This document shows positions 1 through 64,000 of a stretch of DNA of 64,000 bases, piece by piece. Numbering within the stretch: position 1 is the stretch's first letter; every line of letters begins with the position of its first letter. Source of the DNA: Natronolimnohabitans sp. A-GB9 (GTDB taxonomy: Archaea > Halobacteriota > Halobacteria > Halobacteriales > Natrialbaceae). The notes under the pieces are model-generated. The model did not search any database. It worked only from the letters and a program-made list of their open reading frames with translations, and was not told the origin of the DNA. The translations under genes were made by a program, and so were the position numbers. Location: positions 1-64,000 of the forward strand of contig NZ_JAVDDV010000015.1 of NCBI RefSeq assembly GCF_030848565.1. Reading direction: 5' to 3'.

Positions 1-63
1 TATGTGTATTATATATGACCGTTGCCAATTCTATAACCGGGTTCCGACGCCAGTGATCGTCGG

Positions 64-720
64 TCACTGTGCCACCATTCGATCGTTTTCTATCGTCGTC
101 GCGATCAGTTCCGAAATCGCGCGCCGAAGCCGCTGTGAAACCGCCGAGTCCGAGATCTCGAGTCGCTCGGCGAGATCGTCCTGTGTACTGTCCCGTGGAA
201 TGTCGAAATACCCACTGTAGTACGCCATCATGAGAATCTCGTACTGTTGCTCCGTCAGATGATACGTCCCGCTATCGGAGACCGACGTGTCGTACAACTG
301 CGTCACGCGAAACGAGACGTCGCGGTCCCGATACCACGCTCGAAGCGCCGTCAACGCGTCCCTGTCTGGCAGATGTATCCGGGCCGTCCAGCCGCGTTCG
401 GCGCTCGTGATCGTAAATACGAACAGCCCCTGTTCACCACAGCGGTCCGGAACGATCTCGAGATCAGTCTCGACTTCGAGCCGGTAGATCGACCGGTTCT
501 CGAAGGTCGCAACACACGTCGGATCGGAGACGGTCGGGTCCGACGTCATCGTCTCCTCGACCGACGTATAGTCGTCGCCGAACACGGAGGCGAACTGTAG
601 CCGCCGGTCGTCGGGCGTCATCTCGTACTCGTATCGAAACGTCGTCTCGGGATGCTCCGAGATCGTCGGCGCCAACGCGAGCTCGTCGTGGGCGAGCTGA
701 ACTTCGGCGATAAATCCCAT
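64..720 (-). CDS. HTH-10 (Bat-type) transcriptional regulator
   Basis: A 218-residue protein with the haloarchaeal bacterio-opsin-activator architecture. Residues about 1-150 form the N-terminal sensor-like domain found in this family. Residues about 155-210 hold the HTH-10 domain, which begins LTEQQYEILMMAYYSGYFD, continues through ERLEISDSAVSQRLRRA and is typical of Bat/DmsR-like regulators. No PAS or GAF domain is visible, so it is the short form. It lies two genes downstream of a TorD/NrfD/molybdopterin oxidoreductase operon. DmsR, a HTH-10 protein, controls the DMSO reductase operon in other haloarchaea, so control of the neighbouring operon is plausible, but nothing in the sequence proves it. 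Confidence 0.85.
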   Translation of the reverse strand: MGFIAEVQLAHDELALAPTISEHPETTFRYEYEMTPDDRRLQFASVFGDDYTSVEETMTSDPTVSDPTCVATFENRSIYRLEVETDLEIVPDRCGEQGLFVFTITSAERGWTARIHLPDRDALTALRAWYRDRDVSFRVTQLYDTSVSDSGTYHLTEQQYEILMMAYYSGYFDIPRDSTQDDLAERLEISDSAVSQRLRRAISELIATTIENDRMVAQ

Positions 721-820
721 GCGATTCCCCGTTTCCCTACGACATCGTTGGGCCGCTCTGGTATACCTATACGACGAGTAACCGACTGTTGTGACTGCTG
801 CAACTCGACGTTTTCTACCG

Positions 821-935
821 TCTCATACTGTTGGACAGCACGATTCGACGGTCGGTCGCGCGACTGTGGCCGTCACCGGGGAACGGCCACGAATTCGCGA
901 GCGACGGGGTACTGATGTCTGTCCGGCAGTAGAGA
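821..935. repeat. palindromic intergenic element, family B copy 1
   Basis: About 115 bp bounded by imperfect inverted ends: CTCATACTGTTGGACAGC on the left and CTGTCCGGCAGTAGAG on the right. The interior, from GACAGCACGATTCGACG onward, is closely similar to the reverse complement of 58264-58376 over most of its length. It occupies the gap between the HTH-10 gene and a membrane protein gene together with the family A element at 968-1053. No coding potential was recognised here. Confidence 0.7.
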
Positions 936-967
936 CCCGGTCCAAAACCGGTCGACAACGACGCCTC

Positions 968-1053
968 TCATACGGACTGCTGTAGTCAATTACCGCCGAT
1001 CGCCGACCCCGGATCTGGCGATCGGCGGTAAATAGTTACAGCGATCCGTATCA
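968..1053. repeat. palindromic intergenic element, family A copy 1
   Basis: The element begins TCATACGGACTGCTGTAGTC and ends ...CAGCGATCCGTATCA. It has a perfect 14-bp inner inverted repeat, TACCGCCGATCGCC at 991-1004 and its complement at 1017-1030. The last three bases (TCA, 1051-1053) are the complement of the TGA stop of the adjacent minus-strand membrane protein gene. Related copies are at 27801, 37939, 43246 and 55575. Confidence 0.8.
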
Positions 1054-1560
1054 GTCGCGTTTCGTCGTTACTTTCTCCGCGAGCAGTTCCGAGATCGGAT
1101 CGAGCGAGACGTACAACCGCGCTGCCAGTATCGCCAGTGGCGGCAGTGCAAACGCGAGGAAGACGACGTCGTAGATCCACGTCATGCCGTCGAGTATCGG
1201 CACGATCGCCGGTGCGAGACCGCGGTGAGCGACCAGGACAGCGACCAGGACGACGAACAGCTGGGAAACCGCGGCCACGTCCTCGACGACCGATTCAGGG
1301 CCTTCGAGCGTCGACCGTACGAGCGTGGCGAGGGCGGGTGCCAGGGACAACAACAGCCCGACGACGACGATCGTCACGATCGCGCTGACGATGGCGACGA
1401 ACGTGATCGGCGTTCCGGGAACGAGTCGGTCCACGCCGGGTAAGACCGTGACGAGTCCGAGGACGAACAGAAGCGAGAGCGTCGCAAGTACGAGTTTGCT
1501 TACCGACTGTACGACGTCCCGATCGAGCGACGCGGGGATGGAGGGTCGAGCGTCAGTCAT
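1051..1560 (-). CDS. four-helix membrane protein, unknown function
   Basis: 169 residues when started at the ATG giving MTDARPSIPASLDRD. An upstream in-frame start would add 18 residues of Arg-rich, unlikely sequence. Four hydrophobic stretches are visible at about residues 15-40, 48-80, 95-125 and 130-155, with a short charged tail (LLAEKVTTKRD). This layout fits a small integral membrane protein. I do not recognise a family with certainty; haloarchaea have many such proteins. The TGA stop is also the right terminus of a palindromic repeat element, so the gene ends exactly where the repeat begins. Confidence 0.7.
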   Translation of the reverse strand: MTDARPSIPASLDRDVVQSVSKLVLATLSLLFVLGLVTVLPGVDRLVPGTPITFVAIVSAIVTIVVVGLLLSLAPALATLVRSTLEGPESVVEDVAAVSQLFVVLVAVLVAHRGLAPAIVPILDGMTWIYDVVFLAFALPPLAILAARLYVSLDPISELLAEKVTTKRD

Positions 1561-1716
1561 GTGCCAGTCGTCAGTCGACCGTGACCGAACAAATATCCGT
1601 ACGGTCGTCCACATCCGATTTGTTCGCTTTCGGACCGTTCAGAACCGTTTATCGCCTGGGAAAACGAGCAGCGTTCGAGGGGAAGCGGTAGTGGCGAAAG
1701 CAGCAAGACGGTCGCC

Positions 1717-2352
1717 CTACGAAGAGGACAGGGCGTAGCCGGGCTCGAGGTCGTCGGGATCGAGACCGAGGAGATACGTGTCGGCCTCGACGGTGCCCTC
1801 GATCAGCCAGCCGACGCCACAGTAGAAGGGGTGGTCGGCCATCTCCTGGATGTCCGTCGCGAGCTGGGGGAGCCACCAGCCGTGAGCTGCCAGGAACGCT
1901 CGGCGGAGTTCGTCGGCACCGTCGCGGGCCAGTATCTCGAGGGCGGCGAGTTCGACGGCGGCGTGGTCAGCTTCCTCACGGAGCTGTTCGGAGGGGCGGA
2001 TGCCGAGGTCGCGATAGGAGCGTTTGACCGCCGCGAGGGGTTCGCCGAGGTAGTCGTCGGCGTACCACGACTCGTGAATCTGCATCCGTGGGCGTGGCCC
2101 GACGAACAGCCGGGTGTGGACGCGTTTGAGTTCGTCGGCGGCGTCGGACGGGTCGTCTACGTCGGCGCGCCACGTTCGGAGCTGCCGGTAGCCGTTCGAC
2201 AGCGCCTGTGGCGAGGCCTCTCTTGGAAACCCCTCGGCGACGAGCCGTTCGACTGCCGCTTCGTCCGGTGGGTCCGCGAGCACGCTCGACAGGAAGGCGT
2301 ACAGATCTGCGATCTCGGTCGTCTCGTCCGTCGTATCGGTCGTTCGTGTCAT
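1717..2352 (-). CDS. TorD/DmsD-family molybdoenzyme chaperone
   Basis: 211 residues, predominantly helical, with the pattern of the TorD family: a helical N-terminus (IADLYAFLSSVLADPPDE), the conserved centre LKRVHTRLFVGPRPRMQIHESWY, and a C-terminal helical block (FLAAHGWWLPQLATDIQEMA). TorD-like proteins bind the Tat signal and apo-catalytic subunit of molybdopterin oxidoreductases during cofactor insertion. It is the last gene of the minus-strand unit headed by the Tat-exported molybdopterin subunit, 73 bp after the NrfD-like gene, which fits a dedicated chaperone. Confidence 0.85.
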   Translation of the reverse strand: MTRTTDTTDETTEIADLYAFLSSVLADPPDEAAVERLVAEGFPREASPQALSNGYRQLRTWRADVDDPSDAADELKRVHTRLFVGPRPRMQIHESWYADDYLGEPLAAVKRSYRDLGIRPSEQLREEADHAAVELAALEILARDGADELRRAFLAAHGWWLPQLATDIQEMADHPFYCGVGWLIEGTVEADTYLLGLDPDDLEPGYALSSS

Positions 2353-2425
2353 ATCACTCGAGTCAGTTCGGTCCGGTCGTTTACAACAGCGAAACGAGGG
2401 GGTGGCCAGAGATCGATGCCGTGGG

Positions 2426-3559
2426 CTACATCGGCAGCGGGATCGCCGTGAACTCGGCGGCCAGTAGGTACGTCAGCGCGAGCGTGATTTTTCCGACGAT
2501 CACTAACACTCCTGCGGCGACGTAGGCCCCCGTGGCTGCAGTCGGTGAGAGCGCGTCACGGCGCTGGCCAACGACGGCCCCGACCGACAGCAGGATCGGG
2601 AGGACCAGCCCGCCAAGGATAGCCCCGCCGACGAACAGCGTCGCGTACGTGCTCAGCATGTTCTCGACGGCCGGCTCTGCGGCCGGGACTTGCTCGGGCA
2701 ACAGGGCGACCGTTGCGAGAACGGCTACCAGCGTCGCCGCCAACAGCCCGGACGCCACCAGCGAGTAGCTCTGAATCGTTCGGCCGACCGAGCGTTTTTC
2801 CAGCGCAGCGAGTCCGACCGCAACCGCGGCTCCTGCGCCGAGGCCGGAGAAGACCTGGACCGGAATGAGGTACGTCTTGTCCCACAACGGCACGCGGTCG
2901 GCCGGACCGGTACCGTAGGCCATCGCCGAGTAGACCAGTACGCCGGCGGCGAAGACGCCGAAGAGGGCGCCGATTCCGAGCCGAACCGTCTCCGTCGGTC
3001 GGGTCCTGTCTGCGAGTGCGTCGAGGTAGTCGAGAATTCCGACACGGTTGAAGACGTTACGGATGCCGCCGGCCTGGCCGCCGGTCGCGGCTTTCGCTGG
3101 GCCACTGTCCGTACCGCCGTCGGAGGCGACATCGCGGCCACCGTCGGCGGCGGCGCCCTCGCCCTCTGTTGTGACGGACGGTCCGTGCGGACGCTCCCGC
3201 CCGAACGCGACCCAGAGGAACAACAGCAACGAGCCGACCACGAGGCCGCCGAGCAGGTACGGGCCGATCGCCATCCACGAGCCGAAGTTCGTCATTATCA
3301 GCGGCACCATCATCGCCCGGAACGGTGTCGCGAGGTGGGACAACAAGACGGGGCCGCCGATGCCGACGCCGACGAGCCCAGTGAGGTATCCCCACTTGGC
3401 GATTCGGCCGTGTTCGCGTTCGTCGTGTCGCCGTGAGCGAACGTCGGCGAGATATCCCATCAGATACGCGCCGCTTGCGATGCCGATCAACGCGATGTAG
3501 AATCCAACCTTCCAGTCCCACTGCGTGTACGGTAGTTCGAACGTGATTTCGACTGCCAT
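2426..3559 (-). CDS. NrfD/PsrC-type membrane anchor of molybdoenzyme
   Basis: 377 residues with about eight to ten hydrophobic segments. It starts MAVEITFELPYTQWDWKVGFYIALIGIASGAYL, the usual NrfD/PsrC entry helix. A long Gly/Asp-rich hydrophilic loop lies at about residues 125-165. NrfD-type subunits carry quinone-linked electrons for periplasmic-side molybdopterin enzymes. It lies 2 bp after the ferredoxin subunit gene on the same strand, completing an A-B-C type complex. This anchor type differs from the cytochrome b (FdnI) anchor of bacterial formate dehydrogenase-N, so direct menaquinol coupling without heme is likely (inference from the family). Confidence 0.85.
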   Translation of the reverse strand: MAVEITFELPYTQWDWKVGFYIALIGIASGAYLMGYLADVRSRRHDEREHGRIAKWGYLTGLVGVGIGGPVLLSHLATPFRAMMVPLIMTNFGSWMAIGPYLLGGLVVGSLLLFLWVAFGRERPHGPSVTTEGEGAAADGGRDVASDGGTDSGPAKAATGGQAGGIRNVFNRVGILDYLDALADRTRPTETVRLGIGALFGVFAAGVLVYSAMAYGTGPADRVPLWDKTYLIPVQVFSGLGAGAAVAVGLAALEKRSVGRTIQSYSLVASGLLAATLVAVLATVALLPEQVPAAEPAVENMLSTYATLFVGGAILGGLVLPILLSVGAVVGQRRDALSPTAATGAYVAAGVLVIVGKITLALTYLLAAEFTAIPLPM

Positions 3560-3561
3560 GG

Positions 3562-4164
3562 TTAGTCACCTCCGACGATCATGTCCGCGTCATCTCCGAA
3601 GATGATCGCCGCGGCCTCCTCGTCGAACGGCTGGGTAGTGTCGTCCTCCTCGAGCCGTTCGGACAGTTCCTCGGGGGTGCCAAACAGCAACGCGTCGGTC
3701 GGACACTCCGAAGAACAGGCCGGCTCGAGACCCTGTTCCTGACGCGGTTCGCAGGTCGTACATTTGTCCATCAGGCCGTCGCTCTTTGCACCCATCAGGT
3801 TCTCCTCGTCGGCCTCGGGGACCTCCCCGTCGGGGTACTGGGGTGCGCCGAACGGACAGCCCACGCCACAGTAGTGACAGCCAATACACCGGCCCGCGTC
3901 CACGCGGACGGTGTCGCTCTGGCTGTAATGGAGTGCTTCCGTGGGACAGACGTCGATACACGGCGCGTCCCGACAGTTGTAACACTGCATCGGCTTGTTC
4001 GTCTCGTCGTCGGTCCCGTGGGCGAGGGCAACGACCTGGATCCGATCGCTCTCCGGCGGGAGATCCCAGGTTCGCTGGCACGCTACCTCGCAGGCGCCAC
4101 AGTCGATACACGACTCCCAGTTCGGGATGACTCGTGCCGTTCCGTTGTCGTCTTGTGTACTCAT
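3562..4164 (-). CDS. four-cluster 4Fe-4S electron-transfer subunit
   Basis: 200 residues of the DmsB/PsrB/FdhB type. Four cysteine groups are visible: CIDCGACEVAC, CYNCRDAPCIDVC, CIGCHYCGVGC, and CTTC followed by ACSSEC, 16 cysteines in all, enough for four [4Fe-4S] clusters. There is no signal peptide, so export would be by hitchhiking on the Tat-bearing catalytic subunit. It sits between the catalytic and NrfD genes with very short spacing, as expected for the electron wire between molybdopterin and quinone. Confidence 0.92.
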   Translation of the reverse strand: MSTQDDNGTARVIPNWESCIDCGACEVACQRTWDLPPESDRIQVVALAHGTDDETNKPMQCYNCRDAPCIDVCPTEALHYSQSDTVRVDAGRCIGCHYCGVGCPFGAPQYPDGEVPEADEENLMGAKSDGLMDKCTTCEPRQEQGLEPACSSECPTDALLFGTPEELSERLEEDDTTQPFDEEAAAIIFGDDADMIVGGD

Positions 4165-4174
4165 TTGCGTTCAC

Positions 4175-7100
4175 CTATCGTTTGTCGCGGTTCATCCGCT
4201 GTTCTTGCCACTGGAGTTGCTGCTCGGACAGTTCCGGAATCTCCTCGTCGTCGGCCACGCGAACGTTACACAGTGTCACTTTGGTCTCTTGCATCTGCGT
4301 CTCCCTGTCGTAGGCCGGGGCGGTGCCGGCGTTGATCGACTCACCGATCACCAGCGGCTCGAGGCCCTCCATCTCCCCGCCGTAGTTCTCCGTCAGGTCT
4401 TCGCCCTCGAGGATGCCCGACCAGTGATACGGCGCGAACGCGTGATCCTGTGGCACCCGTTCGGTGACGTTCGTCTGGACGAACATCTCGGCGTGGGGCG
4501 TCGTGACGGCGATCCAGTCGCCATCGTCGACGCCCAGTTCGTCAGCCACGTCGGGGTTGATCTCGAGGTACATCATCGGCGACCGCGAGGCCGTCCCGAG
4601 CGTGCTCCGTGTCTTCGCGCCGGCACCGGTGTGTTCGACCTGGCGACCCGAGGTGAGGACCATCGGCTCGACGTCGCCGTGTTCCTCGAGTTCTTCGTAG
4701 GCGTCTAAGTTCTCCTGCTGGACGGCCTCGTTGTCGAGTTCGACGCGCCAGTGGTCCTCGGTGTGCTCGTTACACGGGTAGTCGTCGACGAGATCGGGAC
4801 GCGGTGTCACCGCGGGCTCGCGGTGGACGGGAATCTCGTCCTCGAGGTTCCAGGCTTTCATCCGGGCGCGGCCACGTCCCCATGGCGCGTCGGGCTGTTC
4901 GTTGTCGAACTCCTCGTAGCGGTCGAGGTCGACGTCGTATCCCTCCTCGTCCAGCGCCTCGGCGACGTCCGCGACCGAGACCTCCTCGTCGAGTGCACCC
5001 TCGATCGGGATCGTCAGCGACGCTGGCTCGGACGGATCGTCAGGAAGGACGTTCGCGTACAGCGGGTACTGTGGAACACCCTCGAGCGTTCCGTCCCACC
5101 AGTCGGGCTCGAACGACTCACGGAGATGGTCGTCGGGTTCGACCTCGGGGTCCTCGTCGTTCTCGACTTCGTCGACCGCGGCGTCCCACCAGTTGGCCCG
5201 GAAGTCCATGCCGCCGTCCTCGGGGTGGAGGGAGGCGTCGTAGAGGATCGGCGTTCCGGGGTGGTCCTCGTGCCAACACGGCCACGGGAGGCCATAGACC
5301 TCACCGTCCTGGATCTCGACGGTCTCGCCGTCCTCGATCTCGACTTCCTCGTCGTCGTCGAGATCGGCCCGAAGGTCCTCGACGCTGAACAGGTCCGACG
5401 CCTCCTGGTGGGCTTTCAGCCGTTCGGGCGTCTGACCGATGTAGCCGACCGACCGGACGCCGAGGTTGATCTCTCTGAGGACGTCTTCGACCTCGTCGTA
5501 GTCGAAGTGGTCGCCGAACCCGAGTCGTTCGGCGAACTGGGTCATCAACACCCAGTCTCGCCTGGCGTTGTGCCGTGGTGAAACCGCCTGATTTCGCCAC
5601 TGAAGCTGCCGACCGGTGTTCGTTGCGCTACCTGCCTCCTCTATGTTGGTCGCCGCCGGGAGCATGTAGACGTCCGTGTCGGCGTCGGCGAGTTCGGCGA
5701 CCTGGTTCGGGAAGATGTCGATGTTGACGATAAATTCGAGTTCGTTGACCGCCTCGCGGACGCGTTTGTACTCGCTCAGCGAACCGAGGCCGTGGCCCCA
5801 GAAGATCGCTGCGCGGAGCGGATCCGGCTGATAGATCTCCCACTGGTCGTCCAGGACGCCCTCGAACCAGCGAGCCACGGTAAAACCGTTTTTCTCCATC
5901 AGCTCCGTCGAGTGGAACCGATCGTGCAGCCACTCGTAGTCCATGTCGCCGGAGGTGTACGGCGACTCGTCCCAGACGTTGGCCCAGTGCTCCCAGGCAC
6001 CCTGGTCGAGCCCGTAGTAGCCGGGCGTATTCCCGGAGTCGACGCCGAGGTCGGTCGCCCCCTGGACGTTGTCGTGACCGCGGTAGATGGGCGTCCCGCC
6101 GCCGGGTTGGGCGGCGTGGCCAAGCGCCAGGTTCAACATCGCGTACGCTCGCGTGTTGCCGGTCCCGTTGTTGTGTTGGGTCCCGCCCATCGCCCACTCG
6201 ACGGAGCTAACGTCGGCGTCGGCGAGCGTCTCGGCGAGCCCCTCGAGTTCCTCGACTGGCGTGCCACAGATGTCCGAGACCGTCTCGACGTCGTACTGTG
6301 GAAGCACGTCGTCGCGGAACTCCTCCCAGGTGGGCTCCATCACCCGACTCTGAATGAACTCCTCGTCGTGGAGGTCGTTCTCGACGATGTGGTGGATGAG
6401 GCCGTAGATGAACGCGACGTCGGTACCCGACCGGAAGTGGATGTAGTCGTCGGCGGCGGCCGCGGTCTTGGTGTACCGCGGCTCGGCGACGATGTGGGTC
6501 CCCCCTCGTCGCTGGGCCTCCTGGAAGTGTTGCCACGCGACTGGGTGGCTCTCGAGGGGGTTGTGCCCGATGATGAGGTTGACGTCGATATTTCGCATGT
6601 CGTTGTTGTTGTTCGTCATCGCGCCGACGCCCCACGTGTTCGCGATGCCTGTCACCGTCGTGGAGTGACAGATCCGTGCCTGGTGGTCGACGTTGTTCGT
6701 GCCGTACAACGCCGCTAACTTTCGGATCAGGTATGCAGCTTCGTTGCTGTGACAGGCCGATCCACACCAGAACGTACCGTGTGGCCCGGTCTCCTCGCGG
6801 ATGTCGTCTAACCGTCCAGCGATCTCGTCTAAGATCGCGTCCCACTCCATTCGAACCCACTCGCCGTCCTCGAGTTTCAGCGGCTCTTTCAGGCGTTGTT
6901 CGGAGTTTTCGGTCTGGGTAAGTGACGCCCCCTTCGAGCAGAGACCGCCCTGGTTGACCGGGTTGTCGTCCCAACTCTCCTGACCGACGACCGTGTCTTC
7001 TTCGACCGCGATCTGTAATCCACAGCCGACCGAACAGTGCGTACAGACGGTCTTGACCAGGTCATCACCTGTGCCTGGATCGACACGTTGCGTCTCCTCG

Positions 7101-7207
7101 TCGTCCTGTTGAAGTAGCGTTCGTCCACCGACTGCCGTTGCGAGTGCCCCTGCAGCACCGGCTTTGAGGAACCCCCGCCGATCGAGGTCCAGTGAGTGCC
7201 GTGCCAT
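4175..7207 (-). CDS. formate dehydrogenase-like molybdopterin catalytic subunit
   Basis: About 1010 residues when started at MARHSLDLDRRGFLKAG, which puts a twin-arginine signal at residues 10-11; a start 12 codons upstream is possible but adds nothing. An N-terminal [4Fe-4S] set is at Cys55, Cys58, Cys62 and Cys90. ARICHSTTV places Cys180-His181 where FdnG/FdhF have selenocysteine-His, and YRGHDNVQG contains Arg376 matching the second catalytic arginine of FdnG. A dinucleotide-binding domain fills the C-terminal region (LTSGRQVEHTGAGAKTRS). The FdnG-like pattern argues for formate oxidation at the outer face, but the substrate is not proven. Residues about 590-760 are an acidic, low-complexity stretch. 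The operon order A-B-NrfD-TorD supports a membrane-bound respiratory complex. Confidence 0.88.
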   Translation of the reverse strand: MARHSLDLDRRGFLKAGAAGALATAVGGRTLLQQDDEETQRVDPGTGDDLVKTVCTHCSVGCGLQIAVEEDTVVGQESWDDNPVNQGGLCSKGASLTQTENSEQRLKEPLKLEDGEWVRMEWDAILDEIAGRLDDIREETGPHGTFWCGSACHSNEAAYLIRKLAALYGTNNVDHQARICHSTTVTGIANTWGVGAMTNNNNDMRNIDVNLIIGHNPLESHPVAWQHFQEAQRRGGTHIVAEPRYTKTAAAADDYIHFRSGTDVAFIYGLIHHIVENDLHDEEFIQSRVMEPTWEEFRDDVLPQYDVETVSDICGTPVEELEGLAETLADADVSSVEWAMGGTQHNNGTGNTRAYAMLNLALGHAAQPGGGTPIYRGHDNVQGATDLGVDSGNTPGYYGLDQGAWEHWANVWDESPYTSGDMDYEWLHDRFHSTELMEKNGFTVARWFEGVLDDQWEIYQPDPLRAAIFWGHGLGSLSEYKRVREAVNELEFIVNIDIFPNQVAELADADTDVYMLPAATNIEEAGSATNTGRQLQWRNQAVSPRHNARRDWVLMTQFAERLGFGDHFDYDEVEDVLREINLGVRSVGYIGQTPERLKAHQEASDLFSVEDLRADLDDDEEVEIEDGETVEIQDGEVYGLPWPCWHEDHPGTPILYDASLHPEDGGMDFRANWWDAAVDEVENDEDPEVEPDDHLRESFEPDWWDGTLEGVPQYPLYANVLPDDPSEPASLTIPIEGALDEEVSVADVAEALDEEGYDVDLDRYEEFDNEQPDAPWGRGRARMKAWNLEDEIPVHREPAVTPRPDLVDDYPCNEHTEDHWRVELDNEAVQQENLDAYEELEEHGDVEPMVLTSGRQVEHTGAGAKTRSTLGTASRSPMMYLEINPDVADELGVDDGDWIAVTTPHAEMFVQTNVTERVPQDHAFAPYHWSGILEGEDLTENYGGEMEGLEPLVIGESINAGTAPAYDRETQMQETKVTLCNVRVADDEEIPELSEQQLQWQEQRMNRDKR

Positions 7208-7658
7208 AGAATGACAGACAGACTCTTCTACAATAAGTGTCACTGAACAGGTACTCTCGATGAAATTTCATTATATCGCCGGGGGGTATATGTGTAATAT
7301 ATAGTGTATAAGGAACTATCCATTACTCTGTACACCAACGCATTACGCTGTCAGTACGGGATCGGTGAGAGGAGCGCGATCAGGTATCGCGATTCGTAGC
7401 GGTTCGTGTCACTCCCCTCTCTATCGGACGATTCGAACCACACACCTCGCTTTGCTCCATTTCCTGCAACGGATACTCGAGAACCGATCCGACGAGACGG
7501 GGTGACTACGTGGCGGTGCGTTCTCTTCGACGTTCTTGCAAGGACTGTTCCTCGAGGTCAGTTCGCGTCGAACGTATCACACGCTGTCGATCGTCGCAGT
7601 CTCAGTCCCGCAGTACGTCGTCGTGAGGTCCCCTCTGCCGTACCCTGATTCGAAAACG
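7208..7658. other. non-coding region upstream of the FDH-like operon
   Basis: No convincing gene is seen here. The first 120 bases are AT-rich; on the minus strand TATACACTATATATTACAC at about 7289-7307 is a good TATA-containing segment 80-100 bp before the catalytic subunit start. The rest is ordinary GC-rich intergenic DNA up to the degraded tRNA-flank repeat. Confidence 0.5.
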
Positions 7659-7711
7659 TTTGTCTCACGGAGTTGTTCGCGCAAAAATAGTCCCGGGCGG
7701 ATTCGAACCGC
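7659..7711 (-). repeat. duplicated tRNA-Gln 3' end with diverged flank
   Basis: Bases 7687-7711 repeat exactly, over 25 bp, the T-arm and acceptor 3' strand of the tRNA-Gln gene at 7788-7812. The preceding bases (TCTCACGGAGTTGTTCGCG) are a diverged copy of the hairpin flank next to the real tRNA. The 5' two-thirds of a tRNA are missing, so this is not a functional tRNA. It may be an attachment-site scar or a small local duplication. Confidence 0.8.
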
Positions 7712-7758
7712 GAGGACTCGAATCCTCTCGTCCTCTGGGCTCGAACCACCGGGGATAC

Positions 7759-7788
7759 CTGCTGCTCACGAATTTATTCGCAGCAGGA
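7759..7788 (-). other. hairpin immediately 3' of tRNA-Gln
   Basis: CTGCTGC at 7760-7766 pairs perfectly with GCAGCAG at 7781-7787 around a TCACGAATTTATTC loop, directly against the tRNA 3' end. A nearly identical 30-base segment borders tRNA-Gly at about 45751-45781. It may be a 3' processing or termination element, or part of a shared attachment sequence. Confidence 0.6.
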
Positions 7789-7891
7789 TAGTCCCGGGCG
7801 GATTCGAACCGCCGTCATGGGCTTGCTTCCGTGACGGACTGAACCGAACACGTCCAAAGGCCCATATGATTGGCCACTACACCACGGGACT
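7789..7891 (-). tRNA. tRNA-Gln(TTG) with intron
   Basis: Read on the minus strand the gene begins AGTCCCGTGGTGTAGTGG and ends with CGGGACT plus discriminator A; the seven-base acceptor strands pair. The anticodon stem is TGGGC/GCCCA and the loop reads CTTTGG, giving anticodon TTG. About 30 bases (7824-7853) separate position 37 from position 38 and are an archaeal bulge-helix-bulge intron, as known for tRNA-Gln of Haloferax. The T-arm is GGCGGTTCGAATCCGCC. No CCA is encoded. The intron boundaries could be off by a base. Confidence 0.92.
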
Positions 7892-7931
7892 CCTCGTCGG
7901 TTGCGTGATAGACGACGGTCACACAATAGTG

Positions 7932-8681
7932 TTACTTTTCGTCGCCGACGAGGACCGTGATCGCTCCCTCTTCGGCGCGGCGATGACAGCTCCGACAGAG
8001 CGTCACGACGTTGTCCATCGTGTGGGCGTCCTCGAGTCGGTCGAACGATCGAACCGGCTCGATGTGATGGACGTCCGGATTCCGTCCGAGTTCGTCCCTG
8101 TCGGCGCCACAGTGCTGACACTCGTATCCGTCCCGCTCGAGTGCGCGCCGCCGGATCCGCCACCACCGCTGGCCGTAGTCGAACGCACCGCCCTCCCACT
8201 GGTGGTGGTCGGAGCCGACGACGTGCTCCGAGAGCCACTCGCCGTAACACTCGAGCGTACAGAAGACCCCGTACCGTTGATCGGCCGCTCGTGAGGGGAC
8301 GACCGTGAGGTCCGTCCCGCAGTGTTCACAGCGCACGGAAATTCGCTCGCCGGACTCTGACGGATTCTCGGGCAAGAGCCCGTCAGCGTCTTCGACACAG
8401 TCGGAGCAGTACGTTCCATCCTTGTTCGAGGGATAGTAGGAAAACGAGCCCCCGCAGCGATCACAGGTCGCCGTCTCCGTCGCGTCGGACCAGTTCCCGT
8501 TGTGCGCTCCGGCGTTCGGATCGCAGTCGTCGCAGTACGCCCGCCGCGACTTTGAATCGTAAAACTCCGTCTCACATCCCTTGCACGTCCGATTCGGCAG
8601 CGACTCACCGTGAACTTTCGTGTGGTGCTGGCGCATTCCCTGTTCCGTCGCCAGCGACTTCCCGCACGTAGGACAGTCCAT
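7932..8681 (-). CDS. zinc-finger HNH endonuclease-like protein
   Basis: 249 residues when started at MDCPTCGKSLATEQG, so that the protein opens with a C2H2 finger (CPTCG then HHTKVH). Further zinc-binding cysteine pairs follow at about residues 32-55 (CKGCETEF, CDDC), 68-90 (CDRCGGSF, CSDC) and 118-145 (CEHCGTDL, CTLEC). The C-terminal 75 residues are an HNH domain: CQHCGADRDELGRNPDVHHIEP, followed by DNVVTLCRSCHRR. HNH proteins cut DNA in phage, intron or defence settings. Here it lies 40 bp from tRNA-Gln and its duplicated 3' end, so it may be a relic or passenger of an integrated element. Target and role are unknown. Confidence 0.8.
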   Translation of the reverse strand: MDCPTCGKSLATEQGMRQHHTKVHGESLPNRTCKGCETEFYDSKSRRAYCDDCDPNAGAHNGNWSDATETATCDRCGGSFSYYPSNKDGTYCSDCVEDADGLLPENPSESGERISVRCEHCGTDLTVVPSRAADQRYGVFCTLECYGEWLSEHVVGSDHHQWEGGAFDYGQRWWRIRRRALERDGYECQHCGADRDELGRNPDVHHIEPVRSFDRLEDAHTMDNVVTLCRSCHRRAEEGAITVLVGDEK

Positions 8682-9130
8682 GCGGGGGTTCGCCGCGGCA
8701 TCCGGGATAAACCCACGGTCGCTCGAGTCCGTGAACCGACTCGCTCGCCGTCGTCCGTACACTCCCTCGAGCGCAACGGTACTCTATAGCGACGACGCCG
8801 CGTGCACGCTCACGAACGACGGCGACGGCCGTCACTTTCAGGTTCCGTTCGAGAAAACCCGTACTCCGTTCCGATACGATCCACTGTACGTCAGCACCGC
8901 GAAATTATCGGTAAGTCGTCGGCTTGCCGGGAAAGTATAGTACCAACTGAAACGATGTCCGCACCGATCGCAGGGCCCACGGGTCACGCCGGCCCCCGCT
9001 CGCCAGTTCGCGGCGGTCGCTTCGGTGGTCGGGTCGACCCACGCTCCCGTCGGGCGATCGGGTGTGCAGTGACAGTCAGTGGCTACTATACGACGGGGGA
9101 ACCGTATGCCGCCGTGACCGAACCGCCGAA
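8682..9130. other. intergenic gap holding a family C repeat
   Basis: No gene is supported here. Bases 8936-9090 are a palindromic repeat of family C (separate entry). Bases 8682-8935 are the upstream side of the HNH gene and show no other recognisable structure. Confidence 0.5.
8936..9090. repeat. palindromic intergenic element, family C copy 1
   Basis: The left end is TATAGTACCAACTGAAACG and the right end is CAGTGGCTACTATA, which as reverse complement reads TATAGTAGCCACTG. Inner arms CACCGATCGC and GGGCGATCGGGTGTGCAG also pair imperfectly. The same ends bound the shorter copy at 29933-30016, but this copy has a longer GC-rich centre. It lies just beyond the 3' end of the aminotransferase gene. 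Confidence 0.65.
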
Positions 9131-10279
9131 CTACAGATAGCCTTCTTCAGCCAGCCGCTCGATGCCTTCCTCGAGGCGCTCTTCGCTTGCCGCATACGAG
9201 ATCCGTGCGTAGCCGGGTGTGCCGAAGGCGCTGCCGGGGACGGTTGCGACGTGGGCGTCTTCGATCGCGCCCTCACACCAGGCCTGGTCGTCGTCGTCGA
9301 CGGGAACCATCATGTAGAACGCACCCTCGGGAACGGCGACGTCGACGCCGTGGTCCTCGAGGAGGTCGACGACGAGGTCGCGACGCTGTTCGAACGCCTC
9401 GGTCATCTCTTCGACGGCCTCGTCGGTGTTTTCCAGTGCCTCGATGCCGGCGTGCTGGACGAAGTTTACGGCCGAGGAGACGGAGTGGCTGTGGAGTTTG
9501 CCGGCCTGGTCGATCAGTTCCTCGGGGCCGGCGAAGTAGCCCAGCCGCCAGCCGGTCATCGAGTAGGCTTTCGAGAAGCCGTTGACCGTGACGGTGCGGT
9601 CGGCCATCCCCTCGAGCGTGCCCAGGCTCGTCGGCTCGACGCCGTAGGTGATCTCCTTGTAGATCTCGTCGGAGATGACCGTGATATCGTGTTCGACGGC
9701 CAGATCGCGGACGCCCTCGAGCGCTTCGTCGGAGTAGACGGCGCCGGTGGGGTTCGACGGCGAGTTGACGATCAGCAGTTCGGTCTCGTCGGAGACGGCC
9801 GCCTCGAGGTCCTCGAGGGCGGGCTCGAGCTGGAACTCCGACTCGGAGAGGTCGACGCGGGTCAGTTCGCCGCCGGCCATCTTGACCATTGCCTCGTAGG
9901 AGACCCACGCGGGGTCGAGTAGGACGACTTCGTCGCCGTCCCCGACGAGTGCCTGAACGATCTCGTAGAGGGCCTGTTTGGCGCCGGGCGTGACGATGAT
10001 CTCCTCGGGACCGTGATCTAAGCCGTCGTCGGCGAGTTTCTCCGAGATGGCCTCGCGTAGTTCGAGGATACCGGCGGAGGTCGTGTAGCCGGTGTGGCCG
10101 GCGTCCATCGCCTCCTGGCCGGCGTCGATGATGTTCTGTGGCGTCGGAAAGTCAGGCTCTCCGACGGAGAGATCGACGACGTCTGCGCCGTCGTTTTCGA
10201 GTTCGGTTGCGAGCGCGGAGATCGCAAGCGTTGCAGACGGTTCGACTCGAGTCAGGCGGTCGGTGAATTCCATAGTCAT
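9131..10279 (-). CDS. PLP-dependent class I/II aminotransferase
   Basis: 382 residues with the fold-type I aminotransferase pattern. It shows a substrate loop (DLSVGEPDFPTP, residues 37-48), NSPSNPTG at about 172-179, DEIY at 204-207 and the PLP lysine in NGFSKAYSMTGWRLGY (Lys237). Its closest functional class is aspartate/aromatic aminotransferase; the exact donor and acceptor cannot be fixed from sequence reading. It stands upstream of ribH in reverse order with 15 bp between, so the two could share a transcript, although the functions are unrelated. Confidence 0.9.
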   Translation of the reverse strand: MTMEFTDRLTRVEPSATLAISALATELENDGADVVDLSVGEPDFPTPQNIIDAGQEAMDAGHTGYTTSAGILELREAISEKLADDGLDHGPEEIIVTPGAKQALYEIVQALVGDGDEVVLLDPAWVSYEAMVKMAGGELTRVDLSESEFQLEPALEDLEAAVSDETELLIVNSPSNPTGAVYSDEALEGVRDLAVEHDITVISDEIYKEITYGVEPTSLGTLEGMADRTVTVNGFSKAYSMTGWRLGYFAGPEELIDQAGKLHSHSVSSAVNFVQHAGIEALENTDEAVEEMTEAFEQRRDLVVDLLEDHGVDVAVPEGAFYMMVPVDDDDQAWCEGAIEDAHVATVPGSAFGTPGYARISYAASEERLEEGIERLAEEGYL

Positions 10280-10294
10280 GGGTGAATCGTAGCG

Positions 10295-10744
10295 TTAGGC
10301 TGTGTCTTCGTCCGTGTCTCCGCCGGCGTCGGGGTCGGGATCGGGAAGCTGGTCGACGAGCTCGAGCGCGCCATCGACGGCTTTGGCCGCGTTTTCGACG
10401 CGCTCGCGCGCTTCCGCGGCGGACATCCCGGGCCCCGTCACGCCGAGGGTCACGGGCGTGTCACGCTCGAGACTGACGTCGGACAGTCGCTGGGCGGTCG
10501 CGTCGGTGATCACCTGGTCGTGGTCGGTGTCACCGGTGATGACCGTGCCGATGACGGCGACGGCGTCGACGGCCTCGAGGCGGGCGAGGCGGTCGGCTGC
10601 CAGCGGGGCGTCGTACGCACCCGGGACGTGGACCGTCTCGTACACTTCAGCGCCCGCTTTTTGGGCTGCCTCGAGGGCCTCCTGCTCCATCTGCTCGGTG
10701 ATCGGCCGGTTGAACTCAGCGACCACCAGTCCGAGCGTGGTCAT
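10295..10744 (-). CDS. ribH: 6,7-dimethyl-8-ribityllumazine synthase
   Basis: 149 residues from MTTLGLVVAEFN. It follows the RibH pattern: AEFNRPITEQM at the N-terminus, HVPGAYDAPLAADRL, AVIGTVITGDTDHDQVITD and the late PVTLGVTG segment. The enzyme joins ribitylamino-uracil and 3,4-dihydroxy-2-butanone-4-phosphate in riboflavin synthesis. The start was chosen at this ATG because the longer open frame runs into the purK promoter and gene on the other strand. The C-terminal tail of about 18 residues is acidic (PDPDPDAGGDTDEDTA). Confidence 0.92.
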   Translation of the reverse strand: MTTLGLVVAEFNRPITEQMEQEALEAAQKAGAEVYETVHVPGAYDAPLAADRLARLEAVDAVAVIGTVITGDTDHDQVITDATAQRLSDVSLERDTPVTLGVTGPGMSAAEARERVENAAKAVDGALELVDQLPDPDPDAGGDTDEDTA

Positions 10745-10859
10745 ACCCCAGCGGTAGAGTGGGCGAGTAAAAGAGGTACCGTTCTCGAGCGGCTCGTAGC
10801 CGGTCGACCGGTGGGCCAGTTGAAAATCCTTATGCGCGGGCGAAGACAACCGGCGCCTA

Positions 10860-12023
10860 ATGACAACGCTACGGACGCCAGGGCCGACGCTCGGGGTCGT
10901 CGGCGGGGGACAGCTCGGACGGATGCTCGCCGAAGCGGCGTCGCCGCTTGGCGTCGAGGTGGTCGTCCTCGATCCGACACCGGACTGTCCGGCTGCGCCG
11001 GTCGCTCGCGACCAGATCGTCGCCGACTTCGACGACGAAGCGGGGATCCGCGAACTTGCCGCGCGCGCAGACATTCTTACATTCGAGATCGAACTCGCCG
11101 ATCAAGACGTCCTCGAACGGGTCAGCGAGGAGTCGGGGACGCCCGTCCACCCGAAGCCGGAGACGTTACGGACGATCCACGACAAACTCGTCCAGAAACG
11201 GGAACTCGAGGACGCTGGCATCCCGGTGCCGCCGTTTCGCGAGGTCGAAGACGCCGACGACGTCCGCGAGGCGATCGACGACTACGGCGCGCCGGTGATG
11301 CTCAAAGCGCGGACCGGGGGCTACGACGGACGTGGGAACGTTCCCGTCGAGTCCAAAGCCGACGCTGAAGAGGCCCTCGAGTCCGTCGCCGGCCCCGCGA
11401 TGGTCGAGTCGTTCGTCGACTTCGAGCGAGAGGTTTCGGTCATCGCAGTCAAGGGCGAAGACGAAGTCGCCACCTTCCCGCTGGGAGAGAACGTCCACGT
11501 CGACGAGATCCTTCGGGAGACGATCGTTCCCGCACGCTCGAGCAACGCAGCCGCCGAACGGGCCTACGACGTGGCGCGTGACGTCCTCGAAGTGATGGAC
11601 GGACGGGGCGTCTACGGGATCGAACTGTTCGAGACGCGCGAGGGCGAGATGCTGCTCAACGAGATCGCTCCGCGTCCGCACAACTCCGGTCACTGGACGA
11701 TCGAAGGCGCACAGTCGTCGCAGTTCGAACAACACGCCCGCGCGGTGCTTGGCTGGCCGCTTGGCTCGACCGAGCTTCGCTCGCCGACCGTGTTGACGAA
11801 CCTGCTTGCCGACGTCGAAAAGGAACGAGAGGCCGAGCTACACGATATCGATCGGATCCTCGAGACTCCCGGCGCGAACCTCCACTGGTATGGAAAGCGA
11901 CAGGCGCGACCGCTGCGCAAGATGGGCCACGTGACGGTTTCCGGAGACGTAGACGCCGACGTCGAAGCCGTTCTCGAGACCGCCCGCGAACTCGAGGACG
12001 CGGTGACGTTCGCGACGGAGTGA
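10860..12023 (+). CDS. purK: 5-(carboxyamino)imidazole ribonucleotide synthase
   Basis: 387-residue ATP-grasp enzyme. The N-terminus has a dinucleotide-like motif (LGVVGGGQLGRMLAEAA), then IELADQDVLERV, the ATP-grasp elements KARTGGYDGRGN at about 155 and the metal ligands in LLNEIAPRPHNSGHWTIEGA near 265-285. It carboxylates AIR using ATP and bicarbonate and feeds PurE. A TATA-like CTTATGCG lies about 25-30 bp before the ATG, giving a nearly leaderless start. It is divergent from ribH and followed 41 bp later by purE. Confidence 0.95.
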   Translation: MTTLRTPGPTLGVVGGGQLGRMLAEAASPLGVEVVVLDPTPDCPAAPVARDQIVADFDDEAGIRELAARADILTFEIELADQDVLERVSEESGTPVHPKPETLRTIHDKLVQKRELEDAGIPVPPFREVEDADDVREAIDDYGAPVMLKARTGGYDGRGNVPVESKADAEEALESVAGPAMVESFVDFEREVSVIAVKGEDEVATFPLGENVHVDEILRETIVPARSSNAAAERAYDVARDVLEVMDGRGVYGIELFETREGEMLLNEIAPRPHNSGHWTIEGAQSSQFEQHARAVLGWPLGSTELRSPTVLTNLLADVEKEREAELHDIDRILETPGANLHWYGKRQARPLRKMGHVTVSGDVDADVEAVLETARELEDAVTFATE

Positions 12024-12064
12024 AGTCGGCCGGATTGAAGTCACCGCATCGCCCATCACTACCT

Positions 12065-12697
12065 ATGACCGACAGCGTCAGCGACCTGATCGACCGCTTA
12101 CACCGCGAAGCCGACGAGGATCGACCGAGCGAGGAGACGCCCGACGTGGGGATCGTCATGGGCAGCGACTCGGATCTCGAGACGATGATGACCGGCGGGA
12201 AGCGACGCGGGGCCTACGACGCCTTCGTCGACGAACTTGGCTTCGCCGAGCAGACGGACTACGGGAACCCGCCCGAGGAGCGCTTTACGTTCGAGACGTA
12301 CGTCACTTCGGCACATCGTACACCCGACTTAATGACGGCTTACGCCGAGACGGCCGAGGACCGCGGCCTCGAGGTTATCATCGCCGGTGCGGGCGGCAAA
12401 TCCGCGGATCTGCCGAACATGACCGCCTCGATCGCGTATCCGCTGCCGGTGATCGGCGTCCCGGTCCAGGAGAAGTCCGTCGACAGCGTCATCGGGATGC
12501 CCACCGGCGCGCCGCTGGTCGCGGTCGACGCCGGAAAGTCGTTCAACGCCGCGCTCTCGGCGGCCCAGATACTCGCGCGCCAGCACGAGGCGGTACGCGA
12601 CCGACTCGTCGCCTATCACGACGGTCTCCGCGAGGGCGTCGGTGACGTCTCTCGACGGCTGCACGATCAGGGGACAGCATCGTTCTCGAGTGAGTAA
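12065..12697 (+). CDS. purE: N5-carboxyaminoimidazole ribonucleotide mutase
   Basis: 210 residues from MTDSVSDLIDRL; an upstream GTG overlapping the purK stop is less likely. PurE core motifs are GIVMGSDSDLETM near residue 35, SAHRTPDLM (catalytic His) near 85, AGAGGKSADLPNM near 110 and the C-terminal GKSFNAALSAAQIL. Compared with bacterial PurE (about 165 residues) it has an N-terminal extension of about 30 residues and an insertion after the first motif (TGGKRRGAYDAF), both usual in haloarchaea. It acts directly after PurK. Confidence 0.94.
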   Translation: MTDSVSDLIDRLHREADEDRPSEETPDVGIVMGSDSDLETMMTGGKRRGAYDAFVDELGFAEQTDYGNPPEERFTFETYVTSAHRTPDLMTAYAETAEDRGLEVIIAGAGGKSADLPNMTASIAYPLPVIGVPVQEKSVDSVIGMPTGAPLVAVDAGKSFNAALSAAQILARQHEAVRDRLVAYHDGLREGVGDVSRRLHDQGTASFSSE

Positions 12698-12970
12698 CGC
12701 GGTCCGAACCGCCGTCGGTTCCAGCACCGTTCGTTTCTGGAACTCGATCTGAGAAAGTTGTCATTCGTCGGATTACGAAATCCAGTGAATAGTACCGATA
12801 TCTCGTTATCGTGGTGCCGTCTTGCGATTCTGGGTTCGGAGTAAGCCAGCGATACCGGCCGACGAACTTGTAAATTGAACATATATCGTATAAGGACATT
12901 ATTCTGGCGGTTTTACGACCGCAGAAGTCGGCGTTGTAGCCCGTCTGCGGCCGGAAAACGAACAATCAAC
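12698..12970. other. intergenic region between purE and nuo operon
   Basis: No gene is supported here. The region is relatively AT-rich, especially at about 12860-12905, and leads into the nuo promoter. No strong hairpin or repeat was found. Confidence 0.5.
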
Positions 12971-12980
12971 CCTTATATGC
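12971..12980 (+). promoter_or_regulatory. TATA box of the nuo operon
   Basis: CCTTATATGC is a clear archaeal TATA element centred about 36 bp before the ATG at 13011. That spacing puts transcription start near 13000 and argues for the MNDW start rather than the upstream ATG at 12981. Confidence 0.6.
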
Positions 12981-13010
12981 ATGGGGTCTGAATCTCCGAA
13001 CGTTACGGAG

Positions 13011-13424
13011 ATGAACGACTGGATCGCTATTGGGGCGCTGGCGCTCGTCGGGTTGTTGATACCACTCGGAATGATGGTGGTATCGTACCTCCTGCGGCCG
13101 TCAGTTCCCGAAACGAGTAAACGTGCCACCTACGAGAGTGGCGAGATTCCGACCGGCGGAACACGCGTTCGGTTCAACATCCAGTACTACATGGTCGCGC
13201 TTCTGTTCCTCGTTTTCGATATCGAGACCGTCTTCCTGTTCCCATGGGCGGTCGCGTACCTGGATGCGCTCGAATCGGATGCCGTTTCGTTGCTCGAGGC
13301 TCTCGGACCAATGTTGCTGTTCGTCGCAATCCTGTTGGTCGGACTCGCGTGGGCGTGGCGCAATGGGGCAGTACAGTGGGCACAGACACCGCGTCAGGTT
13401 GAGGCCGACTCTGATCGACAATGA
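13011..13424 (+). CDS. nuoA: NADH-quinone oxidoreductase subunit A
   Basis: 137 residues from MNDWIAIGALALVGLL. Three transmembrane helices are visible, with the conserved segment between the first two (TYESGEIPTGGTRVRFNIQYYMVALLF, then FDIETVFLFPWA) containing the ExxxP/FDxE signature of NuoA. It is the first gene of the Fpo/Nuo-type operon and part of the membrane arm near the quinone site. The next gene begins before this one ends (4-bp overlap). The start follows from the promoter position. Confidence 0.94.
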   Translation: MNDWIAIGALALVGLLIPLGMMVVSYLLRPSVPETSKRATYESGEIPTGGTRVRFNIQYYMVALLFLVFDIETVFLFPWAVAYLDALESDAVSLLEALGPMLLFVAILLVGLAWAWRNGAVQWAQTPRQVEADSDRQ

Positions 13425-14128
13425 GTAGCAACAATCCAAAACAATCGATTCACGACAGCACCGCGCCGTCGACGGACACCCGCGACTCGCGGATCGGCGA
13501 GGGGCCGGACGACCGGTTTAACTCGAAGCTTCGGGAGGCGTTCGGTTCGTCACCGTTTATCCTCACGAAGTTCGACAAGTTCATGAACTGGGTACGGGGC
13601 AACTCCATGTTCATGCTGCAGTTCGGGATCGCCTGTTGTAGTATCGAGATGATTCACACCTACGCGATCAAACACGACATCGATCGCTACGGTGCCGGCG
13701 TTCCACGCGCCTCGCCGCGACAGGCGGACGTGATGATCGTTCCCGGGACGATCGTCTCGAAGTTCGGGCCCCGCATGAAGCGGGTCTACGACCAGATGCC
13801 CGAACCCAAGTTCGTCGTCGGGATGGGGTCGTGTACGATCTCCGGGGGCCCATTCCAGGAGGGCTACAACGTCGTCAAAGGCGCCGAGGAGATCATTCCG
13901 ATCGACATCCACGTGCCGGGCTGTCCGCCCCGGCCCGAAGCGCTGATCTACGGCGTGTTGAAACTCCAGGAGCGGATTCAAAACGGCGAGTCGTCGCCCG
14001 TCGTCGTCAAACCGTACGAACTCGAGCAGTTCGGCGACCTCGAACGGGACGAACTCGTCCAGAAGCTCGCCGACGATATCGACGAAGACGACCTCGTGAT
14101 GCGTTACAACTGGGCTGATTCACCATGA
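13421..14128 (+). CDS. nuoB: NADH-quinone oxidoreductase subunit B
   Basis: 235 residues. The cluster N2 cysteines are seen as [19 protein letters not shown] and [11 protein letters not shown], the four ligands of the terminal [4Fe-4S] centre. The first 55 residues are a polar extension ([16 protein letters not shown]) and are unlike bacterial NuoB. ATGA-type overlaps with nuoA and nuoCD indicate translational coupling. It passes electrons to quinone at the interface of the arms. Confidence 0.96.
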
Positions 14129-15786
14129 GCACGGGACTCGAGCGACAGCGACAGCCACCGGTGGAAGTCACCGAGGAGGAGCTAGCGGCCGTAATCGGTG
14201 ATCGCGCGCTCGCTCGCGACGATCATCTGAACGCACCGGGATTCGTCGTCCGTCCGGACGACGTTCAGGACGTCCTCTCGGATCTCAAAGAGCAGGCCGG
14301 TTTCGATCACCTCTCCTGTCTCACCGCCCAGCAGTACGAGGATCGGTACGAGTCGATCTATCACCTAAAGAAGTACGCCGATCCGACACAGGAGGTGTCG
14401 GTCGTCGTTCCGACGTCGATCGACGACCCGGTCAGTCAGTCGGCCGAACCCGTCTTCCGGACCGCCGACTGGCACGAGCGGGAGGCCTTTGACCTCGTCG
14501 GGATCGACTACGAGGGCCATCCCGATCCGCGACGGATCCTCCTGCCCGAAACCTGGCAGGGCCATCCGCTCTCGCTGGACTACGATCAGGAGAAACCCCA
14601 GATCGTCACCCTCACGGAACACGCCAATCCGATTCAACCCGACCACCACAAGGACGAGTCGGATACGATGTTCTTGAACGTCGGGCCACACCACCCGGCG
14701 ACCCACGGTGTGCTCCACGTCAAGACGGTTCTGGACGGTGAGACGATCGTCGACGTCGACCCCGACATCGGCTACCTCCACCGCTGTGAGGAACAGATGT
14801 GCCAGCAGGGGACCTACCGCCACCAGATCATGCCTTATCCCGACCGCTGGGACTACGTCTCGGCGGGGCTGTTAAACGAGTGGGCGTACGCCCGCACGGC
14901 CGAGGATCTGGCGGACATCGAGGTGCCCGAGTACGCCCAGATCATCCGGACCATGAGCGCCGAGCTCTGCCGAATCGCCTCACACATGCTCGCGCTCGGG
15001 ACGTTCTGTCTGGACGTCTACGGCGACTTCACCGCCATCTTCCAGTATGCCTTCCGCGATCGGGAGGTCGTCCAGGACATCCTGGAGGATCTCACCGGCC
15101 AGCGGCTGATGTTCAACTACTTCCGGCTTGGCGGAGTCGCCTGGGACCTGCCGGAACCGCGCGACGAGTTCATCGAGAAGACCCGTGACTTCCTCGACGA
15201 ACTCCCCGCGAAGGTCGACGAGTACAACGACCTGGTCACCAGCAACGAGATCTTCCAGGTCCGAACGATCGATACGGGCATCTTAGAGCCCGAAGTCGCC
15301 AAAGACTACGGCTGTACCGGCCCGGTCGCCCGTGGCTCCGGGATCGATTACGACCTCCGTCGGGACGATCCATACGGCTACTACGACGAACTCGACTGGG
15401 ACGTCATCACCATGGACGGCTGTGACAACTACAGCCGCGTCCTCGTACGCATGCAAGAAGTCGAGGAGTCCGCGAAGATCATCGAGCAGTGTCTCGACTT
15501 ACTCGAGGACTGGCCGGAAGACGAACGGGAGATTCAGGCGAACGTCCCGCGGACGCTCAAACCCGACGCCGACACGGAGATCTACCGCGCCGTCGAGGGT
15601 GCGAAAGGCGAACTCGGGATCTACATCCGTTCGGATGGCACCGACAAGCCCGCCCGGTTCAAGATCCGGAGCCCGTGTTTCCACAACCTCTCGGCGCTCG
15701 AGGAGATGGTCCAGGACGAGTACATCCCTGACCTGATCGCCTCGCTGGGGAGTCTCGACATCGTGCTCGGGGAGGTGGACCGGTAA
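14125..15786 (+). CDS. nuoCD: fused NADH-quinone oxidoreductase subunits C and D
   Basis: 553 residues. Residues about 1-170 are the NuoC (30 kDa) domain, ending in [20 protein letters not shown] and [15 protein letters not shown]. From about 180 on is the NuoD (49 kDa) domain with [26 protein letters not shown] and the quinone-binding region through [17 protein letters not shown] fusion is also known in E. coli and is common in haloarchaea. No [NiFe] cysteines are present, as expected for complex I. It overlaps nuoB by 4 bp. Confidence 0.96.
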
Positions 15787-15788
15787 GT

Positions 15789-16883
15789 ATGGTCGGGTCA
15801 GTGACAACGCTACCGCTGCAGGCAGACGACACCGTCTTGCTCCCCGAACGGATCGGGGACCTGACGGGACTCGACGCCTACGGCGTCGGTGGCGAACTGC
15901 TCGCGGCCTTCATCGCGGCCTTCATCGTCGGGAACCTGATGCTCGCGATGACCGGCGTCGCCGGGCCGTGGGCGAAACGAAAGATCACGGCCGCGTTTAC
16001 GGACCGAATCGCCGTGACCCACCTCGGTCCGGCCGGCCTGCTGATCATCGTCGCCGACGCCGTGCGACTGCTCTCGAAGGAGATTATCATTCCCGAGAAC
16101 GCCGATCGGCCGGCGTACGACCTCGCGCCGATCGTCGTCGCCTCCTCTGCCCTGCTCGGCTTCGCCGTGATCCCGATGGGCAGTGGCATTCACCTCGCCG
16201 ACCCCGAAGTCGGACTCGCGTTCGTCTTCGCGGTCGCCGGTATCGCCAGCATCGGGCTGGTAATGGCCGGCTACGCGTCGGCGAACAAGTACTCGATGCT
16301 CGGCGGACTCCGGGCGGTCGCACAGAACGTCGCCTACGAGATCCCGCTTGTAGTGACGGGGATGTCGGTCGTTATCTTCGCCGGCTCTCTCCAGATGAGT
16401 ACGATCGTCGAGGCACAGGCCCAGACGCTCGTCTCGATCGGCGGGATCGACATTCCGGCGTGGTACGCGCTGGTCAACCCCTTCGCGTTCGTCCTCTTCC
16501 TGGTGGCGAACTTCGCGGAGGTCGGCCGCAACCCCTTCGACACGCCCGAAGCACCGACTGAGATCGTCGCCGGGTATCAGACCGAGTACTCCTCGGTCTA
16601 CTTCGTGCTGATCTACCTCGGGGAGTTCCTCCACATCTTCCTCGGGGGTGCGCTCATCGCGACGATCTTCCTCGGCGGTCCGGCAGGGCCCGGGCCGGCC
16701 GAACTCGGTATCGTCTGGTTCCTCATCAAGATCTGGGGGATCTTCCTGCTGACCCAGTGGCTCCGTTCTGCGGTGCCACGCGTCCGGATCGATCAACTGA
16801 TCGAAATCGGCTGGAAGGGACTGCTCGTCCTCTCCTTTGCGAACCTAATCCTCACTGCAGTGATCGTGGGGCTGATAGCATGA
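15789..16883 (+). CDS. nuoH: NADH-quinone oxidoreductase subunit H
   Basis: 364 residues with about eight helices. The conserved quinone-cavity loops of NuoH are seen: ADAVRLLSKEIIIPENADRP, LRAVAQNVAYEIPL, and VANFAEVGRNPFDTPEAPTEIVAGYQTEYS. It links the membrane arm to the peripheral arm. It begins 2 bp after nuoCD. The ATG used gives MVGSVTTLPLQADD; there is no better start nearby. Confidence 0.96.
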   Translation: MVGSVTTLPLQADDTVLLPERIGDLTGLDAYGVGGELLAAFIAAFIVGNLMLAMTGVAGPWAKRKITAAFTDRIAVTHLGPAGLLIIVADAVRLLSKEIIIPENADRPAYDLAPIVVASSALLGFAVIPMGSGIHLADPEVGLAFVFAVAGIASIGLVMAGYASANKYSMLGGLRAVAQNVAYEIPLVVTGMSVVIFAGSLQMSTIVEAQAQTLVSIGGIDIPAWYALVNPFAFVLFLVANFAEVGRNPFDTPEAPTEIVAGYQTEYSSVYFVLIYLGEFLHIFLGGALIATIFLGGPAGPGPAELGIVWFLIKIWGIFLLTQWLRSAVPRVRIDQLIEIGWKGLLVLSFANLILTAVIVGLIA

Positions 16884-17341
16884 TCGGACTACTCAAATCG
16901 ATGGCTACGACGATGAAACACGCACTGGACGGGTCGACCTTCACGGTCGAATATCCCGAGACAGCACCGGACGTTTCCCCACGGTTCAGGGGTGTCCACA
17001 AGTTCAGCCAGGAGCGGTGTATCTGGTGTCGCCAGTGTGAGAACGTCTGTCCGAACGATACGATCCAGATCGTGACGGACGACAAACGACAGGGCGAACA
17101 GTACAACCTCCACATCGGACAGTGCATTTACTGCCGGCTCTGTGAGGAAGTCTGTCCAGTCGACGCCATCCTGCTGACGCAGAACTTCGAGTTCACCGCC
17201 GACACGAAACACGACTTCGTGTACAACAAAGAGCAGCTGAAAGCGGTACCGTGGTACAAAGACATCGACCCGCTCGAGTCACGCGAACCCGATCGCGGCG
17301 CGTGGATCGGCGAGGGTGAAGGAGACGTCGACTACCAGTAA
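16880..17341 (+). CDS. nuoI: NADH-quinone oxidoreductase subunit I
   Basis: 153 residues from MIGLLKSMATTMKHAL, at an ATGA overlap with the nuoH stop; longer open frame upstream lies inside nuoH. Two [4Fe-4S] motifs are present, CIWCRQCENVCP and CIYCRLCEEVCP (clusters N6a/N6b). In this complex, without NuoEFG, electrons would have to reach NuoI from an unidentified donor such as a ferredoxin, as proposed for haloarchaeal and methanogen-like Fpo complexes. Confidence 0.95.
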   Translation: MIGLLKSMATTMKHALDGSTFTVEYPETAPDVSPRFRGVHKFSQERCIWCRQCENVCPNDTIQIVTDDKRQGEQYNLHIGQCIYCRLCEEVCPVDAILLTQNFEFTADTKHDFVYNKEQLKAVPWYKDIDPLESREPDRGAWIGEGEGDVDYQ

Positions 17342-17343
17342 CC

Positions 17344-17613
17344 ATGATGTACGAGATCGCGTTCGCGCTGTTTGCGTTCGTGACGGTCGCCAGCGCGCTG
17401 GGTGTCGTCCTACTGCAAGACCCCTGGCACGCGGCGCTCATGCTGGGTGTCGCGCTGATGAGCATCGCGGTACATTTCGTGATGCTGGCCGCCGAGTTCG
17501 TGGCCGTGATGCAGGTCCTCGTCTACGTCGGCGGGGTGCTCATCCTCATCACGTTCGCCGTGATGCTCACCCAGCGTGAAGAGGCGCCGTCCGAGGAGGT
17601 GGTACAGTCATGA
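17344..17613 (+). CDS. nuoJ1: NADH-quinone oxidoreductase subunit J, N-terminal part
   Basis: 89 residues carrying the first three helices of NuoJ: MMYEIAFALFAFVTVASALG, then HAALMLGVALMSIAVHFVML and MQVLVYVGGVLILITFAVML. The AEFVAVMQVLVYVGGV segment is the NuoJ hallmark. NuoJ is normally one chain of 170-200 residues; here the gene ends after helix three and the rest is encoded by the next, overlapping gene. This split is a recurrent haloarchaeal arrangement, not an assembly error. Confidence 0.88.
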   Translation: MMYEIAFALFAFVTVASALGVVLLQDPWHAALMLGVALMSIAVHFVMLAAEFVAVMQVLVYVGGVLILITFAVMLTQREEAPSEEVVQS

Positions 17614-18065
17614 CGACCGGGCCGAAACTTCGCACCGGGAAGACGCTCGTTCCCGGACTGCTTGCGGCTGCGCTGTTCGCGCTGATGGCGCTGATCGTGC
17701 TCAACACGTCGTTCCAGCCGCTTGCCGACGGTGGCTTCGAGGCCGACTCGATCACCGCCGCTATCGGCTACGCACTGCTCGACCTCGAGCCGCTCCAGGA
17801 GTCGGCTGGCGTCACCGGCACCGAGCCGTTCCTCGCGGCCTTCTTGCTGATCGCCGTCGCGCTCGACGCCGCACTCGACGCGGCGCTCGTCCTCGCGAAA
17901 CGCGAGGAGGAGGGTCAACCGGTGGCCGCGCTCGCGAGTTCGGGGCCCGACGATTCGGGGGCTGCACCCGACTCGAGTGGCTTTGGCCGCTCGGAGCCGA
18001 CGGCGGCCGACGGTGGAACGAGTGGGGCCGACACCGACTTGCAGACCGGAGGTGAGAGCCGATGA
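17610..18065 (+). CDS. nuoJ2: NADH-quinone oxidoreductase subunit J, C-terminal part
   Basis: 151 residues overlapping the first half by 4 bp. Two hydrophobic helices (KTLVPGLLAAALFALMALIVL and PFLAAFLLIAVALDAALDAAL) match the end of NuoJ. The last 50 residues are a hydrophilic, Ser/Asp/Gly-rich tail (SSGPDDSGAAPDSSGFGRS) with no known role. It sits in the expected J slot before nuoK. Confidence 0.82.
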   Translation: MTTGPKLRTGKTLVPGLLAAALFALMALIVLNTSFQPLADGGFEADSITAAIGYALLDLEPLQESAGVTGTEPFLAAFLLIAVALDAALDAALVLAKREEEGQPVAALASSGPDDSGAAPDSSGFGRSEPTAADGGTSGADTDLQTGGESR

Positions 18066-18364
18066 TCGGCGTCGAGTACTACGTCCTGCTGTCGATGGCC
18101 GTCTTCAGTATCGGCCTCGTCGGCGTGTTGACGCGTCGTAACGCACTGACGTTCCTGATGTCCGTCGAACTCATGTTGAACGCGGCGAACATCAACCTGA
18201 TCGCCTTCGCGTTCTATCACGGCAACCTCACGGGGCAGGTCTTCGCGCTGTTTACCATGGCGCTTGCTGCCGCCGAGGTCGCCGTTGGACTCGGGATCAT
18301 CCTGGTGTTGTATCGCAACTTCCGTGACATCGACGTCACGGTTCCGACGACGATGAGGTGGTAA
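18062..18364 (+). CDS. nuoK: NADH-quinone oxidoreductase subunit K
   Basis: 100 residues with three helices and the NuoK signature: RRNALTFLMSVELMLNAANINLI and AAAEVAVGLGIILVLYRNF, including the membrane glutamates of the proton channel. It overlaps nuoJ2 by 4 bp and nuoL begins 1 bp beyond it. This is the normal length for the family. Confidence 0.95.
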   Translation: MIGVEYYVLLSMAVFSIGLVGVLTRRNALTFLMSVELMLNAANINLIAFAFYHGNLTGQVFALFTMALAAAEVAVGLGIILVLYRNFRDIDVTVPTTMRW

Positions 18365-18365
18365 G

Positions 18366-20399
18366 ATGGAAGGGGCATTCTCCTACGCACCGGCGATAGC
18401 GGCGTTCCCCCTCGTGGCCTTCGTGGTCGCACTGGCCTTCGGCAAGTGGCTGCCGAAGAAAGGTGCGATCCCGGGCATCGCGGCGACGGCAGCCTCGCTG
18501 CTGTTCTCGCTGTGGATGCTCGTTGCGGTCGCGAGCGGCGAAACGTATCACGAGACGTTGTACGAGTGGACGGCCGGCGAGGCCGCAAGCGAGGTCGGCG
18601 CCGACGGGATCGCGTTCTCGTTTGGCCTGTTGATTGACCCGCTTTCGGCGCTGATGTTGGTCATCGTCTCGCTGGTCGCCTTCCTCGTCCACGTGTTCAG
18701 TCTCGGCTACATGAACGCCGAGGGCGAGACCGGCCTCCCGCGGTACTACGCCGGACTCGGGCTCTTTACGTTCAGCATGCTCGCGTTCGTCTACGCGGAC
18801 AACCTGCTGATGGCGTTCATGTTCTTCGAGCTCGTCGGCCTCTGTTCGTACCTGCTGATCGGCTTCTGGTTCCGTACGCGATCCGCACCGTCGGCAGCGA
18901 AGAAGGCGTTCCTGGTCACCCGCTTCGGTGACTACTTCTTCCTGATCGGCGTCGTCGCGATCGCAGCGACCTTCGGGACGCTGCAGTTTGCCGGCGACCA
19001 GTCGTTCGTCGCGGCCGCGGAGACGGCGATCGACGACGGCGCGACCCTGTTCGGCTTCGACGCCGAGACGTGGGTGACGATCACCGGGCTGCTCGTGCTC
19101 GGTGGCGTCCTCGGGAAATCCGCACAGTTCCCGTTCCACACCTGGCTACCCGACGCGATGGAAGGCCCAACCACCGTCTCTGCGCTGATTCACGCGGCGA
19201 CGATGGTCGCGGCTGGCGTCTATCTCGTCGCCCGGATGTTCGGCTACTACGCTCTGTCGCCGACGGCACTGGCGATCATCGCCTTCGTCGGTGGCTTCAC
19301 TGCGCTGTTTGCCGCGACGATGGGTGTCGTCAAAGACGACATCAAGCAGGTGCTCGCCTACTCGACGATCAGCCAGTATGGATACATGATGCTCGGACTC
19401 GGCGTCGGCGGCTACGTCGCCGGGGTCTTCCACCTCATGAACCATGCCTTCTTCAAGGCGCTGCTGTTCCTGGGCGCCGGTGCCGTGATCATCCTCATGC
19501 ACCACGAACAGGACATGTGGAAGATGGGCGGACTGAAGGACAAAGCGCCCGTCACCTACTGGACTTTCCTCGCCGGCGCGCTCGCGCTCGCGGGGATCAT
19601 CCCGTTCTCGGGCTTCTGGTCGAAAGACGAGATCCTCTACGACGCGATCATCGTCGGCTTGGAGGAGCCGGTTATTCTCGCGGCCTACGCGATGGGGCTC
19701 GTGGCCGTCTTCTTCACCGGCTTCTACACGTTCCGGATGGTCTTCCTGACCTTCCACGGTGAGCCCCGTTCCGAGGCAGCCGAGGATCCGCATCCGGTCG
19801 GCTGGTCGGTCAAGTTCCCGCTGATCGTCCTCGGGCTCCTCGCGCTCGTCGCGGGTGTCGCTAACCTCGCACCCGTCGCCAAACTCGCAAACGTCGACAT
19901 CACGTTCTTAGAACACTGGCTCGACGGCGAGTACGGCGCGATCGAGGGCCTGACCTACGGCGCCTACGGTGAGCTGCTGGCCTACGAGACTGGCGTGATC
20001 GGCACCGAACAACAGACGGTGTTGATCGCCGCCGGTCTCTCCTTGCTGCTTGCCTTCTCCGGCGCGGGACTGGCCTGGAAGCTGTACAACGCGCCCGAAC
20101 CGGTCGCTCACAAGGAGCGGCTCGGCTCGGCCGGGACGGTCGTCGAGGACAACTACTACCAGGACGAGTACCAGGTCTGGCTCGCGGAAGGGGTCACGCT
20201 CCCGCTTGCGCGGGTCGCCGACCGCTTCGACCAGACCGTCATCGACGGTCTCGTCAACGGGGTCTCGAGCGCCAGCCTGTTCAGCAGTAGCTGGGTGAAA
20301 CGTATCCAGACGGGAATCGTGACGAACTACGCCGCGCTGATCGTGGCCGGATTCGTCGCCTTACTCCTCGGTCTGGGACTCTACGGAGGGTGGTTCTGA
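18366..20399 (+). CDS. nuoL: NADH-quinone oxidoreductase subunit L
   Basis: 677 residues with about 15-16 helices. Antiporter-like core motifs are FFELVGLCSYLLIGFW, AQFPFHTWLPDAMEGPTTVSALIHAATMV and VKDDIKQVLAYSTISQYGYMMLGLG. The C-terminal part contains the lateral-helix region after an amphipathic stretch (residues about 480-600) and ends in a final helix. It forms the distal proton-pumping unit. Its stop overlaps the start of nuoM (TGATG). Confidence 0.96.
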   Translation: MEGAFSYAPAIAAFPLVAFVVALAFGKWLPKKGAIPGIAATAASLLFSLWMLVAVASGETYHETLYEWTAGEAASEVGADGIAFSFGLLIDPLSALMLVIVSLVAFLVHVFSLGYMNAEGETGLPRYYAGLGLFTFSMLAFVYADNLLMAFMFFELVGLCSYLLIGFWFRTRSAPSAAKKAFLVTRFGDYFFLIGVVAIAATFGTLQFAGDQSFVAAAETAIDDGATLFGFDAETWVTITGLLVLGGVLGKSAQFPFHTWLPDAMEGPTTVSALIHAATMVAAGVYLVARMFGYYALSPTALAIIAFVGGFTALFAATMGVVKDDIKQVLAYSTISQYGYMMLGLGVGGYVAGVFHLMNHAFFKALLFLGAGAVIILMHHEQDMWKMGGLKDKAPVTYWTFLAGALALAGIIPFSGFWSKDEILYDAIIVGLEEPVILAAYAMGLVAVFFTGFYTFRMVFLTFHGEPRSEAAEDPHPVGWSVKFPLIVLGLLALVAGVANLAPVAKLANVDITFLEHWLDGEYGAIEGLTYGAYGELLAYETGVIGTEQQTVLIAAGLSLLLAFSGAGLAWKLYNAPEPVAHKERLGSAGTVVEDNYYQDEYQVWLAEGVTLPLARVADRFDQTVIDGLVNGVSSASLFSSSWVKRIQTGIVTNYAALIVAGFVALLLGLGLYGGWF

Positions 20400-21922
20400 T
20401 GATGATCGAAGCACTGATCGCGGTCGCACTGGTCGGCGCACTCGTCACGTTCGTCGCGCCGAATCGCGTCGCGGGCAAGCTGGCCTTTGCGATCAGCCTG
20501 GTGCCAGTCGCGCTCAGCCTGTGGCTGTTCACGGCCTTCGACGGCAGCGGCAACGCGTTGCTCGATGGCACCCTCGCCTTCGAATCTCACTACGAGTGGA
20601 TCCAGCTTGGCGAGTACACGATCTCGTGGTTCGTCGGTCTCGACGGCATTAGCCTGCCGCTTGTCGTCCTGACGACGATCCTCACGTCGCTGGCTATCAT
20701 GAGTTCCTGGACGCCGATCGACGAGCGTGAGTCCCAGTTCTACGGACTCGTGCTCTTCATCGAGGCGAGCCTGATCGGCGTCTTCGCCGCGCTGGATTTC
20801 TTCCTCTGGTTCATCTTCTGGGAAGCCGTCCTGATCCCGATGTACCTGCTGATCGGGATCTGGGGCGGTCCACGCCGGAAGTACGCCGCGATCAAGTTCT
20901 TCGTCTACACGAACGTGGCGTCGCTGCTGATGTTCGGTGCCTTCATCGCGCTCGTCTTCGGGCTCGGTGACGCCGTCACGAGTTTCGCACTCCCCGAGGT
21001 TACGGACGCGATGCTCAACGGCGGCCCCGAAGGCTTCTTCGGCCTCGAGGGAACCACTCTCGCGTCGGTTGTCTTCGTCGCACTGTTCATCGGCTTTGCA
21101 GTGAAGGTCCCGGTGGTTCCGTTCCACACGTGGCTGCCTGACGCCCACGTCGAGGCACCGACGCCCGCGTCGGTGCTTCTGGCCGGCGTCCTGCTGAAGA
21201 TGGGGACCTACGCCCTGCTCCGGTTCAACTTCACGATGTTCCCGGACCAGGTCGAGGCCTATGCGGTTCCGATCGCTGCGATCGCGGTCATCAGCGTCAT
21301 CTACGGCGCGATGCTGGCACTGGCCCAGACCGACCTAAAGCGGATCGTCGCCTACTCCTCCGTGTCGTCGATGGGCTATGTCATCCTTGGCCTGATCGCC
21401 TACACGCAGTTCGGAGTCGGTGGCGCGACGTTCCAGATGGTCAGTCACGGCCTCATCTCCGGGTTGATGTTCATGGCCGTCGGCGTTATCTACAACGCCA
21501 CCCACACCCGGCTCGTCACCGACATGTCCGGGATCGCAGACCGGATGCCCGTCGCGGTGGGGATCCTGGTCGCCGGTGCCTTCGGCTACATGGGACTCCC
21601 GCTGATGAGCGGCTTCGCCGCCGAATACTTCATCTTCTTCGGCGCGTTCGGTGCCGACTTCGCCTACGCGCCCCTGTTTACGGGGCTGGCGATGTTCGGT
21701 ATCGTCCTCGTGGCCGGCTACCTGCTGTTTGCGCTCCAGCGCACCGTCTTCGGTCCGTACCGACTCGAAACCGACTACGAGGTGAGCCGCGCCCCGCTGC
21801 ACGACCTCGCACCGATGTTCGTCCTGCTGGGACTGATCATCGCACTGGGCGTGGCCCCCGATCTGATCTTCGAGATGATAACCGACGCAGTCGATCCGAT
21901 TCTCGAGGGAGGTGACCTGTAA
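20399..21922 (+). CDS. nuoM: NADH-quinone oxidoreductase subunit M
   Basis: 507 residues from MMIEALIAVALVG; the upstream GTG lies inside nuoL and is rejected. Antiporter-like motifs are FFLWFIFWEAVLIPMYLLIG, VVPFHTWLPDAHVEAPTPASVLLAGVLLKMG and AQTDLKRIVAYSSVSSMGYV. About 14 helices. Its TAA shares a base with the nuoN ATG. Confidence 0.96.
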   Translation: MMIEALIAVALVGALVTFVAPNRVAGKLAFAISLVPVALSLWLFTAFDGSGNALLDGTLAFESHYEWIQLGEYTISWFVGLDGISLPLVVLTTILTSLAIMSSWTPIDERESQFYGLVLFIEASLIGVFAALDFFLWFIFWEAVLIPMYLLIGIWGGPRRKYAAIKFFVYTNVASLLMFGAFIALVFGLGDAVTSFALPEVTDAMLNGGPEGFFGLEGTTLASVVFVALFIGFAVKVPVVPFHTWLPDAHVEAPTPASVLLAGVLLKMGTYALLRFNFTMFPDQVEAYAVPIAAIAVISVIYGAMLALAQTDLKRIVAYSSVSSMGYVILGLIAYTQFGVGGATFQMVSHGLISGLMFMAVGVIYNATHTRLVTDMSGIADRMPVAVGILVAGAFGYMGLPLMSGFAAEYFIFFGAFGADFAYAPLFTGLAMFGIVLVAGYLLFALQRTVFGPYRLETDYEVSRAPLHDLAPMFVLLGLIIALGVAPDLIFEMITDAVDPILEGGDL

Positions 21923-23454
21923 TGGCGATCTACGAACTCCCACAGTGGGCGGCGCTCGGTCCGGCGCTGCTGTTGGCGGCGACCGCACTGATGCTGTTTC
22001 TCTTCGACAGCATCTCGCCACGGTCGACGAACCGTTCGCTGCTTGCCGGCACTGCAGCGGCTGGCTCGCTGGCTTCGCTGGCCGTCGCCGTCTGGTTTAC
22101 TGCCGCCGGCGTCGGCACGCCGACCGCCGAGGGCGGTCGTGGCGTCATCGACCCGACCCACGGCTTCGTCGTCGACCAGCTGGCGCTGTACTTCATGATC
22201 GTCGTCGCCATCGTGACGGCGCTGATCGTCGTCGCCAGCTACGACTACCTGGTCGATCACGCCTACCAGGCCGAGTACTACTCGCTCGTCATCCTCGCGG
22301 CGACCGGCATGTCGCTGATGGCCGCCGCCGACAGCCTCGTGACGATCTTTATCGCACTCGAGCTGGCGAGCCTGCCGTCGTATGCCCTCGTGGCGATCCT
22401 AAAGGACAACCGCGGCAGCGTCGAGGCCGGTCTGAAGTACTTCCTGATCGGCGCGTTGTCGTCGGCGATCTTCGTCTACGGGATCTCGCTGGTCTACGGT
22501 GCGACGGGCCACCTCGAGCTGTCGGCCATCGCCGAGGTCATCACCGACGGCGAGGCCGATCCCTACGGCGGACTGCTCGGACTCGGTCTGTTGATGCTGA
22601 TCGGCGGTGTCGCGTTCAAGACCGCGAGCGTTCCGTTCCACTTCTGGGCGCCAGAGGCCTACGAGGGCGCGCCCGCACCGATCAGCGCGTTCCTCTCCTC
22701 GGCCTCGAAGGCAGCCGGCTTCGTTATCGCCTTCCGCATCTTCACCGAGGCGTTCCCCCTCGGTGAGATCGGCGCCGTGATCGGCTTCGACTGGACGGTC
22801 GCGTTCATCGTGCTCGCGATCGTCACCATGACGCTTGGGAACTTCGCGGCGGCCACCCAGGACAACGTCAAGCGGATGCTCGCCTACTCCTCGATCGGCC
22901 ACGCCGGCTACGCGCTGATCGGGCTGGCAGGCTTGACCGTCGACGGCGGTGAGCTCGTCATGGGCGCGGCGATGATGCACCTGCTCGTCTACGGCTTCAT
23001 GAACACGGGTGCGTTCCTGTTCGTCGCGCTGGCCGAACACTGGGGTGTCGGCCGCACCTTCGAGGATTACAACGGTCTCTCGGCACAGGCACCGGTCGCC
23101 TGCGCTGCGATGGCCGTCTTCCTCTTTAGCCTCGCGGGGATCCCGCCCTTCGGTGGCTTCTTCAGCAAGTACTTCCTGTTCGTCGGGGCGATCGAGGCCG
23201 CAGCCGCCAACATGGCGATGCTCGTCGTGGCTGCCGCGCTCGTGGTCAACAGCGCGCTCTCGCTGTACTACTACTCGCGGCTGGTCAAGGCACTGTGGAT
23301 CGAAGAGCCACCCGCGACCCGTGATCGCCTCGCCCAGCCGACCGGAATCTACGCGGCGATCGTCGTCGCCGCCGTGATGACGATCGTCATCCTGCCCGGC
23401 TTCGGACCGGTCGTCGACGCGGCGATCGGCGCTGCCGAGGCGGTCGTCGGCTAA
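21922..23454 (+). CDS. nuoN: NADH-quinone oxidoreductase subunit N
   Basis: 510 residues with about 14 helices. The family pattern includes IALELASLPSYALVAILK, FKTASVPFHFWAPEAYEGAP and ATQDNVKRMLAYSSIGHAGYAL. It is the last gene of the operon and the third antiporter-like subunit. There is no gene for NuoE, F or G before or after, so the NADH-oxidising module is missing. Confidence 0.96.
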   Translation: MAIYELPQWAALGPALLLAATALMLFLFDSISPRSTNRSLLAGTAAAGSLASLAVAVWFTAAGVGTPTAEGGRGVIDPTHGFVVDQLALYFMIVVAIVTALIVVASYDYLVDHAYQAEYYSLVILAATGMSLMAAADSLVTIFIALELASLPSYALVAILKDNRGSVEAGLKYFLIGALSSAIFVYGISLVYGATGHLELSAIAEVITDGEADPYGGLLGLGLLMLIGGVAFKTASVPFHFWAPEAYEGAPAPISAFLSSASKAAGFVIAFRIFTEAFPLGEIGAVIGFDWTVAFIVLAIVTMTLGNFAAATQDNVKRMLAYSSIGHAGYALIGLAGLTVDGGELVMGAAMMHLLVYGFMNTGAFLFVALAEHWGVGRTFEDYNGLSAQAPVACAAMAVFLFSLAGIPPFGGFFSKYFLFVGAIEAAAANMAMLVVAAALVVNSALSLYYYSRLVKALWIEEPPATRDRLAQPTGIYAAIVVAAVMTIVILPGFGPVVDAAIGAAEAVVG

Positions 23455-23556
23455 CGCCGACGATCGACGTTCGGTCGAACCGCTGTAACGACGTCCGGCC
23501 GGCGTCTGCGAACCGAGCCGGTAGCTTTTCACCCTCGGAATTGCAACACGCGACAT

Positions 23557-25110
23557 ATGGTTTTCCGGCTCGTGCTCGGGTGTGCAACGGTGGGCCGCCA
23601 GGTCGTCGAACAGCTCCCCGAGCGCGACGGCGGCGAGTCCGACCGTCTGCTCGTCGTCACCGACGACGACGGCGTCGTCGAGACGCTGCGCGACGAAAGC
23701 GTCCCCGCACGTCACGCGGATCCGACCGATCCATCGGCGATCGCGAACCTCGAGCCCCCGGACGTGATCTTCATCGCCGGCGATCGTACCGACGTCAACC
23801 GGGTCGCCCTCGAGATCGCCCGGGATCGTTTCCCGACGGCGTCGATCGTCGCTTATCTGGGCGGCAACGCGACGGCCGACGACCGCGATCGGTTCGACGA
23901 ACTCGCCGATCACATCGTCGACGCCGAGCGAGCCATGGTCGAACACGTCGTCGAGAGCGCGGTGAGTCCGTCCGCGGACGCAGCGATCAGGCTTCGAAAC
24001 CAGCTGGCGACCATCGACGGCCGGCTGGCTGTCGTCATGCACGACAACCCCGACCCGGACGCGATCGCAAGCGCCGTCGCACTGGTCGACATCGCCGACG
24101 AGATGAACGTCGACGCCGACGCCTGTTACTTCGGCGAGATCTCCCACCAGGAGAACCGGGCGATGGTCAACTTACTCGATCTCGACCTCCAGAACCACTC
24201 GCCCGACGACTCGCTCGAGGCCTACGATGCCTTCGCGTTGGTCGACCACTCCAGACCCGGTGTCAACGATCAACTGCCCGAGGACCTCGACGTCGACATC
24301 GTCATCGATCACCACCCGCCTCGTGGGCCGGTGCCCGGCGAGTTCGTCGACCTGCGTGAACGGGCCGGCGCGACCAGTACCGTCCTGACCGAGTACCTAG
24401 AGCGGTTCAGACTCGAGCCTCGACGTTCGACGGCGACGGCGCTACTGTATGGTATTCGGATCGACACGAACGATTTCACGCGGGAAGTCTCCGCGGCCGA
24501 CTTCAACGCCGCATCGATCCTCTGGCCGTACGTCGATACGTCGGTTCTCGAGCAGGTCGAACAGCCGACGGTCGAGGGGGAAACCCTGGAGACGATCGCG
24601 CGAGCGATCAAGAACCGCATCCAGCGCGACTCGGTCGCGATCGCCAGCGTTGGACAGATCAGCAACCGTGATGCCTTACCACAGGCGGCCGATCAGCTGC
24701 TGTCGATGGGAGGGATCGAGACGACGTTGGTCTTCGGGTTCCGCGACGAGATGGTCTATCTCTCTGCGCGGTCGCGAGACGCCGACGTCGACCTCGGTGA
24801 GGCGGTCCGTGACGCCTTCGACCGGATCGGCAGCGGTGGCGGTCACGCCGACATGGCCGGCGCGCAACTCGAGTTGGGAATCATGGGCAGCGTCGACGAC
24901 GACGACGAGGTCGAATCCATCGTCAGCGTCGTCGAGGAAGTGATCACGAACCGCTTTCTCGAGGCGATCGACACCAGCCCGGGGACGCCGGTCGGCGCCT
25001 ACAGCCAGACCAGCCAGTGGCTGTTCTCGGTCGACGAGGGCGGCGGACCGGCGGGCGATCGGACTCGATCCGACGACGACGGCGAGGCCGGAAGCGAGGA
25101 ATCCGCGTGA
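23557..25110 (+). CDS. TrkA-N domain fused to DHH phosphoesterase
   Basis: 517 residues. Residues 1-125 resemble a TrkA-N/RCK nucleotide-binding fold (FRLVLGCATVGRQVVEQLPE, DVIFIAGDRTDVNRVAL). Residues about 145-300 are the DHH domain: VVMHDNPDPDAIASAVAL, DAFALVDHSRPG and DIVIDHHPP supply the metal-binding Asp/His set. Near residue 425 GSGGGHADMAGAQ is the DHHA1 signature. The catalytic class is NrnA-like (nanoRNA, pAp or cyclic dinucleotide hydrolysis); substrate is unknown. A nucleotide-sensing N-terminus could regulate the hydrolase. A polar tail of about 40 residues follows. Confidence 0.88.
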   Translation: MVFRLVLGCATVGRQVVEQLPERDGGESDRLLVVTDDDGVVETLRDESVPARHADPTDPSAIANLEPPDVIFIAGDRTDVNRVALEIARDRFPTASIVAYLGGNATADDRDRFDELADHIVDAERAMVEHVVESAVSPSADAAIRLRNQLATIDGRLAVVMHDNPDPDAIASAVALVDIADEMNVDADACYFGEISHQENRAMVNLLDLDLQNHSPDDSLEAYDAFALVDHSRPGVNDQLPEDLDVDIVIDHHPPRGPVPGEFVDLRERAGATSTVLTEYLERFRLEPRRSTATALLYGIRIDTNDFTREVSAADFNAASILWPYVDTSVLEQVEQPTVEGETLETIARAIKNRIQRDSVAIASVGQISNRDALPQAADQLLSMGGIETTLVFGFRDEMVYLSARSRDADVDLGEAVRDAFDRIGSGGGHADMAGAQLELGIMGSVDDDDEVESIVSVVEEVITNRFLEAIDTSPGTPVGAYSQTSQWLFSVDEGGGPAGDRTRSDDDGEAGSEESA

Positions 25111-25151
25111 AACGAGACAGTCTTTTGCGCGCGGGGTCCGTTGAAACGCCC

Positions 25152-25958
25152 ATGGAAGTCGCGTCGGAGCGAAGCAAGCCCCAGGTCAAGGAGTATATGA
25201 CGCGTGACGTGGCGACGGTCGCCCCCGAGACGACGGTCGGACAGGTCGCCACGCGGATCGCCGAGAGCGACAAGCACAGCGGGTTTCCCGTCTGCGAACG
25301 CCGCCGCGTGGAAGGGTTCGTCAGCGCACGGGATCTGTTACTGGCCGACGACGACGATCCCATCTTCAAGGTGATGACGACCGATCTGCTGGTCGCCCAT
25401 CCTGACATGAAGGTGACCGACGCCGCCCGCGTCATCCTCCGGTCGGGGATCCAGAAGCTCCCCGTCGTCGACGACGCTGGGAACCTCGTGGGAATCATCT
25501 CGAACGCCGACGTCATCCGCAGCCAGATCGAGCGCGCCACCCCCGAGAAGGTGGGGAAGCTGATGCGTACCCTCGAGGAGATCCACAACGTCTCTCTCGA
25601 GCAGGAACGGCGAACGGTTCCGCTTTCGGAGCTGACGCCGACTCAGGGGCGGGTGTACGCCGACGAACTCGAGGGGCGCCGTTACGAACTCGAGCGCGGC
25701 TTAGCCGAGCCGCTAGTCGTCATCGACAACGACGGCACGCTGTTGCTCGCCGACGGTCACCACCGCGTGCTCGCAGCGGACCGCCTCGAGATCGACGAGA
25801 TGGACGCCTACGTGATCGTCGTCGACGAGACCATCGATCTCGGGATGGCCCGGACCGCCGCCAAGGAGGACCTCGAACAGATCGACGATATCGACGTCGT
25901 CGACTACGCCCGGCATCCACTCGTCCAGACGACGAAACGGTTGCAGTCGGGCGACTGA
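25152..25958 (+). CDS. CBS-pair and ParB-like nuclease domain protein
   Basis: 268 residues from MEVASERSKPQVKEYM. Two CBS motifs are seen at about 14-66 (MTRDVATVAPETTVGQVA, FPVCERRRVEGFVSARDLL) and 75-130 (LLVAHPDMKVTDAARVIL, KLPVVDDAGNLVGIISNADV). From about 155 a ParB/sulfiredoxin-like domain appears (RTVPLSELTPTQGRVY ... LVVIDNDGTLLLADGHHRVLAADRL). CBS pairs bind adenine nucleotides. The gene follows the TrkA-N/DHH gene at 41 bp on the same strand, so a shared nucleotide-related function is possible. Role unknown. Confidence 0.82.
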   Translation: MEVASERSKPQVKEYMTRDVATVAPETTVGQVATRIAESDKHSGFPVCERRRVEGFVSARDLLLADDDDPIFKVMTTDLLVAHPDMKVTDAARVILRSGIQKLPVVDDAGNLVGIISNADVIRSQIERATPEKVGKLMRTLEEIHNVSLEQERRTVPLSELTPTQGRVYADELEGRRYELERGLAEPLVVIDNDGTLLLADGHHRVLAADRLEIDEMDAYVIVVDETIDLGMARTAAKEDLEQIDDIDVVDYARHPLVQTTKRLQSGD

Positions 25959-26102
25959 CTGATCGTTTCTCGGAGCATCCCGACCCGTCTCGGAGTCGTT
26001 CCGAGCCGTCCCCTATTTTGCTGACCGTTTTACGGAGACGTTCTTGACACTTGCTATCATTCCCCGGAATCCTTAATGCCGCGCCTGGCAAAAATTGCGA
26101 GT

Positions 26103-27803
26103 ATGTACGACGACGAGGACCTCGAGTCGATCCGGGAGGCACGGGCGGAGTGGGAGCGGGAGACACTCGAGCCGACCCTCGACGCCCATGGCGAACGCAA
26201 AGACCGGTTCGCGACCGTCTCGAATCTCGACGTCGACCGGTTGTATACGCCCGCCGACGTCGACGACCTCGACTACCTCGAGGATCTCGGCTTTCCAGGC
26301 GAGGAGCCGTACACCCGTGGTCCGTACCCGACGATGTACCGCGGCCGGACGTGGACGATGCGACAGTTCGCCGGCTTCGGGACCGCCGAAGAGACCAACG
26401 AACGGTTTCACTACCTGATCGACGAGGGCCAGACCGGACTCTCCGTCGCGTTCGACATGCCGACGCTGATGGGTCTGGACTCGGACGACCCCATGAGCGA
26501 GGGCGAGATCGGAAAGGAAGGCGTCGCCGTCGACACGCTGCGGGACATGGAGATCCTCTTCGACGGGATCGATCTCGAGGCGATCTCGACGTCGTTTACG
26601 ATCAACCCCTCCGCGCCGGTGATCTACGCGATGTACATCGCGCTGGCCGACCAGCAGGGCATCCCCCGCGAGAAGCTCCGCGGGACCCTCCAGAACGACA
26701 TGTTCAAGGAGTTCATCGCCCAGAAGGAGTGGGTGATCCCCCCGGAATCCTCCCTCGACCTCGTCACCGACGTCGTCGAGTTCTCTACCGAGCAGACGCC
26801 GACGTTCCATCCGATCTCGATCTCGGGATACCATATCCGCGAGGCTGGCTCGACCGCGGTCCAGGAACTCGCGTTTACCCTCGCCGACGGCTTCGCCTAC
26901 GTCGAAGACGCGATGGAACGCGGCCTCGAGGTCGACGCGTTCGCCCCGCGGCTGTCCTTTTTCTTCAACTGTCACAACTCCTTTTTCGAAGAGATCGCCA
27001 AGTACCGCGCGGCACGGCGCATCTACGCCCGCGTGATGGACGACTGGTACGACGCCGACGCGGCCGAATCGAAGCGGTTGAAGTTCCACACCCAGACCGC
27101 GGGTCAGTCCCTTACTGCCCAACAGCCACTGAACAACATCGTCCGCGTGACGATCCAGGCGCTTGCAGGCGTCCTCGGCGGAACGCAGTCGCTGCACACG
27201 AACAGCTTCGACGAGGCGCTGGCGCTGCCCGGTGAGAAGGCCGTCCGCGTCGCACTGCGCACCCAGCAGATCATCGCCGAGGAGTCCGGCGCCGCCGACA
27301 TCGTCGATCCGATGGGCGGCAGCTTCGCCATCGAGGCGCTGACCGACGAGACCGAGACGCGTACGATGCGGTATCTCGAGGAGATCCGCGAAATGGGCGA
27401 CGGCTCCGTTCGTGACGGCGTCCTGAAGGGGATCGAGGACGGCTACTTCCTTCGGGAGATCCAGGAGGCCTCCTACGAGTACCAAGAGCGCGTCGAACGC
27501 GGCGAGGAGGTCGTCGTCGGCGTCAACGAGTACACGCTCGAAGAGGACACCAGCCCCGATATCCTCCAGATCGACGAGACGACGGCCGAGCGACAACTCG
27601 CGCGTCTCGAGGACGTCAAAACGGATCGGGACGATTCGGCCGTCGAGGATGCCCTCGAGGAACTCCGCGAAGCGACCGAACGCGGCGAGAATACGATGCC
27701 CTACATCGTCGACGCGGTGAAAGCCTACGCGACGATGGGCGAGATCATGGGCGTCTTCGAGGATGTCCACGGCGAGTACAGCGAGCAGATCGGACTCGCC
27801 TGA
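26103..27803 (+). CDS. mcmA: methylmalonyl-CoA mutase large subunit
   Basis: 566 residues from MYDDEDLESIREARAEW. It has the substrate-domain features of archaeal mutase alpha chains: RGPYPTMYRGRTWTMRQFAGFG, the TIM-barrel block (SVAFDMPTLMGLDSD), RGTLQNDMFKEF and KFHTQTAGQSLTAQQPLNN. There is no C-terminal B12-binding domain; in archaea that is a separate small subunit, not seen in this window. It converts methylmalonyl-CoA to succinyl-CoA with adenosylcobalamin, which the cobalamin genes at 56-64 kb could supply. The TGA stop is also the left terminus of a palindromic repeat. Confidence 0.93.
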   Translation: MYDDEDLESIREARAEWERETLEPTLDAHGERKDRFATVSNLDVDRLYTPADVDDLDYLEDLGFPGEEPYTRGPYPTMYRGRTWTMRQFAGFGTAEETNERFHYLIDEGQTGLSVAFDMPTLMGLDSDDPMSEGEIGKEGVAVDTLRDMEILFDGIDLEAISTSFTINPSAPVIYAMYIALADQQGIPREKLRGTLQNDMFKEFIAQKEWVIPPESSLDLVTDVVEFSTEQTPTFHPISISGYHIREAGSTAVQELAFTLADGFAYVEDAMERGLEVDAFAPRLSFFFNCHNSFFEEIAKYRAARRIYARVMDDWYDADAAESKRLKFHTQTAGQSLTAQQPLNNIVRVTIQALAGVLGGTQSLHTNSFDEALALPGEKAVRVALRTQQIIAEESGAADIVDPMGGSFAIEALTDETETRTMRYLEEIREMGDGSVRDGVLKGIEDGYFLREIQEASYEYQERVERGEEVVVGVNEYTLEEDTSPDILQIDETTAERQLARLEDVKTDRDDSAVEDALEELREATERGENTMPYIVDAVKAYATMGEIMGVFEDVHGEYSEQIGLA

Positions 27804-27884
27804 TACGGTCCCCTGTCGTCACGTTCCGCCGATCGCCGACCCGTTCTGGCAGTTGGCGGGAGATCAGGACAGCAGTCCGTATGA
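27801..27884. repeat. palindromic intergenic element, family A copy 2
   Basis: The left end TGATACGGTCCCCTGTCGTC starts with the stop codon of the methylmalonyl-CoA mutase gene. The right end is ACAGCAGTCCGTATGA. The inner arm TTCCGCCGATCGCCGACC pairs only partly with TGGCGGGAGATC. The element fills almost the entire gap between two convergent genes. Confidence 0.8.
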
Positions 27885-27893
27885 GGCGGCCGG

Positions 27894-28577
27894 CTACCAG
27901 GGTTCGCCGGCGGCGAGATCGATCTCGCTGTCGCCCTTTTCGGAGGGACAGATGTCGGCCAGCACGCAGTCGCTGCAGTCGGGGTTGCGGGCCGTACAGG
28001 TCGCTCGGCCGTGGTCGATACAGAGATGGGTGAACTGCTGCCAGTACCCCTCCGGGACGATCTCCATCAGCTCCTGCTCGATCGTCTCCGGCCGTTTCGC
28101 CTCGGTCAGGCCGAGTCGCCGCGAGAGTCGCTGGACGTGTGTGTCGACGACGATCCCCTCGACGACGTCGTGGCCATGTTGGAGGACGACGTTGGCCGTC
28201 TTCCGGCCGACTCCGGAGAGTTCCGTCAGTTCGTCCATCGTGTCGGGCACCTCGCCGTCGTGGTCCTCGAGGATCGTCTCGCAGGCGCTGCGGATGTATT
28301 TGGCCTTGTTGTTGTAGTAGGTGATCGAGTTCAGATCCTCCGCGAGTTCCTCCTGTGGGGCGTTGGCGTAGTCCTCGGGACCGTCGTACTTCTCGAAGAG
28401 GTGTTCGGTCTCCTCGTTGACGCGCTCGTCGGTACACTGTGCCGAGAGGATCACTGCGATCAGCAGTTCGAGTCGGCTCGAGTATCGCAACGAGATCGTC
28501 GAGTCCGGATACGCTTCCTCGAGGCGATCGATGACTTCCTCGGCCTGTGCCGACCGCGACTCCAGTGGGGTTCCCAT
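27894..28577 (-). CDS. nth: endonuclease III
   Basis: 227 residues with a helix-hairpin-helix: LSGVGRKTANVVL contains catalytic Lys126, and VDTHVQRLSRR contains catalytic Asp145. The [4Fe-4S] loop is CTARNPDCSDCVLADIC, spacing C-x6-C-x2-C-x5-C. This is a DNA glycosylase/AP lyase for oxidised pyrimidines in base-excision repair. Length and order match the family. Starting at MGTPLESRSAQAEEV; a slightly later start is possible. Confidence 0.95.
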   Translation of the reverse strand: MGTPLESRSAQAEEVIDRLEEAYPDSTISLRYSSRLELLIAVILSAQCTDERVNEETEHLFEKYDGPEDYANAPQEELAEDLNSITYYNNKAKYIRSACETILEDHDGEVPDTMDELTELSGVGRKTANVVLQHGHDVVEGIVVDTHVQRLSRRLGLTEAKRPETIEQELMEIVPEGYWQQFTHLCIDHGRATCTARNPDCSDCVLADICPSEKGDSEIDLAAGEPW

Positions 28578-28631
28578 GCGCGACCGATAGGCGCGCCGTC
28601 TGTTGAGCGTTCGGATTCCGTACGGGTCGGC

Positions 28632-28740
28632 TCACTGATACTGCCGGACAGAACTATTATGAGAATTCGCCGCTTCTATCCGGCGAATTCTCTTCATTGA
28701 CTTCTGTCCGGTAGTATAACTACTGTCCGCCAGTATGAGA
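28632..28740. repeat. palindromic intergenic element, family B copy 2
   Basis: Outer arms TACTGCCGGACAGAA (28639-28653) and TTCTGTCCGGTAGTA (28702-28716) pair with one mismatch. A perfect 12-bp inner stem GAGAATTCGCCG (28661-28672) pairs with CGGCGAATTCTC (28681-28692) around an 8-base loop. A third copy of the arm, CTGTCCGCCAGTATGAG, follows at 28724-28740. The element lies between divergent nth and mvaD genes. Confidence 0.75.
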
Positions 28741-28778
28741 CGCGGATGCCGTGACCTTTAAGCGGTCATCATCCGCGT
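28740..28778 (+). promoter_or_regulatory. TATA box inside a 9-bp dyad upstream of mvaD
   Basis: ACGCGGATG (28740-28748) and CATCCGCGT (28770-28778) are perfect inverted repeats whose centre lies on the TATA-like CTTTAAG (28756-28762). The start codon is at 28787, so the transcript is nearly leaderless. The placement is what a repressor operator would have. Confidence 0.55.
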
Positions 28779-28786
28779 ATGCGGGT

Positions 28787-29770
28787 ATGAAAGCGACCGC
28801 GATGGCTCACCCCATCCAGGGGTTAGTCAAGTACCACGGGATGCGAGACGAGATCGAGCGACTGCCCTATCACGACAGTATCAGCCTCTGTACCGCACCG
28901 AGTCACACCCGTACCACCGTCGAGTTCTCGATGGAGTACGAAGAGGATACCTTCGTCGTCGATGGCGAGGAACTCGAGGGCCGGGCCTACGAACGCGTCG
29001 AGGCCGTCGTCGAGAAGGCTCGCTCGAAGTCCGACGCTGCCCACACCGTCTATCCCGTTCGCCTCGAGAGCGAGAACAGTTTCCCCTCTAACGTCGGTCT
29101 CGGCTCGTCGTCGTCTGGCTTTGCAGCCGCTGCGATGGCGCTTGCCGAAGCCGCCGAACTCGACGCCTCGCGCCAGGAGATCTCGACGATCGCCCGCGTC
29201 GGGTCGGCGTCCTCCGCCCGTGCCGTCACCGGCGCGTTCTCCCAGCTCTATACCGGGATGAACGACGAGGACTGTCGCTCCCGACGGATCCCGACGGATC
29301 TCCACGAGGACCTGAAGATCGTCGTCGGCCTCGTTCCCTACCACAAGGAGACCGAAGATGCCCACGAGGAGGCCGCCGACAGCCACATGTTCCAGGCACG
29401 CAACGCCCACATCCACGAGCAGATCGCCGAGATGCGCGACGCCTTACGGAACAACGACTTCGAGCGTACGTTCGAACTCGCCGAGATGGACTCGCTTTCG
29501 CTCGCCGCGACGACGATGACCGGTCCTTCGGGATGGGTCTACTGGCAACCGGCCACCCTGCGGATCTTCAACCGCGTGCGTGAACTCCGTGAGGAAGAAG
29601 ACATTCCCGTCTACTTCTCGACGGACACCGGCGCCAGCGTCTACGTCAACACCACCGAGGAACACGTCGACCGCGTTGAGGAGGAAGTCGCCGACTGTGG
29701 CGTCTCGACGACCGTCTGGGACGTCGGTGGCCCCGCGAAGCTACTCGACGAAGAGAAGCACCTGTTCTAG
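28787..29770 (+). CDS. mvaD: phosphomevalonate decarboxylase
   Basis: 327 residues from MKATAMAHPIQGLVKYHG, a GHMP-kinase-fold protein. Visible features are LVKYHGMRDE at the N-terminus, the phosphate loop FPSNVGLGSSSSGFAAAAM near 105, and the acidic catalytic loop in FSTDTGASVYV near 286. The haloarchaeal member studied in Haloferax acts on mevalonate phosphate, giving isopentenyl phosphate in the modified archaeal mevalonate route; this protein matches that type by its N-terminus and neighbourhood-independent length. The ATG was chosen from the leaderless promoter spacing. Confidence 0.85.
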   Translation: MKATAMAHPIQGLVKYHGMRDEIERLPYHDSISLCTAPSHTRTTVEFSMEYEEDTFVVDGEELEGRAYERVEAVVEKARSKSDAAHTVYPVRLESENSFPSNVGLGSSSSGFAAAAMALAEAAELDASRQEISTIARVGSASSARAVTGAFSQLYTGMNDEDCRSRRIPTDLHEDLKIVVGLVPYHKETEDAHEEAADSHMFQARNAHIHEQIAEMRDALRNNDFERTFELAEMDSLSLAATTMTGPSGWVYWQPATLRIFNRVRELREEEDIPVYFSTDTGASVYVNTTEEHVDRVEEEVADCGVSTTVWDVGGPAKLLDEEKHLF

Positions 29771-29773
29771 TAC

Positions 29774-29847
29774 CGTCCCCAGCGTCGAGTGATGCGTACA
29801 CACAGCCGACCGCTATCGGTTGTACCCATCACTGCAGGCTGGGGACG
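29774..29847. repeat. long imperfect hairpin downstream of mvaD
   Basis: CGTCCCCAGC (29774-29783) pairs exactly with GCTGGGGACG (29838-29847). Inside, AGTGATG (29789-29795) pairs with CATCACT (29827-29833). It is followed by the small palindrome GCCACTAGTGGC. No coding capacity. It could terminate mvaD transcription or be a further repeat element. Confidence 0.55.
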
Positions 29848-29932
29848 CCACTAGTGGCGGTCCACGCCTGAACTGCTGGGCGAAGTCAGCCGACACCCAT
29901 CGATTTCACCCAGCAGTCGACGGCTGGAACGC

Positions 29933-30016
29933 TATAGTAACAACTGCAACGGTTTACACACTGATCGCCGATCCGTCTGGCGATCAGGTGTGCAATGACT
30001 TGCAGTGGCTACTATA
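29933..30016. repeat. palindromic intergenic element, family C copy 2
   Basis: The ends are TATAGTAACAACTGCAACG and GCAGTGGCTACTATA. The inner arms ACACTGATCGCC and GGCGATCAGGTGT pair well around ATCCGTCT. The terminal sequences match the copy at 8936-9090, while the centre here is much shorter. Confidence 0.7.
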
Positions 30017-30247
30017 GTAGGGACTGCTGTCCGCCAGCACCGGCGATCCTCCGACCCACGACCCGCCTGTGGGTTCGCGGGCGGACGGGACACCGTACGA
30101 GGTCGGGTCCGGCCGCGACTCGAGTGAGTCCACGACCGCGGATCGTGATGTCACTATAGTATCGACAGTAACGATAGTAATCGAAATATAGATACTATAA
30201 TCGATCATTCCAATAAATTGAATATTCTATCCTCCCTACTACGTACT

Positions 30248-31246
30248 ATGTCGAACCGCCCGACACGGTCCTCCAGATCGGCTGAATCGACACCGGACAC
30301 CTCGCTCGGTCGGCGACGGCTCCTCCAGGGAAGCGGCGCCGCTGCGATGCTCGCTCTCGCCGGCTGTCTCGACACGCTTGGCTCGGAGTCGGACGACGAA
30401 TCGAACGGTGACGAATCCGACGACGACGAGTCAAACGGGAACGGAGACACCACTCCGGAACAGATCGACGTCGTCGACGCCTACCTCGAGGCCGCCGCCG
30501 ACGAGGAGATCGAGACGATGAGCGACCTCTCCCACGAACTGAATCCGTACGATCCGGCATCGTGGGTCGAAGAGGGATGGGAGTTCGAGGGTGGCGACGG
30601 TGAGGACGTCCCCGAGTACGACGCCGAGGTGCGAACGACCGACGGTGACGTCGAGGACGTCTACGCGATCGAAGGCGCCGAGTTCTGGTTTCATGACGTC
30701 GATCTCGAGGAGGAACTCGAGGGAGAATCGATCGCCGTCGTCGAACTGACGGTCGACGAGGAGACTGAAGAACGAAGTCTCTGGGTGCTCGCCACCGAAG
30801 ACGGCGAGTGGAAGATCCTCATTCAGGGCACCGAAGACGACACGCCCGATGATCCCGAGGAAGCCTTCGACGAACCGATCGAGGACGAAGCCGACGACGT
30901 CGTCGTCGGGATCGATTGGGAGCACGATCCGGACGACGGATTCGACGTCGATGACGAGGACGAGACCGCGACGGACGATCAAGACGACGAGTTCGACTTC
31001 GAGGTTACCCAGGCCGAGGTGACCCTGACCGATTCGCCGGGGCTCGAGGCACACACTGTTCGGATCGAGTCGGCGATCGACGGCTACGAAGGCGAAATCG
31101 GCGGTCCGGACCGAGAGCCGGGCGGCTGGGCAGGGATGCGACTGTATCCCACGTACGATCCCGACGGCGACCAGATCGAGGTCACCGCGATCAGCGACGA
31201 CGGCGAGACGGTCGTCCACCGGGAGCAGTACGAACCGGAACAGTAG
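30248..31246 (+). CDS. Tat-exported acidic lipoprotein, unknown function
   Basis: 332 residues from MSNRPTRSSRSAES; the signal is SLGRRRLLQGSGAAAMLALAGC, a twin-arginine signal with a lipobox cysteine near residue 43. It is followed by a highly acidic linker (DDESNGDESDDDESNG). The remainder, about residues 70-332, has no recognised domain; it contains an Asp-rich stretch around 215-255 and a C-terminal beta-like segment (WAGMRLYPTYDPDGDQIEV). Probably a surface lipoprotein. An AT-rich promoter (ATACTATAAT near 30190) precedes it. Confidence 0.78.
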   Translation: MSNRPTRSSRSAESTPDTSLGRRRLLQGSGAAAMLALAGCLDTLGSESDDESNGDESDDDESNGNGDTTPEQIDVVDAYLEAAADEEIETMSDLSHELNPYDPASWVEEGWEFEGGDGEDVPEYDAEVRTTDGDVEDVYAIEGAEFWFHDVDLEEELEGESIAVVELTVDEETEERSLWVLATEDGEWKILIQGTEDDTPDDPEEAFDEPIEDEADDVVVGIDWEHDPDDGFDVDDEDETATDDQDDEFDFEVTQAEVTLTDSPGLEAHTVRIESAIDGYEGEIGGPDREPGGWAGMRLYPTYDPDGDQIEVTAISDDGETVVHREQYEPEQ

Positions 31247-31412
31247 GCAGTGGTACGGCTCATGACACCACGTTCAGTACAGGTGTGAGCGTCGTGTGAG
31301 GATGGCGCAAAACCTCGTTTTATGTATCGTAACGAAACTGATCGCACAGCCGACGTGCGATCGGCGCGTGAACCGTGTTGTCCGACAGTATACGTTTCGC
31401 CGTCGGTGGATG

Positions 31413-32393
31413 TCAGGAAGATGCGTCAGGGTGGTCGCCGGCGTCCGTCTCGGGTTCGTCGCCGTGATCGTGACCGCCGTCGTCAACGACGTTGCGACGT
31501 ACGTCCGTCCGTACGATCGCACACGCTTCCGGGCAGACGAGTTGGTCGTCTCGCACCGACTCGATGCGATCCTCAGAATCGGTAGCTTCCTCGACCCCCC
31601 ATGCTCGCCTTTTCAGACAGCTGTTACACCTGTCTCGAATGACTGTCTCGACGTCTGTACGGTCTGCGTCAGCGAGACACTGGAGGTGACCAGTCTGTCG
31701 GTCGGCCATCTCACGGAACGACACCGGCTCGAGACGACCGGTACGGTCACGGTGCCAGGTCGCGATCGATGCGGGATAGACGTCGTCGACTGCCTGGACG
31801 ATACCCCTTGCATCGAGGAAGAGACGCCAGCCGCGTCGGAGTGTGTCGCTTCCGCGGAGCGGCCGATAGTCGCCGTCTGTGTCGGTCCGTGCGAGTGCCG
31901 GAAGTTCAAACAAATCGATTTGCTTAAGTGACTCGGATTCAGCGTCGAGGTCCTCGATATGACGGAGCTCGTACCGGCGATTCCCGGTCCGATCGCGTTC
32001 TACTCTCACTGCGAGTTGACCCCACGTTCGACACACTCCCTACCGGAGATCGTCGTACCGTGTGTCGATTGATCGGTCGGCTACATCGGCACCCTCGAGC
32101 CACCGGAGAAACGCTCGTCCCGGCGTTTCACGGCCGCCGACGATTCGATCCCAGTAAAACCAGTCGGTGACAAACGGAGCGTGGTGATCGATGACTTCCT
32201 CGAGAGTAGCGTACCGATGTGTGCCATCGTAGTCGTTGACGCGAACCCCGGATTCGGTCGCGGCTATGGAAACGATCGTGGGGTCATCGTAAGCGACGTC
32301 GCTCTCGTAACGATGTCCGACGATGTCACCTTTCTCGAGCGTCGTACGGAGTGTCGTACGGATATGGTCGGGTACCTCGAGTTCGTCCATCAC
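31413..32393 (-). pseudogene. DR2241-like 4Fe-4S protein interrupted by in-frame TAG
   Basis: Two adjacent open frames in the same phase are separated by one TAG at 32040-32042. Joined, they align with the intact 387-residue protein encoded at 55669-56832: FYWDRIVGGRETPGRAFLRW matches WRYWQETVGGEGTARRAFLRW, TWGQLAVRV matches EWGQLCITA, YPASIATWHRD matches YPATVANWHRE, and the paired cysteines CNSC and CPEAC align with the CCVDSQC and CREPC groups. The TAG falls in a variable spot just before TWGQL. The C-terminal tail differs and is His-rich (GGHDHGDE). It overlaps the upstream CbiX-like gene by 4 bp. Either a recent nonsense mutation or a read-through or split gene; the second part could start at GTG/ATG-like codons near 32036. 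Confidence 0.8.
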
Positions 32394-33250
32394 GAACCGT
32401 TCACCCCCGTCGCAGTTTCGAGGACGCGTCGAACGATAACGTCTGCTAGAGCAGGGTGGGTTCCGATCGGCTCGGTGTATCGGACGTTTCGGCCGTCGAT
32501 CTCACCAACGTGCGTTGTCGTCGTGTCGTCGATCCGGTGTGCGTGATCGAAACCGAGCAACTCGGGCACATCCGTCGTGACGTGGTCTCCTCGTCCGACA
32601 AAAAGCGGCACGGCGACGATCTGCTGGCGATCGAGCGATTTGAGGACCTCGCTCACGTACGGCGGCTCCTCGAGGTAGAACGCCTCGGAGACCGCCTTCG
32701 GGTTCCGGCGGCGAAGACGTTCCACGTGGTCGGTTGCTGCGACGGCGCTTCGGGGATCGTTCTCGGCCCCGTGAGCGATGATCGCGACGGCGACGTCCGA
32801 CAGATCGCAAACAGTGTCGTCGGCACGGCAGGCCTCGAGCGCACGCGACGCGATCAAGTCCGTGACTGCTGGCGCCGTACCGACGGGGCGGGTAATCGTC
32901 ACGTCGTCGACCGTGATGTTCGGTGCTGCGTCCAGTTCACGTGGCAGGACCGTTCGCGTGAAGTAGCCCTCGCTGACGAACAGCGGAACAACAAACCGGT
33001 GCGTGGCCGTTGTCGCCCGCAGCGCCTCCGCGAAGCTGGGTTCCTCCTGCCAGAAGGACACTCGCACCTCGTCGAACACGGGTCGCTCTCGGAGACGTCG
33101 TGCGTGGGCGTATACCGGATCTCCGGAGCCACGGCTCCGGGAAGAACCGTGAGCGGCGAGCACGACCGCCAGGTCGCGTTCGAGTGCTCGTGTTGTCGAG
33201 TTCGTTGGTCGGTACTGATGTCGATAGCCGTGTGGTGATGACTCTGTCAT
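32390..33250 (-). CDS. second CbiX-like sirohydrochlorin chelatase
   Basis: 286 residues with two similar halves. The first begins LAVVLAAHGSSRSRGSGDPVY and includes FVVPLFVSEGYFTRTVLPREL; the second begins VAVAIIAHGAENDPRSAVA and includes IVAVPLFVGRGDHVTTDVPEL. This is the long (CbiX-L) form that inserts Co2+ or Fe2+ into sirohydrochlorin-type rings. It resembles the other CbiX at 56836-57747 but belongs to a unit with an ABC importer. Metal choice cannot be read from sequence. It begins 3 bp after the ATPase gene, which supports co-transcription. Confidence 0.85.
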   Translation of the reverse strand: MTESSPHGYRHQYRPTNSTTRALERDLAVVLAAHGSSRSRGSGDPVYAHARRLRERPVFDEVRVSFWQEEPSFAEALRATTATHRFVVPLFVSEGYFTRTVLPRELDAAPNITVDDVTITRPVGTAPAVTDLIASRALEACRADDTVCDLSDVAVAIIAHGAENDPRSAVAATDHVERLRRRNPKAVSEAFYLEEPPYVSEVLKSLDRQQIVAVPLFVGRGDHVTTDVPELLGFDHAHRIDDTTTTHVGEIDGRNVRYTEPIGTHPALADVIVRRVLETATGVNGS

Positions 33251-33252
33251 TG

Positions 33253-34113
33253 CTATGGAATCGTATTCGACGGTGATGAGCCGTCAGTCGATGTCGACCT
33301 CGTCTCGAGCGGACGTTCCGGATAGATCCGGATCTCGTCGTCAGCCCGGGAGACCATGCCGTCGATTTCGAACACGTCGGCGAGCAACGCTTCCGTCAAC
33401 ACCGTCGACGGCGGACCGCTGTCGTAGACCTCGCCGTCGTCCAGTGCGACGATATGGTCGCCGAAGCGAGCGGCGTACTGGAGGTCATGCATCGCCGCAA
33501 CGACCGTTCGATTCTCGAGACCGGTCAACACCTCGAGGACGAGGAGTTGATTACGCAAGTCGAGGTGCGTAAGCGGTTCGTCGACGAGCAGGACGTTGGA
33601 GTTCTGGGCGAGGCACATCCCGATCCACGCGAGTTGTTGCTGGCCGCCGCTTAGATCGTCGACGGGCCGATCACGAATGGATGCGAGCCTGGCTTGTTCT
33701 ATCGCCCGCTCGATCGCCTCTCGGTCCTGCTGACTCATCCCGTCGAAGAACCCCCGGTGAGGATAGCGGCCGTGTTCGACGAGTTCTTCGACTGTGAGCC
33801 CGTCGGGTGACGGACGACGCTGTGCGAGAAACCCGAGCTGGCGCGCAAGCTCGCGTGTATCGTACTGCTGAATCGCACATCCGTTCAGAACGACCTGTCC
33901 GTCGGACGGCGAGAGTTTCCGGGACAGCCCCCGCAATAGCGTGCTCTTGCCGCTTCCGTTCGGCCCGATCAATGCTACTGTCGATCCAGCCGGAACGTCT
34001 ATCGTTACGTCTTCGATGACGGGATCCGTAGCGTCGGGATACTCGAGCCGAAGCCCGGACCCAGTCAGTACGGCGTTCGGTTTGTCTCGCCCATTGTAGT
34101 TAGCGTCTGTCAT
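33253..34113 (-). CDS. ABC transporter ATPase, FecE/BtuD/HemV type
   Basis: 286 residues. Walker A is GPNGSGKSTLL near residue 50, the Q-loop is GFLAQRRPSPDGLT, the signature is LSGGQQQLAWIG, Walker B is NVLLVDEPLTHLD, followed by AMHDLQ. This is the family that energises import of ferric siderophores, heme or cobalamin. It overlaps the permease gene by 4 bp. The operon also has a CbiX-like chelatase, so iron, heme or corrinoid-related uptake is the likely theme; the ligand is not determined. Confidence 0.92.
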   Translation of the reverse strand: MTDANYNGRDKPNAVLTGSGLRLEYPDATDPVIEDVTIDVPAGSTVALIGPNGSGKSTLLRGLSRKLSPSDGQVVLNGCAIQQYDTRELARQLGFLAQRRPSPDGLTVEELVEHGRYPHRGFFDGMSQQDREAIERAIEQARLASIRDRPVDDLSGGQQQLAWIGMCLAQNSNVLLVDEPLTHLDLRNQLLVLEVLTGLENRTVVAAMHDLQYAARFGDHIVALDDGEVYDSGPPSTVLTEALLADVFEIDGMVSRADDEIRIYPERPLETRSTSTDGSSPSNTIP

Positions 34114-35243
34114 AAGTTACCGAGTTGTCGTCGTTTCCGCATGAGATACAGGAAGTACGGTCCACCCACGAGTCCGGTGACGATCCCGACCGGCACTTCG
34201 ACCGGAGAGAACGCGAGGCGAGCCACGACGTCTGCAGCCAGCAACAGCGCTGGGCCGACGAAGAGACAGCCGAGAACGACGCGAGCGTGTGCTGTTCCGA
34301 CGATCGTCCGGACAACGTGAGGAACGATCAATCCAATAAAGCCGACGATTCCGGCGATTGCAACGCTTATTCCCGCTGAAAGGATCGCCACGCAGGAGAG
34401 TCCGAATCGGATCCGTTCGACCGGCATTCCCAGCGAGTGTGCCGTCTCTTCACCGAGCAACAACACGTCGAGCTGTCTCGCACCCGCAATCGTCAACACG
34501 ACAGTAACGGCGGTCACGAGTATCCCGATCCGGACCTGAGGCCAATCGACAGAGACGAGCGAGCCAGTCGTCCAAGCCAAGGCCCCTTGGACGACGCCGA
34601 GATCGTCAGCGACGAAAAAGAGCCCAGTCTGGAGCGAACTGAAGACGGTACCGACGATCACACCCGCGAGCACGAGTCTAACCGGACTGGTCCCGCCGTT
34701 CCAGGCGATGGCGTATACCAGCAGGAACGCGACCGCACCGCCCAGAGCCGCGAAAATCGGCAGCAAATAGATGAGACTTCCGAAAAACAGCAGTGTGAGG
34801 ATGACTGCGAGTCCTGCCCCCGAACTCACTCCTAAAATGAAGGGACTGGCGAGTTCGTTCCGAGTCACTGCCTGAAAGACCGCCCCAGAGATTGCGAGGT
34901 TGATACCAACGATGAATGCAGCGAGGGCCCGTGGCAGTCGTAGCTCCCAGACGATCGTCGTCTCTGTCGAGAGTTCGGTCGCCTCGCCGAACAAGGACGA
35001 CGCGATCCCCTCTCCGAGCAAGAACCGGCCCAAAGTAGCCGGATCACCCCACACTGCCGGATCGAAGACGGCACGCCAGGCTGTGACCACTGTCATCGAG
35101 TACGCGCCGAACGTCACCTGTATCACCCCCATTACGAGACAGACTGTGAGGCTGCCGAGGACGATGGGAACGAGACGCGAGTCGATCGACTCGAGGCCGA
35201 CCACGGTACGGACAGAATCGACGCGTGAGGAATCACTCGCCAT
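34110..35243 (-). CDS. FecCD/BtuC-type ABC permease
   Basis: 377 residues and about ten helices. Family hallmarks are WELRLPRALAAFIVGINLAISGAVFQ near residue 100, PFILGVSSGAGLAVIL, and the C-terminal GIVGFIGLIVPHVVRTIVG loop that contacts the ATPase. A 25-residue polar N-terminus precedes the first helix. It lies between the ATPase and the binding protein on the same strand. Confidence 0.93.
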   Translation of the reverse strand: MASDSSRVDSVRTVVGLESIDSRLVPIVLGSLTVCLVMGVIQVTFGAYSMTVVTAWRAVFDPAVWGDPATLGRFLLGEGIASSLFGEATELSTETTIVWELRLPRALAAFIVGINLAISGAVFQAVTRNELASPFILGVSSGAGLAVILTLLFFGSLIYLLPIFAALGGAVAFLLVYAIAWNGGTSPVRLVLAGVIVGTVFSSLQTGLFFVADDLGVVQGALAWTTGSLVSVDWPQVRIGILVTAVTVVLTIAGARQLDVLLLGEETAHSLGMPVERIRFGLSCVAILSAGISVAIAGIVGFIGLIVPHVVRTIVGTAHARVVLGCLFVGPALLLAADVVARLAFSPVEVPVGIVTGLVGGPYFLYLMRKRRQLGNL

Positions 35244-35248
35244 GACGG

Positions 35249-36430
35249 TTATGCGGTCGCAATCAGTTCGCGGAGCCGGTCACGATCGAACAGCCACTCG
35301 TCGTCTGGAACTTCGCCGACGCCGTGGAACTCCCCGAATTCCTCGGGGTACAACTGTTTTGCAAGCATCTCGAGCTGGAACAGGCTCGTGATCGGCCCTT
35401 GGTAGGGTGTGCCGCCGAGATAGAGACGCTCGTTTCTGACCGCGCTGATGTCATCCGCAACCGGGCTCTCATGGAGTGCTCGTTCCGTTTCAGCGGCGTT
35501 GTCGGGGTGGACGACACCGAAATTAAAGACGATAGCGTCGGGATCGGCTTCGGCTATCGCTTCGTGACCGATTCGGCTGGTTGCGCCTGTTTCATGAACC
35601 GACTCGTCGAACGCTTCGTGAACACCGAGCTGTCGATACTGCATCTGTCCGTAGGTGTCTTCACGCGCTGGCAACGTGTTGTAGAGGAAGTATGCATCAC
35701 CTCGCCCTTCCGGGTTCGGGCCTGCCAGGAGTAACGCGACACGAGGGCGGTTCGATTCCGGCGGAAGGCGTGCAGTAATAGACGAGCGGACATCGTCGCG
35801 GAACGCGACTATGTCTTCCATTCGATCGACAGCATCGAACAGCTCCGCGTATTTCAATAGTAGCTCGTCGTACTCGTAGTACCGGTATTCGCCGTCGGGC
35901 CAGTTCGGCCAACCACTTTCCCGTGCTTCTCGGCTATAGTTGCCAAAAAACGGAGCAACGTTGCGCTCGAGTTCATCGAGGTCGTTGACCTCGAGCCCGT
36001 TGTTGGCTACGAGTCGGTTGGGGTCGACTGCGATCACATCCGGATCCAGACTGTAGACGAGTTCCTTGTTCACCTGATGTGTCTCCGGTTCGATATCGGT
36101 GACATCCGTGAGGTCGATGTCGAGGCCCAGTGTCTCGTAGAAGTCGGTAAAGACGTCGTCCGGTCGGATCATCCCGACCAGCGAGTCGAGTTCACCGAGA
36201 CAGAGCGCCACGTCAACTGCAAAATCCCGTCCACCGATCCAGCGTTCAGGTGGCTGTTCAAGCGGAACCGTCCCGACTGGCTCGATCGAGATGTCGCCGT
36301 TGCCGTTCTCGTCGTCGGCGTCGGTGCCGCTCAGACATCCGGCACTAGCGCCGCTGAGAACCGCTGCTGCGATCGATCCGAGGGCTGTCCGTCGTCTGAT
36401 CCGTACATGTCGACTACCGGCGCTATTCAT
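35249..36430 (-). CDS. ABC substrate-binding lipoprotein, FecB/BtuF type
   Basis: 393 residues from MNSAGSRHVRIRRRTALGSI; the longer open frame lacks a signal, whereas this start gives a twin-arginine signal (RRRTALGSIAAAVLSGASAGC) and a lipobox. The mature part has the periplasmic-binding-protein III pattern: DFAVDVALCLGELDSLVGM, VYSLDPDVIAVDP, GHEAIAEADPDAIVFN and a C-terminal LFQLEMLAKQLYPEEF. Residues about 170-200 hold an aromatic-rich insertion (WPNWPDGEYRYYEY). It is the first gene of the importer operon. Confidence 0.92.
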   Translation of the reverse strand: MNSAGSRHVRIRRRTALGSIAAAVLSGASAGCLSGTDADDENGNGDISIEPVGTVPLEQPPERWIGGRDFAVDVALCLGELDSLVGMIRPDDVFTDFYETLGLDIDLTDVTDIEPETHQVNKELVYSLDPDVIAVDPNRLVANNGLEVNDLDELERNVAPFFGNYSREARESGWPNWPDGEYRYYEYDELLLKYAELFDAVDRMEDIVAFRDDVRSSITARLPPESNRPRVALLLAGPNPEGRGDAYFLYNTLPAREDTYGQMQYRQLGVHEAFDESVHETGATSRIGHEAIAEADPDAIVFNFGVVHPDNAAETERALHESPVADDISAVRNERLYLGGTPYQGPITSLFQLEMLAKQLYPEEFGEFHGVGEVPDDEWLFDRDRLRELIATA

Positions 36431-36789
36431 GTTCGACTCAGTCTTAATAATTCTGAATGCATAGTATTTATCATTCATAATTTTGTCTCCTATGTTATTA
36501 TCTACGACAACGCAAGACCAACACGGGGCGGCGTAGCGGCCCGTCGGATGGGAGTGCCGGCGAGAAGACGACGTGGACGGGACGGTACGAAAAGACCGAC
36601 CACGAGCAGCAGCAACCACTTGCCTGACGCTTGCAGGCTACGTCTCACCTCACGGAGCGACTGAAGGGAGCGGGTAGAATGAGGCCGTTCACCGGTTGGC
36701 GGACCACGCGGCGTAGTGGGTCCGAGACGACTTGCCACCGACGATCTACTCACGACTACGATTTTGCCCCTCGAGCCCGTACGACCAGT
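36431..36789. other. divergent promoter region
   Basis: No gene is supported. The first 60 bases carry the importer promoter with its dyad (separate entry). The remaining DNA toward the NDH-2-like gene is GC-rich and unremarkable. Confidence 0.5.
36449..36482 (-). promoter_or_regulatory. dyad overlapping TATA box of the importer operon
   Basis: AATTCTGAAT (36449-36458) and ATTCATAATT (36473-36482) are inverted repeats with one mismatch. Between them the minus strand reads GATAAATACTATGC, a good TATA element about 38 bp before the ATG at 36430. The arrangement suggests an operator for a repressor, possibly metal-responsive, but it is unlike a DtxR box. Confidence 0.45.
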
Positions 36790-37941
36790 ATGCACGTCGT
36801 CGTCCTCGGCGGTGGCTACGCGGGACTGACCCTGACGCGTTCGCTCGAGTCCGACCTTCCGGACGACGTCGAGATTACGCTCGTCGACGAGTCGCCGGAC
36901 CACCTCGTGCAACACGAACTCCACCGGGTGATCCGGCGGCCCGAGTTGGCAAACGAAATCCGGGTATCGTTGCCCGCAGCCCTCGAGCGAGCGACGGTTC
37001 GCGTTGCACGCGTCGAGGAAATCGATCGTGACGAGCGTGTCGTCGCGCTCTCCGACGGCAGTCTCGAGTACGACCTGGTGGCGATCTGTCTCGGCGCGCA
37101 AACGGCGTACTACGGACTCGAGGGCGTCCCAGAGTACGGCATCCCCCTGAAGCGGCTTTCGCACGCACGCCGGATTCGACGGCGGGCGCTCGAGGTCGTT
37201 CGGGGCGACGGCGACCGACTCGTCGTCGGCGGAGCCGGCCTCTCTGGTGTCCAGGTCGCGGGCGAACTCGCGGCGCTCGTCGACGAGACGGCAGGGACGG
37301 CGTCGGTCACGCTCCTAGAGCAAACCGAGCAGGTTGCACCCGGGTTCCCGGCGAACTTCCAGCGCGCCCTCGAACGTACACTGACCGATGCCGACGTCGA
37401 GGTTCGGACGGAAGCGGCCGTGGTCGGTGCCGACGCCGACTGCGTTCGCCTCGAGTCCGGCGAGCGACTGCCCGTCGACGCGTTCGTCTGGACCGGCGGG
37501 ATTTGCGGCCCGGACGCGTTCGACGGCGACCGACCCGTGGTCAGTGCCGACCTGCGTCTCGACGAACACGCGTTCGCGCTCGGCGACGCCGTTCGGGTCG
37601 TCGACGCCGATGGAACTGCGGTGCCCGCAAGCGCACAAGCGGCCGTCCGTGAGGCACGGACGGCAGCAGCAAACATCGGTCGACTGGTCGAGGCCGAACG
37701 CGCCGACTCGGACGCCGATGCGTTCGAGCCCCGCCTCGAGTCGTTTACCTTCGATTCGCCGGGCTGGCTGGTCAGCGTCGGCGACGACGCGGTCGCACAG
37801 GTTGGGCCGACGGTCTTGACCGGCCGGGCGGCCAAGACGCTGAAGACGACGGTCGGCGTGGGCTACCTCTCGTCGGTCGGCGCCGTTGGAAACGCGGTCG
37901 ACCGCGTCTCTCGGGAGTTCGGATCGGAGCAATCCGATTGA
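36790..37941 (+). CDS. NDH-2-like FAD-dependent oxidoreductase
   Basis: 383 residues from MHVVVLGGGYAGLTLTRSLE, which is an FAD-binding GxGxxG motif at the extreme N-terminus. A second dinucleotide motif is DRLVVGGAGLSGVQVAGELA near 140; the late FAD contact is HAFALGDAVRV near 262. This is the pyridine nucleotide-disulfide family, type II NADH dehydrogenase class, which passes electrons from NAD(P)H to quinone without pumping. As the Nuo complex here lacks its NADH module, such a protein could be a real NADH entry point. The TGA stop starts a palindromic repeat. Confidence 0.85.
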   Translation: MHVVVLGGGYAGLTLTRSLESDLPDDVEITLVDESPDHLVQHELHRVIRRPELANEIRVSLPAALERATVRVARVEEIDRDERVVALSDGSLEYDLVAICLGAQTAYYGLEGVPEYGIPLKRLSHARRIRRRALEVVRGDGDRLVVGGAGLSGVQVAGELAALVDETAGTASVTLLEQTEQVAPGFPANFQRALERTLTDADVEVRTEAAVVGADADCVRLESGERLPVDAFVWTGGICGPDAFDGDRPVVSADLRLDEHAFALGDAVRVVDADGTAVPASAQAAVREARTAAANIGRLVEAERADSDADAFEPRLESFTFDSPGWLVSVGDDAVAQVGPTVLTGRAAKTLKTTVGVGYLSSVGAVGNAVDRVSREFGSEQSD

Positions 37942-38000
37942 TACGGACTGCTGTAGTCAACTACCGCCGATCGCCGACCCGTTCCTGGCGATCGTCGGCC
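37939..38000. repeat. palindromic element, family A copy 3 (truncated)
   Basis: It begins TGATACGGACTGCTGTAGTC, with TGA being the stop of the oxidoreductase gene. The inner arm ACCGCCGATCGCCGACC is followed by GGCGATCGTCGG, but the outer right arm is missing. The next 50 bases to the FEN1 gene do not match other copies. Confidence 0.7.
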
Positions 38001-38053
38001 TCTGGTTGTGGTGAGTGGTCGATCGGCTGACACCAGGGAGTAGTAGTGCGAGC

Positions 38054-39031
38054 TCAGGTCCAGCGATCGAGTCCCGTCTGCGTGACGCTCTCTTCGATCC
38101 GTTCGAAGCCGCGGGCGACCTCGTCGGGATCGACGGCCCACTCGTCGGTGACGTACTCCCGTGCGGCCTCGAGGTCCGGATCTAGCGTCGTCTCGAACTC
38201 GTAATCGTCGGTCACGTTGGGGTCTCGGAATAGTTGGCGAACGCGGTCGCCGTACTCGATCGTGTCGCCGCGGGCCTCGAGGACGCTCCAGAGATCGCCG
38301 TGTTCCGTGATCTCCGAAATCGCCGTCTTCGGACCGATCCCCGAGACGCCCTCGTTGAAGTCGGTCCCGATCAAGATGGCAGCGTCGATCACTTGCTCGA
38401 GCGTGAGATCGTGGCGTTCGAGGGTTGCCTCGAGATCCATCAGTTCGGGATCACCCTTGCTCGTGAGCTGGCGCAAGGTCAGGGGCGCGCCGAACAGCAA
38501 GGCGTCGTAGTCCTCCGAACCGACGTAGTCGGCGTCGCCCCGGCGGACCATGTGGGCCGCCTGCGCCTCGCCCTCGGCGGGGGCTTCGACGATGGGAACG
38601 TCGAGCAGTCTGAGGAGTTCGCGGCTCGTCTCCTGGATCGTCGGCGTCAACCGCTGGGTCCGGGACTCGAGTTGGGCGATGGCGACTTCGTCACCCTCCT
38701 CGCGGGCGACCTCGAGCTGTTCCTCGTACGAGCGGCGTTGTTCGCGGCGGGACTCGATTTCGTCGGCTTTGAGTTCGGAGGGTCCGCCATCAAAGACCAT
38801 CACCGGCGTGATGTCGTTCTCGAAGAACTTGGGCAGTCCCTGGACGATACCGAGCAGGTTCGCGACCTCTGTCCCGTCGGCGGTCGTGTACGTCGAGCTA
38901 TCGGTCCACTTGACCGTCGTCGTCAGATACCGGTAGAGCCAGTTGTGGGCGTCGACGGCGACGACACCCTCGATATCGGAGAACGGCACCTCCTCGATAA
39001 CGGCGATGTCGCGCAGTGCAGCGTTTCCCAT
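38054..39031 (-). CDS. fen: flap endonuclease 1
   Basis: 325 residues from [14 protein letters not shown]; the open frame extends far upstream but that part overlaps a divergent gene and has no family match. The XPG N-region has [14 protein letters not shown] (metal Asp27) and [14 protein letters not shown]; the XPG I-region has [31 protein letters not shown]; the helix-two-turn-helix is [17 protein letters not shown]. The last residues, TQTGLDRWT, fit a PIP box (Q-x-x-L-x-x-W) for sliding-clamp binding. It cleaves 5' flaps in Okazaki fragment maturation. Confidence 0.95.
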
Positions 39032-39100
39032 TACGCCGCAGTTAGGTGGACTGGGATTTGAATCGTTGGCTTCCCGGCCGAGGACTTGTTCGAGCGGAAA

Positions 39101-39110
39101 ATATTTATCA
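39101..39110 (+). promoter_or_regulatory. TATA box of PQQ-repeat lipoprotein gene
   Basis: ATATTTATCA is centred about 31 bp before the ATG at 39137, in an AT-rich patch between divergent genes. The spacing implies a very short leader. Confidence 0.5.
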
Positions 39111-39136
39111 TCCCGATAACACACTGTAGCAACGGA

Positions 39137-40513
39137 ATGGTCCCCGGAACGCACTCGAGTCGCCGAGCGGTGCTCGGCGGCATCGGTACCCTCCTGATCG
39201 GCGGCTGTCTCGACCGGACGAGACGCTCGACCGAAGCGGACGACTGGCGAATGTACGGCCGAGATCCCGGGCGGACACGGTACGTCCCGGACGTCGAGGT
39301 TCCAGACGCCGAGCCGGAAATCGCGTGGGACCGCAGCGTCGGCGCCTCTGGCTGGCGACCGCCGATCGTCGCCGACGCGACCGTCTACTGCCAGTACGCA
39401 AACGGGCTGTTCGTCATAGATCCCACGACCGGCGAGGGAACGCTCCTGAACACCTACGGCGCGTTCGGCCGGGGAACGGGACCGATGGCGTTCGCGCCGA
39501 CGGAAATCTATCGCGACGGTGCGCTGGTCGTCCCCTACGGTGGGGCCATCGCCGGCTACGCCGCCGACCCCGAGGGCTGGCCGGACGAGGTGTCGGGCTT
39601 CGGCGGCGAACTGCTCCGGTGGTGGAGCGACGGGGAACACGTCGGAACCGGCGGTGCAGGTATCGCTTTACGCTCCGGCGAGTCGCGGTCGATCGCGTCG
39701 CCGCTCGTCACCGACGGGACGCTCGTGACCGTTCACCATTTCTCCGACAGCGTCTCCGCCGTCCGGCCCGACGACGGCAACCCGCGCTGGCGATACGCCC
39801 TCGAGGACGCGATACCGGACGACTGGGACTACGACCTCCACCCGATCGGACATGTCGTCGACGAGACGACCGGCACCGTCGTCGTCAAGGGACGGCTCTT
39901 CGGAACGCCGTACCTGATCGGGCTCGATCTCGCCGACGGGGATCTCGAGTGGACGGTCGACGAACGAGAGACCGATGCCGAGTTCAACGAACGGGAAGAT
40001 AGCCTGCTCGCACGCGAGGGAGTGGTTTACACAGTCGGACAGACCGAAGACCGCGACCGGCGGATCCTCGAGGTCGACGCGGAGACCGGGGAACGAGGCT
40101 GGGACCGGACGCTAGATCGATCCGATCACGTCGGCCTCGCCGCCGACGAACGGAGACTGTATCACGTCGGGACCGTCGCCCGCGACGGAATCGATCCGCT
40201 GGCAGTCACGGCACTCGACCTCGACGACGGGAGCGTCCGCTGGGAGGTGATCTTCGACGGCGATTCGTTCGCTACTACTTCGTTCTCCTTCCAGCCGCCG
40301 ACGGTAGCCGGCGACTCGCTGCTCGTTCCCGGAGACGACGGCCTGCACGCACTCGACTGCGAGACCGGCGACCTCCTGTGGACGTTTACGGAGATGGTCG
40401 GCACGTCGGGTGGAAGCGAGAAAGAGCGAGAGGCATTGACGCCACCCGTCGTCACGAACGACCGGATCGTCCTCGGCACCACGCTCGCGCTGTACGGACT
40501 CGATATTTCCTAA
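39137..40513 (+). CDS. Tat-exported PQQ-like beta-propeller lipoprotein
   Basis: 458 residues from [35 protein letters not shown] is a twin-arginine signal with lipobox. The mature part is a set of beta-propeller blades of the PQQ/pyrrolo-quinoline type: [83 protein letters not shown]. Such propellers often act as scaffolds or in outer-membrane-type assembly in bacteria; in haloarchaea they are common surface lipoproteins without known function. It is followed at 2 bp by a membrane protein gene. Confidence 0.85.
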
Positions 40514-40515
40514 CT

Positions 40516-41355
40516 ATGTCGACTGACTCTGCTTCCACGACCGACACCACCGATACGAGCCCCGGATTCGCCACTGTCGTTCGCACCGTCGTCGCGATGG
40601 TTCGCGATCGTCCCGCGTCGCTCGTCCCGTTTCTCCTCGCCGGACTCGTCGGCGCAGCCAGTACTCTCGGGAGAATCGAGACGCCGTATCCGGTCGGCGT
40701 CTCGTCGTTCGGCGCGAGCGGATCGCTCCGGATACCGATCCCGCTCGTCCCGCGCCTCGAGCCGACCGTCGAACTCGCACCGACGATCCTGCCCGGCCTG
40801 CGACTCGAGTACGCCGTCGCCCTCCTCGGCTGGCAGGTCGCGCTCGCAGCGGTGACGGCGGTCACGTTCGCCGTCGGCATCTGGCTCGTCGCTTCCGGGA
40901 CAGCGGGGTTCGCTCCGCCGATCGCTCGAGTCGGCTGGCTCGCAGTCTACGTGTTCGCCGTCCAGGGCGTATCCTTCGGGGCGATCTACGTGCTCGGGAG
41001 CTGGTTCACCGGGATCGGAACTACCGTGGTGACCGTACTCGCCGCAGTCGTCGTCGCGGGCGGACTCCTGGTGGCTCCTGCATCGATCGTCCTCGGTGGA
41101 ACCCGACCCGACGCGGCGGTGCTCGAGAGTCTCGCCTACGCCGGCTCCAGACCGTTCTCGAGTGCCGGCCTGGTTCTCTGTCTCGGAATTCTCGCGGCAC
41201 TCTTCACTGGCGTTGCGACGATCGTATCGGGGGTTCCAGGGCTCGCAGCCGGCACGATCACGAGCGTCGCAGTCGCGGGGACGGCCCACGCGGCAGTCGT
41301 CGCCAGCATCTACGAGCACGGCAGCGAAAACGACGTGTCGGCGAGCGACTCGTAG
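40516..41355 (+). CDS. membrane protein, unknown function
   Basis: 279 residues from MSTDSASTTDTTDTSPGF, with about five or six hydrophobic segments starting at residue 38 (LVPFLLAGLVGAASTLG) and ending at ATIVSGVPGLAAGTITSVAVAGTAHAAVVASIYEHG. The charged tail is acidic. It starts 2 bp after the lipoprotein gene, suggesting an operon. I see no transporter signature. Many halobacterial genomes encode such DUF proteins. Confidence 0.7.
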   Translation: MSTDSASTTDTTDTSPGFATVVRTVVAMVRDRPASLVPFLLAGLVGAASTLGRIETPYPVGVSSFGASGSLRIPIPLVPRLEPTVELAPTILPGLRLEYAVALLGWQVALAAVTAVTFAVGIWLVASGTAGFAPPIARVGWLAVYVFAVQGVSFGAIYVLGSWFTGIGTTVVTVLAAVVVAGGLLVAPASIVLGGTRPDAAVLESLAYAGSRPFSSAGLVLCLGILAALFTGVATIVSGVPGLAAGTITSVAVAGTAHAAVVASIYEHGSENDVSASDS

Positions 41356-41369
41356 CTGACCCGGGAACG

Positions 41370-41984
41370 CTACTCCGTACGTTCCAGCGTCGGCGGATCG
41401 CTGTCCGCTCTCGATTCGAGAAACGACTCTTCCTCGACCGAGAGGTCGCGCTCGTGAAACTCCTCGAGGCCGCGTTGGTAGGCTTCTCGCTGGTTCGTCC
41501 AGTCTTCGGGTCGTGGATACTCGAGGATAAGTTCGGCAATTCCCGTCGTCGCTCCGGTGTAGCCAAAGCCAGCGCGATACAGTGCCTCGTAGGCGAAGGG
41601 GTTGTTGACGGCGATCCGAAGTCGTTCGTAGCCACGCTCGAGTGCGCGGTCGCGGGTGAAAGCGACCAGTTCGGGACCGATCCCTTCGCCGCGACGGTCG
41701 CCGGCGACGGTGACGTATCGCAGCCAGAGGGTGGTCGCGTCGGTGCGGTCCTCGTTGAACGCGATGGCGGCGACGATCGGGGGATCGGCAACCGGCCCGT
41801 TGCCGTCCGACTCGTCCGTGTCTCCTTTGTCGGTCGCGTCTCGAGCGACGGCTTTGCCGGTGTTGGTCATCACGAACTTGCCGGCGTAGCTGAACCGTTC
41901 GTGGTCTAAGCGTAGCTTCGGTCCGTCTGGCGGCCAGCCGAGCAGGTCGTACTCCACGGTAGCGGTCGTTCGCACGCCAGCCAC
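41370..41984 (-). CDS. GNAT-family N-acetyltransferase
   Basis: 204 residues starting at a GTG (MAGVRTTATVEYDL). Acetyl-CoA-binding features are LWLRYVTVAGDRRGEGIGPELVAF, and VNNPFAYEALYRAGFGYTG near residues 125-143. A polar segment (ATDKGDTDESDGNGPV) interrupts the N-terminal half. Substrate is unknown. A TATA-like CGATAAATCG lies about 35 bp upstream. Confidence 0.82.
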   Translation of the reverse strand: MAGVRTTATVEYDLLGWPPDGPKLRLDHERFSYAGKFVMTNTGKAVARDATDKGDTDESDGNGPVADPPIVAAIAFNEDRTDATTLWLRYVTVAGDRRGEGIGPELVAFTRDRALERGYERLRIAVNNPFAYEALYRAGFGYTGATTGIAELILEYPRPEDWTNQREAYQRGLEEFHERDLSVEEESFLESRADSDPPTLERTE

Positions 41985-42120
41985 TAAGGTACGGGGTGGT
42001 TTCGCTCGTACCGATTTATCGCCCGCGGACCGCGATTCCGATCTCGGATCGTTGCCAGTGTCCCCGCAACACAGTTATACGACCGAACTGAAGGGACGAT
42101 CACAACTGTACGATCGAGCT

Positions 42121-42489
42121 ATGACCGTCGAACGACCGTCGCCGGACGACCGGCGCGCCAACCCGGAGGAGTTAGACACCGCGTTTCGAGTACTTCGTCA
42201 TCGGCGCCGCCGACTCGCCTGTTACGTCCTCCTCGAGCACGAAACCGCGTCGCTTTCGGACGTCGCCGACGCCGTCGCCGGCTGGCAGTACGCGACGGGT
42301 GACGGCATCGTCGAACCGCAGTGTCGTCGACAGTGTTACCTCGATCTCCGTCACACACACGTCCCGGTCCTGGTCGATGCCGGCGTGGTCCGCTACGACG
42401 AGGAAAGCGACACGCTCTCGCTGGTGCCGTGTCCGGAGCCGATTCGGGACCTCGTAATGCGAGCCTGTGCGTTCGAAACCGGTTCGTGA
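42121..42489 (+). CDS. winged-helix domain protein, DUF7344-like
   Basis: 122 residues. The core ELDTAFRVLRHRRRRLACYVLLEHETASLSDVADAVA is a winged-helix motif, and the wing is followed by CYLDLRHTHVPVLVDAGVVRYDEESDTLSL, the pattern of haloarchaeal small regulators (DUF7344). It immediately precedes a DICT-domain gene on the same strand (24 bp), a pairing typical of halobacterial sensor-regulator sets. Confidence 0.75.
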   Translation: MTVERPSPDDRRANPEELDTAFRVLRHRRRRLACYVLLEHETASLSDVADAVAGWQYATGDGIVEPQCRRQCYLDLRHTHVPVLVDAGVVRYDEESDTLSLVPCPEPIRDLVMRACAFETGS

Positions 42490-42512
42490 CCCTCTACTCC
42501 CGTCTCCACTCA

Positions 42513-43235
42513 ATGACTCTCTCCGACTGCTTCGATCGAATCGAGGATCCGCCACGGACGATCACCGTCTATGCACCGCCACCACGGCCGACGCTCGTCG
42601 AGCGACTAGAGCGGGAAACGGGGATCGACGCGGTCGCGTACAGACGGCTTCCGGAGGTCGCCGGCCCCAACCAGGGGTTTCTCGTCGTCCACGAGGGCGA
42701 CGAGTTCGTCGCCGCGATCGGCCTCGAAGCCGCCCGCCAGTTCCTCGAGCCGCCGATCCGCGAGCCATGGGACGATCACGACGATCCCGCCTATCGGCGC
42801 GTGATCGAAACGTTCGACACGACGATCTGGCACGCGCTCGATCGACGACAACTGCTCGCGATCAGTCGCGAAATCGAGGCCCTCGCCTGGCGAACCAGCA
42901 GCGGCACGCTCCGGGCCAGTTTTCAGCGCGCGAGCGCACTCGAGGCGGCGGCGCCGGTGTACGTTCGACTCGCCGGGGAGACGGCCCTCGACGTCCACAT
43001 CTACATCGACGACGACTGGAATCGACCATCGATTCCCGGCGTCACGATCCACGATGATGTCGGCGGCGAGATCGGCTCGTTCTGGGCGCTCGCCTTCGAC
43101 GGCGGCGGCGACCGCCTTCGGGCAAGTGGCCTACTCGCCAGAGAAGTCGACGCGGGCACGTTCAGGGGCTGCTGGACCAACGACGTGCAGCTGGTCTCGC
43201 GGCTCGAACGGTCGCTCGCCACGGCAGGGGAGTAA
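42513..43235 (+). CDS. DICT-domain sensory protein
   Basis: 240 residues from MTLSDCFDRIEDPPRT. It follows the DICT pattern (domain of diguanylate cyclases and two-component systems): VVHEGDEFVAAIGLEAARQFLEPPI, HALDRRQLLAISREIEALAWRTSSGTLRASFQR, FWALAFDGG. The C-terminal half includes DVHIYIDDDWNRPSIPGVT. Proposed role is sensing linked to light or redox; no ligand is known. It is likely coupled to the winged-helix gene just before it. Confidence 0.82.
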   Translation: MTLSDCFDRIEDPPRTITVYAPPPRPTLVERLERETGIDAVAYRRLPEVAGPNQGFLVVHEGDEFVAAIGLEAARQFLEPPIREPWDDHDDPAYRRVIETFDTTIWHALDRRQLLAISREIEALAWRTSSGTLRASFQRASALEAAAPVYVRLAGETALDVHIYIDDDWNRPSIPGVTIHDDVGGEIGSFWALAFDGGGDRLRASGLLAREVDAGTFRGCWTNDVQLVSRLERSLATAGE

Positions 43236-43245
43236 TCGGCGGTTC

Positions 43246-43328
43246 TCATACGGTCTCCTGTCGTCACTGACCCCGATCGCTACACGGGAGTGGCGATCGG
43301 CGGGAGATCAGGACAGCAGTCCGTCTCA
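43246..43328. repeat. palindromic intergenic element, family A copy 4
   Basis: The left end is TCATACGGTCTCCTGTCGTC and the right end is GACAGCAGTCCGTCTCA, whose last three bases complement the TGA stop of the minus-strand gene at 43326. Inner arms CCCCGATCGC and GGCGATCGGCGGG pair imperfectly. It fills the space between two convergent genes. Confidence 0.8.
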
Positions 43329-43811
43329 GAACCGGTTTCGCCACCGTTGGGTCCGCAACACCTCGTCTTTCATCGCCGAACAGTGTTCTTTCGCGCGCTC
43401 GTCCTCGAACTCGTCGGTTAGGTCCTCGGCACACTCCTCCCACGAGCCGCCGATCGACGACCAGTACTCGAGGACGCTGTCCCGGTCCCACCCCTCCGGC
43501 AGGTCGTCGAGACCGTTGACGTCCTCGTCGACGATGTCGGTCTCGGCGTCGCCATCGGTCGATTGCGTCGCGTCGTCATCCTCGAGATTGCTGGCTTCCA
43601 GCGCCGACGCACGGTAGACCGCCGAGCCGACGGTCTCGAGACCGACGACGTACGCTGGCTGGTCGTCGCTGGCCGAGACGTCGGCGTAGTCGTCCTCGCC
43701 GCCCCCTTGGGGAAACGCGAAGTCGTCGGTCAGAACGGCGGCGACGACGCCACGCCCGTCAGGGGTCGCTACCTCGTCGCCCTCGCCGTATCTCGTTGCA
43801 GACTCACTCAT
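43326..43811 (-). CDS. conserved haloarchaeal protein, unknown function
   Basis: 161 residues from MSESATRYGEGDEVATPDG. The N-terminal 65 residues suggest a small beta-barrel (VATPDGRGVVAAVLTDDFAFP ... AYVVGLETVGSAVYRASAL), a middle acidic linker follows (DDATQSTDGDAETDIVDED), and the C-terminal 45 residues are helical (WDRDSVLEYWSSIGGSWEEC). I do not recognise a function. The TGA stop is one end of a palindromic repeat. Confidence 0.7.
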   Translation of the reverse strand: MSESATRYGEGDEVATPDGRGVVAAVLTDDFAFPQGGGEDDYADVSASDDQPAYVVGLETVGSAVYRASALEASNLEDDDATQSTDGDAETDIVDEDVNGLDDLPEGWDRDSVLEYWSSIGGSWEECAEDLTDEFEDERAKEHCSAMKDEVLRTQRWRNRF

Positions 43812-43891
43812 ACCCGCGGTTCGCCGTTCGTACAGGTATGGTCGGGGCACGGATGCGCAAGGAGTCGCCACGGGGACGTCCGGTCCGGTCG

Positions 43892-44440
43892 TCACTCGAT
43901 CGATGTCTGTCGATGGCGAACGTCGCTGCCACAGTTCGGACACGTTCCCGGGTTGGTCGTCGCCGTCATGATCGTCCCACACGAGAAACACTCGTAGGTA
44001 CTCTCGTCGGCGGGATCGTACTCGATGTCTCGGATCGTCGTCTTGAGGACCTTCTTCGACGCTTCCTCGTCGAGCGCCTCGATGACGTCACCCGCCGTGA
44101 CGGCACCGACCAGTTCCTTGGACTCGTCGACGACCGGGAGTGCCATGAACTGCTGCCGGGAGAACACCGTCGCGACGCGGTCGACCGAGTCGTCGGTCTC
44201 GACGAAGACGACGCTGTCCGTGGCGATCTCGCCGATCGGCGTGTCGCCGCCGGCGTTCAACAGTTCGCGAAGCGACGTCACGCCCTCGAGCGTGCCGTCC
44301 CCGTCGACGACGTACGCGTAGTAGACGGTCCGTTCCGACCCCGCTGTCGACGTCCGAATCTCGTCGATTACGTCGTCGACCGGCGTCGTCGCTTCGAAGG
44401 ACGTTACCGTCTCGTCGAGGATATCGCGTGCAGTTGCCAT
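43892..44440 (-). CDS. CBS-pair protein with C-terminal zinc ribbon
   Basis: 182 residues. Two CBS motifs occupy residues about 6-62 and 72-125 (FMALPVVDESKELVGAVTAGDVI). The end is a zinc ribbon: YECFSCGTIMTATTNPGTCPNCGSDV, two CxxC pairs. CBS pairs bind adenosine ligands. The combination suggests a small nucleotide-responsive regulator. No partner is evident. Confidence 0.82.
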   Translation of the reverse strand: MATARDILDETVTSFEATTPVDDVIDEIRTSTAGSERTVYYAYVVDGDGTLEGVTSLRELLNAGGDTPIGEIATDSVVFVETDDSVDRVATVFSRQQFMALPVVDESKELVGAVTAGDVIEALDEEASKKVLKTTIRDIEYDPADESTYECFSCGTIMTATTNPGTCPNCGSDVRHRQTSIE

Positions 44441-44552
44441 GGTGATGGTAGTACGTTCGGATCGCTTATGTCATTATGGGTGGCTGTGGTCGAACGTCGT
44501 CCCTCTCGACACACACGGACGAGACTCGAGTAGCGGACGTCTTATCCGACCG

Positions 44553-45521
44553 TCAGAACCAACTGAATCCGCGGTTCTGTAGCATCGACCGATCGAGGTA
44601 GAGCCGTTCGAGCCCCACGTCTCGGGCGTACTCGATCACCTCGTCGTACTCGTCTTCGGTGATCGGACGGTTGATGTCCGCGTAGACGTCCTCGGTTTTG
44701 GCCTTGTAGTGGGGTTGATACTGGGCCATGATGTCGACGACGGTCTCCTCGGAGAGCTCCTCGGCGAGAAACGCCAGCACTCGCTTGGCGTTCTCGACGT
44801 GATTCGGCATCACGAGATGCCGGACGAGCAATCCGCCGGTCGCCAGCCCGGTGTCGTCGATCCGGAGATCACCGACCTGTCGGTGCATCTCCCGTAGCGA
44901 TTCCCTGACGTTCGACCAGTAGTTCGGCGCCTTCGAGTACATCGCTGCAGCAGCGTCGTCCGACCATTTCACGTCCGGCATGTAGATGTCGACGATGCCC
45001 TCGAGTCGCTCGAGGATCGCTGGCCGCTCGTAGCCGCCACAGTTCCAGACGATCGGAAGCTCCAGTCCGCGATCCGTGGCGATCTTGACGGCCTCGACCA
45101 GGTGGGGGGAGTGGTGGGTCGGCGAGACGAAGTTGATATTGTGACAGCCCTGGGCCTCGAGTTCGAGTGCCATCTCGGCGATCTCCTCGGGCGTCGCGGG
45201 CTCGCCCTCGGCCTCGTGGCCGGTCTCGAAGTTCTGGCAGAAGACACACTTCATGTTACAGTTCGCCAGGAATATCGTCCCGCTCCCGTTGTGGCCCTTG
45301 AGACAGTCCTCCTCACCGAAGTGGGGGAAGTACGTCGAGACGGACGCGGTGTCGTCGACCTGGCAGGTTCCCTCCTGGCCGGCGGTCCGATCGACGTGAC
45401 ACTCGTAGGCACAGAGGTCACAGTCGGCGTAGCGCTCCCAGAGGTCGGTACAGCGCTCCTCGAACGCCTCGTCCGAGAGGGCCTGGTAGTTCGGGGTCGT
45501 AGCTGGAGCGTCGACGCTCAT
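44553..45521 (-). CDS. PflX-like radical SAM protein
   Basis: 322 residues. The N-terminus carries a cysteine region CDLCAYECHVDRTAGQEGTC typical of the PflX/COG1313 group, and ANCNMKCVFCQNFE is the CxxxCxxC motif for the SAM-bound [4Fe-4S] cluster. Other motifs are HNINFVSPTHHSPHLVEAV and IVWNCGGYERPAILERL. These proteins resemble pyruvate-formate-lyase activating enzymes, but no glycyl-radical enzyme is found in the window, so the target is unknown. Confidence 0.88.
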   Translation of the reverse strand: MSVDAPATTPNYQALSDEAFEERCTDLWERYADCDLCAYECHVDRTAGQEGTCQVDDTASVSTYFPHFGEEDCLKGHNGSGTIFLANCNMKCVFCQNFETGHEAEGEPATPEEIAEMALELEAQGCHNINFVSPTHHSPHLVEAVKIATDRGLELPIVWNCGGYERPAILERLEGIVDIYMPDVKWSDDAAAAMYSKAPNYWSNVRESLREMHRQVGDLRIDDTGLATGGLLVRHLVMPNHVENAKRVLAFLAEELSEETVVDIMAQYQPHYKAKTEDVYADINRPITEDEYDEVIEYARDVGLERLYLDRSMLQNRGFSWF

Positions 45522-45629
45522 ACCAGGTGTTTGGGACTAGATACCAAAGGTGTGTCGTGGGTCAGCCGAGTGGTGACTCGAGTGTGCTGACGTGTTCGTC
45601 GAGAGCGGTCAGCTCACGTCACGACTGCC

Positions 45630-45679
45630 GCTGCTCACGGATTTGTTCGCCGCAGGAATGCGCGGACCGGGATTTGAAC
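45630..45679 (-). repeat. duplicated tRNA-Gly 3' end and flank
   Basis: 50 bp identical to 45753-45802, including the downstream hairpin flank (GCTGCTCACGGATTTG) and the acceptor and T-arm part of tRNA-Gly(TCC), 123 bp away. The intervening bases contain GAAGACG and CGTCTTC (about 45686-45725), which can pair. It is not a functional tRNA. Confidence 0.85.
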
Positions 45680-45752
45680 TACCTGAAGACGGTCTCGCTC
45701 GCACCGCTCGCGAGCGTGCGTCTTCCGTCGTTCAAACCCTTCATGTGATCCT

Positions 45753-45781
45753 GCTGCTCACGGATTTGTTCGCCGCAGGAA
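45753..45781 (-). other. hairpin flank immediately 3' of tRNA-Gly
   Basis: GCTGCTCACGGATTTGTTCG followed by CCGCAGGA resembles the segment beside tRNA-Gln (7759-7788), with four or five differences in 30 bases. CTGCTGC can pair with GCCGCAG. It lies directly next to the tRNA 3' end. Confidence 0.6.
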
Positions 45782-45852
45782 TGCGCGGACCGGGATTTGA
45801 ACCCGGGCCATGAGCTTGGAAGGCTCAGGTCCTACCACTAGACCATCCGCGC
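45782..45852 (-). tRNA. tRNA-Gly(TCC)
   Basis: On the minus strand the gene starts GCGCGGATGGTCTAGTGG and ends TCCGCGCA, so the acceptor strands GCGCGGA/TCCGCGC pair. The anticodon loop reads CTTCCAA, anticodon TCC. The T-arm is CCCGGGTTCAAATCCCGG. 71 bases, no intron, no encoded CCA. Confidence 0.94.
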
Positions 45853-45938
45853 GCAGTCTTCGATTCTCCCTCGGGGGTTAAGACAGTTCCGTTTTCGATC
45901 AACTCGCTCGAGTCGACGTGCCCGACTCGAGACCCAGG

Positions 45939-46631
45939 TCAGCGATCCGAGCCGGCCACCGTCGCATAACAGTTGCCACTCGAGAGCTCCCACTCGAGGA
46001 GTTCGAGTGCGCTGGCCTCGAGTGCGGCCTCGAACTCCGCGGGCGAGTAGATGTGATAGAACCGGTCGACGGTCTCGCCGCCGGGGAGGGTCCACTCGAG
46101 GGTCGTATCGAACCCCTCGGTCGCTTCGAATCGGTCGTGGGCCGTCGACCAGGCGCTGACGAGCGCGCGACCGTCGGGGGCGAGCACCCGTGCGAGTTCG
46201 TCGAGGCTGTGCCGGCGCGCCTGCGGGGTCGGCAGGTGGTGGAGCGTGGCGACGTAGACGGCGAGGTCGACGCCATCGGTGGCAAGCGGCAACGCAGCGG
46301 CGTCACCCTGACAGAGCGCGACGTCGAACTCGCGGTCGGCGGCGCGCTCGCGTCCGGTCTCGAGGAGGCCGCGACTGGCGTCGAGCCCGACGACGGGCTC
46401 ACAGTGGGGGGCCAGCAGTTCGGCGTGTCGACAGTTCCCACAGCCGAGGTCGAGACCGACGCGGTCCGTGTCGTCCGCCTCGAACTCGTCGGTAATCGTC
46501 TCGACGAACGCTTCAACCTCGGGCCAGGCGTACTCTCTGGTCGAAGCGAAGTGCGAGGCGATCCGATCGTACGTGTCGCGTACGGCAGCGCGACGGGCCG
46601 CGTCGTCGATTCGGTCCTGCTGGTCGGCCAT
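45939..46631 (-). CDS. Trm9-like SAM methyltransferase
   Basis: 230 residues from MADQQDRIDDAARRAAV. The N-terminal DTYDRIASHFASTREYAWPEVEAF is the typical Trm9/ALKBH8 opening, motif I is GLDLGCGNCRHAELLA, and YVATLHHLPTPQARRHSLDELARVLAPDG follows. Trm9 with Trm112 completes wobble uridine side chains of tRNA in eukaryotes; an archaeal Trm112-Trm9 pair has been described in Haloferax. Trm112 is encoded at 54729. The exact tRNA product is inferred. Confidence 0.82.
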   Translation of the reverse strand: MADQQDRIDDAARRAAVRDTYDRIASHFASTREYAWPEVEAFVETITDEFEADDTDRVGLDLGCGNCRHAELLAPHCEPVVGLDASRGLLETGRERAADREFDVALCQGDAAALPLATDGVDLAVYVATLHHLPTPQARRHSLDELARVLAPDGRALVSAWSTAHDRFEATEGFDTTLEWTLPGGETVDRFYHIYSPAEFEAALEASALELLEWELSSGNCYATVAGSDR

Positions 46632-46770
46632 CGTCGGCTCTCGTCGGGGAACGTCCAAAAAGCGTTCGCAACGACGACGCTCGGCATCACCCAAGGGGGC
46701 ACAACTATCGTGATACTGATAGATCGTGCGTTACGTTCATACGGTGTGAGTCCGAACACTTCGGTACGGA

Positions 46771-47241
46771 ATGAGGCGCGAGCATTTCACGGTAGATGTC
46801 AGAAACGTCGACTGGGTCGAGACCGATAGCGAACCGAGCAAACCCTCGGTATTGATCGACTTCACCGGCCCAGCGGCGATGCTTCGCGAGCGCCTTACCG
46901 GTCCCGATGGCGAGACCCTCGACGCCACGGAAACCGACGTCGCGCTCCGACTGCAAGAACCACTGGGAACGGATACGGCTGGTGTCGTTAGCGTGACCAA
47001 TCGCATTACTGGCGAGTTCATCCTCGAACTCAACGAGGACGCCGGCGACGTCCTCCAGTTCATTCGAGCGGCCCGCGGCTACGGCGAGGATGCGCTCGAC
47101 GACGAGGGCCGCTACGAAGTCGAGATCACCCTCGACGGCGACGAGTTCGTCACCTATGACAAACGAACGTTTCTCGTCTACGACGACGACGGCAATCTGC
47201 TTCGTCAGCACAGTCTGATCCCCAGCGGCGTCGAACTCTAG
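46771..47241 (+). CDS. DUF5793 family protein
   Basis: 156 residues with no membrane segment: MRREHFTVDVRNVDWVETDSE, then LRLQEPLGTDTAGVVSVTNRITGEFILELNEDAGDVLQFIRAARGYGE and YEVEITLDGDEFVTYDKRTFLVYDDDGNLLR. It looks like a small beta-rich haloarchaeal protein (DUF5793). Function unknown. It lies upstream of an iron-type ATPase but with its own stop 99 bp before it. Confidence 0.75.
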   Translation: MRREHFTVDVRNVDWVETDSEPSKPSVLIDFTGPAAMLRERLTGPDGETLDATETDVALRLQEPLGTDTAGVVSVTNRITGEFILELNEDAGDVLQFIRAARGYGEDALDDEGRYEVEITLDGDEFVTYDKRTFLVYDDDGNLLRQHSLIPSGVEL

Positions 47242-47278
47242 CCGTCGGTCGTTCCAGTTCGTTCGCATCGACCGGTAG

Positions 47279-47304
47279 CTATAAGTGTTTTAGGCCCACC
47301 TAAA
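47279..47304 (+). promoter_or_regulatory. TATA box with DtxR-like iron box
   Basis: CTATAAG at 47279-47285 is followed by TTTAGG-CCCA-CCTAAA at 47289-47304, a perfect 6-bp inverted repeat. DtxR/SirR/Idr proteins use TTAGG...CCTAA half-sites. Placed just 3 bp after the TATA element, it would block transcription of the downstream ATPase when metal is present. Confidence 0.65.
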
Positions 47305-47340
47305 TCGAATAGACACCGGTGGACACCGGAGGATCGATCA

Positions 47341-48492
47341 ATGGCGAACGGACAACTACTCACGACAGCTGCTGAGGAACGACGACCAGAGCGCCGCACC
47401 GACGACGTGGTGCTCGAGCTCGACGGCGTCGCCAAGCAGTACGGCGCCGAGGAAGTGATCCCAGACCTCTCGTTGTCCGTCCGCGACGGTGAAATCCTCA
47501 CGCTGCTCGGTCCATCGGGATGTGGGAAGACGACGACGCTGCGTCTCATCGCCGGTCTCGAGAAGCCAAACGCCGGCACGATCCAACTCCGGAACGACGA
47601 CGTCGCCGGCAACGGTCGGTTCGTGCCACCGGAGGAACGCGGCGTCGGCGTCGTCTTCCAGGAGTTCGCGCTCTTTCCGCACCTGACCGCCCGCGAAAAC
47701 GTTGCCTTCGGCCTCCAGGACTGGCCCGAGGAAGAACGCGACGCCCGCGTCGCGGAACTGCTCGAGCTCGTCGGTCTCGAAAAACAGGGCGACGCCTATC
47801 CCGACGAACTCTCCGGTGGCCAACAACAGCGGGTCGCGCTGGCTCGCTCGCTGGCTCCCGAACCCGAGATGCTCTTGCTCGACGAGCCGTTCTCGAACTT
47901 AGACGTCGACCTGCGTGTCGAGATGCGCGAGGAGGTCCGCCGGATCATCAAGGAGGCCGGCGTCACGGCCGTCTCGGTGACCCACGACCAGGAGGAGGCG
48001 CTGTCGATCTCCGATCGCGTCGCCGTGATGAACCAGGGAGACATCGAGCAGATCGACACGCCACAGCAGGTCTTCCAGCAGCCCAAATCACGGTTCGTCG
48101 CGGGCTTTCTCGGCCACGCCAGTTTCCTCTCGGGGACGGTCCACGGCGACAGCGTCGACACCGCCATCGGTCGGGTTCTCCGCGACGACGTCAACGGTCT
48201 CGCTCATCAGTACGACGGGAGCAAGATCGATTTGCTGGTTCGTCCCGACGACGTGACAGCGTTCCCGGCTACCGACGAAGAGGCGAACGGGACCGTCGTC
48301 TACCGACGGTATCTCGGGCCCACCGTCCTCTATCGCGTCGAACTCGACTCCGGAGAAACGATCGAGTGTATGCACAACCACTCCGACCAGATCAACCTGG
48401 ACGAACGCGTCGCCGTCCGCGTCACCGCCGACCACGAACTCGCCTGGTTCCCGGTCGGCCAGCGCGAAAACGGAACGATCGCTGCGGACTAA
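47341..48492 (+). CDS. iron(III)/polyol/sulfate-type ABC ATPase
   Basis: 383 residues. Walker A is GPSGCGKTTTL, the Q-loop is VFQEFALFPHLTAREN, the signature is LSGGQQQRVALA, Walker B is MLLLDEPFSNLD and the switch is SVTHDQEEAL. Residues about 240-383 form a TOBE-like regulatory part. The type is FbpC/PotA/CysA. No permease or binding protein lies nearby. The DtxR-like box before it points to iron import (FbpC-like) as the likely role. Confidence 0.88.
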   Translation: MANGQLLTTAAEERRPERRTDDVVLELDGVAKQYGAEEVIPDLSLSVRDGEILTLLGPSGCGKTTTLRLIAGLEKPNAGTIQLRNDDVAGNGRFVPPEERGVGVVFQEFALFPHLTARENVAFGLQDWPEEERDARVAELLELVGLEKQGDAYPDELSGGQQQRVALARSLAPEPEMLLLDEPFSNLDVDLRVEMREEVRRIIKEAGVTAVSVTHDQEEALSISDRVAVMNQGDIEQIDTPQQVFQQPKSRFVAGFLGHASFLSGTVHGDSVDTAIGRVLRDDVNGLAHQYDGSKIDLLVRPDDVTAFPATDEEANGTVVYRRYLGPTVLYRVELDSGETIECMHNHSDQINLDERVAVRVTADHELAWFPVGQRENGTIAAD

Positions 48493-48694
48493 CATTTCGC
48501 TATCTATCGCCTCAAGTCCGGTGTCGGCTCCCGATTCGTTCGTACTGACGACCGATACCGGCACCCACCACCGGCACCAGTCGACAGTGGCGAAACGCGA
48601 GCAAACGCCCGGAATCACGCCGTTGACCCGTTCCTCCGCCCTTGTAGTCCCCTCGCACACAACGCTTAAGCCGGGACCGTTCCTATACGTGACC

Positions 48695-48973
48695 ATGCAT
48701 AAAGACGAACTCCTCGAGCTCCACGAAGAACTCGTCGTCATCATGGAGTACTTCGCCGACCGGGAGGACGTCGACGAGGAGTTGTTCGAGCCCTACCGCC
48801 AGCTCGACGTCGACCCCTCCCACGTCCACAAATCGAAAAGCGAGCACAAACACGCCGTTTTCGTGCTTGGCAACGCCCTGGCGAAGGGGATGAGCGAAGA
48901 CGAGTTCTCGAGTGCGGGCCGGATCGGCAAGCGGATGAAGGAACTCGCCGAGGACGCCGAGTCAAAAATCTAG
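48695..48973 (+). CDS. UPF0058 family protein
   Basis: 92 residues, MHKDELLELHEELVVIMEYF to the end EDAESKI. All helical, with the conserved DPSHVHKSKSEHKHAVFVLGNALAKGM block characteristic of UPF0058, an archaeal family of unknown function. The ATG start fits a TATA-like CTTAAG about 30 bp upstream. Cytosolic. Confidence 0.85.
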   Translation: MHKDELLELHEELVVIMEYFADREDVDEELFEPYRQLDVDPSHVHKSKSEHKHAVFVLGNALAKGMSEDEFSSAGRIGKRMKELAEDAESKI

Positions 48974-49021
48974 ACAGTATCTAGGCGAAACGTATTTGGT
49001 CCGGTTCCCGTTTGTTGACGT

Positions 49022-51685
49022 ATGGACCCGCGCACGCAAGAGCGCGTCGAACAATGGGATTCTCGCCCGTTCAGTGGCGGTTACGACGGTCTCTCCGATC
49101 TCGCTGACGACGATTTCTCCGGCGCCGTCACCGACACTGGGACGTGGCTGTTCATGTTAAATGGCCGCGTCGTCGGCGTCGTCGACGGCACGATCGAGGA
49201 CTTCGAGACGGCGTCGGGCACCGTCTACGAGGCACCGGATCCTGCGTTGCCCCTGCTCTGTACGATGGAGTCCCAGGGCGGCGAGCCAAGAGCGAAGTAC
49301 TACACCAACGAGACACCCCTCCAGGAGGTCGACCAGACGCTCCAGGATGGATCGTTTACGGGGTATATCGAACTGAGCGAGAACGTCCTCAGCGGCGACT
49401 ACTACGCCGTCTACTACGGTGGTCGACGGATGGCCGCCGCCTACATCGGCAACGCCGAGCGGTTGCTCACCGGCGAGGAGGCGTTCGAGCGGGCCGCCGA
49501 CGAGGTCGGGATCTACGAGGTCACCGACGTCGAAATCGACGTCACCGACGTTCCCGGGACGGACACCGACGAATCGGCCACCGATTCCGGCTCCGACACC
49601 GTCGACGACGGATCGGACGCTGACTCAGTAGCGAACGCCTCGTCTCGAGCCGAGCCGAGTGCCGACCCGACCGAGTCGGCGATCGACGCGGTCGATATCT
49701 CGAGCGCCGAGCCGACTGCCCAAACGGATACGACGGATACTGACGACGGAGCCACAGGCACGTCGATCGGGGACGTCACGATCGGCGAGCCCGCCGACGG
49801 TACGACGGCCGACTCGAGCGACGATCCTGTCGGCGGTTCGACGACGGACCCGACCGACGTCGATACCGACGTGACGGACGGACCGTCGGGAATCACCACG
49901 ACGGACGACACCGAGCCGGACCCACCCTCGAGTGGGATCACCGACGCGGACGTCCCAGCATCCGCGAGTGAAACGACCGTCGACGAGTCTCCGGCCCTCG
50001 GCGGAGAGTCGGACGCGGCCGGTAACGAACGGACGACCGCACCAGCCCGCGGGACGTCCACCGCGTCCGAGTCGGTACCGACAGCAGCCGAACTGGCCGA
50101 GCAGCCGGAACCCGACTCGAGTGAGACGACAGTCGAGACGGCAGAACGGTCGACCCCCTCTTCTGCGGTGTCCGAGTCGACAGAGGACGATGTCGACGAC
50201 CAACAGGGAACCGCCGAGATCGCAGGTGACACCGGTCCCTCCCCAGCCGAGGTCGAAGCCGCGGCACAGCAACTCGAGGAAAGCGACATCTCCTGGACCG
50301 AAGACGACGTCGACGCCCCAGACGAGGCGCCGACCGTCGAGCCGACAGAAACGGCCTCGACTGCGGAGACGGATGTGGAGCCGGCGCCCGCGGAGGGCAC
50401 CGAAGAGCGATTCGAAGAAGAGGCCCAGTGGCGCGAGACGCGCAGCATTCCGTCGATCGATCCCGACAACAGCGAGGTTCCGGGCTCGAGCCAAGCCGGA
50501 GCGGAGAGCCACGACGAGGCAAGCCAGCGCACGCAGACCGGTCGTTCCGACGTGCGTACAGATCGAGCCGACAGCGAGACGCGAGAGCGGCCGGCGCGTC
50601 GACGAGAGGCCAGTACCGAGCACCGCGAAACTCACTCCAGGACTCGAGCCGGAGCGACTCAGGAGACGGAAGCGGAACCGAGTCCGGAGAGTGATCGTGA
50701 GGCCGAACCGGCGACGACCGGCGACGCGACCGCGTCCGACGAACGGACCGCTGCCCTCACCCAGCGAATCGAGACGCTAGAAGCCAAACGCGACGAACTC
50801 GCCAGAATGGCCGAGGAACTCGAGGCCGAACGCGACCGGTTACGGTCGGAAAACGAGGAGCTCTCGGCGACGGTCGACCAGCTTCGGTCCCGAATCGAGG
50901 ACCTCGAGGCCGAACTGGAACGCGCCCGCGAGACTGCCGACGACGAGCCGGCTGCACGCACCGAACTCCCGCCCGAGCGGGCGCTTGCGGAGACGAACCT
51001 CTTCGTCCGGTACGCCTCGAAGAGCCAGCCGACCCTCGAGTCGGCCCACGACGGCGAGGGAGACCGCGAGGCGGTCGCTACCAACCTGCGACTCGAGCGC
51101 CACACCGGGTTCGATGCGACCGACGTCGCCGTCGACGGACGGGACTACGAGTCGTTCCTGACCGAGACGATCGAACACCGGTTCGTCGACTGGCTCACCG
51201 GAACGGCGCTGTTCGAGATTCGCGAGACGGGCAACGCCGACGGGCTCGGCGACCTCTACGACGCCATCCCGCGAATCGACCGCGTCGAACTCGACGCGAC
51301 GATCTCGCTCGCCGACGACGACACTGAGGACGTCCCCGATCGAGCCGAGTTCGACGTCGTCGCGTTCGACAAGATGGGGAATCCGCTCGTCGTCGCCAAC
51401 TTCAACGACTCGCGCGACCCCGCGACGCGGGAGATGCTCGAGACGGTAGAAGAGACGGCCTCGGCAGTCAAGGCCAACTATCCGGACCTGGCGGCGGCGG
51501 TCGTCGTCACCGCGAGTTACTTCGAGCCAGGCGCACTCGAGGTCGCCGAACAGGCGACGAGCAGCGGCTTACTCAGCCGCGGCTCGAAGCTGAGTTACGT
51601 CAACCTCTCGCGGAAACGGGGGTATCACCTCTGTCTCGTCGAGTCCCGGTCGGAAGGGTTCCACGTGAACGTGCCCGAGTTGTGA
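49022..51685 (+). CDS. large acidic coiled-coil protein, DUF7527-like
   Basis: 887 residues. The N-terminal domain (about 1-175) is beta-rich and conserved in haloarchaea (SGAVTDTGTWLFMLNGRVVG ... YIELSENVLSGDYYAVYYGG). A Thr/Ser/Asp/Glu-rich linker of nearly 400 residues follows, then a coiled coil at about 578-650 (TLEAKRDELARMAEELEAER), and a folded C-terminal domain (655-887) including ERALAETNLFVRYASKSQPT, IDRVELDATISLADDD and GYHLCLVESRSEGFHVNVPEL. No membrane segment. Function is unknown. The modular build suggests a scaffold with two binding ends. Confidence 0.78.
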   Translation: MDPRTQERVEQWDSRPFSGGYDGLSDLADDDFSGAVTDTGTWLFMLNGRVVGVVDGTIEDFETASGTVYEAPDPALPLLCTMESQGGEPRAKYYTNETPLQEVDQTLQDGSFTGYIELSENVLSGDYYAVYYGGRRMAAAYIGNAERLLTGEEAFERAADEVGIYEVTDVEIDVTDVPGTDTDESATDSGSDTVDDGSDADSVANASSRAEPSADPTESAIDAVDISSAEPTAQTDTTDTDDGATGTSIGDVTIGEPADGTTADSSDDPVGGSTTDPTDVDTDVTDGPSGITTTDDTEPDPPSSGITDADVPASASETTVDESPALGGESDAAGNERTTAPARGTSTASESVPTAAELAEQPEPDSSETTVETAERSTPSSAVSESTEDDVDDQQGTAEIAGDTGPSPAEVEAAAQQLEESDISWTEDDVDAPDEAPTVEPTETASTAETDVEPAPAEGTEERFEEEAQWRETRSIPSIDPDNSEVPGSSQAGAESHDEASQRTQTGRSDVRTDRADSETRERPARRREASTEHRETHSRTRAGATQETEAEPSPESDREAEPATTGDATASDERTAALTQRIETLEAKRDELARMAEELEAERDRLRSENEELSATVDQLRSRIEDLEAELERARETADDEPAARTELPPERALAETNLFVRYASKSQPTLESAHDGEGDREAVATNLRLERHTGFDATDVAVDGRDYESFLTETIEHRFVDWLTGTALFEIRETGNADGLGDLYDAIPRIDRVELDATISLADDDTEDVPDRAEFDVVAFDKMGNPLVVANFNDSRDPATREMLETVEETASAVKANYPDLAAAVVVTASYFEPGALEVAEQATSSGLLSRGSKLSYVNLSRKRGYHLCLVESRSEGFHVNVPEL

Positions 51686-51932
51686 TTCGATCGGCGACTG
51701 TTCGATCGTGATCGTCGTCGATCGCCGGCGAACGGACTCGAGTGAGGTGAGTATCGGCGGAAACGAGACGCCGAGACGGGGTCTCCTCGAGTGAGTATCG
51801 ATGATAAGGGACCGTCGACCGCCGCGTGTCGATATCGACGGCGGCGATCGGTCGGGCGGTTCGCGTTCGAGACGAATCAGTCTCGAAACGGCTCGACACT
51901 GGTGCTCTCGAGCCGAGATAGCGGAAGAGAGA

Positions 51933-52238
51933 CTACCCTTCGACTTCGGCGACGTCCTCGATCTTCATCCCGTCGAGTTTGTCGATGATGTCGTCGAGCT
52001 TGTCGTCGAGTTCGTCGACGAATTCGGCGGTGCGCTCGGTCTTGATCGCACCCTGGCTGGAGGGCTCGATGAGGTTTTCTTCCTCGAGAACGCGAAGGGA
52101 GTAGCGGACCTTGTGGTGGGGGTAGCCCGTCTCGTTAGACATCTTCACGATCCCGATCGGTTCGTTCTCGATAACCATCTTCAGGACCTGAAGATGTCGT
52201 TCCAGCATATCGACTTCCTTCTCAAGTCGGTCTATCAT
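51933..52238 (-). CDS. small winged-helix regulator-like protein
   Basis: 101 residues from MIDRLEKEVDMLERHLQVLK. A helical start leads into a winged helix (GIVKMSNETGYPHHKVRYSLRVLEEENLIEPSSQGAIKT), followed by a long acidic coil (DELDDKLDDIIDKLDGM). The DNA-binding helix is TGYPHHKVRYSL. It is divergent from purA with a 358-bp gap. A TATA-like CTTTTAAAGG (minus strand) lies about 30 bp before its start. Target unknown. Confidence 0.78.
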   Translation of the reverse strand: MIDRLEKEVDMLERHLQVLKMVIENEPIGIVKMSNETGYPHHKVRYSLRVLEEENLIEPSSQGAIKTERTAEFVDELDDKLDDIIDKLDGMKIEDVAEVEG

Positions 52239-52596
52239 GGCATTTGTTAACTTGTCTTTGTACCCTTTAAAAGTTACTCTCGCAGTCCGACAGGCCACTC
52301 TCAACTAAATGGTCGTTCCTGTCAGTAGTTAACGCTTCGGGTTGCAGCGCAATCCAACGATTATTCCCGCGTATCATTTATGATTGTTCAGGATATATCT
52401 TTCTTCGAGAGCGAACGTCGACTTCTATCGACGATCTCGAGTGTGGTATCCGTGACTCGGACGCGGGCCGTAAGGAATCTATCGATCGATCGCCGATCGA
52501 AATCACGTCCGGTAGTCACGTTCGTGTATATTCAGCCTCGACTCACCCGGCAATACCGTAATCTGTTTATCGGCACGGCAAGAACCCGCCGCTGTT
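52239..52596. other. divergent promoter region before purA
   Basis: No gene is supported. The AT-rich left part carries the winged-helix gene promoter (TTTAAAAG near 52266) and two GTTAAC motifs. On the right GTTTATCG at about 52565-52572 fits the purA TATA box, 27 bp before its ATG. Confidence 0.5.
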
Positions 52597-53961
52597 ATGA
52601 CCGTCACAATCGTCGGGTCACAACTCGGCGACGAAGGCAAAGGCGGAGTCGTCGACCTCTACGGCGACACCGCCGACGTCGTCGCCCGCTATCAGGGCGG
52701 CGACAACGCTGGCCATACCGTCGTCCACGACGGTGAGAAGTACAAGCTATCGCTCGTGCCGTCGGGCGCCGTCCGGGGGAAGGTCGGCGTCCTCGGCAAC
52801 GGCTGTGTCGTCAACCCCGAGACGTTGTTCGACGAGATCGACCAGCTCCGGGAGCGGGGACTCGACCCGGACGTCCGCGTGGCAGAGCGCGCACACGTGA
52901 TCCTCCCGTACCACCGCGCCCTCGACGGAATCGAGGAAGAAGAGAAGGAGGATCTCGCAGCCGGCACGACCAAACGCGGTATCGGCCCCACCTACGAGGA
53001 CAAGGCGGGCCGGCGCGGCGTTCGTATCGGCGACCTGCTCGATCCCGACACGCTCCGCGAGCGACTCGAGTACGTCGTCCCCCAGAAGAAAGCCCTCGCC
53101 GAGGAGGTCTTCGACAAGGAAACCGGCGACGAGTTCGATATCGACCACCTCTACGAGACGTACCGCGAGTACGGCAAGCGTCTCGAGGAGGAGAACATGA
53201 CCGTCGACTGTGGGACCTTCCTCCAGGAGCGCATCGACGACGGTGACAACGTCATGCTCGAGGGTGCACAGGGGACCTCGATCGACATCGATCACGGCAT
53301 CTACCCCTACGTCACTTCCTCGAACCCGACCGCCGGCGGCGCGACCGTCGGTACGGGGCTCGGGCCGACCGTCGTCGGTCAGGGCGAGGTCATCGGCATC
53401 GTCAAGGCCTACCTCTCACGAGTCGGCACCGGACCGCTGCCGACCGAACTCGGCGGCGTCGACGGACAGACGCCCGACTACGACGGCGATGAGGGCGCTG
53501 GCGAGACCGAAGAAGAACTGGCGACCTACATCCGCGACGAGGGCGGCGAGTACGGCACCGTCACCGGCCGACCGCGACGAGTCGGCTGGCTCGACATGCC
53601 GATGCTCCGCCACGCGGCCCGCGCGAACGGCTTTACGGGGCTCGCGATCAACCACATCGACGTCCTCGCAGGGCTCGACGAGGTAAAAGTCGGCCACAGC
53701 TACGAGTTCGACGGCGACGAGATCCTCACGATGCCCCCCACCACAGAGCAGTGGGGCCGCTGTGAGGCGAACCTGAAGACGTTCGACGGCTGGCCCGAAG
53801 TCGACTGGGCAGACGTCGCAGCGGAGGGGTACGACGCGATCCCCGAGAACGCCCGGACCTACCTCGAGTACGTCAGTGACGAACTCGACGCGCCGATCTA
53901 CGCCGTCGGCGTCGGTCCCGGCCGCGGGGAGACCGTCGTGGTCGAGAACCCCTACGAGTAA
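52597..53961 (+). CDS. purA: adenylosuccinate synthase
   Basis: 454 residues. The P-loop is VTIVGSQLGDEGKGGVVD, with GGDNAGHTV following. Further signatures are TTKRGIGPTYEDKAGR, EGAQGTSIDIDHGIYPYVTSSNPTAGGA, and GRPRRVGWLDMPML near the C-terminus. It makes adenylosuccinate from IMP, aspartate and GTP. It is somewhat longer than bacterial PurA (430) by acidic loops such as YDGDEGAGETEEEL. Monocistronic. Confidence 0.96.
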   Translation: MTVTIVGSQLGDEGKGGVVDLYGDTADVVARYQGGDNAGHTVVHDGEKYKLSLVPSGAVRGKVGVLGNGCVVNPETLFDEIDQLRERGLDPDVRVAERAHVILPYHRALDGIEEEEKEDLAAGTTKRGIGPTYEDKAGRRGVRIGDLLDPDTLRERLEYVVPQKKALAEEVFDKETGDEFDIDHLYETYREYGKRLEEENMTVDCGTFLQERIDDGDNVMLEGAQGTSIDIDHGIYPYVTSSNPTAGGATVGTGLGPTVVGQGEVIGIVKAYLSRVGTGPLPTELGGVDGQTPDYDGDEGAGETEEELATYIRDEGGEYGTVTGRPRRVGWLDMPMLRHAARANGFTGLAINHIDVLAGLDEVKVGHSYEFDGDEILTMPPTTEQWGRCEANLKTFDGWPEVDWADVAAEGYDAIPENARTYLEYVSDELDAPIYAVGVGPGRGETVVVENPYE

Positions 53962-54079
53962 GACGGACTGACAACACACTGCGCACCGATCGCACTCGAG
54001 ACGTCGTCGCGAGACGACGGGCGTCTCATAGTTTTTCACCGGTGGCGATATCTGGTCGACCCGTTTACTGCGTACTCCG

Positions 54080-54086
54080 TTTTTTT
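54080..54086 (+). terminator. oligo-T stretch downstream of purA
   Basis: Seven consecutive T residues about 120 bp after the purA stop. Archaeal termination uses T-rich stretches without required hairpins, so this is a candidate. Nothing else supports it. Confidence 0.3.
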
Positions 54087-54126
54087 GCCGCTTCGGGTCC
54101 TACTCGTCGCTAACAAGGTGTATTCG

Positions 54127-54633
54127 ATGGGTGATCAACGTTCCGCGATCGCACGGCGACTCGAGTCGGTGTCCGACCGATCGGCGGCGATCGCACGACG
54201 GTTCGAACGGGTCGATAGCGCGATCGCCGATCGGATGGGACGGTGGGGGATCCCGGTGCTTCGTCTCGCCCTCGGCATCGTCTTCGTCTGGTTCGGCGCG
54301 CTAAAGGTGTTCGACGTGAGCCCAGCCGGGGAGCTCGTGGCCGCGACGGTCTATCTCGTTCCGGCGGAGCTGTTCGTTCCCGTTTTGGGCGTCTGGGAAG
54401 TGCTCATCGGGCTCTGCCTGCTCTATCGGCCCCTGATCAGAGTCGGGATCCTCCTCTTGTTCCTCCAGATGCCCGGAACCTTCCTGCCGCTGGTGTTGCT
54501 TCCAGGGGTGACCTTCGTCTCGATTCCGTTCGTGTTGACCGTCGAGGGCCAGTACATCGTCAAAAACCTCGTCATCATCGGTGCCGCGCTCGTCGTCGGC
54601 AGTAGCGTCCGCGAGGAGACACGACCGGAGTAA
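54127..54633 (+). CDS. DoxX-like membrane protein
   Basis: 168 residues from MGDQRSAIARRLESVS; an upstream TTG adds 14 residues. A charged N-terminal helix (1-37) is followed by four hydrophobic helices: VLRLALGIVFVWFGALKVFDV, VPAELFVPVLGVWEVLIGLCLL, RVGILLLFLQMPGTFLPLVL and VKNLVIIGAALVVGS. The pattern fits the DoxX/YkgB superfamily of four-helix membrane proteins, often redox-related. Function here is unknown. Confidence 0.75.
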   Translation: MGDQRSAIARRLESVSDRSAAIARRFERVDSAIADRMGRWGIPVLRLALGIVFVWFGALKVFDVSPAGELVAATVYLVPAELFVPVLGVWEVLIGLCLLYRPLIRVGILLLFLQMPGTFLPLVLLPGVTFVSIPFVLTVEGQYIVKNLVIIGAALVVGSSVREETRPE

Positions 54634-54728
54634 CTTCGGTACGGCTCTGGACCGAATGGCAGTCGCCTGGTCGCCCGCGCCGACTTCGTTCCCGAAACCT
54701 TTTGCTTGATGCGGCCACCGTTCGTACT

Positions 54729-54929
54729 ATGAACGAGTCGTTGCTTGAGATCCTCTGCTGCCCGCTGGACAAACACGAGTTGGAACTCGAGGACGCCGAA
54801 TACGACGCCGATGGCGACGAAATCATCGACGGGACGCTCGTCTGCAGCGAGTGTGGCGAGCGGTACCCGATCGACGACGGGATCCCGAACCTGCTGCCGC
54901 CGGACATGCGTGAGGAGTCCCCGGCCTGA
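54729..54929 (+). CDS. trm112: Trm112-family methyltransferase activator
   Basis: 66 residues from MNESLLEILCCPLDKHELEL. The zinc-binding cysteines appear as CCPLDKHE and CSECGERYPIDDGIPNLLP, the Trm112 signature. Trm112 activates several SAM methyltransferases in translation (Trm9, Mtq2, Trm11 types). A likely partner in this window is the Trm9-like protein at 45939-46631. Length is normal for an archaeal member. Confidence 0.9.
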   Translation: MNESLLEILCCPLDKHELELEDAEYDADGDEIIDGTLVCSECGERYPIDDGIPNLLPPDMREESPA

Positions 54930-54944
54930 TCGGCCAGATTTATC

Positions 54945-55529
54945 GTGTCCCCGGAGGTCACCGTCCACGTCAACCGCGGCGCCGCCGATTCGCTCGAGCC
55001 GAGCGTCGACAGCGTCGAGACACGGGGTTCGATCGGCCTCCGGCTCGTGAGTCACGGCTCACCCGCACACGTTCATTGTCGTCTCGCCGGCGATCTCGAA
55101 CGGATCGCCGACCTCGAGACCGCGAACTACTACGTCGACGCCGAAAGCGAAACGTTCGTTCCGATCGCCGTCGACGCCGAGCGGATCGACGCCCCGGTCA
55201 GCGGTGACCTCGAGGTCCTGACCGGCTACGGCTCCGAGTCGGTCTCGATCCCCGTCGTCGTCGAGCCAGCCCCGGGACCCGTCGACGTCGACGAGTCGCT
55301 TGCCGAACCCGGCGGCGGTCGGGACCCAGCGGGCGACTCGACTGCGCTCGATCGGTTGCGTGAGACGTCCGGCCTCGAGCCGGCAACGCTCGCCGTCGTC
55401 GTCCTCGGATTAGTCGCGGCCGCCGTCGGCGCGGTGACGGCGGCGGCGATCGGCGGTCTCGTCGCGACCCTCGGGATCGCGATCGTCGTCCTCGGAACCG
55501 TCGTCGCGCTCGGTCTGTTGTTCCGGTGA
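54945..55529 (+). CDS. DUF7524-like membrane-anchored protein
   Basis: 194 residues starting at GTG (MSPEVTVHVNRGAADSLE). The first 110 residues form a beta-rich soluble domain (IGLRLVSHGSPAHVHCRLAG), then a polar linker, and the last 50 residues hold two hydrophobic helices (ATLAVVVLGLVAAAVGAVTAA, GIAIVVLGTVVALGLLF). It begins 15 bp after trm112 on the same strand. Function unknown. Confidence 0.72.
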   Translation: MSPEVTVHVNRGAADSLEPSVDSVETRGSIGLRLVSHGSPAHVHCRLAGDLERIADLETANYYVDAESETFVPIAVDAERIDAPVSGDLEVLTGYGSESVSIPVVVEPAPGPVDVDESLAEPGGGRDPAGDSTALDRLRETSGLEPATLAVVVLGLVAAAVGAVTAAAIGGLVATLGIAIVVLGTVVALGLLFR

Positions 55530-55574
55530 CGGAGCGCCGACGCGACGACTGATTTTCCGTCCGATCGAATCCGA

Positions 55575-55671
55575 TCAGACGGACTGCTGTCCCGATCTCC
55601 CGTCGATCGCCAGCACGGGCACGGGCACGGGGTCGGCGATCGGCGAGACGTGACGACAGGGGACCGTATCA
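55575..55671. repeat. palindromic intergenic element, family A copy 5
   Basis: The left end is TCAGACGGACTGCTGTCCCG and the right end is CGTGACGACAGGGGACCGTATCA. The final TCA complements the TGA stop of the minus-strand DR2241 gene. Inner arms CGTCGATCGCC and GGCGATCGGCG pair around GGGCACGGGCAC. It fills the space between convergent genes. Confidence 0.82.
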
Positions 55672-56832
55672 GTCGTCGAGCCGTCTGGCCTCGAGGTCGC
55701 CCTCCTTGTCGACTCGCTTCGCGCGAAGGTAGCGGGCCCGATAGCGGTTCGCGCCGTCGTCGAGGTCGGCCTCGCGGATCTCGTCGGTTCGGCCGTCGGC
55801 GACGGCGTCGATCAGTTCCGCGAGCTGGTTGTACTCGCTTGTGGTCAACTCGAGTTCGTAGGTGTGTTCCGCCTCGGACTCGATAATCGTCCACTTGCGA
55901 GCGGCGGCGATGACGAGCGAACAGGGCTCCCGGCAGGGGAACGGGCCGTCGCCGCCGTCGACGTCGAGTTCGTCGTCCGCGTCGTACTGCCACTCTCGGC
56001 GGCGTAGACACTGGGAATCGACACAGCAGGCCTCGGCCATCCACTCGACGGCCTCGCGTGGCAGTTCGTCGACGACGTCGTAGATACCGGTCTGTCGCTC
56101 GGCGGTCTCGGTCCAGTGATCGACGTCTACGTTCCCCCAGAGCTCTCGATGCCAGTTGGCGACCGTCGCGGGGTAGAAATAGCCGACGGCCTCGACGAGT
56201 TCGACCCCCGAGAGGCCGGTAAACGCCCAGCCAGACGGGAGCGTGGGAGCGGTCTTCAGCGGTCGGTAGCGTCCATCCTCGTCGTAGGTGGCGATCTCGC
56301 GGGCATCGCGGGGCTCGTCGGAGACCTCGAGGTCGGCGATGTCGCTGTCTGCGTCGTCGACGTGCCACAGATCGTAGACGCGCTCGCCGGCGGCGTGCTC
56401 GGCGTCGTCGACGAGGCGGGCGGTGATACACAGCTGTCCCCATTCCCGATCGAGTCCCTCGTGCAGGGCGTCGTATCGTTCGGGGACGGCAAGCGGGTCG
56501 TCGACCGAGGGATGATCGTCGGCCACATCGGCATCGGCATCGGCATCGGCGTCGGCGAGTGGGGCACGCTCACACCACCGGAGGAACGCCCGCCGAGCGG
56601 TCCCCTCGCCGCCGACCGTCTCCTGCCAGTAGCGCCAGTTGGTGACGTACGCCGCAAGCGGCTCGAGGGCGTCCTCGAGAGCCGCCCGCTCGAGGCCGTG
56701 CCACTCGTCGCCGTCGGTCTCGAGGGCATAGCCGGCGTCCGTGTGGGCGATCCGGAGCCCGTCGAACGCAACCTCGCCGTCGGTGTCGACCGTCTCGAGC
56801 AGTGACGCGACGTCGGCTGTCGGGAGCGTCAC
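55669..56832 (-). CDS. DR2241-family 4Fe-4S protein of the cobalamin locus
   Basis: 387 residues. The N-terminal half (YVTNWRYWQETVGGEGTARRAFLRW, EWGQLCITARL) leads to YFYPATVANWHRELWG and cysteines ACCVDSQC and PCREPC, the putative [4Fe-4S] ligands. A C-terminal helical domain follows (LTTSEYNQLAELIDAVADGRTDEI). An Ala-Asp repeat (ADADADADADVAD) marks a linker, coded by a six-base tandem repeat at about 56524-56556. The family often accompanies or is fused with CbiX and may supply electrons or stabilise it. It is 3 bp after the cbiX stop. Confidence 0.85.
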   Translation of the reverse strand: MTLPTADVASLLETVDTDGEVAFDGLRIAHTDAGYALETDGDEWHGLERAALEDALEPLAAYVTNWRYWQETVGGEGTARRAFLRWCERAPLADADADADADVADDHPSVDDPLAVPERYDALHEGLDREWGQLCITARLVDDAEHAAGERVYDLWHVDDADSDIADLEVSDEPRDAREIATYDEDGRYRPLKTAPTLPSGWAFTGLSGVELVEAVGYFYPATVANWHRELWGNVDVDHWTETAERQTGIYDVVDELPREAVEWMAEACCVDSQCLRRREWQYDADDELDVDGGDGPFPCREPCSLVIAAARKWTIIESEAEHTYELELTTSEYNQLAELIDAVADGRTDEIREADLDDGANRYRARYLRAKRVDKEGDLEARRLDD

Positions 56833-56835
56833 GTA

Positions 56836-57747
56836 TCAGTCCCCCGGCTCCGCGCTCGGTTCGGTTTCGGGTCTCCGGTCGACGCCGTCTGCGGGCGTGA
56901 CCGCTTTCCTGATTGCCCCACGGGCGTCCCCGACGTCGGCTCCGGCGTCGGCCGCACGCTCGAGGACGACGTCGGCCATCAGCCCCTCGGTCCCGACGGC
57001 GCCAGCGTACCAGATGCGGTGGCCGTCGACCGTGGCGGGAACTGACCAGCCCAGCCGGTAATCTTCAGTTAGCCCCATATCCTCGGGAATGTCCTCCTGG
57101 GTGTGGTAGCCGTCGGCGACGAACAGCGGGACGACGACGACGTCCTCGGCCTCGAAGTAGTCGGTGACGTCGTCGACTTCGGGCTCCTCGTCCATGAACA
57201 ACGCCTTCACGTCGTCGAAGCGGTCTCGTTTTCGGATGCGCTCGGTGTGGTACTCGATGGCTTTCGCGGAGTTCTCGTTGCGTTCGGTGCCGTGGCCGAC
57301 GACTGCCAGTCCGACCCCCTCGCCGATGGTGGGGTCGCCCGTGACGCGCTCGGCCCGGCCGACGATCACGTCGGTCATCGCGTCGTGGGTCCCGACCGGG
57401 CCACAGTAGTGGATCGTCTTCCCGACGTCCGTCGCTTCGAGCGTGGCGTGGGTAGCGCTCGTCCCATCGGAGTCCCACTTCTTGGGGTCCCACTCCTCGA
57501 GTCGCAGTTCCCGTGGAATGACCTGTTCGGTGAAGTAGCCCTCGCTGATGAACAGCGGGACGACGAACACCTCGTTGGACTCGAGCGTGCGAATCACCTC
57601 GCGGAAGTGGGGTTCCTCCTTCCAGAAAGCCTCGCGGACCTCGTCGAACGCGCCCGTCTCGCGGACGGCGTCCGCGTGGGCGTAGGTCGGATCCGAAGCG
57701 TCCGGATTGAGATGTGACCCGTGTGCCGCGATGACCAGCGCTTGCAT
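56836..57747 (-). CDS. cbiX: sirohydrochlorin cobaltochelatase
   Basis: 303 residues of the long two-half type. The first half begins MQALVIAAHGSHLNPDASDPTYAHA and has FVVPLFISEGYFTEQVIPREL; the second half has LAVVGHGTERNENSAKAIEY and VVVVPLFVADGYHTQEDIPE. It puts Co2+ into sirohydrochlorin in early-insertion (anaerobic) cobalamin synthesis. Genes for cobN, cbiC and cbiE nearby set its context. A paralogue lies at 32390-33250. Confidence 0.9.
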   Translation of the reverse strand: MQALVIAAHGSHLNPDASDPTYAHADAVRETGAFDEVREAFWKEEPHFREVIRTLESNEVFVVPLFISEGYFTEQVIPRELRLEEWDPKKWDSDGTSATHATLEATDVGKTIHYCGPVGTHDAMTDVIVGRAERVTGDPTIGEGVGLAVVGHGTERNENSAKAIEYHTERIRKRDRFDDVKALFMDEEPEVDDVTDYFEAEDVVVVPLFVADGYHTQEDIPEDMGLTEDYRLGWSVPATVDGHRIWYAGAVGTEGLMADVVLERAADAGADVGDARGAIRKAVTPADGVDRRPETEPSAEPGD

Positions 57748-57885
57748 AGCCGCCCGTTAGGAAGGCGCTGTTTTATACCCTATGCTGAAGGAGAATTTCC
57801 GCTGTGATCTGTGAGATCAGCGGTTCGTGGTGCTCGTGGTGGCGGGTTGGCAACACGACCCGCCCGTGGAATCACCGGGACCGTC

Positions 57886-58239
57886 TCAGTCGGTGACGCT
57901 GAACGACGTCCGTGCGTCACAGGTCGCCTCCTGGGCCCGGAGTTCGGCGACGGCGGTGTACTCGCCGTCCCGTGGCCGTTCCCACTCGGCCTCGTACGTG
58001 GCCGTCTCCCCGGGTGCGATCTGCTCCGCGCTGAGCAGCTGCGTGAACGCACGCCCTTCGGTGTACCGCCAGACCTCTCGTCTTTCGTCCTCGACGATGA
58101 ACTCGGCTTTGGCCGCGTCCGAGAACCGCAACTCGACGGTAGCGGTGCCGGTGTTAGTCACGTCGAACGTAAACTGTACCGTCTTCGAGCCGCGACCGTC
58201 CGTCGAGACGTCCGCCTCCAGCGTTCCCTCGAGTGCCAT
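57886..58239 (-). CDS. BsuPI-like proteinase inhibitor domain protein
   Basis: 117 residues from MALEGTLEADVSTDGRGSKT. It fits the BsuPI domain: VQFTFDVTNTGTATVELRFSDAAKAEFIVEDE, EVWRYTEGRAFTQLLSAEQIAPGETATYEAEWE. This is a small beta-sandwich originally known as an intracellular protease inhibitor. The longer open frame upstream runs into a palindromic repeat. No signal peptide. Role in this cell is unknown. Confidence 0.78.
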   Translation of the reverse strand: MALEGTLEADVSTDGRGSKTVQFTFDVTNTGTATVELRFSDAAKAEFIVEDERREVWRYTEGRAFTQLLSAEQIAPGETATYEAEWERPRDGEYTAVAELRAQEATCDARTSFSVTD

Positions 58240-58263
58240 ATCTTCGGGTTCGGCGGCGAGGCG

Positions 58264-58376
58264 GTTATATTGTCGGACAGCGGTCAGTGAGACGTCGGTC
58301 GCGAACTCGCGGCCGTCACCCTCGGGACGGCCGCAGTCGCGCGACCGATCGTCGAATCGTGCTGTCAAACAGTAGT
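58264..58376. repeat. palindromic intergenic element, family B copy 3
   Basis: The left end is TTATATTGTCGGACAGCGG and the right end is GCTGTCAAACAGTAG. Its reverse complement matches 821-935 almost continuously near the GACAGCACGATTCGACG end. It is located between two divergent genes, close to the start of the BsuPI-like gene. Confidence 0.7.
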
Positions 58377-58448
58377 AGGTCTTCGTCCGGCTACCAACGG
58401 GCGAGAGGCGAACCGTATATCCGGACCCGACACCAACCACGATCTACA

Positions 58449-59201
58449 GTGCAGATCGTTGGCTACGAGCCGAGTGGCCGGGGAACGGCGCTGGTCCTCG
58501 GTGACGGCGGACCGGTCGAGCGTCGATCCCTCGAGTCGGGCGACTCCCTCTCCTATCCGCTCGGCTCGCGCCACTGTGCCGGGACGATCGACGACGGCGA
58601 CCACGTCGCCTGCGACCGCCCGGCGGCGCCCTACTGCGAGTATCACACGAGTACGTGGGTCTGTGCCCGCTGTACGGGAACCTGCCTGAAAGCCGAAATG
58701 GACTGTTACGAAACACACGCCGTCTACATCGCGGCCTTTGCCCCCGACACGTTCAAGGTCGGCGTCACGAAACGCAGGCGCCTCGAGACCCGACTCCGGG
58801 AACAGGGTGCCGACCGCGCGGCCCACGTCCAGACGGTCTCGAACGGCCGAATCGCTCGCGAACTCGAGGCCGAGATCGCCGAGTGGCTGGTCGATCGCGT
58901 CCGGACGCCCGAAAAGGTCGCCTCACTGGCGTCGACGGTCGACGAGGAAGCCTGGGAGGACGTCCTCGCCGAGTTCGACGTCATCCGGCGCTTCGAGTTC
59001 GACTACGGGCTCGACCTCGAGAGTCAGCCGGTCCGTGAAACCCTCGCCTCGGGGACCGTCGTCGGCGTGAAAGGCCGGCTGCTCGTCCTCGAGAACGGTG
59101 GGACGAGCTACGCCGTCGACATGCGCGACCTCGTCGGCTACGACGTCGCGGCGGGCGAGACGAACCGGCAGTTGCAGTCGTCGCTGGGGTCGTTCGGTTG
59201 A
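58449..59201 (+). CDS. DUF2797 family protein
   Basis: 250 residues starting at GTG (VQIVGYEPSGRGTALVL). Four-cysteine zinc-type motifs appear (CAGTI..., CDRPAAPYCEYH, CARCTGTC), followed by YIAAFAPDTFKVGVTKRRRLETRLREQGADRA, the DUF2797 core that resembles a GIY-YIG-like fold. The rest is alpha-beta with ELEAEIAEWLVDRVR. The family is conserved in Halobacteria and some bacteria. Its activity is unknown. It interrupts the strand direction of the cobalamin genes. Confidence 0.82.
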   Translation: MQIVGYEPSGRGTALVLGDGGPVERRSLESGDSLSYPLGSRHCAGTIDDGDHVACDRPAAPYCEYHTSTWVCARCTGTCLKAEMDCYETHAVYIAAFAPDTFKVGVTKRRRLETRLREQGADRAAHVQTVSNGRIARELEAEIAEWLVDRVRTPEKVASLASTVDEEAWEDVLAEFDVIRRFEFDYGLDLESQPVRETLASGTVVGVKGRLLVLENGGTSYAVDMRDLVGYDVAAGETNRQLQSSLGSFG

Positions 59202-59227
59202 ACCGAAAACCCGGTAAGCGGTCCGTC

Positions 59228-60043
59228 TCAGTCCTGTCGCTCTGTGACCGGTTGTCGAACCGCGAGCACGACCAGATCCGAAAACGGGGTCTCGTCTGGT
59301 CCGCTCCCGCCGGCGTGAGCCGACAGCTCCGCGAGCGTGAACCGATGGATCTGCTCGTCCTCGTGGGTCAGCTTCTCGAGGACTATCGCCTCGAGGTCGG
59401 GGTCGGCGCCGCGCTCGAGTAAGAACGCGGCGATGTCGCCAGGCATCCGGTCGTAGGGTCGTGGGAGCACGAGCAGGTGCCGATCGTCGACCGCACCGGC
59501 CAGTCGCTCCATGTCTGCCTCGAGGTCACCGCTTTTGTGGAGTGTGACGAACTCGGTGTCCTCCATCGGCGTCCGGGCACGGCTGGCGGCCATCTGAAGC
59601 GAGGAGATCCCCGGGATTACACGGACCGGTCGCGGGTCGACCGCTCGCGCCGCCGCCTCCCGTTGGACTGTATCCTGGACCTTGCCGACGAACTGGTAGC
59701 CCGAGTGGTTCGGGTCGCCCATCGCGACCGCCGTTCCGGCTTCGCCGTCGGCGACGCGCTCTCCGAACGCCTCGAGCGCTTCGGCTTCGTCTTTGTACCC
59801 GCAGGTCAACAGGTCGGCGTCGGTCAGGTCCTCGACGAACTCGACGACGGTGGTGAAGCCGACGACGACGTCTGCGTCCCGAACCGCCCGCCGGCCCCGG
59901 GGCGTGAGATACTCCTGGTTCCCCGGCCCGACGCCGACGGCGTAGACCGGATCGTCGGCTTCCTCGTCGATATCGGGCTCGGCCGCTGTGGCTGCGAACG
60001 TCGCCGGGTCCGGTCCGGTGTCGAGGTCGTACTCGTCGCTCAT
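59228..60043 (-). CDS. cbiE: cobalt-precorrin-7 C5-methyltransferase
   Basis: 271 residues. After about 30 residues of acidic leader, PVYAVGVGPGNQEYLTPRGRRAV is the tetrapyrrole methylase opening. AMGDPNHSGYQFVGKV and IPGISSLQMAASRARTPMEDTEFVTLHKSG are characteristic of CbiE. There is no CbiT domain attached. It methylates C5 of the corrin precursor with SAM. It overlaps the cbiC stop by 4 bp. Confidence 0.88.
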   Translation of the reverse strand: MSDEYDLDTGPDPATFAATAAEPDIDEEADDPVYAVGVGPGNQEYLTPRGRRAVRDADVVVGFTTVVEFVEDLTDADLLTCGYKDEAEALEAFGERVADGEAGTAVAMGDPNHSGYQFVGKVQDTVQREAAARAVDPRPVRVIPGISSLQMAASRARTPMEDTEFVTLHKSGDLEADMERLAGAVDDRHLLVLPRPYDRMPGDIAAFLLERGADPDLEAIVLEKLTHEDEQIHRFTLAELSAHAGGSGPDETPFSDLVVLAVRQPVTERQD

Positions 60044-60807
60044 GTGTCCTCGCTGCCTGCGGCGTCGGTCCGTGCCGCGCGTTCGTCGGCCGTCAACTCG
60101 AGTTCGAGTTCGTCGGTCCGTACGTCCTTGGCGACGTGGATCAGTTCGTTCGTCAACGCGGCAGCCAGTCCGCTTCCGCCGCGGCGGCCGACGTTCGTGA
60201 TCGCCGGGACGTCGTAGCGCTCGCTGATCTCGCGGATCCGCCCGCGGCTCTCCTCGGCTTTGACGAAGCCGACGGGCGTCGCGACGATGGCGGCGGGTCG
60301 GGTCCCGTTCTCGATACAGTCCGCGAGTGCGAAGGCGGCCGTCGGTGCGTTGCCGACGACGGCGATCGCACCGTCGTAAACGCCCTGCTTGTCGAGTTCG
60401 AGCACCGAGGCAGCGGTTCGGGTCATGCCCGTCTCCGCCGCCAGTTCGGCGCCGTTGCCGATCGCCTTGCGCTTCTCGCAGTCGTGGCCCCGCGACGTGA
60501 TCCCAGCTTTCGACATCGTGATGTCGGTGACGATGGTGGCGTCCTCGAGGACGGCTCGCGCACCCGCACGAACCGGCGCGTCCTCGTCGTCGCCGATCTC
60601 GTCGCTGCCGGTGAACTCGATCAGGTGCTGGAACTCGATGTCGCCCATCGAGTGGACCGACTTCTGGCGGACCCGGTCGGCGAGCGTCTCGTCGGGAACG
60701 AACTGACGGACGATGTCCATGCTCGTCTCCGCGATGTCCATCGCCTCCTGGGTGGTCGCGCCCAGATCGGCGTACTCCCGGTCGAACTCCTGGGAGCGCT
60801 CAGTCAT
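60040..60807 (-). CDS. cbiC: cobalt-precorrin-8 methylmutase
   Basis: 255 residues. AMDIAETSMDIVRQFVPDE, QKSVHSMGDIEFQHLIEF and ATIVTDITMSKAGITSRGHDCEKRKAI are CbiC/CobH markers. GNAPTAAFALADCIENGTRPAAIVATPVGFVKAEESR is the C-terminal core, with the conserved His in the early loop. It moves the methyl group from C11 to C12 to give cobyrinic acid. The start overlaps the cobN end. Confidence 0.93.
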   Translation of the reverse strand: MTERSQEFDREYADLGATTQEAMDIAETSMDIVRQFVPDETLADRVRQKSVHSMGDIEFQHLIEFTGSDEIGDDEDAPVRAGARAVLEDATIVTDITMSKAGITSRGHDCEKRKAIGNGAELAAETGMTRTAASVLELDKQGVYDGAIAVVGNAPTAAFALADCIENGTRPAAIVATPVGFVKAEESRGRIREISERYDVPAITNVGRRGGSGLAAALTNELIHVAKDVRTDELELELTADERAARTDAAGSEDT

Positions 60808-63800
60808 CGTTTGTCACCTCCGCACCGACGGCCTCGTTGGTCGTCCGCGCCTCGAGATCGCCTTCGACCTCGAGATTCAGATCGCGCAGTCGATCGACCG
60901 TCTCCTCGTCGGCGTCCCAGAGGTCGCGTTCGATGGCCTCGAGTAAGGTGTCCGTGATGGACTCGAGGGCCCATGGGTTGACCTCGCGCATCCAGTCCTG
61001 GCGCTGTTCGTCGAAGGCGAACTTCTCCGCGACCTCCGCCCACAGCGTGTCGCTGACGACACCGGTCGTCGCGTCCCAGCCCAGCGTCACGTCGACCGTC
61101 GTCGAGAGGTCGCCGGCACCCTTGTAGCCGTGGTCTTCCATCGACTCGAGCCAGTCGGGGTTCAGGACACGCGAGCGCATCGCCTTCCGGACCTTCTCCT
61201 CGTTGGTGTAGACCGAGACGTTGTCCGGATCGGAGGAGTCGCCGACGTAGGAGGCCGGCTCCTCGCCTGCGATTTCGCTGACAGCGGAGATGAAGCCGCC
61301 GTGGAAGGCATACCAGTCCGAGGAGTCGAACTCGTCTTGTTCCATCGTGTCTTCGATCTTGACGGTCGCGTCGACGCTCGAGAGGCGACGTTCGAACGCG
61401 TCGTGGGCGTCCGAGACGCGCCCTCTCGAGCCCATCGCGTAGCCGCCCCACTGGACGTAGACGGAGGCGAGATCCGAGCGGTCGTCCCAGTTGCCTTCGT
61501 CGACGGCCTTGTTCGTCCCGGCACCGTAGCCGCCGGGTTTGGTCGTGAACACGCGGTGTTTCGCGGCCTTGCGAGCGTCGGATTCGTCGAGACCCGCTTC
61601 CTCCTGGAGCTCTTCTTGCTCCTCCTCGACGTGTTTTTTCACGTAGTTCATCTCCAACGGTTCGTCGAGGTCGACCACGGCGTCGACGGCGTCGTGGATG
61701 ACCCCCGCGGCTGCGGGGAACGCGTCGCGGAACAGTCCGGAGACGCGCGTCGTCACGTCGATCCGGGGCCGGTCGAGTTCCTCGAGTGGAATCGGCTCGA
61801 CGTCGTCGATCCGGCCGGCGTCGGTCCACTGGGGCTCGACGCCCATCATCGCGAGCACCTGGGCGATCGTCTCGCCGCGGGTGCGTACCGTCGGTGTCCC
61901 CCAGGCGACGACGCCGATCTCCTCGGGATACTCGCCGTTTTCGTCGTGGTGGCGCTCGAGGACGCCCTCCGCGACGTCTTTGCCGACCTGCCAGGCCGCT
62001 TTCGCAGGGACCTTGCGCGGATCGAGGGTATAGAAGTTCCGTGCGGTCGGCAGCAGGTCGACGCCGCCACGCGTCGGCGCGCCGGAGCCACCGGGCGGGA
62101 CATATTCGCCCGAGAGCGCATCCGCAGTTCTCGGGATCTCGTCTTCGGCTCCCTGCACGCGGGGCTGGGCCTCCTCACAGATGTACGCGAGGGCCTTCCG
62201 GAGGTCGTCGTGAGCCCTCGACTTCGCTCGCGCGTCGCCGATCGTCTCGAGGTCGACGACGAGCAGATTCATATTGACCTCGTCGTCAGGTCCGCCTTCG
62301 AGTTCCGACTCGGGGACGTCGAAATCGTGCGCTGCGAGTGTCTCGACCAACTCGAGGCTCGTCTCGCGGACGATATCGGCCGCCTCGGCGTAGGTCATTC
62401 CCAGCGCGTCGTCGTACTCGCCGGGTGCGTTCAACATCTTCTCGTAGTCGACGCCCAGCGCGCCGGCGACGCTCTCGCGCAAGCTCGGCGCGCCGGGGTT
62501 CTCGAGGCGAGTCAACGCGACGAGATACTCGACGAGACGCTCGCCTTCTGGTGGCTCGGACATCGTGTGGAGCCCGAGCCGGATCTGGGTCGTCTTGACG
62601 TCGGTGAGGTACTCGTGGATTTGCTCGACGAGGGCGTCGATCTCGAGGTCTGCACCTTCCACGTCACCTTCAGCCAGCGTCGAGCCGGCCTCGTCAGGAC
62701 CCCGAACGTCGGCTTTCTCGTCGATCGAGCCTTCGATCCCGAGTTCGACGGCGAGGTCCAGCTCGTCGACTTTCTCACGAATGAGGGTCGCTAAGTGCTC
62801 GCCGTCGTCGGCGCGGGCGTCTTCCATCCCGGCCTCACGGTACTGATTGGCGAGTTCCTCGAGTTCGGCGAGTTCGTCGTACGTTCCTGCGGCCCGCATC
62901 ACGGGTGTCAGATAGTCCACGATCGCGGCGTAGGACCGCCGTTTCGCCTGTGTTCCCTCGCCGGGGTTGTTGACGATGTAGGGGTAGACGTTCGGGATGT
63001 CGTCGACCAGCTGATCCGGCGCGCTCTCGCCGTTTAAGCCGACGGTCTTGCCAGGGAGCCACTCGAGGCTGCCGTGGGTCCCGAGGTGGACGATTCCGTC
63101 GGCCTCGAACTCGTTTCGCAACCAGCCATAAAAGGCGTAGTAGTCGTGTGGCGGCTGCAGGTCCGAGTCGTGGTAGACCTTCGAGGGATCCATGCCGAAC
63201 CCGCGTGGCGGCTGGACCGTCACGAGGACGTTGCCGAACTCGACGCCCGGAATGGCAAACGGCCGTTCCGGAACCTCGCCCCACTCCTCGATGACGTTCT
63301 CCTGGAAGCGCTCGTCGGCCTCGGCGAACCACTGCTCGTAGGTGTCTGGGGACACCACGTCGACCGACAGGTCGCGGACGTCCTCCGGCGCGACCCACCG
63401 ATCCTCGAGCGTGAGTTGGGCAGTCAGTTTTTCGACGAGCGTTTGGCCGTCCGCGGGCAGTTCGTCGCCTAACTCGTATCCTCGACGCTCGAGTTCGGAG
63501 AGCAGATTGACGGTCGACTCGGGCGAATCGAGGCCGAACGCGGTGCCGATCCCGTCGTCGCTTGGCGGGTAGTTGTGCAGGACGACCGCGATCTGTTTGT
63601 CCTCGTTGGGCGTATGGCGCAGCCGCGCCCAGTTGACTGCGAGCCGTGTCGCGTGATCGATCCGGTCCTCGATCGGGAAGTGATGTTTCGGGGCGCTGCC
63701 GATGCCGGCCTCGTCGTCGGTACGCTCCTTGCCCGAGATCGGATGGGTGATCACGTTGCCGTCGAACTCCGGCAGCGCCACCGAGAGTGCGAGTTCGAAC

Positions 63801-64000
63801 CCCATCACGCCCGTATCGCTGGACTCGTACCGCGATCGGGAGCGCATCGTGGTGACCGTCTGGAGGACGGGAACGCCCAGTCGATCGAGGAAGACGTCTT
63901 CCGCGCTCTGGCCCTCGTCGCTTGCCGATCGGCCACGCTCGTCCATCGAGAGCGAGAACATAAACGAGGAGAGCACGGCGTCGACGATCGGTCGCCCGTC
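60800..64000 (-). CDS. cobN: cobaltochelatase CobN subunit, N-terminal part cut by window edge
   Basis: At least 1066 residues are visible; the frame is open to the last base, so the true start lies beyond position 64000 and any ATG inside is not the start. CobN/magnesium-chelatase H features are HNYPPSDDGIGTAFGLDSPES, GTHGSLEWLPGKTVGLNGES, and TRVSGLFRDAFPAAAGVIHDAVDAV in the C-terminal half. Whole CobN is about 1250-1350 residues. It is the large subunit for late cobalt insertion with ATP. The presence beside CbiX is unusual for a strict route (see findings). Confidence 0.93.
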   Translation of the reverse strand, partial: DGRPIVDAVLSSFMFSLSMDERGRSASDEGQSAEDVFLDRLGVPVLQTVTTMRSRSRYESSDTGVMGFELALSVALPEFDGNVITHPISGKERTDDEAGIGSAPKHHFPIEDRIDHATRLAVNWARLRHTPNEDKQIAVVLHNYPPSDDGIGTAFGLDSPESTVNLLSELERRGYELGDELPADGQTLVEKLTAQLTLEDRWVAPEDVRDLSVDVVSPDTYEQWFAEADERFQENVIEEWGEVPERPFAIPGVEFGNVLVTVQPPRGFGMDPSKVYHDSDLQPPHDYYAFYGWLRNEFEADGIVHLGTHGSLEWLPGKTVGLNGESAPDQLVDDIPNVYPYIVNNPGEGTQAKRRSYAAIVDYLTPVMRAAGTYDELAELEELANQYREAGMEDARADDGEHLATLIREKVDELDLAVELGIEGSIDEKADVRGPDEAGSTLAEGDVEGADLEIDALVEQIHEYLTDVKTTQIRLGLHTMSEPPEGERLVEYLVALTRLENPGAPSLRESVAGALGVDYEKMLNAPGEYDDALGMTYAEAADIVRETSLELVETLAAHDFDVPESELEGGPDDEVNMNLLVVDLETIGDARAKSRAHDDLRKALAYICEEAQPRVQGAEDEIPRTADALSGEYVPPGGSGAPTRGGVDLLPTARNFYTLDPRKVPAKAAWQVGKDVAEGVLERHHDENGEYPEEIGVVAWGTPTVRTRGETIAQVLAMMGVEPQWTDAGRIDDVEPIPLEELDRPRIDVTTRVSGLFRDAFPAAAGVIHDAVDAVVDLDEPLEMNYVKKHVEEEQEELQEEAGLDESDARKAAKHRVFTTKPGGYGAGTNKAVDEGNWDDRSDLASVYVQWGGYAMGSRGRVSDAHDAFERRLSSVDATVKIEDTMEQDEFDSSDWYAFHGGFISAVSEIAGEEPASYVGDSSDPDNVSVYTNEEKVRKAMRSRVLNPDWLESMEDHGYKGAGDLSTTVDVTLGWDATTGVVSDTLWAEVAEKFAFDEQRQDWMREVNPWALESITDTLLEAIERDLWDADEETVDRLRDLNLEVEGDLEARTTNEAVGAEVTNDD

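Follow-up and report, generated by a model that had tools for sequence, protein, structure and literature searches.

The window analysed here, 64,000 nucleotides from the start of contig NZ_JAVDDV010000015.1 of Natronolimnohabitans sp. A-GB9, carries five minus-strand genes which encode, in transcriptional order, a substrate-binding lipoprotein (SBP), a FecCD-type permease, an ABC ATPase, a two-domain CbiX class II chelatase and a DR2241-type [4Fe-4S] protein (Table 1). The original prediction had read this locus as an importer operon joined to CbiX and a DR2241-like gene, and all five genes were recovered at the positions it gave. The genes are closely packed, with a 5-bp gap between SBP and permease, a 4-bp overlap of permease and ATPase, a 2-bp gap between ATPase and CbiX, and a 4-bp overlap of CbiX and the DR2241-like gene, the latter starting with a GTG codon that overlaps CbiX. 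The FecCD-type importer set is complete within the one operon (3/3 components over the Pfam cut-offs), and the domains of the five genes pass their Pfam cut-offs, with an N-terminal DUF7348 stub marginally below. The SBP contains a lipobox-like stretch ending in SGASAGC. Searching the surroundings of the operon against Rfam revealed neither a cobalamin riboswitch nor any other RNA match.

Table 1. Features of the window discussed in the text (positions of the 64,000-nucleotide stretch).
Feature	Position	Strand	Remarks
Insertion interval, mvaD to NDH-like gene	29771..36789		contains the operon plus one lipoprotein gene (30218-31246)
DR2241-type [4Fe-4S] protein gene with in-frame TAG	31413..32393	-	DR2241 87 bits (cut-off 26), Fer4_23 52 bits (cut-off 27)
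In-frame TAG stop	32040..32042	-	sense codon at the aligned position of the intact G299 copy
Two-domain CbiX class II chelatase	32390..33250	-	Pfam CbiX (PF01903) 109.5 bits, cut-off 22; two stretches
ABC ATPase	33253..34113	-	Pfam ABC_tran 8e-30; nearest NCBIfam model FecE, under cut-off
FecCD-type permease	34110..35243	-	Pfam FecCD 290 bits, 2e-86
Substrate-binding lipoprotein SBP (Peripla_BP_2), operon gene 1	35249..36430	-	Pfam 50.6 bits, cut-off 27.5
Upstream block shared with G299	36431..36483	-	AT-rich, probable promoter; from alignment; DNA homology stops at 36483
Standard CbiX (56836-57747) and DR2241 (55669-56832) pair, for comparison	55669..57747	-	

A syntenic copy with all five genes in identical order is present in G299, a genome from a different genus within the family, congeneric with Natribaculum breve. 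The proteins of the two copies share 78-79% (SBP), 89% (permease), 84% (ATPase) and ~79% (CbiX) identity, and the DR2241 of G299 is unbroken with 340 aa. With dN/dS values between the copies of 0.15 for the SBP, 0.11 for the permease, 0.15 for the ATPase, 0.20 for CbiX and 0.27 for DR2241, the comparison demonstrates that purifying selection acts on all five genes. Since the second genome shares the five-gene order, a near-identical spacing and ~50 bp of DNA 5' of the genes, all at an unrelated site, the association of these genes goes beyond chance.

In G299 a 6.6-kb block, composed of a thioredoxin-reductase-like flavoprotein encoded directly upstream of the cassette, followed by SBP, permease, ATPase, CbiX and DR2241, lies between hemL and a small gene adjoining hemC, within the hemB-hemL-hemC-hemD region, while the corresponding site of the congeneric N. 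breve (G017) measures 98 bp between flanks that are 96% identical. The site occupied in the window is the one between mvaD and an NDH-like gene, two genes that are separated by less than 150 bp in 14 of the 31 relatives fetched. The GC3 of the operon genes is 0.64-0.71, compared with 0.824 ± 0.033 for the 51 other genes of the window, and the G299 cassette likewise has a GC3 under that of its neighbours. DNA homology of the two copies begins ~50 bp 5' of the SBP gene and ends within DR2241. From the empty-site comparisons, the low GC3 and these homology limits it follows that the cassette moved as a block; the empty sites show its insertion as one unit at different places in two genera, and the low GC3 points to horizontal acquisition. 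The acidic lipoprotein-like gene that shares the mvaD-NDH interval gives no Pfam match and is missing from the site in the relatives fetched; its codon use is typical for the genome, unlike that of the operon. The cassette is rare: CbiX or DR2241 proteins of the operon lineage were found only in this genome and in G299 when overlapping sets of 392 order-, 125 family- and 391 class-level genomes were searched, and a search of plasmids with the operon CbiX returned only siroheme-cluster, purA-linked or distant relatives. Broad conservation of the five-gene order in haloarchaea, a check named with the original prediction, was therefore not supported, the order occurring in two genomes only among several hundred sampled.

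Most haloarchaeal relatives encode a standard, unfused CbiX/DR2241 pair near purA, with or without cobalamin genes nearby but not in the corrin cluster. The standard pair of this window lies ~1.5 kb from cbiE/cbiC/cobN; a third CbiX gene, on a different contig (L097), belongs to the cobalamin methyltransferase cluster. What had been taken for the same pair in a cobalamin locus is thus the purA-linked standard pair, the corrin-cluster CbiX being a separate gene. Nor is the operon pair a duplicate of it, as had also been proposed: in the two trees the operon proteins form one well-supported deep branch outside the standard and the main siroheme-cluster clades, the long branches of both trees leaving the exact branching order uncertain, and the operon CbiX is only ~35% identical to the standard CbiX, compared with ~79% between the operon copies, which excludes a recent duplication of the resident pair. 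Because the genome also has the standard pair, the horizontally acquired operon is an additional unit rather than the sole iron branch of the cell, and its long branch outside both clades suggests that the substrate of the operon pair may have changed. G299, by contrast, has the operon pair and lacks the standard one, so that the cassette could stand in for the standard pair there, in this one genome. N. breve and a further genome, G014, contain neither pair, indicating that the CbiX/DR2241 module is dispensable. The standard pair is also absent from G009, where SUMT is located between hemC and hemD; in Natribaculum and G014, which lack it too, hemC and hemD are adjacent and SUMT is found by the corrin cluster, together with a precorrin-2 dehydrogenase in Natribaculum (loci compared: L142 3221-4018; L175 3320-4708; L177 9465-10853).

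Among the genomes examined, haloarchaeal CbiX proteins fall into two classes. Class A is encoded in the corrin methyltransferase cluster, has a C-terminal ferredoxin-like domain and an N-half His pair, and is found both in this genome (contig C72, L097) and in G299 (L118), whereas class B pairs with DR2241 and bears the His pair in the C half. Weak additional CbiX-like genes outside classes A and B adjoin the corrin cluster in two genomes (G241 C1:426607-426894; G156 C102:25651-26274). SirB is a ferrochelatase. Its active site is formed by the N half (PMC4063343), so that the half bearing the His pair does not alone fix the metal, and sequence does not reveal which metal a class II chelatase uses. 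The operon CbiX follows the class B pattern, with the putative catalytic residues His160 and His223 in the C-terminal half, whose counterparts in the alignment with Paracoccus CbiX (structure 4ccs) are His127 and His187, both essential for sirohydrochlorin ferrochelatase activity (PMC4063343). It scores under the PRK02395 equivalog cut-offs (NF002670/NF002671; 193.5 vs 258 and 174 vs 324), both of which are passed by the standard CbiX of the window. In Deinococcus, class B CbiX is fused to DR2241 and clustered with sat, cysH, cysC, a nitrite/sulphite reductase and SUMT, and in CbiC-less haloarchaea (G376, G274, G144, G106, G165 and G235) the fusion occurs with a NirA-type reductase and SUMT, with a precorrin-2 dehydrogenase nearby. 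Siroheme genes are thus found in clusters with the relatives and the G299 copy sits in the hem region, while none lies beside the operon in the window. The gene clusters and the His pattern are in line with the original suggestion of an iron (siroheme) branch apart from cobalt insertion, provided that the operon is not regarded as the only iron branch of the cell.

The profile of the SBP matched iron-uptake binding proteins in the PDB (FeuA-type 2phz/2why and YfiY), but neither BtuF nor heme-binding SBPs. The importer also stays below the BtuC equivalog cut-offs of NCBIfam (212.5 vs 334; 204.8 vs 461) and below the curated heme-ATPase cut-offs. Homologues of the importer carry TTAGGC-NN-GCCTAA directly upstream in 21 fetched loci and often adjoin a thioredoxin-reductase-like flavoprotein, as in G299, and in haloarchaea (Haloferax) iron starvation induces fhu importers of this type (PMC11349517). 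Taken together, the SBP profile, the iron boxes and flavoproteins of the homologues and the fhu induction favour a ferric chelate as substrate. The iron box itself (TTAGGCNNGCCTAA, DtxR-type fhu regulon) was found neither upstream of the window operon, allowing two mismatches, nor at the G299 operon, suggesting that the regulation of both copies differs and may not follow iron; the importers examined in G017 and G014 likewise have no box. The literature searched for a haloarchaeal flavin siderophore reductase gave no useful result. Elsewhere in the window, a one-mismatch match to TTAGGCNNGCCTAA at 47290-47303, which precedes an ABC ATPase-like ORF (47341-48492) by ~40 bp, is at chance level (0.43 expected). 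Near importer homologues of two haloarchaeal families, cytochrome bd-like (cydAB) genes are located (L063 1263-3693; L065 4763-7178; L068 3420-5835), and G017 and G014 have a gene for a SnoaL-like protein between the SBP and permease of their homologous importers (L063 7789-8241; L064 6967-7419).

The DR2241-like gene of the window is a single frame which the TAG splits into 117 and 207 aa, with no other damage. The stop lies ~8 residues into the DR2241 domain; the DR2241 and Fer4_23 domains are detected after it, and all four cluster cysteines, with conserved CxxC and CxxxC motifs, are C-terminal to it. Relative to G299, dN/dS is 0.27 both before and after the stop. Together with the sense codon in G299, this indicates that the gene was under selection through most of its history and that the stop either arose recently, reflects an error or is tolerated. 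In both copies the C-terminal ANRYRARYLRAKR segment of the haloarchaeal standard form is absent and replaced by a short acidic HDHG tail; the His-rich tail ascribed to the broken partner is accordingly an acidic stretch with just three His, although HDHG recurs in the G299 copy and is absent from standard DR2241. Decoding of the TAG as pyrrolysine was rejected, with the best PylS match in the genome reaching 29 bits against a cut-off of 178 and no recurrent TAG here in homologues; a TAG noted in G103 falls beyond the aligned part of the gene and does not represent a recurrence. A working split protein, arising by readthrough or by a new translation start at the GTG one codon further on, would agree with the otherwise undamaged gene, with the equal dN/dS on both sides of the stop and with the immediate position of the GTG start. 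We nevertheless consider it very improbable, given that no PylS exceeds the cut-off, that TAG acts as an ordinary stop in this window (terminating, for example, the operon ATPase gene), that homologues do not share the stop, that it falls inside the DR2241 domain, and that a recent mutation or sequencing error accounts for it equally well.

Several known systems resemble parts of the operon. The CbiX-DR2241 protein of Deinococcus radiodurans (PRK02395, 2jh3) has the same set of chelatase, DR2241 and 4Fe-4S domains (operon CbiX domain 5e-17, DR2241 part 3e-15), but is fused and encoded with sulphate-assimilation genes, whereas in the operon the two are separate genes joined to an importer. In Paracoccus pantotrophus, CbiX is, like the operon CbiX, a two-domain protein whose active-site His pair lies in the C half, but it has neither importer nor DR2241 partner, and its ferrochelatase activity is proven while that of the operon CbiX is putative (4ccs; PMC4063343). 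Haloarchaeal cbiX2 (HVO_1128, a predicted ferrochelatase) and cbiX3 (NP_0734A, unassigned) are likewise additional CbiX paralogues located away from the corrin cluster, and cbiX2 is kept in a species without B12 synthesis (PMC8305020, PMC3403918), yet the operon CbiX forms its own deep branch in this sample. The haloarchaeal fhuCGD siderophore importers share layout and family with the SBP/FecCD/ATPase genes, but are preceded by an iron-regulon signal and described without a chelatase (PMC11349517), whereas the operon includes a chelatase pair and lacks the box. In Desulfovibrio, cbiK-cbiL and btuCDF under one B12 element couple a class II chelatase to a FecCD-type importer by co-regulation (PMC545781); however, the chelatase there is CbiK and regulation is by cobalamin, while the operon has CbiX and no riboswitch. 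Each part of the operon thus belongs to a known family, and what is new is the union of a FecCD importer with class B CbiX and DR2241 in a moving unit, which was not found elsewhere in the sampled genomes or in the literature searched.

We tentatively favour the explanation that the horizontally acquired cassette couples iron-chelate uptake with sirohydrochlorin ferrochelation, a reading for which the chances appear nearly balanced, and from which we infer the substrate, the metal, the role of the partner and the benefit of the cassette. The lipoprotein would bind a ferric, siderophore-like chelate, which the FecCD permease and ATPase would import; the iron would be reduced in the cytoplasm, in G299 possibly via the upstream flavoprotein, and CbiX would place Fe2+ into sirohydrochlorin via His160/His223 to yield siroheme, with the DR2241-type [4Fe-4S] protein as a partner subunit of the chelatase that may exert redox or iron-status control. 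In this strain, where the DR2241 gene is cut, CbiX probably acts alone or with the standard DR2241, or the unit has started to decay. The missing iron box, the truncated DR2241, the long branch of the operon pair, the standard pair already present and the dispensability of the module count against the ferrochelation reading. In a further step, which we regard as unlikely, the operon would be a mobile, co-translated uptake-to-cofactor cassette outside the usual iron regulon that passes imported iron to a dedicated sirohydrochlorin chelatase with its Fe-S partner and, in one species, takes the place of the lost standard pair.

The importer could also serve tetrapyrrole salvage, with imported heme, siroheme or corrinoid being stripped of its metal or having it exchanged by CbiX working in reverse or in remodelling, and the DR2241 cluster supplying electrons. 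Heme and B12 systems do occur among FecCD-type importers, heme-uptake operons with chelatase homologues are known (HmuS, PMC13227078), Desulfovibrio co-regulates cbiK and btuCDF (PMC545781), and the G299 cassette is inserted among hem genes; however, HmuS is a CobN-type and not a CbiX chelatase, the hem region is just one of two insertion sites, and the SBP profile and the BtuC and heme-ATPase scores point away from such substrates, so that salvage appears rather improbable. Still more doubtful is the import of a cobalt chelate for an additional cobaltochelatase supplying B12. Class II chelatases often accept cobalt, and cbiC, a gene of the de novo corrin route, is present in both host genomes, but both also encode a distinct CbiX within the corrin methyltransferase cluster, CbiX/DR2241 relatives are present in CbiC-less genomes, and no cobalamin riboswitch or other Rfam match lies near the operon. 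That a transferred importer operon carried the chelatase pair by chance, leaving a unit that is inert or decaying here, would fit its rarity, the broken DR2241 and the atypical codon use. This is likewise of low probability, because the genes overlap, the unit is conserved at two unrelated sites, all five genes are under purifying selection and the copy in G299, a genome without the standard pair, is intact.

If the coupling of iron-chelate uptake to ferrochelation is true, the cassette represents a rare natural link from metal-chelate uptake to insertion into a tetrapyrrole, and G299 and N. breve form a ready pair, with and without the cassette, for testing it. More widely, the iron-insertion step of haloarchaeal siroheme and heme synthesis has no proven enzyme (PMC8305020), and the context gathered here points to the CbiX/DR2241 module as this enzyme, by which the DR2241-type [4Fe-4S] protein gains a likely role.
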